From Opitutales bacterium (GTDB lineage Bacteria; Verrucomicrobiota; Verrucomicrobiia; Opitutales; Opitutaceae), in NCBI GenBank assembly GCA_018700525.1, contig JABITN010000054.1:1-32681 (forward strand): a DNA stretch of 32,681 bases, given 5' to 3'. The translations under genes were made by a program, and so were the position numbers. The notes beneath the pieces are model-generated. The model saw nothing but the letters and a program-made list of their open reading frames with translations, ran no database searches and had not been told where the DNA came from. Position 1 is the first letter of the stretch, and each line of letters opens with the position of its first letter. This document shows, one piece after another, positions 1 through 32,681 of this stretch.

Positions 1-30
1 AGCATAAAGGATAATCAGTTGTTTTGTCAA
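1..30 (-). promoter_or_regulatory. Candidate sigma70-type promoter reading out of the window
   Basis: On the minus strand a perfect -35 hexamer TTGACA (positions 30-25) is followed after 18 bases by TATGCT (6-1), a four-of-six match to the -10 consensus. The surrounding DNA is AT-rich. It would drive a gene lying beyond position 1. This is a pattern match only; the last base of the -10 is at the window edge. Confidence 0.35.
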
Positions 31-104
31 GGTAATGTATCCAAATATCAAGCGCGCATAAGTCCCTGAAAAGGCGCCACTTACACAACCAGAATCAAAC
101 TCAT

Positions 105-124
105 TATAAAATTGATATTTTATA
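105..124. repeat. AT-rich perfect inverted repeat, operator-like
   Basis: TATAAAAT, a 4-base TGAT spacer and ATTTTATA form a perfect 8-4-8 dyad. It sits between the outward-reading promoter candidate at 1-30 and the terminator at 145-180. It could be a protein-binding site or a weak hairpin. AT richness makes chance occurrence easier here. Confidence 0.35.
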
Positions 125-144
125 CTCAGTGATGGAACCAAAGA

Positions 145-180
145 AAAACCCGACCATTACTGATCGGGTTTTGTTGTTTT
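145..180. terminator. Bidirectional rho-independent terminator
   Basis: AAAACCCGA (145-153) pairs perfectly with TCGGGTTTT (164-172). C155-G162 and A156-T161 can extend the stem after one mismatch. T-rich runs follow on both sides: TTTTGTTGTTTT on plus, and TTTTTCTTT when read on minus. It lies 20 bases beyond the stop of the minus-strand gene ending at 201, so it most likely terminates that gene. Confidence 0.75.
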
Positions 181-200
181 CCATTGGGTCTATGGGAAGG

Positions 201-545
201 TCATTTTCGTCTCTTTATCAACGAAGTGATTTGTTTATCTGTTCTCTCATTGAAGAGCACTGCGGCAGTCGCAATACTGGTATTTAATCCGTTTTGTTTT
301 CGTAAGGAGATCAGTCCGTCGCACAACTCATTCAAACCCTTCAGAAGATTCTTTATTTGGTCTTCTAGTGATTGATCGGTCTTTTTAGAGAAAAGTCTTT
401 GTGCGGCGTTGAAATGGTTCGCCGCAGTGTCTCCGTGTTTCTTTGCGGATCTTGCGAGAAGGATTGCGGCACCTTTTCTTAGTAAACGACTTTCTGTTAG
501 AACGTCGTTACTCACTTCGTTCGTGGTCTCCTTGAAAGACTTCAT
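201..545 (-). CDS. Unrecognised 114-residue hydrophilic protein
   Basis: I do not recognise this protein. It is 114 residues, highly charged and mostly helical-looking, with no signal peptide, no membrane segment and no cysteine-rich motif. It is rich in Lys/Arg and ends in a basic KRRK-type tail. The ATG at 545 lies three bases after the stop of a 50-residue reading frame (549-701) on the same strand, so the two may be cotranscribed. A strong hairpin with T-runs (145-180) follows the stop. The DNA is more AT-rich than the rest of the window, which may indicate recent transfer. A small toxin/antitoxin-like or regulatory pair is possible, but nothing in the sequence establishes it. Existence as a gene is likely because of the terminator and the neighbour spacing. 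Confidence 0.5.
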   Translation of the reverse strand: MKSFKETTNEVSNDVLTESRLLRKGAAILLARSAKKHGDTAANHFNAAQRLFSKKTDQSLEDQIKNLLKGLNELCDGLISLRKQNGLNTSIATAAVLFNERTDKQITSLIKRRK

Positions 546-548
546 CTT

Positions 549-701
549 TTAGGCGTATGAACTTTCCCAAGACCAAGTGGATTTCTTTTCAATTGGTGGA
601 GAAGAGTTCTTTTGTTTTGAGACCTTTCTTTGAGCGGAGTCGATCAGTGATAGGATCTCTCCATCTTTCTCGATGGCAGTGATCTTATGAACCGAACACA
701 T
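549..701 (-). CDS. Possible small protein, 50 residues
   Basis: A short minus-strand frame starts with ATG at 701 (MCSVHKITAI...) and stops with TAA at 551-549, three bases before the ATG of the 114-residue gene. The product is hydrophilic with a Lys/Ser-rich centre and a Trp-containing end (STWSWESSYA). There is no convincing Shine-Dalgarno site. The close spacing to the downstream gene argues for translational coupling and for the frame being real, but 50 codons in AT-rich DNA can occur by chance. No family is recognised. Confidence 0.35.
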   Translation of the reverse strand: MCSVHKITAIEKDGEILSLIDSAQRKVSKQKNSSPPIEKKSTWSWESSYA

Positions 702-1063
702 AGGGGAGTATCGAAGTGTTCGGGAGTGGGGAAAGATTAGAGGGAAGTACGAAAGAAATTGAGTAAGATAACAATAAATTTTGGGTACAGTCGTGTATAA
801 CTTTGTTATACTTGTTTAGAACCTTTTTTGTACTCTAAACTATTCTTCAACAATTTGTTAGACTAATTTTTTCAACTGATGTGGAAGAATTCGTTCTAGA
901 CTAAGAGCAGTTGGCCGTTTAATTCCGATTGCAAGCCAAAGCCCTTCGAGCAGTACTCTCAAAGACAAGCCACGAGTCATTCGAAAGGCAGCGACAGAGC
1001 CACTACTGGCCTTTTTATATAATAACTACCGCAGCCTTCAGATCGGTAGCCCGCTACGAAAAG
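702..1063. other. Gene-free AT-rich intergenic region with one strong dyad
   Basis: No convincing gene is seen on either strand here. The part from about 720 to 900 is very AT-rich and contains the 7-3-7 dyad at 795-811. A GTAGC-CC-GCTAC hairpin lies at 1046-1057, just beyond the stop of the gene ending at 1064, without a T-run. The 71-codon plus-strand frame at 929-1144 overlaps the end of the membrane protein gene and looks spurious. Confidence 0.5.
795..811. promoter_or_regulatory. Perfect 7-3-7 dyad, candidate operator
   Basis: GTATAAC, a TTT spacer and GTTATAC form a perfect inverted repeat in AT-rich DNA upstream of the small minus-strand gene pair (start at 701). The size fits a homodimeric helix-turn-helix repressor site. 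On the minus strand it also contains TATAAC, a plausible -10 element, but no good -35 was found at the right distance. The operator role is inferred. Confidence 0.35.
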
Positions 1064-2581
1064 CTAAGTATTACGATAAAGGCTTCTTCGATCGGCCCAA
1101 TGGGCTTTCAACAAGCATCCCCAGTACCAAGCAACGATCGCTAGCGACAAAAAGTGCGAGTCAACCATTAAGCTCCATACTGAATCGGAAAGTTTGAAGA
1201 CTTGATCCGCATACCCAATAACTCTTAAAGACGGGTAGTCATTGAAGAAACTCGCGTACAAGCTCATCAATATATAAACAGATCCCAAACACAGTGTTGC
1301 CACTATTGCCAATAAAATCGACGCCACAGAATTCCGTATCCACAAAATAGGTGCCAACAGAAGCGCATGGATGCATATAGACAACAGAATTCCGGATCGA
1401 AAAACAATCCAAGGAGTACATATCCAGCCCCAATAAACTTCCAATAAAGCGAATAAGAAAAAAGTTATAGCATACAATCTAACATTAAATGGAACACGTA
1501 ATCCGGCAATGACAAATGCAGTTCCCGATGCCGCCAGGATCCAAAAAATAACGCTGATCATCGAAATGTATATAAGATACAAACCTGCCAAAGCAATGGA
1601 AACCCGCAATACCCGCCGCACGAGCAATTTCTCTAGGCGGACCGCATTCCCCCATGCCCACGAAAGCAATCCGAAAGTCAGTAACAGAGTGCCGAAATAC
1701 ACCCAAGACGGCACCGCAAGGATTGTCCTGTAATCGCTCAAATCTTCGCTATTGTCATACCACTTTACTCCGTCCCATACAAACCCATGTCGCATCTGGG
1801 ATCTCCCATATTCGTCAAGTCGAACCTTCGCTACTAAAAGTCGATAGTCTCCTCCTAAATGTGCAGCTGAACCAAGTTCTCGCCTCTCCTCCTCTTTTCG
1901 CGTTCTGTCGGGCAGCGAAATTACTTCCATAGAAGCCGCGTAATCGAATTCGCGATCATTCGCATTGCGAACAGCGATAACCGCCGGATAGAAACAATCG
2001 AACCCGATTGGAGCAATCAGCGGGATAGGAGCAATTAAGGTTCGATAACGCTCGGGCGACACGATATTACGAAGGACCATACTCGGTAACTCTATTTCAG
2101 GAAATTTTATATCATACCAATATTCACCTTCTTGGACATAGTTAAATTGGATGAGAATGCTCTCTCGGTCAGAGCCAATACCCATTTCTTCAAACGCGTA
2201 AACCTTATCAAACGCGATTCGCCATTCACCGGAATCCGTATTTTCGAACGCTACGCGCGGCAGGTTTCGAACGAGTAACTCGCCATCTAAACCATAACAC
2301 TGCATCGCCAACCTAGCCCCGCTTTCCAACTCTTGACTGGTTAAATAGCTGACTCGAAACCGGATCCTTTTATTCTCTCGATCAATCTCGACTTCGCCCT
2401 CCAGCGAAACGGAGTCTCCCTCATGACGAAATGAAGCTCCGAGCACTAAATCGCTTAATCGATAATACTCATCGAGGATTTGAAATGGCTTACTCGGCGC
2501 TCGATGCGGGTTCTTATTTCTCCCACAAGAACAAGCAAAAACGGCCACAATCGCCAATAATACGCAACGGACAAACATCAT
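1064..2581 (-). CDS. Lipoprotein-like multi-spanning membrane protein, partner of LtaS-like enzyme
   Basis: 505 residues from the ATG at 2581. This start is chosen because GGAGG lies 7 bases upstream and the ATG overlaps the TGA of the preceding gene (ATGA). An earlier TTG at 2611 is less likely. The N-terminus is a signal sequence ending in VFAC/ACSC (residues 14-19), so it is probably a lipoprotein. Residues about 20-285 are a soluble, beta-rich-looking domain I do not recognise. Residues about 290-492 hold six to eight hydrophobic helices. The last loop and helix (about 445-492, with FFNDYPSL and ADQ...SDS) resemble the end of the membrane part of LtaS-family proteins. Inference: this protein supplies the membrane domain missing from the catalytic protein encoded just upstream. 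The exact function is unknown. Confidence 0.75.
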   Translation of the reverse strand: MMFVRCVLLAIVAVFACSCGRNKNPHRAPSKPFQILDEYYRLSDLVLGASFRHEGDSVSLEGEVEIDRENKRIRFRVSYLTSQELESGARLAMQCYGLDGELLVRNLPRVAFENTDSGEWRIAFDKVYAFEEMGIGSDRESILIQFNYVQEGEYWYDIKFPEIELPSMVLRNIVSPERYRTLIAPIPLIAPIGFDCFYPAVIAVRNANDREFDYAASMEVISLPDRTRKEEERRELGSAAHLGGDYRLLVAKVRLDEYGRSQMRHGFVWDGVKWYDNSEDLSDYRTILAVPSWVYFGTLLLTFGLLSWAWGNAVRLEKLLVRRVLRVSIALAGLYLIYISMISVIFWILAASGTAFVIAGLRVPFNVRLYAITFFLFALLEVYWGWICTPWIVFRSGILLSICIHALLLAPILWIRNSVASILLAIVATLCLGSVYILMSLYASFFNDYPSLRVIGYADQVFKLSDSVWSLMVDSHFLSLAIVAWYWGCLLKAHWADRRSLYRNT

Positions 2582-3900
2582 CGAACATCCTCCAAGTAAT
2601 CCGGTCGCCATATTGCCAGCTTGGATAGAATACCTACATCGATTCGTGTATTCTCGCTTATCGGTTCTCCATTCTCGATCCGCATTTGCAAAGAGGCAGG
2701 CGTTATCGATTCGCCAATCGAATCGATCGAGTTTCCGACAAATGTACTTGGAGGCTGAATACCCAGACTATGCAAAATCATTACTGGTAAATCCTGCAAG
2801 CTGCTCAATCTCTCTATTCGCTGATTACCTTTGTCCAGTCCCGTTACGACCAAAGGGACAGTATCCAAAAAAGGCGGATTCTCTATATCTAGCAAATGCA
2901 TCAATCGGTCAGCAATCCCACTGTCATGATCGCTGAATACTGCGACAATGGTGTTCTCCATCTCTCCAGAAGCTATTAACGAATCATAGAAACGTCCTAT
3001 CTGAGTATCTACATAGCGCAACGATACTAAAAAATCTTCTTCGATACTCGATTTACGGTCTCCCGAAATATCGCCTATATGATTATATGGATGGTGATGC
3101 GTTAACAGAATAATATGCCCGAACACTGGTTGCTCGATCCTAAGAATTGTTTCTAACGCGACCTCCAAGACAACTTCGTCCGACACTCCCCAACCAATTT
3201 TTTCGGGGGATTCGAAATCAGACAAAAAGAAGTCTCGGTCAAACCCCAGCGATCGGTGGGCATCGGAGCGATTCCAAAACTCGCCGTTAAACCCATGCAT
3301 CGAAAAGGAATAATAGCCATTGTCTTTCAATACTCGCGGCAGGGAAGGAATCTTGTTCAGATCGAAATTAACGAAAACGGGGTCGCCCTTGATCGGTGGT
3401 ACCGATGTTAGAACCATAAACTCAGCATCCGATGTTCGTCCCGCATCTGTAGCATCGTAGGTATTTGCAAACGAGACGTTCTCATCAGCAATTCGCCTTA
3501 AATTCGGCATGATCGATTCTCCCTCATGAACGCCATACAAACAAATTCCGTCAACCGATTCCATCTGGATGAAAACAACGTTCTTCTTGCGTGCCGGCTC
3601 TAGGTGGAAATCACCTCGATCGCTTCTGCGCTTCTCTAAGAAACTTCGATACGGATCCGGATCTAATTTATCGATCCGAGCTTTTTCAAAAGCGGAAAGT
3701 GCAATCTTCTGAAGATCGTATACAGCATATCCGATAATCCCCAATTGCCTCGCCAGGTATCGGTTTTCATGACGGCCGGCAATCGATACCCAATCGCGTG
3801 ATACGAGGCAGACGCAGATCACCGAACAACAAATCCCTAACCACGCAAAAACGAGCCTTCTATATCTATTTAAATTCAACTGACGATATTTCATGCTCAA
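2578..3900 (-). CDS. LtaS-type phosphoglycerol transferase (sulfatase-fold) with one membrane anchor
   Basis: 440 residues. A single hydrophobic helix (about 16-34) precedes an extracytoplasmic catalytic domain (about 105-400) of the LTA-synthase branch of the alkaline phosphatase superfamily. Residues matching the known LtaS active site are visible: metal-binding E114 in QMES, nucleophile T156 in GRTSDAEF, W209/R211 in MHGFNGEFWNR, H268-270 in THHHPY, and D324/H325 in FSDHDSG. These enzymes transfer phosphoglycerol from phosphatidylglycerol to envelope acceptors; the acceptor here is unknown. Typical LtaS proteins have five N-terminal helices, whereas this one has only the last. AGGA lies 8 bases before a TTG at 3900; an ATG two codons later (3894) is the alternative start. 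The gene overlaps the downstream membrane-protein gene by ATGA and lies 79 bases after yidD. Confidence 0.88.
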   Translation of the reverse strand: MSMKYRQLNLNRYRRLVFAWLGICCSVICVCLVSRDWVSIAGRHENRYLARQLGIIGYAVYDLQKIALSAFEKARIDKLDPDPYRSFLEKRRSDRGDFHLEPARKKNVVFIQMESVDGICLYGVHEGESIMPNLRRIADENVSFANTYDATDAGRTSDAEFMVLTSVPPIKGDPVFVNFDLNKIPSLPRVLKDNGYYSFSMHGFNGEFWNRSDAHRSLGFDRDFFLSDFESPEKIGWGVSDEVVLEVALETILRIEQPVFGHIILLTHHHPYNHIGDISGDRKSSIEEDFLVSLRYVDTQIGRFYDSLIASGEMENTIVAVFSDHDSGIADRLMHLLDIENPPFLDTVPLVVTGLDKGNQRIERLSSLQDLPVMILHSLGIQPPSTFVGNSIDSIGESITPASLQMRIENGEPISENTRIDVGILSKLAIWRPDYLEDVR

Positions 3901-3979
3901 GCGACAATTCCTAATTCCGCATAAACGAAATCAGTTCAAACTACCTGAAAGACAAAACCTCTGCAAAGGCCATAACAAT

Positions 3980-4264
3980 TTACCGATGCGAATCTTCCGC
4001 TTCTCTACCCGGAACCGGATCGTAACCAGATCCACCCCACGGGTGACAACTGAGTATTCTTTTTACTGAATAATAAATAGCCTTACCAAGCGATAGAGTT
4101 TGGAAGCATTCAATCGAATAACTCGAGCAAGTCGGACGATAGCGACAGCCGGAATTCGGTCCGAACAACGCGTACTTCATCGGTGAAAGAACCAACTGAT
4201 AAAAGCGGATCAATTTTATCGCGACCCACGCGACAGCCTTCCGAATCCACCTCAGCCCCTTCAT
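3980..4264 (-). CDS. yidD: Membrane protein insertion efficiency factor YidD
   Basis: 94 residues from the ATG at 4264, which overlaps the TGA of the preceding deaminase gene (ATGA). The family pattern is clear: an amphipathic N-terminal helix, then [21 protein letters not shown], a middle helix and [13 protein letters not shown] near the C-terminus. YidD acts at the inner face of the cytoplasmic membrane and helps YidC/Sec insert membrane proteins. Its usual neighbours are rnpA and yidC, and neither is seen here. In this genome it sits between a riboflavin deaminase and an LtaS-like gene, so it is probably cotranscribed with both. An upstream in-frame start at 4303 would extend into the deaminase gene and is not favoured. 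Confidence 0.93.
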
Positions 4265-4710
4265 GTCTCGCGGCCCGCGAACCCTGGATTTATGGCTTCG
4301 CACTCCGAAACCAAAACGTTCGGATCAACTGAAACTCCAGCCTCCTGAAGCGCTACCAAACCAGCTCCGCGGTGAACCGACGTAGGATCGAGAGCCCCGA
4401 CAACCACTTTCGAAATTCCCGATTCGACGATAGCCTGAGAACACGCCCCCGTTCGTCCATGAGTCGAACACGGCTCAAGCGTGACGTACAATGTTGCCCC
4501 CCGCAAAGGGGCTCGGCCCAAATCCGCCAGAGCCACGCGCTCCGCGTGCGGGCCGCCATCCGACTCGAAAAAACCGCGCCCCACAATGACTCCCGATTCG
4601 ACGATTACCGACCCGACACGAGGGTTCGGGCTCGTCTTCGCGACGTCGCCCTTAAGCGCCTCGGAGATAGCCTCTCTCATAAACCATTCGTGTTTCGTCT
4701 GCTTCTTCAT
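4261..4710 (-). CDS. ribD: Deaminase-only RibD (riboflavin biosynthesis)
   Basis: 149 residues from the ATG at 4710. It matches the N-terminal deaminase domain of Rib[13 protein letters not shown] (26-37), zinc ligand H55 with catalytic E57 (HAE), and EPC-x8-C (C81 and C90) in [12 protein letters not shown]. The reaction is hydrolytic deamination of the diaminohydroxy pyrimidine intermediate in flavin synthesis. Normal bacterial RibD is about 360 residues with a C-terminal reductase domain. Here the protein ends right after the domain-end pattern (EAINPGF), and the next gene overlaps the stop codon. It therefore looks like a genuine single-domain form rather than a frameshifted one. The longer frame up to 5004 runs across the divergent nitroreductase gene and is rejected. 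No FMN riboswitch was recognised upstream. Confidence 0.85.
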
Positions 4711-4752
4711 TTCGATCTTTCGAAACCTAGCAATGAATGGATTCCCTGCAAG

Positions 4753-4781
4753 CCCTCCATGAAAGGTCCCTCCGTGAAAGG
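4753..4781. repeat. Tandem 14-base repeat in a divergent promoter region
   Basis: CCCTCCATGAAAGG (4753-4766) is followed after one base by CCCTCCGTGAAAGG (4768-4781), a 13-of-14 match. It sits in the 115-base gap between the divergent starts of ribD (4710) and the nitroreductase (4826). A direct repeat with a 15-base period may be a paired regulator-binding site. That role is inferred. Confidence 0.5.
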
Positions 4782-4825
4782 CTTTTTTTATGGCCATCGC
4801 CAAAACGCTTGCTAGCAAAAGAACC

Positions 4826-5392
4826 ATGAATCGCAGTCCAGAGACCATCAACCTTCTCCTAACACGGCGTTCCCTCCTAGCCGCGAAACTCGTCGAACCA
4901 GGACCGACCCAAGAAGAACTCCAAACGATTCTCCGCTGCGGTGCCCGCGTTCCCGACCATAAAGGCGTCAATCCATGGCGTATCCAAGTTGCGGATCGCG
5001 CCACTCAAGACACCTTCCATTCTCAATTGCCATCGCTCCACTCCGGAAACCCCGCCAGTCTAGAGAAAACGCTTTCCAAAGAAGCGAAAACCGCCCCTTT
5101 GCTTCTTATCGTTTCCTCTCAAACGACTTCCGATCGGGCTCCTCGAATCGAGCAACTCCTCTCCGGCGCTGCCGTTTGCCAAAACATTATCATCGCAGCA
5201 GCAGCGTTTGGCTACCGCAGTCAGTGGCTTACCGAATGGTTCGCCTACAGCGATAAAGTGAAAACCCTCCTCGGAATCCCAACGACCGAAGATATCATCG
5301 GCTTTCTCTACATCGGCAGCGAAAGCGAAATCCCCAAAGAACGCCCCCGACCCGACCTGTCTCAAATCGTCTCCAAGCTCCAGCTGCCATAA
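4826..5392 (+). CDS. Nitroreductase family protein, YdjA-like
   Basis: 188 residues from the ATG at 4826. The N-terminus has the YdjA-type pattern: TRRS near residue 14, then ILRCGARVPDHKGVNPWRIQV, in which the PDH...PW segment contacts FMN. QLLSGAAVCQNIIIAAAAFGY and the later IGFLYIGSE match the conserved helix and strand of the FMN-binding fold. Family members are small homodimeric flavoproteins reducing nitro compounds or quinone-like substrates with NAD(P)H; the true substrate is not known. An in-frame ATG at 4790 would add 12 residues without family similarity. It is divergent from ribD and convergent with sufE. Confidence 0.88.
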   Translation: MNRSPETINLLLTRRSLLAAKLVEPGPTQEELQTILRCGARVPDHKGVNPWRIQVADRATQDTFHSQLPSLHSGNPASLEKTLSKEAKTAPLLLIVSSQTTSDRAPRIEQLLSGAAVCQNIIIAAAAFGYRSQWLTEWFAYSDKVKTLLGIPTTEDIIGFLYIGSESEIPKERPRPDLSQIVSKLQLP

Positions 5393-5458
5393 ACGCCAAA
5401 CGTCCAAAAAGGAACCCTGCAAGCGCAGGCTCAAAGATGTGCCCCAAGACGAGCGTCC

Positions 5459-5884
5459 CTAACTGGTACGATTTGCCAAACAGAGCTCAGCGTAGGCTTT
5501 GATCTTCTTGCGCACATTCGTCAGGCCATTGCGGCGATTAGGCGAAAGATGCTGGGTAATGCCCACTTCCGCTAGAAAATCAGGCTCGAGAGCGATGATA
5601 TCCTCGGGCGTCTCGCCACTGTACAATTCGCAAAGCAAGGCCGCTGTTCCCTTCGTTATCGCGGCATCCGAATCCGTATGGAAATCGCATTCCCCGTCCT
5701 TGAATTCCGGAAAAACCCATAGCTGTGACAAACAACCTTCGATTAAAAAGGTCTTGATTTTATAGGCCTCATCCAAGGAAGGATGGCTCTTCGCCCGATC
5801 TATAATATAGGCAAATCGCTCGAAATGATCCTCGAACGGCATCAGCTCCTCAACGATTTGATCGCGTTTCTCTTCAATACTCAT
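5459..5884 (-). CDS. sufE: SufE family sulfur acceptor protein
   Basis: 141 residues. The SufE/CsdE signature is clear: an N-terminal helical region with FERFAYIIDRA, then IEGCLSQLWV, where the cysteine accepts persulfide sulfur. Later come ITKGTAALLCELYSGETPEDI and the C-terminal LSPNRRNGLTNVRKKIK pattern. It takes sulfur from a SufS-type cysteine desulfurase and passes it to the Fe-S scaffold in the cytoplasm. No suf genes are adjacent. It is divergent from the RNA methyltransferase gene (106-base gap), and that methyltransferase itself needs an Fe-S cluster. The start is the first ATG of the frame. Confidence 0.93.
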   Translation of the reverse strand: MSIEEKRDQIVEELMPFEDHFERFAYIIDRAKSHPSLDEAYKIKTFLIEGCLSQLWVFPEFKDGECDFHTDSDAAITKGTAALLCELYSGETPEDIIALEPDFLAEVGITQHLSPNRRNGLTNVRKKIKAYAELCLANRTS

Positions 5885-5990
5885 GGCACGTAAAGTTCCT
5901 ACAAGAACGCGAACTCGGAAGATGGCAAGTATCTTGATTTGCCCAAGTCGGGATTGACTTCATCTCCGACCTCTCCTTTTTGGGACGCTC

Positions 5991-7235
5991 ATGAGCGAGA
6001 GCGGACCAACAGAGATTCAAATTCCCAAAGGCTTCCGCCCGGAACCCTTCGCCTACCATGAGGAAATCGAATTGAAGATCGATACGTTGACCAATATGGG
6101 CCAAGGCCTCGGTCGTCACGACGGCTGGGTTATCATGGTCCGGTTCGCTCTGCCGGGCGAACGCATCCGAGCCCGCATTTATCGCAACGACAAGAATTTC
6201 TCGGAAGCCGACCTGGTCGAAGTCCTCGAAGTATCGCCAGACCGAATCGAAGCCCCCTGCCACGTCTTCGGCCAATGCGGGGGCTGCCAGTACCAGCATT
6301 TTGACTACGAATCCCAACTTGCCTGGAAAACGCGCCAAGTTGAGGAGTTGCTCCACCACATGGTCGGCATCGAAGCCGAAGTTCTACCAGCAATCCCATC
6401 GCCCAAACAATACGGATACCGCTCGAAGCTCACTCCTCATTTTCCGAAACCCAAGCAAGACAACCTCGTAAAGATCGGCTTTCTCCGTCAAGGCTCCCGA
6501 TCAAGCTACGTCGAGATCGAGCAATGCCCGCTCATATCCGACGCGATGAATGAACGTCTCACGGAACTGCGCGAGCGTACCAAACAAGCTCAGGTCCAGA
6601 AGCCTTTTAAGAAAGGCGGCACCTTGCTCATCCGCGAGCACGCCGACGGCGTCACCGACAATCCCAAAGCGATCATTCGCGAACAAGTAGGCGACGTTTC
6701 TTTTTCCTTTCCCGCAGGCGAATTCTTTCAAAACAACCCTAGTATCCTCGAATCATTCACCGCGTATGTAGGCGAAAAAGCATCCGAAGGCGGCGCCCGG
6801 TACCTGGTCGACGCCTATTGCGGCAGCGGCCTTTTCTGCCTAACTTCCGCTCACTGCTTTGAGCAGGCAGTCGGAATCGAGGTATCCGAATTATCTATTC
6901 AATACGCCATTAAAAACGCCGAAGCGAACAAGCTCGAAAACGCCCGATTCGTATTGGGCGATGCCGCTTCTATCTTCGAGCAAATCGAGTTTCCGGGCTC
7001 CCAGTCCTCCGTTATCATCGATCCGCCAAGAAAAGGCTCGAACGAGGAATTTCTCAATCAGCTGATCCTCTTCTCTCCGCGAAAAATCGTTTACGTTTCC
7101 TGTAATCCGGCAACCCAAATGCGCGATCTACGTATGTTGATCGACGGCGGTTACGGGATCGCAGAAGTCCAGCCCTTCGATCTTTTCCCGCAAACAAAGC
7201 ACCTCGAGTGCATCGTTACCCTATCGCGGGACTAG
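5991..7235 (+). CDS. RlmD/TrmA-family RNA (uracil-C5)-methyltransferase
   Basis: 414 residues. An N-terminal TRAM-like RNA-binding domain (about 23-85, with GQGLGRHDGWVIMV) is followed by an Fe-S cysteine cluster APCHVFGQCGGCQ, a fourth cysteine in EQCPLI and a class I SAM domain. Motif I is YCGSGLFCL, the substrate motif is IDPPRKG and the catalytic loop is YVSCNPATQMRDL. These proteins methylate C5 of a specific uracil in 23S rRNA or tRNA using SAM. Which uracil is modified cannot be decided from sequence alone. The frame is intact and of normal length. A compact hairpin at 7253-7273 follows the stop. Confidence 0.92.
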   Translation: MSESGPTEIQIPKGFRPEPFAYHEEIELKIDTLTNMGQGLGRHDGWVIMVRFALPGERIRARIYRNDKNFSEADLVEVLEVSPDRIEAPCHVFGQCGGCQYQHFDYESQLAWKTRQVEELLHHMVGIEAEVLPAIPSPKQYGYRSKLTPHFPKPKQDNLVKIGFLRQGSRSSYVEIEQCPLISDAMNERLTELRERTKQAQVQKPFKKGGTLLIREHADGVTDNPKAIIREQVGDVSFSFPAGEFFQNNPSILESFTAYVGEKASEGGARYLVDAYCGSGLFCLTSAHCFEQAVGIEVSELSIQYAIKNAEANKLENARFVLGDAASIFEQIEFPGSQSSVIIDPPRKGSNEEFLNQLILFSPRKIVYVSCNPATQMRDLRMLIDGGYGIAEVQPFDLFPQTKHLECIVTLSRD

Positions 7236-7252
7236 GCGTTCAATCGCCGGCC

Positions 7253-7273
7253 AAAAGCCGATCAACGGCTTTT
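7253..7273 (+). terminator. Candidate rho-independent terminator after the RNA methyltransferase
   Basis: AAAAGCCG (7253-7260), loop ATCAA and CGGCTTTT (7266-7273) form a perfect 8-base stem whose 3' arm ends in four T residues. It lies 18 bases beyond the stop codon at 7235. The U-run does not extend beyond the stem, so efficiency is uncertain. Confidence 0.6.
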
Positions 7274-7416
7274 AACAACGACTTATCCTCAACCGGTTTC
7301 TGCGGATTTCAACTATGAGTCGGCCAAATGTTAAAGATCGAAACGAACTGTTCGCCGAATTATAGTAATTGGCCAAGATTCCTCGAACTTCAGTGAGTCG
7401 ATCCTAACTTACAGTA

Positions 7417-7436
7417 GATTTTAAAGCCTTAAAATC
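7417..7436. repeat. Perfect 8-4-8 inverted repeat between convergent genes
   Basis: GATTTTAA, AGCC and TTAAAATC form a perfect dyad. AGTAGA (7413-7418) and TCTACT (7442-7447) could pair as an outer or alternative stem. It lies just beyond the stop of mcsA, read on minus. It has no T-run after it, so it may be a transcript-end hairpin rather than a classical terminator. Confidence 0.4.
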
Positions 7437-7473
7437 GTAATTCTACTATACGTTCCCCTGTTTGCCGATTTCG

Positions 7474-7974
7474 CTAGCTAATACGTGCTTCCAGCTCCTC
7501 GATTTTGTCCCTGATTTCCGCCGCTCCTTCGTAGTTTTCATTGTCCACGCATTGCTGCATTTCTCGCTTCAATACTTCCAGCTGCTCCGACGAAACCGGC
7601 ACCCCTCGAGGGCGTTTGCCTTTGTGTTTCACTCCGAGATGCGCCTTCTGGAAAACCGATTCAAGATCTTGAGCAAACGCATCGTAACACGTCGGGCAGC
7701 CTAATCGTCCGAATTGCTTGAGAGAACTTTGCGAAAAGCCGCACTTCGGACAACACAGCCCATTTTCAATCGACCGCATTGCATGAACTATCGGTTTCGT
7801 CTTTGGTTTCGGGCCGCTTACAAGATCGATGAATTCAGCCTTGCCGATCTTCGCTGCGTGCGGACATTGCTCGCACATATCCTGCTTCTCTATCTCGCCA
7901 TCGACAATCTGAGTAAGATGTATCGTTGCTGGATTTGTGCATTTCGAGCAATTGCTTGGACGCTGATCAGGCAT
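7474..7974 (-). CDS. mcsA: McsA-like zinc-finger/UVR-domain protein
   Basis: 166 residues. The N-terminal half has paired CxxC motifs: CSKC (9-12), CEQC, CPKC and CPTC. These match the zinc-binding repeats of McsA. The C-terminal part has a UvrB/UvrC (UVR) motif, VLKREMQQCVDNENYEGAAEIRDKIEELEAR. McsA activates the protein-arginine kinase McsB and works with ClpC in protein quality control in Firmicutes. The usual neighbours mcsB, clpC and ctsR are not seen next to it. The gene starts at ATG 7974 and is divergent from the OsmC gene with a 168-base gap. The family assignment is strong, but the partner is not visible. Confidence 0.88.
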   Translation of the reverse strand: MPDQRPSNCSKCTNPATIHLTQIVDGEIEKQDMCEQCPHAAKIGKAEFIDLVSGPKPKTKPIVHAMRSIENGLCCPKCGFSQSSLKQFGRLGCPTCYDAFAQDLESVFQKAHLGVKHKGKRPRGVPVSSEQLEVLKREMQQCVDNENYEGAAEIRDKIEELEARIS

Positions 7975-8142
7975 AGGAATTCAATTGCGGCAAGTTCACT
8001 TCCCTTAAGTCGGCGCACCCTAACGAAACGATAGAAAAATATTCGGCGCATCTCATTAATAATTCCCCCTATCGCATCAACGCCAGACGCCTATCCACAC
8101 GATTGCCTTGCCAAGCTCGCCTACCATTGAAAAAAAGAGCCT

Positions 8143-8592
8143 ATGTCCGAACACACAGCAAAACTCTCTTGGAGTGGCGCGGGTCTCGATTTTGGGTACA
8201 AAGCCTATTCCCGTAACCACACCTGGACCTTCGAAAACGGTAAAACCTTAGAAGCGTCCGCCGCCACGCAATATCTGGGCGATCCCAATTGCGTCGACCC
8301 CGAGCAAGCATTCGTGGCCTCCCTTTCGAGCTGCCATATGCTCACTTTTCTGGCCCTCGCTTCTTTTCAAAAACTCACCGTGGAAAGCTACCATGACACT
8401 GCCGTCGGCCACATGACCAAAAACGACGCCGGCAAAATGGTGATCAGTCGCGTTGACCTATATCCTAAAATCGTTTTCGCAGAGGGGGTCGAGCCCACCC
8501 GCGAACAACTCGAAACCCTCCATCGCAAAGCCCATCAAGAGTGCTTCCTCGCCAATTCGGTCACCTGCGAAATCATCACCCACATCGACTGA
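8143..8592 (+). CDS. OsmC family protein
   Basis: 149 residues. The OsmC/Ohr fold pattern is visible: DPEQAFVASLSSCHMLTFLALA carries the first redox cysteine and HQECFLANSVTCEI carries the second, with the usual spacing of about 60 residues. Such proteins are cytoplasmic thiol peroxidases or related stress proteins; general OsmC members are not all peroxide-specific. Starts at ATG 8143. It is convergent with purB, 22 bases apart, and divergent from mcsA. No regulator of the OhrR type is adjacent. Confidence 0.9.
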   Translation: MSEHTAKLSWSGAGLDFGYKAYSRNHTWTFENGKTLEASAATQYLGDPNCVDPEQAFVASLSSCHMLTFLALASFQKLTVESYHDTAVGHMTKNDAGKMVISRVDLYPKIVFAEGVEPTREQLETLHRKAHQECFLANSVTCEIITHID

Positions 8593-8614
8593 AAGCAAAT
8601 CGGCGAAAGCTTGG

Positions 8615-10051
8615 TTACAACATCTTGCCAGGCTTCACCTTTACCGATTCCGGGAAACGCTTCACCCACTTCGCCGTTTCGCGCTTGAACTGGTCGACCT
8701 GCTTCGGGGCTGCCCCAACGAAACGATTCGACTGAGCGACAATACCTTCAAGCTGCTTTAGCGTCAGAGGAATCCGATCATCCACGCCCAATCGCTTGAG
8801 CAATTGCGCATCGCCGGGCCGGCCTTCGCGAATTTCCTTACTGGCTGCCAAGGCGTTTTCCTTGATCGCCAAATGGGCGCCTTCGCGACCAGCCCCCGCC
8901 TTGACCGCCTCCATCAAAATCGTCGTCGTTGCGAGAAACGGCAACTGAACCGCATTCTCCGCCTCAATCGCTTTCTCGAAAACGTTCATCTGTCCCAGAA
9001 GCGTCAAGAACCCTTCTAGCAATCCGTCGATAGCGAAAAACGCATCCGGGAGCATCACGCGGCGCACCACCGAACACGATACATCGCCTTCGTTCCATTG
9101 TCCGCCAGTTAAACCAGAAGCCATCGCCGCATAGCCTTTCAAAATTACGCCGAACCCATGGATACGTTCGCTTGTACGGCAATTCACTTTATGCGGCATA
9201 ACCGATGAACCGACTTGTCCTTTAGCGAATCCTTCAGTCATCAAACCTTGCCCCGCCATCAAGCGGACAGTAGTCGTCATATTCACCGCTCCCGAAGCCA
9301 ATTGCTCCAACGCAGTAACCGTATCCAAATCTAGGCTACGCGGATAGACTTGACCAACATTAGTCATAACCTTTCCGAAGCCCAAGTGCTTCACTATGTT
9401 CCTCTCGAGTGTCGCGACCTTGCCAACATCGCCGTCGAACAACGTTTGCTGATCGAGTTGCGTTCCGACCGCGCCCTTCAGTCCACGGGCTGGGTAACGC
9501 TCCGTCAAATCATGCAGGCGATCGAGCCCAATCAAAAGCTCTTGCCCGGCCATCACCAAACGCTTTCCCATGGTCGATGCCTGAGCGGGCACGTTGTGCG
9601 TGCGAGCAGTGATCATCAAATCCCGGTACTCGCTAGCCCGTTCAGACAAGCGATTCAAACAAGCTACCGCTTTGGTCCGAACCAGCGCAAGCGAACGGAT
9701 CACCTGAAGCTGCTCCACATTCTCGGTCAAATCCCTACTGGTCATGCCCAAGTGAGCGAATTCGTATCCCGCCAAATCGGAAAATTCCTCGATTCGCGCT
9801 TTCACATCGTGCAGCACCTTGCGCTCACGCCGGTCGATCGATTCCAGATCGATCTGACCCTTCACCTTCTCGTAAGCCTTGATCGCTTTAAGCGGAATCT
9901 TCAAACCCAATTCTCGCTGTGCTTTCAGAACGGCGATCCAATAATCGCGTTCGATGATTACGCGGCCCTCGCCGGACCAGATCGACTTCATCGCATCCGA
10001 AGCGTATCGCTCGGCGAGAACATTTTGTATGACTGTCTTGGACTTTGACAT
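8615..10051 (-). CDS. purB: Adenylosuccinate lyase
   Basis: 478 residues, normal length for the longer PurB type. The fumarase/aspartase superfamily signature is GSSVMPHKVNCRTSE at about residue 287, which contains the catalytic serine loop. The catalytic histidine region is in TARTHNVPAQASTMGKR. It performs two steps of purine synthesis: release of fumarate from SAICAR and from adenylosuccinate. The active enzyme is a homotetramer in the cytoplasm. Starts at ATG 10051. It is convergent with the OsmC gene and divergent from the sulfotransferase gene. A MITE-like element lies 65 bases upstream of the start and may affect the promoter. Confidence 0.95.
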   Translation of the reverse strand: MSKSKTVIQNVLAERYASDAMKSIWSGEGRVIIERDYWIAVLKAQRELGLKIPLKAIKAYEKVKGQIDLESIDRRERKVLHDVKARIEEFSDLAGYEFAHLGMTSRDLTENVEQLQVIRSLALVRTKAVACLNRLSERASEYRDLMITARTHNVPAQASTMGKRLVMAGQELLIGLDRLHDLTERYPARGLKGAVGTQLDQQTLFDGDVGKVATLERNIVKHLGFGKVMTNVGQVYPRSLDLDTVTALEQLASGAVNMTTTVRLMAGQGLMTEGFAKGQVGSSVMPHKVNCRTSERIHGFGVILKGYAAMASGLTGGQWNEGDVSCSVVRRVMLPDAFFAIDGLLEGFLTLLGQMNVFEKAIEAENAVQLPFLATTTILMEAVKAGAGREGAHLAIKENALAASKEIREGRPGDAQLLKRLGVDDRIPLTLKQLEGIVAQSNRFVGAAPKQVDQFKRETAKWVKRFPESVKVKPGKML

Positions 10052-10418
10052 GAGACCCCATACCGTGATGAGGACCGAAGGAATTTAAAGCCTTTTCCGC
10101 GCCCGAGTTTCTCTAAGAGACTGTTTAATAAGTCCTGCCCGAGCAGTTGAAATGAGTTCTTAGAATCAAATTGCAGCTTTCGACGGATTGAAACGGAGAT
10201 TGCGTAGCATTCGAGTAAGACCCAGAGGGTATTGCGATATGAGGAAATTCGATTTGAACGAAAAAGACGCGAAGATGCGGTTTGGCTGCCTTATTAACAG
10301 TCCCTAAAACCACCAAACACTCTACCTTTAAAACTCAAACGTTGTAAATCCAAAGGTCTGCCCATTCAAAATCCAGTAAGGGCAACGAAAAATATTGGGG
10401 CATTTTCTTGTTGTGGCC
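10052..10418. other. Intergenic region between divergent purB and the sulfotransferase
   Basis: About half of this stretch is the MITE-like element at 10117-10304. The 65 bases on the purB side and the 114 bases on the other side must hold the promoters of both genes. I see no convincing hexamer pair, terminator or RNA gene in them. Confidence 0.45.
10117..10304. mobile_element. MITE-like element of about 188 bases with TAA target duplication
   Basis: The left end GAGACTGTTTAATAAG (10117-10132) and the right end CTTATTAACAGTCCC (10290-10304) are inverted repeats differing by one inserted T and one transition. Direct TAA copies flank both ends (10114-10116 and 10305-10307). GRG ends with a TNA duplication are typical of IS5-family elements, so this may be a non-autonomous derivative. 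No transposase is encoded. A 63-codon minus-strand frame covering most of it is probably chance. It sits in the divergent region between purB and the sulfotransferase. The ends and duplication are seen; the family link is inferred. Confidence 0.6.
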
Positions 10419-11168
10419 ATGGGTGACTCTTCCTTGCATGCCTCCCAGACCATGACGACTCCAATAATCGAGCCATCAGAGAAAACCATCGCTCTCGAAT
10501 TGAGCACCATGCGCTCGGGCTCGACGCTTCTGAAAGCGCTGATGGCCGCCGCACCGGATATTTCCAGTCTGCCCGAAACGGACTTCCAAAAGTTCCAGGC
10601 GCCTGACGCAGCATCGAAAATCGCCGCTCTTTGCGACGAACGAATCGTCGTTTTGAAACGCCCCGCATGGTTCAACGAAACCAAGAGTTATCCAAAACTG
10701 CCCAACGCCAGCGAAGTCAGACAGGTCATTCTTGCCCGCGATGTCCATACCTCGACCGCCTCTCTCCGCAAAATGGCCTTCCGCAAAGTCGAACCCATCA
10801 TCCCTCAGTTCGTCGACAACTGGCTCGCTAATGGCTATTGGGCCGCCGTCTACGCGAATCTGTTCGCTCGTTTCCCAGATAACGGAAGCACCAATTTCTG
10901 GATACGCTACGAAGATCTCGTTCAAGACCCGGTTCAATGGACCGGCAAGCTCTTCCAATTTCTCGGGTCTGACCGAACCGAAGGCATCGATTCCTACCCG
11001 CCACCGAGCGGCTACGATTGGAAATGGGGCAGCGACGATGGAGGCGACAAAATCAAGAGCCTCAAAGTCCAGGCCCCAAAAATCCCTCAAAGCAGTCTCG
11101 ACATCCTCGAACGCGTCAAAGACTTGCCACGAGTCTCCGAGGTTCGGGCCCAGCTCGGGTACGCCTAG
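10419..11168 (+). CDS. Sulfotransferase family protein
   Basis: 249 residues from the ATG at 10419. Other starts are TTG 10395 and ATG 10452, and the conserved domain begins only after the last one. The 5'-phosphosulfate-binding loop of PAPS-dependent sulfotransferases is seen as LELSTMRSGSTLLKALM near residue 25. The 3'-phosphate region is VILARDVHTSTASLRKMAF, followed by WIRYEDLVQDPVQWTGKLFQFLG, a typical C-terminal block. It probably transfers sulfate to a sugar, lipid or peptide; the acceptor is unknown. The stop TAG overlaps the stop TAG of the convergent glycosyltransferase gene in a shared CTAG. The neighbourhood suggests modification of an envelope glycolipid or polysaccharide, as inference. 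Confidence 0.82.
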   Translation: MGDSSLHASQTMTTPIIEPSEKTIALELSTMRSGSTLLKALMAAAPDISSLPETDFQKFQAPDAASKIAALCDERIVVLKRPAWFNETKSYPKLPNASEVRQVILARDVHTSTASLRKMAFRKVEPIIPQFVDNWLANGYWAAVYANLFARFPDNGSTNFWIRYEDLVQDPVQWTGKLFQFLGSDRTEGIDSYPPPSGYDWKWGSDDGGDKIKSLKVQAPKIPQSSLDILERVKDLPRVSEVRAQLGYA

Positions 11169-12355
11169 TTTTTCTTCGAATTGATCGCCGCTTGGTAGAT
11201 CTCTTCGAGCTGTTTGCCGATTTTATCGATCCGATGCTCGTTTGCGTTGCGAATCGCTGCCGCGCTCAACTCTCGGCACAGCGTTTCGTTTTCCATCAAA
11301 CGCGTCATCGCCTCAGCCAATTCTCCAACGTCATCCGGCTCGAAAATAACCCCATCCACGCCATCTTCGACCAACTCAGGAATGCCTTTGGCCCGCGGTC
11401 CAATCATCGGCAACCCAAAGGCCATCGCCTCTAACAGGCTCACCGGTTGGTTCTCCGTCTTGCTCGCCGTGACGAATACATCACCGAGCAAAGGCACATT
11501 GTCCTTCATCAATTGATCCCGCTCGATACGCCCCGTACGGATCACGCTATCCTTCAAGCCGAGTTCCGGAATCCACTGGTCAAGGGGTCCGTCGGAAGGG
11601 CCATTGCCAACGATCACCAACTTGGCCCTAGGATTAACCTTCAACGTTTCGCGAAACGCTTTCAAAACGATATCCAGCGATTTCTCCATCGAAACCCGTC
11701 CTACGTAAATAAAAGCAAAATCAGCGATTCCCAACGAACGCCGATACGCATCCATTTCCTCCCGCGGACGAAAGTTTATTCGGTCGATTCCGTTAGACAT
11801 CAAGGTCGCCGGACGCGTTAACCCACGCGTGACCAAATGCTCCCGCACCGATTTCGAAGGGCTGACGATATGGCAGCATCGATTGTAAAACGTTACCGAA
11901 TACTTCCACATGGCCTTCCGAGTGATCTCGAAATTCGGTATGCGAAACTGCTTCAAATACTCCGGCTCCGCAAAAAACGTATGAAACGTTCCGATGACCG
12001 GAACTCGCTTCCACCGTCCCAACAACATCCCTTCCAAACCGCAGCCAAATTCCGAATGCACATGTATCACGTCCGGATCCGCCCGCTTGAGTCGCATGTA
12101 AGTATAGAGAAACAAAGGAACCGAAAAACGGAGCATGGGCACATTCGACACGGCCACCGACAAGGGAAGGCCGTATGTCTGAATGCTCGGATCCAATCCA
12201 GGCACGCTTTCCAAGCGGTCGCCGCGTTTCGCTCGCGGGTGGAAAACACTCACTTCGTGCCCCCGAGCTGCAAGCTCGTTCGCTTGATTAAAAACGGCCG
12301 TGCTAACCCCAGATATATAAGGAAGAAAACTATCGGTGAAGAGACAAATTCGCAT
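11165..12355 (-). CDS. GT4 family glycosyltransferase
   Basis: 396 residues, GT-B fold. The N-terminal domain has FTDSFLPYISGVSTAVFNQANELAARGHEV (acceptor side, glycine-rich start) and HVHSEFGCGLEG, then FHTFFAEPEYLK. The C-terminal domain has SNGIDRINFRP, YVGRVSMEKSLDIVLKAF, VIVGNGP and the E-x7-E nucleotide-sugar motif in SKTENQPVSLLEAMAFG. The pattern is closest to lipid-acceptor GT4 enzymes such as diacylglycerol glucosyltransferases or mannosyltransferases, but the substrate cannot be fixed from sequence. It acts at the cytoplasmic face of the membrane. Located 19 bases downstream of holA on the same strand, so it may share its transcript. Ends in a stop codon shared with the sulfotransferase gene. 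Confidence 0.88.
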   Translation of the reverse strand: MRICLFTDSFLPYISGVSTAVFNQANELAARGHEVSVFHPRAKRGDRLESVPGLDPSIQTYGLPLSVAVSNVPMLRFSVPLFLYTYMRLKRADPDVIHVHSEFGCGLEGMLLGRWKRVPVIGTFHTFFAEPEYLKQFRIPNFEITRKAMWKYSVTFYNRCCHIVSPSKSVREHLVTRGLTRPATLMSNGIDRINFRPREEMDAYRRSLGIADFAFIYVGRVSMEKSLDIVLKAFRETLKVNPRAKLVIVGNGPSDGPLDQWIPELGLKDSVIRTGRIERDQLMKDNVPLLGDVFVTASKTENQPVSLLEAMAFGLPMIGPRAKGIPELVEDGVDGVIFEPDDVGELAEAMTRLMENETLCRELSAAAIRNANEHRIDKIGKQLEEIYQAAINSKKN

Positions 12356-12374
12356 CTAACAAATTCTCGCGATC

Positions 12375-13481
12375 CTAAGTCAAACAGCGAATCGCCATGT
12401 TTCGCAAAGCCTCTTCTTGTTCGTTCGGACGCTCGACAATTTCTTCGAAGGCTCGTATAAATTCCTGTTGGTGGTCGATAAGTCGCTTCAATGGCGGCAT
12501 CTTCCCCTCCCCAATTAACTTACCCATATACCAGAGATTCTGTGTAAAAACATTATATCCGCTTTTATTGGAAAGCCCGTTGTAGCGGTCCGAATACTTG
12601 GAAGCCGCTCGCTCGAAACCTGGCTTGGCGATCCCACGACCACCCAGCTGAATCTCACCTCCATCGCTCAACGCCTTCAGCTGAATCAATAACCGATTGC
12701 GATTCTGCAGCGAGGCAATCACCGGCCGTGCATCGTGTCCGGCGAAGAAATGCCGTCTCAACGCATCCAGCGTCCATCGCAGATTTCGCGAAAAGAACGC
12801 CTCCGTCGATTCGAAGAAATCCCCCTCGCCAAAATTCGGCACAAGTTCCTCGATCAATTTCGACGTAATCTCGCGTCCCTCATCACCAAGATAAGTCGCG
12901 AGCTTTCGCGTTTCCTCCAACAGCAGACGCGAGTTCGAATTCACTTTGTTAATCAAAATCTCCAAAGCCTGATTCCCGATAGTCACACCCAAAGCCTCGC
13001 ACTCGTCCATCACGATGGCAACCAATGTCTCGATACCCTTGCCCTTCGAATCAACTCCGCCCGCTACAACACACTCGCCTTGCTTCTCTAGCCACTTAGG
13101 AAATCGCTTCCGACGATCCACTGGTGACGCGGAAATCAATACGCCAACCTCCTCGGGGAGCACCTTTTCCAAAATCTCCCGCAGATCTTCGCAGGCTTGC
13201 TGAGTGCCTTCCGCACGACCCGTTTGATTGTCCGCCAAAAACGTGCAGCCCTTCAGCCAAACCACGCGACGCCCGCCAAACAAGCCCAATGTCTGAGTTG
13301 CCTCGCGAAAACGATTCACCAATTGCTCCACGTCCTCGACCTTCCCCGCATGGCCGCTGATGACTTCCTTCGAGAAGTCATCCTCCACATCCGCGCTCAT
13401 CTCCTTCCAGACCTGCTTCGCAAGGCGAAATGCCAGATAGTCATCCGGACCGGAAACATATGTGAAACGAGCAGTAGGCAT
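12375..13481 (-). CDS. holA: DNA polymerase III subunit delta
   Basis: 368 residues from the ATG at 13481 (MPTARFTYVSGPDDYLAFRLA), where similarity begins. Frame extension to 13541 would run across the divergent moeA start. HolA traits are the N-terminal nucleotide-binding-like segment with GPDDYL, LGLFGGRRVVWLKG in the delta sliding-clamp-contact region, LISASPVDRRKRFPKWLEKQGE, and a C-terminal helical domain with LIQLKALS and NLWYMGKLIGEGKMPPLKRLI. Delta is the clamp-loader subunit that opens the beta clamp. Divergence is high, as is usual for HolA. The start is only 6 bases from a possible moeA ATG on the other strand. Confidence 0.85.
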   Translation of the reverse strand: MPTARFTYVSGPDDYLAFRLAKQVWKEMSADVEDDFSKEVISGHAGKVEDVEQLVNRFREATQTLGLFGGRRVVWLKGCTFLADNQTGRAEGTQQACEDLREILEKVLPEEVGVLISASPVDRRKRFPKWLEKQGECVVAGGVDSKGKGIETLVAIVMDECEALGVTIGNQALEILINKVNSNSRLLLEETRKLATYLGDEGREITSKLIEELVPNFGEGDFFESTEAFFSRNLRWTLDALRRHFFAGHDARPVIASLQNRNRLLIQLKALSDGGEIQLGGRGIAKPGFERAASKYSDRYNGLSNKSGYNVFTQNLWYMGKLIGEGKMPPLKRLIDHQQEFIRAFEEIVERPNEQEEALRNMAIRCLT

Positions 13482-13487
13482 GTGGCA

Positions 13488-14798
13488 ATGAAGCATGCTA
13501 GCCCACAACCGTTTGAAAAGGCTTTTCCGCAAACAAATCATCCTGACTTGCCTCCCTCCGCAGCATCCCTAATCAATAATCGCGTGATTACCGTTGAAGA
13601 AGCCGAGCAATTAATAGCCGACAGCCTCGAAACGCTGCCCTCCGAAACCGTTTCCATTGAAGACGCTCTCGGCCGCGTATTGAGAGAAACGCTACGAGCC
13701 GATCGGAACGCCCCGCCATTTAACCGTTCGACATTCGACGGTATCGCCCTCTCCTACGCAGCGATCGAACAAGGACGCAGCGCTTTCCCAATCACAGGAA
13801 CCGCCTTCGCCGGATCTCCCAGATTAAGCCTCGATGACTCCAATGCATGCGTCGAAATCATGACCGGAGCCCCACTGCCCGATCAGGCAGATTGCGTAGT
13901 CAAAGTCGAGGATCTAGACATCGTCGACGGAACTGCTCGCATTCGCGAAGGCACCCCACTTGACCGTGGGCATGGCGTCCACCCGGAAGCCTCCGACTGC
14001 CAAGCAGGCCAAGTGCTTCTCGAACCTGGCTGCCAGCTCACCGCCAAAGAACTCTCCATCGCCGCATCGATCGGTAAAGCCGAACTCCTCGTTTCCCAAA
14101 TCCCCCGTATCTCAATCTTCACTACCGGCGACGAACTCGTACCGATCGCCGCTCAACCTCTGCCGCACCAAATCCGACGCTCCAACGACCTCGCCCTGGA
14201 TTCCGCCCTCGCCAGCACCGGGTACGTTCAAACCCGCCGCTTTCACATCCTAGACGATCTTAAAGAAACCGAAAGCGTCATCGCCTCGATCCTCGAACAA
14301 TCCGACATCATCATCCTAGCCGGCGGGATTTCGAAGGGAAAACGCGACTTTCTTCCCGAAGCCCTGGAAACCGCAGGCGTCAGCAAATCTTTTCAATGGG
14401 TTGCGCAACGCCCTGGTAAGCCGCTCTGGTTCGGCGACTACACGATCAACGACCGAAAATCCTATGTCTTCGCTCTTCCCGGCAACCCCGTTTCCTGCTT
14501 CACCTGCCTGCACCGCTACGTCCTGCCGGCCCTAGACCAGCTCTGCGGATTGCCCGCCCGAGCCCCGCAATACGCCAAATTGAAATCCGAATTTCAATTC
14601 AAGCCCCCCATCACTCTTTTCCTACCCGTATTGATCGAATACGACGCCAACGGACAAACCTGGGCCGAACCGCTCCCGTTCAATACCTCCGGCGACTACA
14701 TCTCCGTCGCCCGAACCCAAGGATTCATCGAACTGCCTCAAAACGAAACCCAGTTCGTCTCCGGTAGCGCCCACCGATTCCGCCCCTGGCAAACCTGA
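13488..14798 (+). CDS. moeA: Molybdopterin molybdenumtransferase MoeA
   Basis: 436 residues from ATG 13488. A GTG at 13584 would give 404 residues, closer to the usual 400-411, beginning VITVEEAEQLIADSL as family members do, and would leave about 100 bases for a promoter. MoeA motifs are FDGIALSY, IMTGAPLPDQADCVVKVED, FTTGDELV, ILAGGISKGKRDFLPEAL and ALPGNPVSCFTCLHRYVLPAL. It inserts molybdate into adenylylated molybdopterin to give the molybdenum cofactor. First gene of the moeA-moaC-moaD-moaE run, 56 bases before moaC. The start codon is the only real uncertainty. Confidence 0.92.
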   Translation: MKHASPQPFEKAFPQTNHPDLPPSAASLINNRVITVEEAEQLIADSLETLPSETVSIEDALGRVLRETLRADRNAPPFNRSTFDGIALSYAAIEQGRSAFPITGTAFAGSPRLSLDDSNACVEIMTGAPLPDQADCVVKVEDLDIVDGTARIREGTPLDRGHGVHPEASDCQAGQVLLEPGCQLTAKELSIAASIGKAELLVSQIPRISIFTTGDELVPIAAQPLPHQIRRSNDLALDSALASTGYVQTRRFHILDDLKETESVIASILEQSDIIILAGGISKGKRDFLPEALETAGVSKSFQWVAQRPGKPLWFGDYTINDRKSYVFALPGNPVSCFTCLHRYVLPALDQLCGLPARAPQYAKLKSEFQFKPPITLFLPVLIEYDANGQTWAEPLPFNTSGDYISVARTQGFIELPQNETQFVSGSAHRFRPWQT

Positions 14799-14854
14799 AA
14801 CCCGATCGACTCGACAAGCAGTCCGCGTTCCCTATATCAAACTCATATATACCT

Positions 14855-15337
14855 ATGTCAGACTTCACTCATTTAGACGAAAACCAGCAGCCGCAAATGG
14901 TCGACGTAGCCGAGAAACCCGTCACTCGCCGAACGGCCCGCGCCGAGGCCACGGTCAACCTGACTCCGGAGGTCATGAAACGCTTCGAGCGTGGCGACAT
15001 TCAAAGCAAAAAAGGTCCCGTATTCCACACCGCCATCATCGCCGGAATCCAAGCGGCTAAGAAAACCAGCGACCTAATTCCCCTATGTCATCCTTTGCCA
15101 ATCGCAAAATGCAGCACGACTGTAGAACCCATCGACGATTCCCGTGTGATCGTCCGGACCGAAGTGGTCACCGACGCCAAAACCGGCGTTGAAATGGAAG
15201 CCCTATCCGCTGCCAGCGTCGCAGCTCTAACGCTCTATGACATGTGCAAGGCCATCACCAAAGGCATCGTTATCGAAAACATCCGTCTCGTTGAAAAAAC
15301 CGGCGGCAAAAGCGACTTCCAAACAAACACTCGTTAA
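14855..15337 (+). CDS. moaC: Cyclic pyranopterin monophosphate synthase MoaC
   Basis: 160 residues. Active-site signatures are LIPLCHPLPI at about 76-85 and GVEMEALSAASVAALTLYDMCKAI at about 110-135. It converts the cyclic guanosine intermediate made by MoaA to cyclic pyranopterin monophosphate in the first step of molybdopterin synthesis. Length and C-terminus (VEKTGGKSDF) are normal. Starts with ATG 14855, although no Shine-Dalgarno sequence is seen. Its functional partner MoaA is not encoded in this window. Lies between moeA and moaD on the same strand. Confidence 0.96.
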   Translation: MSDFTHLDENQQPQMVDVAEKPVTRRTARAEATVNLTPEVMKRFERGDIQSKKGPVFHTAIIAGIQAAKKTSDLIPLCHPLPIAKCSTTVEPIDDSRVIVRTEVVTDAKTGVEMEALSAASVAALTLYDMCKAITKGIVIENIRLVEKTGGKSDFQTNTR

Positions 15338-15399
15338 CCGCTTAAGCGATTGAATATAAGGATGATGTCAGATTTTTTACTTAACAACGCGTTCTCGCA

Positions 15400-15440
15400 A
15401 ATTAGGCCTTTTACCTCGGCCACGAATAGCTAGCCTAATT
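15400..15440. promoter_or_regulatory. Inverted repeat immediately before moaD
   Basis: AATTAGGC (15400-15407) and GCCTAATT (15433-15440) are perfect inverted repeats with a 25-base spacer, ending 3 bases before the moaD ATG. The spacer has GGCC at 15405-15408 and 15418-15421, which could form an alternative fold. The hairpin could influence translation of moaD or be a processing site. It does not resemble the known molybdenum cofactor riboswitch, which normally sits before moaA. Confidence 0.35.
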
Positions 15441-15443
15441 CAA

Positions 15444-15683
15444 ATGAAACTCAGTATCGAATATTTCGCGCTCTTGAAAGACCAACGGGGCTGCTCAAGC
15501 GAAACGCTCGAAACCAATGCCGCCACGCCTCGAGACCTATACACTCAGCTCGCCGAACAACACGCATTTTCTCTCCCTCCCGAATCTCTCAAAGTCGCCA
15601 TCAACGAAGAATTCGCCGATTGGAGCCACTCCCTTAGTGAAGGCGACACCGTCGTCTTCATTCCGCCCGTAGCCGGAGGTTAA
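15444..15683 (+). CDS. moaD: Molybdopterin synthase small subunit MoaD
   Basis: 79 residues, ubiquitin-like fold, ending in the functional GG tail (FIPPVAGG). The C-terminal glycine is thiocarboxylated and donates sulfur to cyclic pyranopterin monophosphate. Matches the family pattern with a beta start (KLSIEYFALLKDQRG) and VAINEEFADWSHSLSEGDTVVFIPPVAGG. Five bases separate its stop from the ATG of moaE, so the two subunits are made together. A MoeB-like adenylyltransferase, needed to activate it, is not in the window. Confidence 0.95.
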   Translation: MKLSIEYFALLKDQRGCSSETLETNAATPRDLYTQLAEQHAFSLPPESLKVAINEEFADWSHSLSEGDTVVFIPPVAGG

Positions 15684-15688
15684 GCAAT

Positions 15689-16117
15689 ATGTCTTTTTCC
15701 ATCTCCAAAAATCCCATCGAAATGCAAACCCTGCGAACCGACCTTCTCCATGACGCCTCCGGCGCCTACGTATCCTTCGAAGGCTGGGTTCGCAACCACA
15801 ACGAAGGCCAAGCTGTCGAGGCTCTCGAATACTCCGCCTACAAACCGCTCGCGGAAAAAGAAGGCCAACGCATAATCGCCGAAGCGATCGAACGATTCGG
15901 CATCGAATCCGCAGCATGTGTCCATCGAATCGGTCCACTCGCCATCGGCGACATCGCCGTTTGGGTCGGAGTCAGCTCTCCCCATCGCGGCCCAACCTTC
16001 GACGCCTGCCGCTACATAATCGATGAAACCAAGGCTCGAGTCCCAATTTGGAAACGCGAACATTACCAAAACGGCAAGACCGAGTGGGTCAACTGCCAAA
16101 CCAAGACAGTTCGCTAA
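15689..16117 (+). CDS. moaE: Molybdopterin synthase catalytic subunit MoaE
   Basis: 142 residues. Motifs are GAYVSFEGWVRNHNEG, LEYSAYKPLAEKE, VHRIGPLAIGDIAVWVGVSSPHRGPTFDACRYIIDETKARVPIWKRE and the end EWVNCQ. The lysines in the KARVPIWKRE region are those that contact substrate and MoaD. Together with MoaD it forms the heterotetrameric synthase that adds the dithiolene sulfurs to give molybdopterin. Normal length, intact. Last gene of the moeA-moaC-moaD-moaE run; no obvious terminator follows before the small membrane protein at 16249. Confidence 0.96.
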   Translation: MSFSISKNPIEMQTLRTDLLHDASGAYVSFEGWVRNHNEGQAVEALEYSAYKPLAEKEGQRIIAEAIERFGIESAACVHRIGPLAIGDIAVWVGVSSPHRGPTFDACRYIIDETKARVPIWKREHYQNGKTEWVNCQTKTVR

Positions 16118-16248
16118 GCGCCCTCGCCACATTCGCTAATCGAATAAAGACCGGTCATTCCCCTATCCCCGTCGGATAAACGCCCTCCTCGCTAAAGTCA
16201 CCCCATTCGCAAGTCGTTATCCCCTTTGAAAAACTCGCATTAGCGACG

Positions 16249-16512
16249 ATGCTATACGTGGAACAGCTATTCAAATCTCTACAGCCCCTGTACGATCAAC
16301 CCTGGTTTCCATACGCCCTCGGATGCATCGGACTCCTCTTCGCGTACTCGATTTTCAAGACCCTCAACTCTCTCCCCAAACTAGTCATGTACCCGATCAT
16401 CGGCACAACATGCGTTATCGTTTGCATGAACTGGGTCTACAACCGCAACGAACCGGAACTCATCACCTCGATCGTCGACGCAATCGCCCCCTTCCTTCAC
16501 ACCAAGATGTGA
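16249..16512 (+). CDS. Unrecognised small membrane protein, 87 residues
   Basis: I do not recognise this family. It has a soluble N-terminal end (MLYVEQLFKSLQPLYDQPWF) followed by two hydrophobic stretches, about 22-35 and 46-61, joined by a short polar loop (KTLNSLPK), and a short acidic tail. It is probably a two-helix inner membrane protein. Starts at ATG 16249 without a visible Shine-Dalgarno site. It lies 131 bases after moaE and 138 before gnd, so operon membership is uncertain. The codon style resembles its neighbours. A genuine gene is likely because of the amphipathic layout, but no homology can be named. Confidence 0.55.
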   Translation: MLYVEQLFKSLQPLYDQPWFPYALGCIGLLFAYSIFKTLNSLPKLVMYPIIGTTCVIVCMNWVYNRNEPELITSIVDAIAPFLHTKM

Positions 16513-16523
16513 AGCCAATCCCT

Positions 16524-16600
16524 GGTTCTGAAAATCGGCTCATTCACTCAGAACCACACACGTGTGTGAAATAATCGGCTCAAATGCCCTTTCGGGCTTG
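16524..16600. promoter_or_regulatory. Structured intergenic element before gnd
   Basis: Several nested features are seen. GGTTCTGA (16524-16531) and TCAGAACC (16548-16555) are an 8-base inverted repeat. CACACACGTGTGTG (16555-16568) is a perfect palindrome. AATCGGCTCA occurs twice directly (16533-16542 and 16573-16582). GCCC-TTTC-GGGC (16586-16597) is a small hairpin. No T-run follows, so it is not a typical terminator. It lies 51-127 bases before the gnd start. Together these may be a regulator-binding or leader structure; the role is inferred. Confidence 0.4.
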
Positions 16601-16650
16601 ATGGCGAATAGGCGGGGGCCTTATATCACCGCTTCACAACGATACTATAG

Positions 16651-18153
16651 ATGTCCAATCAACAATCAGACATAGGACTCGTCGGCCTCGCCGTCATGGG
16701 TCAAAACCTCGCCCTCAACATAGCCGACCACGGTTTCCGCGTTTCGGTCTACAACCGAACGACGTCGAAGACTGACGCCTTCGTAGCCAAAAATCCGGCC
16801 ACGCCTGGAGGACTCTGCGGAGCCCAAACGCTCGAAGATTTCGTTCAATCGCTCAAGCGCCCACGCAAGATGATCATTCTCGTGCAAGCAGGCCGAGCCA
16901 CCGATGCCGTCATCAATGGCCTCCTTCCTCTGCTCGATCCCGACGATATCATCATCGACGGCGGCAACGCTCTCTGGACCGACACAATCCGCCGCGAAAA
17001 AGAGCTCAACGAAAAAGGCTTTCGCTTTATAGGCTCCGGCGTTTCTGGCGGCGAAGAAGGCGCCCGCTTCGGTCCTTCTCTCATGCCCGGCGGCAAAGAA
17101 TCCGCCTGGAACGAACTCAAGCCAATCTGGGAAGCCATCGCCGCCAAGGTCGACGCCGAAACCGGAAAACCAATCGATGGAGCCACTCCCGGCAATCCGG
17201 TAGAAGGTGGCGTGACTTGCACCACCTACATCGGCGAAAACGGAGCCGGCCACTACGTGAAGATGGTCCACAACGGCATCGAGTACGGCGACATGCAGAT
17301 GATCTGCGAAGCCTACGCCCTCATGTCCAACCTGCTGGGCATGGACCCAAAAGCGATGAGCGAGGTTTTCGGGAAATGGAATGACGGTCTCCTCGACTCC
17401 TTCCTCATCGAAATCACTACCGACATTCTCCAGCAAACCGATCCCGCGACCGGCAAACCATTCGTCGATATCGTCCTCGATACGGCCGGCCAAAAAGGCA
17501 CCGGCAAATGGACCTCGGTCAACGCGCTCGACATGGGCATCCCTGCTCCATCGATCGCAGAAGCGGTCTTCGCCCGCTGCCTCAGTGCAGTTAAAGAAGA
17601 ACGCGTTGCCGCTTCCAAGATCATCAACCCGATCTTCGATGCCTTCGACGGCGACAAGGAAGCATTCATCCAAGCCATCCACGACGCGCTCTACTGCTCG
17701 AAGATTTGTTCCTACGCTCAAGGCTTCCAGCTCATGCGTGCTGCTCAAGACGAGTACGATTGGAAACTCGACTTCGGAGCAATCTCCATGATCTTCCGCG
17801 GCGGTTGCATCATCCGCGCAGCCTTCCTCCAAAAGATCTACGAAGCCTACCAACGCGATCCCAACCTGGCCAACCTGCTGCTCGATCCTTACTTCAAAGG
17901 CGAGATCGATCGCTGCCAAACGAATTGGCGTAAGGTGGTTGCAGCCGCCGCTACCAGCGGCGTCCCGATCCCGACCTTCATGTCATCGCTCTCTTACTAC
18001 GACAGCTACCGGAGCGAACGCCTCCCAGCCAACTTGCTGCAAGCTCAACGCGACTACTTCGGAGCTCATACCTACGAACGTACCGATGAGGACCGCGGCA
18101 AATTCTATCACATCGACTGGCCCGACCCTGCACGTCCGCAAATCGAAGCCTAG
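16651..18153 (+). CDS. gnd: 6-phosphogluconate dehydrogenase (decarboxylating)
   Basis: 500 residues, typical full-length Gnd. The N-terminal NADP-binding Rossmann motif is [19 protein letters not shown], with YNRTTSK. The substrate loop is [21 protein letters not shown], and the catalytic lysine-containing block is [23 protein letters not shown]. The C-terminal dimer tail has [11 protein letters not shown]. It oxidises 6-phosphogluconate to ribulose 5-phosphate with CO2 release in the pentose phosphate pathway. The insert around [17 protein letters not shown] is slightly unusual but in frame. A strong terminator follows at 18178-18209. No zwf or pgl is adjacent in the window. Confidence 0.97.
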
Positions 18154-18177
18154 CTTCAGTCATCCAATTTCAAGGGT

Positions 18178-18209
18178 AAAAGCCAATCTCGAAAGAGGTT
18201 GGCTTTTTT
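18178..18209 (+). terminator. Strong rho-independent terminator after gnd
   Basis: AAAAGCCAATCTC (18178-18190), a GAAA tetraloop (18191-18194) and GAGGTTGGCTTTT form a stem of about 12 pairs with one mismatch, followed by T-rich sequence to 18209. It lies 25 bases after the gnd stop. The minus-strand read (...GGCTTTTACC) has a shorter T-run, so it might also help stop the convergent mocA transcript. Confidence 0.85.
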
Positions 18210-18258
18210 GCTTAAGAACTAGCGAGCAGCCGCAAACATAGGAACCAAAACCTAAGAA

Positions 18259-18846
18259 TTAGTCTGATTCTGCCGTATCCATATCTCGGATTATTCCTTC
18301 CTCCGAAAGACCCAGTTCCAAAAGATTTCGCGCTTCCTGTTGAATTAGGGCTCGAGCCCCAGCGTCTCCTTCCAGGCTCTCCAAGTTTTCTCTGTAACGA
18401 GAAGGGAATATAACGGGATGCCCTCGCTTCCCCTCGAAGCAAGGTACGACTATTTTTTCTCCATTCGCTTGATTGAACGCATCTATAACTTTCACGATCG
18501 AGTCCTTCTTCAGGTAGGGAAGATCGCCCAAGCATACGAGAATACCATCGAAACGCTTTTCCGCCAAAGCTGCCGTTCCCACAGCCAAAGATGATCCCAT
18601 CCCCGCTTCGAATTTCTCGTTCCGAACAAATTCAATATCATACCCGCTCAAGCGCTCTTCGATTCGATCGCTCTCGAAACCCGTCACCACTATAATCTTC
18701 TCAACTCCCGCTGCTTGAATCGCCAACATGACGCGTTCAACCATCGGAACGCCTTCAACCACCATCAACAGCTTGTTGACCGGTCCCATCCGCCTAGACT
18801 GGCCGGCAGCGAGAATGATTGCGACCACCGTTCGTGAATCCATCAT
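18259..18846 (-). CDS. mocA: MobA/MocA-like molybdopterin nucleotidyltransferase
   Basis: 195 residues. The N-terminus is IILAAGQSRRMG with NKLL nearby, the nucleotide-binding motif of MobA/MocA proteins, followed by VVTGFESDRIEERL and the metal motif LVCLGDLPYLKK. C-terminally, KRGHPVIFPSRYRENL and GDAGARALI are family features. The AAG-x-S-x-x-MG form and adjacency to xdhC favour MocA (CTP to molybdopterin cytosine dinucleotide) over MobA (GTP), but this is an inference. The ATG at 18846 overlaps the stop of xdhC (ATGATG), so the pair is translationally coupled. It likely prepares cofactor for molybdenum hydroxylases. Confidence 0.85.
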   Translation of the reverse strand: MMDSRTVVAIILAAGQSRRMGPVNKLLMVVEGVPMVERVMLAIQAAGVEKIIVVTGFESDRIEERLSGYDIEFVRNEKFEAGMGSSLAVGTAALAEKRFDGILVCLGDLPYLKKDSIVKVIDAFNQANGEKIVVPCFEGKRGHPVIFPSRYRENLESLEGDAGARALIQQEARNLLELGLSEEGIIRDMDTAESD

Positions 18847-19868
18847 GTTTGGTCAAGATGGCGAACTTTCACGACTTCAGCCATAACGCTCAAAGCGATT
18901 TCAGCCGGCGTTTCACTACCGATATCCAATCCTATGGGCCCGCGGATTCGAGCGAGCGTAGCGTCATCGAATCCCTTTTTAGCCAAACGTTTCAATCGAG
19001 CTGCATGGCTTTTGCGACTGCCGAGCACTCCAATGTATCCACAATTTCCTTTCAGGAATAGCTCGAGCGCTTCATCGTCGATTTTCGGGTCGTGAGTCAT
19101 CGCGGCAACGCAATCATCCGGTCCAATTCGAAACATCTCCAATGCTTGCTTCGGCCATTCGCCAAACAGTCTGTCCGGAGTCGCCGGAAAACGATCAAGC
19201 CGAGCATAGGCCTCCCGCGGGTCGATCACGATCGTCTCGTAGTTCAACGTTCGAGCAAAGCCAACCAAATGAATCGCTATATGAGCTGCCCCGATAACGA
19301 AAAGCCGCTTGGGCCGAGCCAACACTCGCAGCAATGCTCTTCCATCTTCCCAATCCACTTCAACGGTCCCCCCGCCTGACTTCAAATGGTCCCGACCCAC
19401 TTGAACCAACTCTTCAGAGACCTCACCTGCTTCCGCCAACAGAGTACCCGATTCATCGAACAAACAATGTCCGCCATCGGCACTAAGCAGCAAACCGCTA
19501 TGTTGTTCGTCCAACAAGTTTCCCAAAGCCTCGCCAATCGCCGAATTCGCCGAACCCACGAAACGCTCCACTCGGACCCGAATCCGTCCGCCGCATGAAA
19601 GTGCGATTTCCCACGGAAATCCATTCTCTGGTCCAAACGTCAGCCAACGGGTTTGTCCGTCATCCATGCAGGCTTTCGCCGCTTGTATTACCTCATTTTC
19701 CACACAACCCGCGCTCACTGAACCTATAAACGAATCGCCATCTTCGCTCACAGCCAGAACCGATCCGATCCCTCGAGGCGACGGACGACTCGCCTCCACA
19801 ACGGTCGCCAATGCGAATTGCCGTCCAGACATCGTCCATTTTCTCAATTGCGACCAAATATCCTGCAT
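18843..19868 (-). CDS. xdhC: XdhC/CoxI family molybdenum hydroxylase maturation factor
   Basis: 341 residues. The N-terminal XdhC domain shows VVEASRPSPRGIGSVLAV, IGSVSAGCVENEV and LSCGGRIRV. The two cysteines are in the family-typical places. The C-terminal NAD-binding-like domain has LFVIGAAHIAIHLVGFA, VIDPREAYA, and YIGVLGSRKSHAARLKRL with the usual GLDIGSETPAEIALSVMAEVV. XdhC binds and protects the molybdenum cofactor and helps sulfurate it for xanthine dehydrogenase-type enzymes. No xdhA/xdhB-like or CoxLMS genes are in the window. Start is ATG 19868; the first gene of a two-gene minus-strand unit with mocA. Confidence 0.92.
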   Translation of the reverse strand: MQDIWSQLRKWTMSGRQFALATVVEASRPSPRGIGSVLAVSEDGDSFIGSVSAGCVENEVIQAAKACMDDGQTRWLTFGPENGFPWEIALSCGGRIRVRVERFVGSANSAIGEALGNLLDEQHSGLLLSADGGHCLFDESGTLLAEAGEVSEELVQVGRDHLKSGGGTVEVDWEDGRALLRVLARPKRLFVIGAAHIAIHLVGFARTLNYETIVIDPREAYARLDRFPATPDRLFGEWPKQALEMFRIGPDDCVAAMTHDPKIDDEALELFLKGNCGYIGVLGSRKSHAARLKRLAKKGFDDATLARIRGPIGLDIGSETPAEIALSVMAEVVKVRHLDQT

Positions 19869-20307
19869 TATTCAAATGCTAGGAGGCCTTCGTGAACAAA
19901 AGCAAAGCTAGAAGACCATGAAAATGCCCTTCCCGGTCTTGGCGTCCTCTTCAAAAAAACTGAAAGCGATAACATTCCCTAGGGAGGAAAGCCCGTATTT
20001 AGGCGCAAACACCCATAAATTTCACGAAAACCTCGTCGATAATTCGGATACACGACTGAAACAAGCAAAAGTATTGCCTTCCCAAACTCGGATACCCTAA
20101 AAACATTATGCTAAACTACAACTTGGCTTATCAAACCTCGAAACCTCTCCCTGAATTTTTTTCAGAACAACTCTTACCGGTCACCGGTCATACGAACTGA
20201 AGAAACCATTCACGCTAAATTTACGACGCTAATCGAAGCTTGAATCTCAAGCCTCCTTCCCAGTCGCAGCTTATCGAACGCGCCTCGCGCCAACTTAATA
20301 CGTAATC
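19869..20307. other. Divergent intergenic region between xdhC and the DUF1800 gene
   Basis: No convincing gene is seen; a 60-codon plus-strand frame at 19918-20100 has no recognisable features. Noted elements are the tandem ACCGGTC repeat at 20176-20189 and a CTGAA-T6-TTCAG dyad at 20150-20165. The 439 bases must carry promoters for both directions, but no clear hexamer pair was found. Confidence 0.5.
20176..20189. repeat. Tandem ACCGGTC repeat upstream of the DUF1800 gene
   Basis: ACCGGTC occurs twice in direct tandem, giving two palindromic ACCGGT cores at 20176-20181 and 20183-20188 that are spaced 7 bases apart. It is 119 bases before the start at 20308. It may be a regulator site; only the repeat is seen. 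Confidence 0.35.
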
Positions 20308-21927
20308 ATGTTAGACCCCCTGCCACAAGAGTCCTGGTCCCGCCGCGCAGCCATCCATCTCCTCAATCGAGCTGGCTTCGGCGGATCGCCCGATGAGCAA
20401 GAAGCACTCTTTCGCCTCGGCGAAGAATCAGGTATTGAAGCCGCCGTCGACTCGTTGCTCGAAACCAGTGAAGACTGGTCTAGTCAACCTTGGCCGGATT
20501 GGGCACTTCGTGACAAAGATCCCAACGGCGACTTCTACGATCCAGACGGCAATACGGAAGCCGCCAACAGCAATTCCAATTTCCGTAATCAAGGCATTCG
20601 TCGACGCGAATTCACTCGCTGGTATTTTGCATCTCTCAAGGAAGGCCAACCGCTCGCAGCCAAACTTCTGAAATTCTTCACCGATCACTTCGCGATCGAT
20701 TCCGCCGCCATCGGACAGTACTATAGATTCATTGGTCTCCTCCGCTATTTCGAAATACTGCGAAAACACGCCGCTGGAAATGTCGCGGGGCAAGACGCGC
20801 CATTCGAAGGCGACGAAAGGCTGGTCCCCGATGGACATTATGGGAATTTTCGAACAATGGTTAACCACGTTTCCTGGTCGATCGCGATGGTACGCACGCT
20901 CGATTTGTACGTGAGCACAAACAGAAGCATCAACGAAAATTTTGGCCGGGAGTTATTGGAGCTTTTCACACTTGGAGTTGGCGATACATTCACGAACGAC
21001 AACGACGATTACACGGAAGAGGATGTGGGCACCGCTGCCGAAGCCTTTACCGGTAGAAAAATCTACAATTATCGTTACCCCAACAATACGAATAATGGCC
21101 CATACCCAGCTGCCGTTTGGCAAAACAATGGTCTAAGAGACAAATCAGCCAAATCGTTCTTCGGCAACGAAGCAATGCCGGGAGGAGCCGACATCGTCGA
21201 CGGCGACGATATTATCGAACTCATTTTTAACAGCACGCGCTGTGCAAAACACCTTAGCTGGAAACTCTGGCGCTACTTCGCCTCTCCGAATCCATCCAAG
21301 GAATTAGTCGCCGCCCTCGCTCTGCGTTTTCGTGACACGCACGACTACGAGATTCGCCCTTTCTTGAAAGATATCTTCCTCAGTCAAGAGTTCTACGATG
21401 ACTCAGCCATCAATTCTCAAGTCAAAGATGCTGGCGATATTCTGACCATTCTGGAAAAGCAGCTCGAAGCTCCTTTGGTCTCTAAAGATGCAATCGAAGA
21501 CGTCATGCAACAGCTCGGCTATGAAATCCTTTTCCCTCCCAGCATAGCAGGCTGGCCAGAGCCCGATGGCGATGGCAACACCTGGCTCGCAACGGGATCG
21601 ATGGTATTTCGCATGAATATGCCAAGCATATGGAGTCACCGCAATTTCGACGTTCTCACCAACAATCGTGTTCGCAACAGTCTAGACGAATATCCGGAAG
21701 TCGATTGGAATAGCATCGCGCCTCGAGAACTCCGAACCATAGAGAACTTTCCCCTGCTAATTGACGCCCTGACGAAACGTTTTCTACCCAACAAAACACT
21801 CCGCAAGAGTCAGATTCGAACGCTCTATCAACGTTATTCCGCCATATCCGAGCAGCTCGACTCTTTGGAAGGCGTAAAGGAATTAATACGACTTCTGCTC
21901 GCATTGCCCGAGTACCAACTTCAATAG
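20308..21927 (+). CDS. DUF1800 domain protein
   Basis: 539 residues. Recognisable blocks of the DUF1800 family are RRAAIHLLNRAGFGGSP near the N-terminus, KLLKFFTDHFAI, MVNHVSWSIAMVRTLDLY, NENFGRELLELFTLGVGD with EEDVGTAAEAFTGRKIYNY, and the C-terminal FPPSIAGWP. No biochemical activity is established for this family; it is found next to DUF1501 proteins in Planctomycetota, Verrucomicrobiota and others. There is no obvious signal peptide, so export, if any, would rely on the partner or on a different route. It is 18 bases upstream of the DUF1501 start on the same strand. Start at ATG 20308 lacks a Shine-Dalgarno site. Confidence 0.88.
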   Translation: MLDPLPQESWSRRAAIHLLNRAGFGGSPDEQEALFRLGEESGIEAAVDSLLETSEDWSSQPWPDWALRDKDPNGDFYDPDGNTEAANSNSNFRNQGIRRREFTRWYFASLKEGQPLAAKLLKFFTDHFAIDSAAIGQYYRFIGLLRYFEILRKHAAGNVAGQDAPFEGDERLVPDGHYGNFRTMVNHVSWSIAMVRTLDLYVSTNRSINENFGRELLELFTLGVGDTFTNDNDDYTEEDVGTAAEAFTGRKIYNYRYPNNTNNGPYPAAVWQNNGLRDKSAKSFFGNEAMPGGADIVDGDDIIELIFNSTRCAKHLSWKLWRYFASPNPSKELVAALALRFRDTHDYEIRPFLKDIFLSQEFYDDSAINSQVKDAGDILTILEKQLEAPLVSKDAIEDVMQQLGYEILFPPSIAGWPEPDGDGNTWLATGSMVFRMNMPSIWSHRNFDVLTNNRVRNSLDEYPEVDWNSIAPRELRTIENFPLLIDALTKRFLPNKTLRKSQIRTLYQRYSAISEQLDSLEGVKELIRLLLALPEYQLQ

Positions 21928-21945
21928 CCCGCAACAAAACCGAAA

Positions 21946-23325
21946 GTGGATATAAACAGTAAATTAAACCGAAGAGATTTCGTTGCCAAATCCGCATGGG
22001 GGGCCACCGCTTCGCTAACCCTACCGGGATTCCTCCAGCAAACCCTTTTCAACCTCGATGCCAGGGCCCAGTCAGTTCCTTCCAACGGAGGTGACGGACC
22101 GATTCTGCTCCTTCTAGAGATGGCCGGCGGTAATGATACGCTTAATACAGTCATACCCTACGGAAACAGCATATACAATACAGCGCGATCTTCACTTCGC
22201 CTAAATGAGACTCACGGTTTCCATAAACTTACCGATAAAAATGGTCCTAGTGTTACCGGCAACGACGAAGCCTTGGCATTGCATCCAAATCTTACTTACT
22301 TCGACACGCTTTGGAAAGACGGTGACCTCGGGATCATCAATGGAGTTGGATACCCAAATCCAAACTTATCCCACTTTAGTTCCTACGACTACTGGCACTC
22401 AGCCAAACCCAATACGATGTCAAAGGACGGATGGATCGGGAGATATTTCGACAATCAATGCGACGGTTGCGGCTCCACAAGCGGTATCTATATTAACGGT
22501 CGTCCGACACTCGCTTTCAGAAGTTCCAATGGTCTCAGCCCCACAGCGACGTTCAAAAATCCAGGCTACTTCAATTGGCGGGATAAGTCGGAAACCGGGC
22601 GCGAACAACCTCTGGACAAAATGTATCGCAAACTGATCGGTCTCGATCATCCGACTGACGACGGCATCAGCACTACGGACACAACCCTTGCCTACGTACA
22701 GCGAGCTGCCCACAGTGCAATGGTCAGCACCGCAAACGTACAAGCCGCAATTGAGGAAGGCGGCACGCTCCTGACAAATTCGGAATGGCCCACCGGCAAT
22801 GGCCTTGCCAACAACTTGAAAGTCATCGCTCAACTGATCAAAGGTAAGAGCGACACCTCTATCTACTACGCCCGCCAAGGTGGTTACGACACGCACAACA
22901 ACCAAGTAGACGTAAACCTCGGACCTTTGGCTGGCCGTCACTTCAATTTACTCGATGATCTCAACGGAGGCCTCAAGGCCTTCATCGACGAGATGAAAGC
23001 CCAAGGAATTTGGGACCGCGTCGTCATTCTCACCTTTAGTGAATTTGGCCGAAAAGTCATCCAAAACGGAAGTAGCGGAACCGACCATGGAGCCGCGGAA
23101 TCGCTCTTCGTCATGGGTGGGCAAGTCAATGGAAACAATTACTACGGTTTGTATCCAGATTTAGCAGCGGATGCCCGCGTCAAGCGGAACAGTATGGACT
23201 TCAATGTAGACTTCAGAACCGTCTACAGGACCTTGTTAGAAAAGTGGATGGGCGTCCCCCCATCTGCCATGCCGAACATCTTCCCGTCGCAACCCGTCAA
23301 CTTCGATCCACTTGCATTCCTCTAA
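21946..23325 (+). CDS. DUF1501 protein with twin-arginine signal
   Basis: 459 residues from a GTG at 21946. N-terminus MDINSKLNRRDFVAKS is a Tat-type signal (RRDF) followed by a moderately hydrophobic stretch and a likely cleavage after DARAQ. DUF1501 motifs are LLLEMAGGNDTLNTVIPY, LSHFSSYDYWHSA, YDTHNNQVD, and LTFSEFGRKV followed by GTDHGAAESLFVMGG. The fold is related to the alkaline phosphatase/sulfatase superfamily, with its D-H-rich metal-site residues visible, but the substrate is unknown. Sits between the DUF1800 gene (18 bases) and the cytochrome c/Ig gene (5 bases), so it is likely cotranscribed with both. Export in folded form through Tat suggests a metal or cofactor. Confidence 0.9.
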   Translation: MDINSKLNRRDFVAKSAWGATASLTLPGFLQQTLFNLDARAQSVPSNGGDGPILLLLEMAGGNDTLNTVIPYGNSIYNTARSSLRLNETHGFHKLTDKNGPSVTGNDEALALHPNLTYFDTLWKDGDLGIINGVGYPNPNLSHFSSYDYWHSAKPNTMSKDGWIGRYFDNQCDGCGSTSGIYINGRPTLAFRSSNGLSPTATFKNPGYFNWRDKSETGREQPLDKMYRKLIGLDHPTDDGISTTDTTLAYVQRAAHSAMVSTANVQAAIEEGGTLLTNSEWPTGNGLANNLKVIAQLIKGKSDTSIYYARQGGYDTHNNQVDVNLGPLAGRHFNLLDDLNGGLKAFIDEMKAQGIWDRVVILTFSEFGRKVIQNGSSGTDHGAAESLFVMGGQVNGNNYYGLYPDLAADARVKRNSMDFNVDFRTVYRTLLEKWMGVPPSAMPNIFPSQPVNFDPLAFL

Positions 23326-23330
23326 GGACT

Positions 23331-26300
23331 ATGAAGACGATCCAAACAATTCTATCTTTCGCCGCAGTAGGGCTTCTTTCAAGCAGCTCTTTTGCGAATA
23401 CATTCACACTCGTTTCGCTATCTGGAGACACGGCAGACACGAATCCGGAGCAGACATACGAGTCATTCAGCCTGCCTGAAATCAACGAATCAGGACAGGT
23501 TGCATTTGGAGCCCGCTTTGAGAACCCTGAGCTCAACCAAGCATTCCAAAACGATCTGCTCCCTCTTTTTGCTGAGAGTTGCTACAAATGTCATGGCGAC
23601 GGAGGCCCTCGGTTGAACAATATCGACCTAAGGCCCATTCTCACAGCCCAAGATCTCCTCGCTCGTCCTAATGGCCTCACGGCCATCCGGAATCGGATCA
23701 ACAACAATAGTATGCCCCCCAATTCCGAGCCGTCGCTCGATCCGGAAACCAAGGCTCAAGCGGTCGCCACTCTCAACCTTCTCATCGAAGTGGCCAACCA
23801 GAGCAATACGCACTTGGACGCAGCGCTGCAATTCGACAACGGACAGCTGATCACCCTAGCCGCGAAAGGCGAAACGGCGACCGTTAACGGCCAAGCAGGC
23901 GAGATAGAAAGCATTCGCTCCGTATCTGCAACCGAGAGCAACAACGTGGCGTTAATCGCTACCCTGGCTGAATCGCATCCACTCGATGGAATAGACCTCC
24001 TCCTTTCTGCCAACGCAAATTCTCAAGAGCTTCAACTACACACGCATGAGTCTACCGCGCCGCTCATCGATTTCAGCGGAACGCGCGACAACAGTCGCCG
24101 TCACCAAATTCTGGGCACTCCTCAAAGTGTTCCCGCGAATGCCTTTTCTTTCTGGTCTCGTCTACGAACCGGTCAAACTCCCGACGAATCAGGTCTATGG
24201 ATCGTCGATCTAGATTCCATATCCGCTCCATTGAATGGACAGCGCCTCGTCGCAATCGGAGGATCCACCGCAAATGGCGGTGCCCTTACCCTCGAAGCGC
24301 CTGTTGCCAGTTCGTTCAATGCAACCCTTGCGGGGGCATTTACCGCAAGCTTGGAAGACGGCGACGAGAACAGCTTCAATAACGATATTGCGATTTGGAG
24401 TGTCGATTCCAGCAGCAATGCGACCTTGATTGCTAAAACCGGCGATACGGCGCCAGATTCGTCCGACACCTTTCTCTCGTTCGGCAAACCGGCAGTTGAC
24501 AGCGACGGAGACGTTTATTTCTGGTCGAATTTACTTACCGAAAACGAAGCGGAAGGTCTCTACCAGTTTTCCGACGGCAGCCTTGCAACGCTTGCATCGA
24601 CTACTCAAGCAATCGATGTTTTCGGAACTCCTAGAACCTATTCCGAATTCCTTGATCCTGTTGTAAATGGAGCCGGAGACCTCGCTGTACTCGCTACGGA
24701 AGCTCTCGGAGACCTACAGACAATCCTTCATCGTGACAGCTCTGGAGTTTGGTCGATCGTCGCCCAAACCGACATGCAAGCGCCAGGCGCTCAGAGTGGC
24801 GTAACATTCAACATTCTTAGCTCTCCTCACCTCAATGGCAACGGACAAGTGGCTTTCCAAGCTTCTCTCTCAGGATCTGGAGATTCCATCTCCGATACCA
24901 CGGACACAGGTGCTTGGGCGACGGATTCGAACGGATTCTTAGCCCTTGTCGCGCGTGCAGGAGACACCATCGAGGTTCGGCCAAGTTTCCCAGCGACGAT
25001 CAAATCGGCCACGATTAGCGGTTTCAATACCGCAAATCAAATCGCTCTGAATTATTCGTTCACAAACGGAGCCAGCGCCATTGCTATCGTCGGCCTCGCG
25101 GATATCCTGCCTCCAAGCATCGCCGAACAACCGGCAAGCGAAACTTCTTACGATGGCGAAACAGTTATTCTGTCAGTCGAAGCAGAGGGACAAGGGCCAT
25201 TCGAATACCAATGGAAAAAAGACGGTATCGACCTCGAAGGAGCAACGAACTCTGCCTACACAATCGACAACGCTTCATCCGACAATGATGGAGACTATAC
25301 AGTTGTGGTTTCGTCAACCTCCGGTTCGGTCACCAGCGCTGTTGCTGCTCTTTCAATAGAATTTCTGCCTTCCGCTCCGGTTTTCGTAGACCACCCATTA
25401 GGAGACATTGCCCTGCTCGGTACTCAAGCATTCCTAGACACGCGAGCAGTCTCGACATCAGCCGTCTCTTACCAGTGGTTTTTCGAGGGTAATGCCTTGC
25501 CCGGAGAAACCAACGACACTCTAACGATCAACCCAGCAAGAGCGGAAAACGAAGGCACTTACCATGTTGTTGCGACAAGTGCGGGCGGCACCGCCACAAG
25601 CGCCGAATCAGAGGTTCTTGTTACCGACAAACGGCTTATTAACGTCGCAGCCCGTTCCCGGGTTGGTTCAGGAGCCAACGTTCTAATTGCTGGGTTTGTC
25701 GTAATCGGACCAGAACCTAAGCAGATATTGATCCGAGGACTGGGTCCTGGGCTTCCCGAGGGACTTGACCGACTCTCAAATCCAAGACTCGAAATTTACA
25801 ATAGTTCTGGCGAGATGATACACTTCAATAATAGCTGGGGCGAAAATGAAAACCCTGGCGCTATCACTCAAGCCTCTCTCGAAACGGGAGCAGGAGGAGG
25901 AAAGCCTCTAGAACCTGGCGATACCGCTTTGCTAGTCGAACTTGAGCAAGGCCTTTATACCGCGATCGTCCGCAGCGAAGACGATACAAGCGGAATTGCT
26001 CTTGTCGAAGCATTCGAAGTTGGAGAAAACCTCACTCGATTGGTTAATGTATCGTCCCGCGCCTTCGTTGGCGTTGGCGACGAAGTCGTAATTCCTGGCT
26101 TCATCGTACAAGGCGATCTTCCTACCCGCGTTCTCATCCGAGCCATTGGACCGGGCCTCATTAAGCAAGATGTAGCTGGCGTTCTCGAATTTCCTGAAAT
26201 CACTGTCTATGACTTCTTCGGAGAGGTAATAGCTCAAAACGACGGATGGGGAAACCTGTGGAACCCAGAGACTATCAATGAAGCCAGTGCCTTGGTGGGA

Positions 26301-26435
26301 GCCCAACCAATCGATGAAGGAAGCGAAGACGCCGCGCTGATCCTCGATCTCGAACCTGGTCTTTACACTGTGAAAGTGAGCGGCGAGAATCAAACTTCAG
26401 GCGTCGCTCTTGTCGAAGTATTCGCGATTCCATAA
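23331..26435 (+). CDS. Secreted cytochrome c motif, Ig-like and tandem C-terminal module protein
   Basis: 1034 residues from ATG 23331, five bases after the DUF1501 stop. Residues 1-23 are a Sec signal peptide. A repeat-rich domain follows, with blocks such as INESGQVAFGA, VDSDGDVYFWS, VNGAGDLAVLA and LNGNGQVAFQA. Inserted into the first block is a cytochrome c-like segment: CYKCH heme motif (C84, C87, H88) and SMPP (M128) as likely second axial ligand. Two Ig-like domains lie at about 595-680 and 683-765. Two related C-terminal modules follow, 767-900 and 903-1034, each starting (R)L(I/V)NV...R..VG.G and containing (G)FxV/xGPGL. Inference: an exported electron-carrying or redox-sensing partner of DUF1800/DUF1501. 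No sorting signal was recognised at the C-terminus. Confidence 0.85.
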   Translation: MKTIQTILSFAAVGLLSSSSFANTFTLVSLSGDTADTNPEQTYESFSLPEINESGQVAFGARFENPELNQAFQNDLLPLFAESCYKCHGDGGPRLNNIDLRPILTAQDLLARPNGLTAIRNRINNNSMPPNSEPSLDPETKAQAVATLNLLIEVANQSNTHLDAALQFDNGQLITLAAKGETATVNGQAGEIESIRSVSATESNNVALIATLAESHPLDGIDLLLSANANSQELQLHTHESTAPLIDFSGTRDNSRRHQILGTPQSVPANAFSFWSRLRTGQTPDESGLWIVDLDSISAPLNGQRLVAIGGSTANGGALTLEAPVASSFNATLAGAFTASLEDGDENSFNNDIAIWSVDSSSNATLIAKTGDTAPDSSDTFLSFGKPAVDSDGDVYFWSNLLTENEAEGLYQFSDGSLATLASTTQAIDVFGTPRTYSEFLDPVVNGAGDLAVLATEALGDLQTILHRDSSGVWSIVAQTDMQAPGAQSGVTFNILSSPHLNGNGQVAFQASLSGSGDSISDTTDTGAWATDSNGFLALVARAGDTIEVRPSFPATIKSATISGFNTANQIALNYSFTNGASAIAIVGLADILPPSIAEQPASETSYDGETVILSVEAEGQGPFEYQWKKDGIDLEGATNSAYTIDNASSDNDGDYTVVVSSTSGSVTSAVAALSIEFLPSAPVFVDHPLGDIALLGTQAFLDTRAVSTSAVSYQWFFEGNALPGETNDTLTINPARAENEGTYHVVATSAGGTATSAESEVLVTDKRLINVAARSRVGSGANVLIAGFVVIGPEPKQILIRGLGPGLPEGLDRLSNPRLEIYNSSGEMIHFNNSWGENENPGAITQASLETGAGGGKPLEPGDTALLVELEQGLYTAIVRSEDDTSGIALVEAFEVGENLTRLVNVSSRAFVGVGDEVVIPGFIVQGDLPTRVLIRAIGPGLIKQDVAGVLEFPEITVYDFFGEVIAQNDGWGNLWNPETINEASALVGAQPIDEGSEDAALILDLEPGLYTVKVSGENQTSGVALVEVFAIP

Positions 26436-26708
26436 AGACAAAAAGTCCCTCGCTCCCGAAGACGACCCTTCCGCCGTTGCCGAAGCAGGCTGCCGAGCTG
26501 TAGATTCAATAATGTTAGTAGGACACGAACTCAATCTGTCCCTCCTAAGGCTCGCTCCTGCACACGAGAACCAACACCTTCAAGCGCATCGCTTTCCACA
26601 CGGCATCCCATTCTCTGCTTATCCCGCCTCGCAGCAGGCGACACCTCAGCACCGTGGCAAATCGAATGACACATCGGCCATCGACTGTTCAAATATGAAT
26701 ACAGGGAA

Positions 26709-27626
26709 ATGAAAATTTTACTCACAGGAGCATCAGGACTCTTGGGTAGTGCATTCGCAAAAGCCGCTCACCGCAGAAAACACGAAGTCCTCGGCCTCGT
26801 AGGCTCCTATTCGGAAAACATCGAAGGCCTCGACCAGCAAAAGCGCATCGATCTCCACGACCTAGCTACTCTCGAAAAGCTGGTCCTGGAAAACTTTCCA
26901 GACGCGATTGTCAATTGCGCCGCCTACGCGACGCCCTCCGATTGCGAAACCGATCCCGACAAAACAGCGGAAATAAACGTTAGCCTTCCGGAAAAGCTAG
27001 CCCTACTCTCGCGACACCTCTTCGCTCGCTATCTTCACGTCTCTAGCGACCAAGTTTTCGACGGGAAAGCAGCTCCCTATTCGATCTCCGACGATCCGAA
27101 TCCGCCAAATAAATACGGGGAGCAAAAATCCGAATCGGAGAAACGCGTCCTCGAAATGGCCGAAGAATTCGCATCCGTCATCCGGATACCGCTACTCAAT
27201 GGGAATAGCCCTAGAGGCACGCGCAGCATACACGAGCAACTCTTCCACGCCTGGAGCCATGGGGATCGGCCGCACCTATTCACTGACGAATATCGCCAAC
27301 CTTGCCTGACCGATAATCTCGCGGAAGCGATGGTAGAACTGTGCGAACGCAAGGATCAGAGAGGACTCCTCCATTGGGCGGGCGAAAACCGACTTTCCCG
27401 CTTCGAAATTGGACAGAAGATCCTGATTCACTTCGGACTACCCGAAGACTTTATCCAAGAATCCCAACGAGGCGACGATCCGCGATTCGCCAATCGACAA
27501 GCCGATCTGTCCCTCGAGTTGCAACCGCTTGCCGGCCTCCTCAAAACGCGCCCGCAAGCATTCGCCGACCAACTCGACGCGCTGGTCGTCCCAAAACCTT
27601 ATCGCAACTGGTTCAACGCAATCTAA
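26709..27626 (+). CDS. RmlD-like NAD(P)-dependent sugar reductase/epimerase (extended SDR)
   Basis: 305 residues. N-terminal Rossmann motif GASGLLGSAF, then the NCAAYATPSDCETDPDKTAEINV block of RmlD proteins, the HVSSDQVFDGKAAPYSISDDPNPPNKYGEQKSESEKRVL segment with catalytic Y-x3-K, and a C-terminal substrate domain. RmlD reduces dTDP-4-dehydrorhamnose; RmlD-like homologues also include the methionine adenosyltransferase beta-type and other reductases. No rmlA, B or C neighbours are seen, so the exact substrate is open. AGGG is only two bases before the ATG, too close for a standard Shine-Dalgarno. Located 273 bases after the Ig-protein gene in otherwise empty DNA. Confidence 0.85.
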   Translation: MKILLTGASGLLGSAFAKAAHRRKHEVLGLVGSYSENIEGLDQQKRIDLHDLATLEKLVLENFPDAIVNCAAYATPSDCETDPDKTAEINVSLPEKLALLSRHLFARYLHVSSDQVFDGKAAPYSISDDPNPPNKYGEQKSESEKRVLEMAEEFASVIRIPLLNGNSPRGTRSIHEQLFHAWSHGDRPHLFTDEYRQPCLTDNLAEAMVELCERKDQRGLLHWAGENRLSRFEIGQKILIHFGLPEDFIQESQRGDDPRFANRQADLSLELQPLAGLLKTRPQAFADQLDALVVPKPYRNWFNAI

Positions 27627-27763
27627 CTTTCGCGGATATTCCACCCGCTTCTCATATGGGAATCGCAAACGATATACTCTATATTCTCCTGGACACGTAT
27701 TCGAATTCAGGTTGTGCCCATAGATAGCCGTCCGTCCGATTTACCACAGAACTCGATTACCGA

Positions 27764-28465
27764 ATGTCCCACGAGCTTCACGTCATCCCCGATGCTACTC
27801 ATACCGCGGCCAAAAACATGGCCCATGATTTTTTGCTCCTGAATCGCTATCACCCAAGCGATGCTCTACGCATTCGCCACTACGAATGGACCCGCCCTTC
27901 ATACACATTCGGATTGAGCCAAGCTTTCAGCTATATTCGTTCGGAAATAGACCATCCAACAGCTGATATTTGCCGACGCCCAACCGGTGGTGGCGTAGTA
28001 AACCACCAGGAAGACTGGACCTACTCGCTCGTCATCCCGACCGGCCATCCACTAGGAAACGACCAGCCGCTAGATATTTACAAGAAAGTGCACGATTGCA
28101 TAATCGCCGCCATGGCAACCCAAGGCAGCGACGTTGCACTTAACCTATCAGCGCCAGAAAGCTCCACGCCAGGAGTCTGTTTCAACAAACCGGAAGTCTA
28201 CGACGTAGTGCTCCGCAATTTCCCAAGTAAAGTAGCCGGAGCCGCTCAAAAACGCTCAAAGGCAGGCTATTTGATGCAGGGATCCATCTGGAAACCCATC
28301 GTCCCAAACATGGAATGGAACCAATTCTACAATGATTTCATCCTAGAAATCGGCAAGGCCGCAGATGCAGAGATCCAATTCAAAGCCTGGCCAGAGTGGA
28401 AAGATTCAGAAGAATCTCAGCTATCCCAGCAGTTCGATTCCGACGACTGGAATAAACGCCGATAA
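27764..28465 (+). CDS. Lipoate-protein ligase A/biotin ligase-type protein
   Basis: 233 residues. The lipoate/biotin ligase catalytic domain shows RRPTGGGVVNHQEDWTYSLVIP at about 72-93, where RRxTGGG binds the acyl adenylate, and SKVAGAAQKRSKAGYLMQGSI at about 160-180, with the conserved lysine in KVAGAAQ. It is shorter than E. coli LplA and lacks its C-terminal accessory domain. It may ligate lipoate or octanoate to E2 or glycine-cleavage H proteins. The exact activity (ligase versus octanoyltransferase) cannot be fixed by eye. Starts at ATG 27764 and is convergent with the phosphofructokinase gene, 40 bases apart. Confidence 0.85.
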   Translation: MSHELHVIPDATHTAAKNMAHDFLLLNRYHPSDALRIRHYEWTRPSYTFGLSQAFSYIRSEIDHPTADICRRPTGGGVVNHQEDWTYSLVIPTGHPLGNDQPLDIYKKVHDCIIAAMATQGSDVALNLSAPESSTPGVCFNKPEVYDVVLRNFPSKVAGAAQKRSKAGYLMQGSIWKPIVPNMEWNQFYNDFILEIGKAADAEIQFKAWPEWKDSEESQLSQQFDSDDWNKRR

Positions 28466-28505
28466 CGCCTGCAAGCGGGAAGAGCGCACCCCTATCTGTA
28501 AAAGC

Positions 28506-29729
28506 TCAATGAACCGCCGTTGGGGCTCCCTTAGGCTGACCAATGCTGGCGAGCAATTCATCGAACCATTCTTCGTTCGTATCGAAAGGCTTGCCGCCCG
28601 CAACGCGCTCGAACTCGCACGCTCGAAGGATATCGCGGTCGTTTTCATCATGACCGATCAGTCCGCTTTCGCCCGCTAACGCCGATTCGACAGCCTTATC
28701 CGTGCAGCTCTTAATCAGATTCAAATCCTTCGCATTCGCTTTTGCGGCACGAGAGTAATACCCGCTCTTCTGGACCAACACCTTCTCAGCACCAATCATT
28801 TCCTTAAACTGCTTTGCGAAGTACTGGCCCGGGTTAATGAAATCGAGCTGAACATGCCCAAACGCATCGCGCACGATCCCCTCTCCAGCAGCTTCTTTCT
28901 CAGCGATGATCGCATCGACACCCGCTCCTTCGCTCAAGAAGATGTTCACGGCGTCATGCTCGTCTAGTTGCTTGCTAAGGCGCACTGCCTCTGCCTTGAA
29001 ATCGATATCCAATTCCGGAAGGTAAACCGCATGCACATCGTGACGCTCCTGGGCTAAGCCAATCTCAGGCACCCAAGGTTTACTCGCCATGCGATCATGA
29101 TATTCTTTCGCCGTCGCCGCTGCCAACCAGCCGCAATGACGACCCATAATTTCATGGATAATCAACATACGCGGGCTCGAATTGTGCTCAGCGACTACGT
29201 TTTCAAAGTAATTAGCCCCATGCTCTGCCGCCGTATAAGCTCCAAGCGAGGTTTTGATAGGATACACGTCGTTATCGATCGTCTTCGGCAAGCCGATCAC
29301 CTGCAGCGCATAATCATTCTCCCCCAAATACTTCGCCAGATCCGCTGCCGCGGTATTCGTGTCGTCGCCTCCGATCGTATGAAGCACATCCACTCCATCC
29401 TTCACCAGCTGTTCAGCCGCCACCTTTTGCGGATCTTCGCCAGGCTTTACCAATCCACGCTTTTCGCAGTCCGCTTTATTAGTGAGCTTCACGCGCGAAT
29501 TGCCTACCGGGCTGCCGCCAAATACATGCAGATTGCCAGCGTTCTTACGCACTTCCGGAGTCACCTTGTAGCTCAAGCCTTTCAACAAGCCGTAATAGCC
29601 GTTCTTGTAGCAAATGATCTCCACATCAGGAGCAATTTCCGTGTATCGCTGGATCAATCCGCCAATCGCAGAGGAAAGACAGGGAGCCAAGCCCCCCGCC
29701 GTGAGAATGCCTACTTTCTTAACGCTCAT
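28506..29729 (-). CDS. pfp: Pyrophosphate-dependent 6-phosphofructokinase
   Basis: 407 residues. The N-terminus is VGILTAGGLAPCLSSAI, then GGDDTNTAAADL (about 121-132) and LPKTIDND with the catalytic aspartate. Use of GGDDT, with aspartate where ATP enzymes have glycine, is the known marker of pyrophosphate as phosphoryl donor. MGRHCGWLAAATA and FINPGQYFAK are also family features. The enzyme reversibly interconverts fructose 6-phosphate and fructose 1,6-bisphosphate, so it works in glycolysis and gluconeogenesis. The length is that of the bacterial short PFP class. Start ATG 29729, divergent from tex (290 bases). Confidence 0.93.
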   Translation of the reverse strand: MSVKKVGILTAGGLAPCLSSAIGGLIQRYTEIAPDVEIICYKNGYYGLLKGLSYKVTPEVRKNAGNLHVFGGSPVGNSRVKLTNKADCEKRGLVKPGEDPQKVAAEQLVKDGVDVLHTIGGDDTNTAAADLAKYLGENDYALQVIGLPKTIDNDVYPIKTSLGAYTAAEHGANYFENVVAEHNSSPRMLIIHEIMGRHCGWLAAATAKEYHDRMASKPWVPEIGLAQERHDVHAVYLPELDIDFKAEAVRLSKQLDEHDAVNIFLSEGAGVDAIIAEKEAAGEGIVRDAFGHVQLDFINPGQYFAKQFKEMIGAEKVLVQKSGYYSRAAKANAKDLNLIKSCTDKAVESALAGESGLIGHDENDRDILRACEFERVAGGKPFDTNEEWFDELLASIGQPKGAPTAVH

Positions 29730-29778
29730 ATTCTAAGTCTGTGGATAGTTCAAAAGAAGGGCTACGGCTAAAGTGCTT

Positions 29779-29788
29779 TTTCGCGAAA
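29779..29788. repeat. Palindrome TTTCGCGAAA between pfp and tex
   Basis: A perfect 10-base palindrome lies 50 bases upstream of the pfp start. It may be a transcription-factor site in the divergent region, but chance occurrence is possible. Confidence 0.25.
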
Positions 29789-29823
29789 CACAAGCCGCTC
29801 CTGGAGAAAGTTCGATCTAGACC

Positions 29824-29847
29824 CTATTGGTCATCTCGAGCCAATAG
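29824..29847. repeat. CTATTGG/CCAATAG inverted repeat upstream of tex
   Basis: CTATTGG (29824-29830) and CCAATAG (29841-29847) are perfect inverted repeats with a 10-base spacer. It lies in the divergent region between pfp and tex. Operator or hairpin; role unknown. Confidence 0.3.
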
Positions 29848-29901
29848 ATTCCCCATTGCGGTCCCAAACCTTATTTGGCGAGGCCCAACGGAGGCATCCT
29901 A

Positions 29902-29973
29902 GCGACTGACAAGGAACAACGACTTCAATTTGCATCCCCTGTTCAGTATTTACATTAATCGCTTGTCAGTCGC
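29902..29973. promoter_or_regulatory. Perfect 12-base inverted repeat in the tex upstream region
   Basis: GCGACTGACAAG (29902-29913) and CTTGTCAGTCGC (29962-29973) are perfect inverted repeats separated by 48 bases, ending 46 bases before the tex ATG. The spacer is AT-rich and holds TTCAGTATTTACATTAATC, which may contain a promoter. The arms could be paired regulator sites or a long leader hairpin. No flanking duplication was found, so it is not obviously a transposable element. Confidence 0.45.
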
Positions 29974-30019
29974 CAGCCCCCTCTCATTCTTGCCCATTTT
30001 TCACATTTCCAACTTCGAT

Positions 30020-32311
30020 ATGGTCGAATCGTTTCTTCCCAAAATTTCCGATGAACTCTGTCTGCAAATCCACCAGACTGCTGCCACTGTAAAGCTGCTC
30101 GCAGAAGGAGGAACCGTTCCCTTCATCGCCCGCTACCGTAAAGAAGCAACTGGAGGAATCGACGAAGTCGCCATCGCAGCCATTCGCGATCGGCTCGCCC
30201 AGCTCAAAGCTATCGAAGAGCGACGCGGAGCGATCATCAAATCACTCGAAGAGCGCAAGCTGCTCACCGATACCCTCAAATCATCCATCCAAAATGCGGA
30301 TACGCTCGCTCGACTCGAAGACGTCTACCAACCCTACAAACCCAAGCGTCGTACCAAAGCCACCATCGCTCGCGAAAAAGGCCTTGAGCCACTCGCCCAA
30401 AAGATCTTCGAACAAGCCAGCGACTGCGATCCGGAAAACGAAGCGAAAGCATTCATCGACTCCGAAAAAGAAGTCGCCAGTACCGAAGAAGCCCTAACCG
30501 GAGCTCGCGACATCATCGCCGAGTGGATCAACGACGACGCGGACGCCCGGGCGGAACTACGCTCTTACTACCTTTCCGAATCGACTCTCGCCTCCAAGGT
30601 CATGCTAGGCAAAGAGAACGAAGGCGAAAAATTCCGCGACTACTTCGATTGGTCCGAACCCGCCAAGAAAGCCCCATCGCATCGCATCCTCGCCATTCGA
30701 CGTGGCGAAAGCGAAATGAATCTCAGCATGACCGTCCGACCGGATGAAGATGGGGCCATCGCCAAACTCGAACACCGATTCGTCTCCGGACAATCGCCAG
30801 CTAGCCAACAAGTCAGGCTCGCGACCAAAAACGGATTCAAGCGCCTGCTTTCCACTTCTATGGAAACCGCTGCTCGTCTCAATCTGAAAAAACGAGCCGA
30901 CCAGGAAGCGATTTCCGTATTCGCCTCCAACCTACGTGAACTCCTCCTCGCTCCCGCTCTCGGTCAAAAAGCCATCGTCGCAATCGACCCGGGATTCCGC
31001 ACAGGCTGCAAACTCGTCGCTCTCGATCCGCAAGGCAAACTCCTCTTTGACTCCGTCATCTACCCAACCCACGGAGCTCGTCAACAAGGGGAAGCCAAAG
31101 ACCTGCTTCTCAGAATATGCAAACAGTTCGAAATCAAGGCCATCGCCATTGGCAACGGCACCGCCGGCCGTGAAACCGAAACGTTCGTCAAAGGATGCGG
31201 ACTTCCTAAGTCCATCCTCATTGTAAGCGTAAACGAAAGCGGAGCTTCCATCTATTCCGCATCCGAAGCGGCTCGCGATGAATTCCCCGACAAAGACATC
31301 ACTGTCCGTGGAGCCGTATCCATCGGACGAAGACTAACCGACCCGCTTGCCGAACTCGTAAAGCTCGATCCCAAATCGATCGGCGTCGGCCAATACCAAC
31401 ACGACGTCGACCAACGCGCTCTCAAAGCGAGCCTCGACGATGTCGTCATGAGCTGCGTCAACGGCGTTGGAGTGGAGATTAACACTGCCAGCAAGCAATT
31501 GCTCTCCTACGTTTCCGGCCTCAACCCGCGCATCGCCGAAGCCATCGTCAAACGTCGAGAAGACGAAGGCCCTTTCAAATCGCGCAATGAAATTCTCAAA
31601 GTAGCAGGAGTCGGCCCAAAAGCGTTCGAACAAGCCGCAGGATTCCTACGCATCCGCGATGCAGCCAACCCCCTAGACGGAAGCGCCGTTCATCCGGAAC
31701 GCTACAGCCTCGTCGAGCAAATGGCCAAGGATCTATCGGGCAGCCTAAAAGACTTGATGACCGACAGTTCTGCTCGCGGGAAGGTCGATATCCAAAAATA
31801 CGCTACAGACGAAGTTGGCGAACCCACTTTGAAGGACATCCTGCAAGAGCTGGCTCGACCCGGGCGCGACCCTCGAGAACAATTCGAAGTCGTGCAATTC
31901 AAAGAAGGTGTCAATGAAATCGGCGATCTGCGCGAAGGCATGAAGCTACCAGGCGTCGTCACCAACGTCACCGCCTTCGGAGCCTTCGTCGACATTGGCG
32001 TTCACCAAGACGGTCTCGTCCACATCAGCCAACTTGCCGACACGTTTGTGAAAGAACCGAGCGAGCACGTAAAAGTTGGCCAGAAAACGCATGTTACAGT
32101 CACTAAAATCGACGTAGCTCGCATACGCATAGCCCTCTCGATGAAGAGCCAGCCTGAAATCGGCTCCAAGCCCCGCACCGCCGACCGCGACAACGGACGC
32201 CGCGACTCCGCCAAGCGACCACAGACGAATCGTCCCACTCAACGAAGCAAACCAAAACGCTCATTCGAAGGTAACGGCCTCTCCGACGCATTCGGCAAAC
32301 TCGGGCTGTAG
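30020..32311 (+). CDS. tex: Tex family RNA-binding transcription accessory protein
   Basis: 763 residues from ATG 30020 (MVESFLPKISDEL), the family-typical start; an in-frame start at 29930 adds 30 residues without similarity. Domain order is Tex N-terminal helical domain (GGTVPFIARYRKEATGGIDE; LEDVYQPYKPKRRTKATIAREKGLEPLA), YqgF/RNase H-like domain (VAIDPGFRTGCKLVALD), helix-hairpin-helix region (GVGVEINTASKQLLSYVSGL; FKSRNEILKVAGVGPKAFEQAAGFLRI), and an S1 domain (LPGVVTNVTAFGAFVDIGVHQDGLVHIS). A basic, low-complexity tail follows. Tex binds nucleic acid and affects transcription and RNA turnover; its precise role is not settled. The gene is monocistronic-looking here. Confidence 0.95.
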   Translation: MVESFLPKISDELCLQIHQTAATVKLLAEGGTVPFIARYRKEATGGIDEVAIAAIRDRLAQLKAIEERRGAIIKSLEERKLLTDTLKSSIQNADTLARLEDVYQPYKPKRRTKATIAREKGLEPLAQKIFEQASDCDPENEAKAFIDSEKEVASTEEALTGARDIIAEWINDDADARAELRSYYLSESTLASKVMLGKENEGEKFRDYFDWSEPAKKAPSHRILAIRRGESEMNLSMTVRPDEDGAIAKLEHRFVSGQSPASQQVRLATKNGFKRLLSTSMETAARLNLKKRADQEAISVFASNLRELLLAPALGQKAIVAIDPGFRTGCKLVALDPQGKLLFDSVIYPTHGARQQGEAKDLLLRICKQFEIKAIAIGNGTAGRETETFVKGCGLPKSILIVSVNESGASIYSASEAARDEFPDKDITVRGAVSIGRRLTDPLAELVKLDPKSIGVGQYQHDVDQRALKASLDDVVMSCVNGVGVEINTASKQLLSYVSGLNPRIAEAIVKRREDEGPFKSRNEILKVAGVGPKAFEQAAGFLRIRDAANPLDGSAVHPERYSLVEQMAKDLSGSLKDLMTDSSARGKVDIQKYATDEVGEPTLKDILQELARPGRDPREQFEVVQFKEGVNEIGDLREGMKLPGVVTNVTAFGAFVDIGVHQDGLVHISQLADTFVKEPSEHVKVGQKTHVTVTKIDVARIRIALSMKSQPEIGSKPRTADRDNGRRDSAKRPQTNRPTQRSKPKRSFEGNGLSDAFGKLGL

Positions 32312-32383
32312 GCCAAGACTTCCTCGACGTTTGGAAATCAGATAGTCGAACGAGTCTAAGAGATTTAGGTCCCCTAATGTGAA

Positions 32384-32400
32384 TCGCCTCGATGAGGCGA
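32384..32400. terminator. Perfect 7-3-7 hairpin after tex
   Basis: TCGCCTC, GAT and GAGGCGA form a perfect hairpin 73 bases past the tex stop and 47 bases before the end of the convergent DUF4399 gene. There is no T-run on either side, so it might be a rho-dependent or processing hairpin rather than a classical terminator. Confidence 0.4.
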
Positions 32401-32446
32401 CAATATCAACCTATTGATGGAAGGGCAATAACTCTCACTGAATACC

Positions 32447-32681
32447 CTACTCTACCGTAATCGTAATTTCCTTGGAAATCACCGCTGGAGAATGCGGAAG
32501 ATGTATTTTATCTCCCAATACGAGACGAAGCGTGTGCTTGCCCGGGGCCAACTCGATTTTGGCTTCCGTTTGGCCTTTTCCGAAATGCTTCAGTTTATCC
32601 GAAGCAGGAAGCGGTGCATCCAGATTCGGTAGATCCTTCGTATCGATAATCAAGTGGTGATGCCCTGTATCTGGAATATCC
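32447..32681 (-). CDS. DUF4399 domain protein, partial (5' end outside the window)
   Basis: Only the 3' part is seen. Reading backward from the window edge gives DIPDTGHHHLIIDT, then PLPASDKLKHFGKGQTEA, LAPGKHTLRLVLGDKIHLPHSP and ISKEITITVE before the stop at 32447. This matches the DUF4399 pattern, with its histidine-rich HHHLIID segment and the LAPGKHTL.L.LGD block. Such proteins are usually small, with a signal peptide, but that end is missing here. The function is unknown. It is convergent with tex. A frame beginning at the internal TTG (32653) is just a fragment of this gene. Confidence 0.85.
   Translation of the reverse strand, partial: DIPDTGHHHLIIDTKDLPNLDAPLPASDKLKHFGKGQTEAKIELAPGKHTLRLVLGDKIHLPHSPAVISKEITITVE

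Follow-up and report, generated by a model that had tools for sequence, protein, structure and literature searches.

The overlapping gene pair and its catalytic member

In the window, namely the whole stretch of 32,681 nucleotides that was analysed, two neighbouring genes are encoded on the minus strand, as are all of the features of the pair described below. Gene 1 (P0001, 2578..3900, 440 aa and a stop codon) specifies an LtaS-type catalytic protein, as indicated by matches to Pfam Sulfatase (E 1.5e-32), the NCBIfam LtaS profile (E 4.4e-44), and the LtaS entry 2w8d of the PDB (E 3.2e-33). Gene 2 (P0002, 1064..2581, 505 aa and a stop codon) specifies its putative membrane partner, which was modelled with a mean pLDDT of 85.7 and aligned among 17 members of its family (alignment A3). 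The start codon of gene 1 is TTG, with an ATG two codons further on, and a gap of only 79 bases separates it from yidD (3980-4303). The ATGA and the GGAGG noted in a first-pass annotation made from the sequence are both present: the gene 1 stop and the gene 2 start overlap as ATGA (2578..2581), and the ribosome-binding-like GGAGG lies within gene 1, 7 bases upstream of the gene 2 start (2589..2593). ATGA or GTGA was found at 15 of the 19 gene 1/gene 2 junctions among the family copies; as read from the nucleotides, the majority of junctions permit stop and start to overlap by one codon.

Regarding gene 1, a single membrane helix was found (residues 10-33 in the model, 3802..3873), in agreement with the single hydrophobic segment at residues 16-34 and with the earlier description. 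This helix takes the position of the fifth LtaS helix: the match to the LtaS profile covers only profile positions 148-471 and begins at residue 17, which corresponds to profile position 148, and hhalign pairs residues 30-83 with LtaS 177-231 (prob 82.9). The profile-profile comparison as a whole pairs residues 30-393 with LtaS 177-557 (prob 100). Against solved structures, the model gave Z-scores of 39.4 to LtaP, the highest obtained, and 37.3-38.2 to LtaS, which lies within approximately 1 of LtaP and is regarded as tied with it, while sulfatases, GacH, and YejM scored approximately 26.

The alignment with 11 LtaS sequences bore out most of the catalytic residues that had been proposed, namely E114 (3559..3561, putative metal ligand), T156 (3433..3435, putative nucleophile), W209/R211, and D324-H325 (2926..2931, putative metal site). 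Among the 16 members of alignment A4, E114, D324, and H325 are each invariant, and the position of T156 is T in 15 and S in one. Of the proposed histidines 268-270, H269 alone pairs with the LtaS histidine, and the other two do not. The protein accordingly carries the glutamate, nucleophilic threonine, W/R, histidine, and D-H of a sulfatase-type extracellular catalytic domain, and it lacks the five membrane helices that precede this domain in the LtaS polypeptide. It also falls below the NCBIfam cut-offs for Gram-positive LtaS (NF053595, 151.1 bits vs 970), OpgB/MdoB (NF003000, 28.6 vs 574; NF009027, 58.3 vs 572), and YejM/PbgA (NF038282, 26.2 vs 825).

The membrane block of gene 2

The product of gene 2 begins with a signal peptide (residues 1-20, 2522..2581; model helix 2-20) with a lipoprotein-type cysteine, C19. 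The description of this protein as lipoprotein-like stands for the genus, in which C19 is present in five of five copies, but not beyond it, since the column is C in only six of the 17 family members; lipidation is, on the evidence of this alignment, not a family-wide trait. A role for gene 2 as a free lipoprotein was rejected because the cysteine is lost outside the genus in most members. The exterior domain that had been noted is also found in the model, in which it comprises approximately 260 residues and consists of beta-sandwich domains (residues 34-290, 1712..2482). Among the best 50 matches listed for the whole model by each structure search, Ig-like and other beta-sandwich folds form the majority, and LtaS, PbgA, and EptA do not appear among these 50, a result that excludes nothing because the beta-sandwich matches dominate.

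The C-terminal block, previously estimated at six to eight helices, is predicted to contain seven, within residues 292-504. The first three (residues 292-360, 1502..1708) have no visible counterpart in LtaS, the profile matches of which stop short of them. The last four (residues 365-504, 1070..1489) are the putative counterpart of LtaS helices 1-4, helices 5-7 of gene 2 being assigned by profile and helix 4 being equated with LtaS helix 1 by order only. By its outline, the protein is reminiscent of the 7TMR-DISM receptors, which have seven helices. This candidate was set aside because, up to E 10, Pfam found no such match in any of the 17 members, which is weak evidence; the same search returned eleven families, each in one of the 17, the best (0.00055) being a DUF.

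The NCBIfam LtaS profile matched 10 of the 17 gene 2 proteins at E up to 10, four of them below 0.001 and the best at 2.4e-5, whereas every other family of the 18,950 searched matched one of the 17 at most. These matches cover profile positions 28-135 and protein positions 376-487. In the profile-profile comparison, the core of the match (residues 397-481, 1139..1393, paired with 57-136 of the LtaS sequence L061) was obtained with a probability of 95.1 and a score of 56, whereas reversed controls scored 14.6 and 15.6 and 200 block shuffles did not exceed 29.0. Since the hhalign E-values are pairwise, weight was placed on the shuffles and controls. All 11 single LtaS sequences aligned to one and the same stretch of gene 2, with three of them (L066, 16.3; L068, 22.7; L099, 23.8) outscored by the highest of 24 multi-helix controls (25.9). 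These controls are single open frames, some perhaps not genes, and their scores bear comparison with those of single LtaS sequences, not of the LtaS profile. A further ten membrane enzymes of the superfamily reached only 0.1-1.5%, among which L069 starts inside the stretch and is an unfair control.

These results bear on the possibility that gene 1 encodes an alkaline phosphatase superfamily transferase of the ordinary kind and that gene 2 is an unrelated seven-helix neighbour in the operon, the likeness of which to LtaS helices 2-4 is coincidental. Such a coincidence would fit the window's own gene 2 product, for which searches of Pfam and NCBIfam (E up to 1) and of the PDB (E up to 10) gave nothing, as well as the seven of 17 members without an LtaS profile match even at E 10, the six of the 10 matches with E above 0.03, and the overlap of the single-sequence scores with those of the controls. 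We nevertheless regard it as very improbable considering that shuffled and reversed profiles remained at or below 29 against 56, that LtaS was singled out from all of the NCBIfam families on the same stretch, and that the other superfamily enzymes scored so low. The membrane block therefore aligns with LtaS in HMM comparisons, as had been supposed, and a homologous counterpart of LtaS helices 1-4 is encoded in the operon of gene 1. The division falls where the first-pass annotation had placed it, between LtaS helices 4 and 5, with profile positions 28-135 represented in gene 2 and 148-471 in gene 1.

The loop and helix described before the last helix of gene 2 were likewise found, the loop helix being modelled at low confidence. 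The loop, FFNDY, contains D448 (1238..1240), which is aligned with the loop aspartate of LtaS and is D in 17 of 17 members of A3, and model confidence is lowest in the region around it (pLDDT 51-68 by block). Gene 2 and LtaS have in common a membrane loop of the form FFxD(F/Y) followed at equal spacing by L-x-x-S. Two of the LtaS sequences in the alignment are without this aspartate, and the aspartates of LtaS helix 4 were not seen in the gene 2 product.

Distribution of the pair

Among 252 genomes of the family, in which gene 1 was delimited at E up to 1e-25 with up to six candidates scored per genome, gene 1 and gene 2 were found in one and the same set of 18, and neither gene of the pair's group occurs without the other at the thresholds used. 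Gene 2 is adjacent to and downstream of gene 1 in 19 of 19 copies. A more distant, one-piece relative of gene 1 is present in one family genome (G047). The pairing, overlap, and profile matches are beyond chance because they recur in five genera. The adjacency anticipated for other Verrucomicrobiota thus holds in every copy, but the pair was found in one family only: with up to three or four candidates scored per genome, a sample of the order gave five of 372 genomes, all inside the family, and a sample of the phylum gave three of 387, consisting of two in the family and L076, so that neither added anything new. L076 resembles, by eye, a potassium transporter. No matches to gene 2 were found on plasmids. 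Four of the 19 gene 1 copies are interrupted or changed, and the system may therefore be dispensable.

In a tree of the catalytic proteins, those of gene 1 and ten LtaS of Bacilli were separated by a single branch in all of the 200 bootstrap trees (100%), in the presence of long branches (L102, L069, L095), 11 open forks, and 11 ungrouped rows that may belong inside the two groups. The distances within the gene 1 and gene 2 families were correlated (r 0.88, 15 pairs), which is as expected from common descent alone.

Over the same number of pairs, the mean identity of gene 2 was 26%, against 42% for gene 1. This lower conservation, together with the large extra parts of gene 2 in the model, is what would be expected if gene 2 were a regulator or chaperone that descended from an LtaS membrane domain and senses or scaffolds at the envelope, while gene 1 works alone behind its one helix; the retention of hydrolytic activity by the isolated catalytic domains of LtaS and EptA, as described in the available portion of PMC7576196, is also in keeping with such an arrangement. 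We consider this unlikely, however, because the part of LtaS missing from gene 1 is, in terms of profile positions, the part present in gene 2, because neither gene was seen without the other, and because the loop aspartate is kept in all 17 members.

Among the phosphoglycerol transferases of diderms, the best known is OpgB (MdoB), which acts on the periplasmic glucans of Enterobacteria, and the pair could be imagined to modify glucans in the same manner. With MdoG taken as a proxy for glucan activity, the MdoG matches listed include nine of the 18 genomes with the pair; six others (G096-G101) are outside the matches listed, either having no match or not having been drawn. The window's genome (96.5% complete), G001, and G003 carry the pair without an MdoG match, MdoG was matched in 162 of 245 family genomes, most of which are pairless, and the membrane domains of L070 and L107, labelled OpgB-like by eye, had no match to the gene 2 product. 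A role in glucan modification is, on this proxy, considered improbable.

A putative two-subunit transferase and its relatives

Taken together, each half of the pair is, by sequence comparison, homologous to the complementary part of LtaS, and the halves are neighbours in all copies seen. In our view, the pair probably constitutes an LtaS-type phosphoglycerol transferase of the inner membrane that is split into two subunits. The catalytic domain, facing outward, and the helix equivalent to the fifth of LtaS would come from gene 1, and gene 2 would contribute the loop aspartate and the equivalent of LtaS helices 1-4, in addition to three extra helices and the exterior beta-sandwich domains. Both proteins would assemble in the membrane as an LtaS-like unit, in which glycerol phosphate would pass from phosphatidylglycerol to T156, while D448 and the exterior domains of gene 2 may help to bind and activate the acceptor. 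The product is expected to be single glycerol-phosphate units, or a priming unit, on an acceptor of the envelope, and not a long polyglycerol phosphate. The more specific proposal, that the catalytic subunit is complemented in trans by D448, as the residue that activates the acceptor, and by an exterior domain that binds it, and that glycerol phosphate is put on an envelope component of diderms of the Opitutaceae kind, is offered tentatively as a possibility somewhat short of an even chance.

The role of the LtaS membrane domain was left open in the available portion of PMC4192460 (2014). According to the portions available, synthesis by LtaS requires this domain (PMC4192460, PMC7576196), the full-length enzyme is required and domain swaps were non-functional (PMC4192460), and the general base that activates the acceptor was proposed to be an aspartate of extracellular loop 2, with confirmation deferred (PMC4192460); a later test of this aspartate was not found in the LtaS literature searched. 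It has also been suggested that the cleaved catalytic domain of LtaS may remain with the membrane domain (PMC10865820, in part). No report of a split LtaS was found in the titles or abstract openings of the open-licence literature on LtaS, full-length LtaS, and Opitutaceae/teichoic acids, and a wider search on split membrane enzymes yielded papers on other matters. LtaS is the lipoteichoic acid synthase of Gram-positive bacteria; in one Gram-negative family, an enzyme of this type seems to be divided between two adjacent genes, of which one carries the active site and the other most of the membrane part. With the division between helices 4 and 5, the catalytic domain and the loop aspartate lie on separate genes, each of which may be expressed, omitted, or altered independently, and the pair seems to be a natural way to ask what the membrane part of LtaS does. 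If correct, this interpretation means that the helix bundle of the superfamily can assemble from two chains and points to a glycerol-phosphate modification in Opitutaceae, for which none was found in the literature searched.

Compared with LtaS of the type I LTA pathway (S. aureus, B. subtilis, and L. monocytogenes), gene 1 has in common the catalytic fold, the metal and nucleophile residues, the W/R and H of the substrate site, and the linker after helix 5 (RYLARQLGIIGYAVYD vs SYIVKYLGMYNYVIYD). LtaS is one polypeptide, whereas the pair consists of two, with the gene for the membrane part following that for the catalytic part and with the three additional helices and exterior beta-sandwiches. 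Gln112 replaces His253 of S. aureus LtaS, at a position that is variable among the LtaS used as well, and Arg155 replaces a lysine. In Listeria LtaS, the second glycerol-phosphate site is formed by Ser486/Asn488/His489 (PMC4192460, available portion). Gene 1 is without the residues of this site (DHDSxI vs DHYGIS..H after D-H) and without Lys306 of the same enzyme, as judged from an alignment that does not contain the Listeria sequence itself. Since the second site is missing, we predict that the pair is a transferase or primase and not a polymerase.

LtaP, the primase of L. monocytogenes, is also described in the accessible part of PMC4192460 as being without the second site; it is one polypeptide and, according to the same part, lacks the loop Asp-Phe, whereas gene 2 keeps the aspartate throughout. 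YejM/PbgA and OpgB (MdoB) are likewise diderm membrane enzymes of this superfamily, and for chain 6v8q of PbgA the alignment to gene 1 begins at residue 9 (Z 24.8); however, both are farther from gene 1 than LtaS in Z-score and profile score. BcsG, the cellulose phosphoethanolamine transferase of E. coli, is a membrane transferase of the superfamily that works with other membrane subunits, including BcsF. In the available portion of PMC11470070, BcsF recruits BcsE without direct contact with BcsG, and BcsG/BcsF, hence, does not exemplify a divided membrane domain.

Gene 1: a catalytic domain behind one membrane helix

Gene 1 (2578-3900, minus strand; protein P0001, 440 aa) is directly followed by gene 2 (1064-2581, minus strand; P0002, 505 aa), and both elements of the junction described in the first-pass annotation were seen in the sequence: an ATGA common to the stop of gene 1 and the start of gene 2, and a GGAGG 7 bases ahead of the latter. 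The gap between yidD and gene 1 is only 79 bases, so that no membrane helices are concealed ahead of gene 1.

P0001 matched the Pfam Sulfatase family (1.5e-32) and the NCBIfam model of Gram-positive LtaS (4.4e-44), the latter starting only at profile position 148 and with a score of 151 bits, far below the curated cut-off of 970. A single membrane segment was found by hydropathy, and the AF2 model (pLDDT 87.1) places a helix at 10-33 ahead of linker helices; the LtaS-type catalytic domain behind a single membrane helix, as originally proposed, is thus confirmed. By sequence, the best solved relatives were LtaS-type chains of B. subtilis, L. monocytogenes, and S. aureus, while the model gave structural Z-scores of 39.4 with LtaP, 37.3-38.2 with LtaS, 34.9 with a Vibrio protein, and approximately 26 with sulfatases, GacH, and YejM. 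In a profile-profile comparison, residues 30-393 of the gene 1 family aligned with LtaS 177-557 (prob 100).

The LtaS active site is described as comprising His253, Glu255, Thr300, Trp354, Arg356, Asp475, and His476 (PMC7576196). The last six align with E114, T156, W209, R211, D324, and H325 of P0001, as annotated; of the H268-270 also listed there, it is H269 that aligns with the N-H-F motif of LtaS. His253 aligns with Q112, at a position that is variable among the LtaS set too. These residues are conserved: Q112, E114, H269, D324, and H325 each occur in 16/16 rows of the gene 1 alignment, and T156 (Ser in one), W209, and R211 in 15/16 each.

Gene 2 and the LtaS membrane domain

The AF2 model of P0002 (mean pLDDT 85.7, pTM 0.69) has a signal helix at the start, beta strands across approximately 34-290, which may be read as two sandwiches, and helices at 292-313, 319-341, 345-360, 365-388, 391-408, 418-446, and 474-504, the odd number of which agrees with a predicted N-terminus outside and C-terminus inside. 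The loop between the last two helices, which holds D448, is the weakest part of the model (pLDDT 51-68, in blocks of ten). Within the exterior part, conservation is highest at residues 145-170 (window 2072-2149, minus strand), around QFNYVQEGEYWYDIKFPEIELP, where F146, E151, W155, P161, and P166 are invariant in 17/17 members; this stretch is a candidate ligand or partner surface.

P0002 alone had no Pfam or NCBIfam match (E <=1) and no PDB match (E <=10), and the profile of the 17-member gene 2 alignment retrieved from the PDB only two designed chains (E 0.13 and 0.85). When each of the 17 members was compared individually with 18,950 NCBIfam models (E <=10), LtaS was matched by 10/17 (best 2.4e-5) and ten other families by 1/17 each; no Pfam family was matched by more than one of the 17. 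The LtaS E-values, from 16 alignment members and a fragment (L057), with P0002 scanned separately, were 2.4e-5, 1.2e-4, 4.9e-4, 6.2e-4, 0.034, 0.035, 0.069, 0.13, 0.44, and 2.5; four are significant singly, and the other six add only by hitting the same stretch, profile 28-135, with the final third of the protein.

The gene 2 membrane part (residues 283-505, 17 members) was compared by hhalign with LtaS residues 1-165 (11 members: ten Bacilli from plasmid records and one Verrucomicrobiota genome), and P0002 397-481 aligned on LtaS 57-136 (prob 95.1, score 56). Reversed controls gave 14.6 and 15.6, the gene 2 exterior part 8.5, and 200 shuffles of LtaS columns in blocks of 15 a mean of 13.5 and a maximum of 29.0, which upholds the annotated likeness of the gene 2 C-terminal region to the LtaS membrane domain. 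All 11 single LtaS sequences aligned with the same stretch (16.3-48.8), and 24 control frames with at least five hydrophobic segments gave a median of 14.05 and a maximum of 25.9 (L076, on a different stretch); since 3/11 LtaS sequences fell below that maximum (L066, L068, L099), the separation comes from the family profile. The ten further superfamily membrane enzymes compared (L069, L070, L095, and L101-L107) gave 0.1-1.5%, although one (L069) is unfair as a control because it begins within the compared stretch. By eye, the alignment stacks YYRFFxDFxTxPxLxQTxNxxxLGGS of most LtaS on YxxFFxDYPSLxxLxYAxQVxxLxDS of gene 2, with the same D-to-L spacing.

Judged from these comparisons, both halves are homologous to complementary parts of LtaS, and the proposed cut between LtaS helices 4 and 5 stands, with gene 2 matching profile 28-135 and gene 1 matching from 148. 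Helix order and the global alignment suggest that gene 2 helix 4 is the counterpart of LtaS helix 1.

L069, from a Bacteroides finegoldii plasmid, is annotated as an LTA synthase (475 aa) and adjoins a WecB/TagA glycosyltransferase; it starts inside an apparent loop ahead of helix 4 and, thus, may be truncated or start upstream. L099 (G852), from another Verrucomicrobiota family, resembles LtaS, is encoded in one piece, and has five hydrophobic segments; the loop Asp is missing.

Occurrence and integrity of the gene pair

P0002 alone matched 5/95 genomes, and a five-row gene 2 alignment matched 18/252 Opitutaceae genomes in 5/49 genera, its 21 rows representing 19 gene 2 copies (two frames in G096; in G101, a piece at each of two contig ends, counted together as one gene; and two copies in G113). 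The gene 1 alignment (E <=1e-25, up to six candidates scored per genome) matched the same 18/252 and G047, in which a frame of 535 residues (E 1e-40) resembles an ordinary enzyme in one piece; in a phylum sample the gene 1 alignment matched 12/374, namely G000, G047, G095, and nine more distant genomes. With 3 or 4 candidates scored per genome, gene 2 was matched in 5/372 genomes of the order sample, all within the family, and in 3/387 of a phylum sample, two within the family and one spurious. The expectation of a pair conserved in Verrucomicrobiota is accordingly too wide: the two genes occur together in 18 family genomes, and these samples revealed no pair beyond the family. Two peptide patterns run against genome contigs confirmed four loci, each on a contig of a genus member found before; in the genus, 5/11 genomes have both genes and 6/11 neither at the thresholds used.

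Gene 1, or its pieces, lies next upstream of gene 2 on the same strand in 19/19 copies. The junction, with starts as read from the sequence, is ATGA or GTGA in 15/19 (in one of these, L045, another start is possible immediately downstream) and TAATG in one, while in one more two bases separate stop from start; two are unscorable due to a disturbed gene 1. Gene 1 is interrupted or changed in 4/19 copies (L017/L012 in G001, L010 in G003, L055 in G096, and L049 in G113:C288) by two in-frame stops, by frame breaks, or by loss of the W/R pair with a disturbed end, and these changes may stem from decay or from errors of assembly. Next to three of the four, gene 2 has an open frame; in G096, both genes are split over two frames. 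G113 carries the pair twice (L049 and L050), once with normal substrate residues and once with W209 -> G and R211 -> C, as if by role change or decay of one copy.

In a tree of 37 rows, 11 of them ungrouped, one branch separated the 16 gene 1 proteins from ten Bacilli LtaS (78/99; 100% of 200 bootstrap trees); a single origin of the split would fit this topology. Pairwise distances in the two families are correlated with each other (r 0.88 over 15 pairs), which shared ancestry by itself would also produce.

Possible function as a two-subunit enzyme

On genomic and evolutionary grounds, the division of an LtaS-type enzyme between two genes is well supported, and we found no report of such a split in the open-licence literature searched. 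The sequences suggest that the gene pair is likely to be a working two-subunit enzyme, in which the two proteins would form a complex and perform phosphoglycerol transfer, with putative roles for D448 and the exterior domains of gene 2. At the place aligned with LtaS, gene 2 has F446 and D448 in 17/17 members, followed by Tyr/Phe in 16/17. D448 would be equivalent to Asp-101 of Listeria LtaS, the proposed general base activating the acceptor (PMC4192460), based on the motif, the Listeria sequence lying outside the alignment set; if that proposal holds, the base would be supplied by the second polypeptide. The loop Asp is not universal in LtaS (absent from L067 and L099, 2/11).

By alignment, gene 1 differs from LtaS in having Arg155 in place of Lys306 and in lacking the second glycerol-phosphate site, and both differences argue against polymerization. 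Signal peptidase reportedly cuts S. aureus LtaS between the membrane helices and the catalytic domain, inactivating it (PMC11898559), and another group suggested that the cut-off domain may remain with the membrane part (PMC10865820); the division in the gene pair, unlike that cut, is ahead of helix 5.

MdoG, a periplasmic-glucan protein used as a proxy for an OpgB-type role, was matched in 162/245 family genomes, including 9/18 with the pair, and had no match in the window's genome, G001, or G003. Located 5' of gene 1 are yidD, a deaminase taken for ribD, and then a nitroreductase and sufE (Pfam); these appear to have housekeeping roles and offer no clue to the acceptor. Downstream of the pair, 201-545 holds a 114-residue frame without a Pfam match at E <=0.01. 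Window 20308-26435 holds DUF1800 and DUF1501 genes and then a frame of 1063 residues that has a DUF7453 stretch as well as Ig-like domains and weakly matches a cytochrome.
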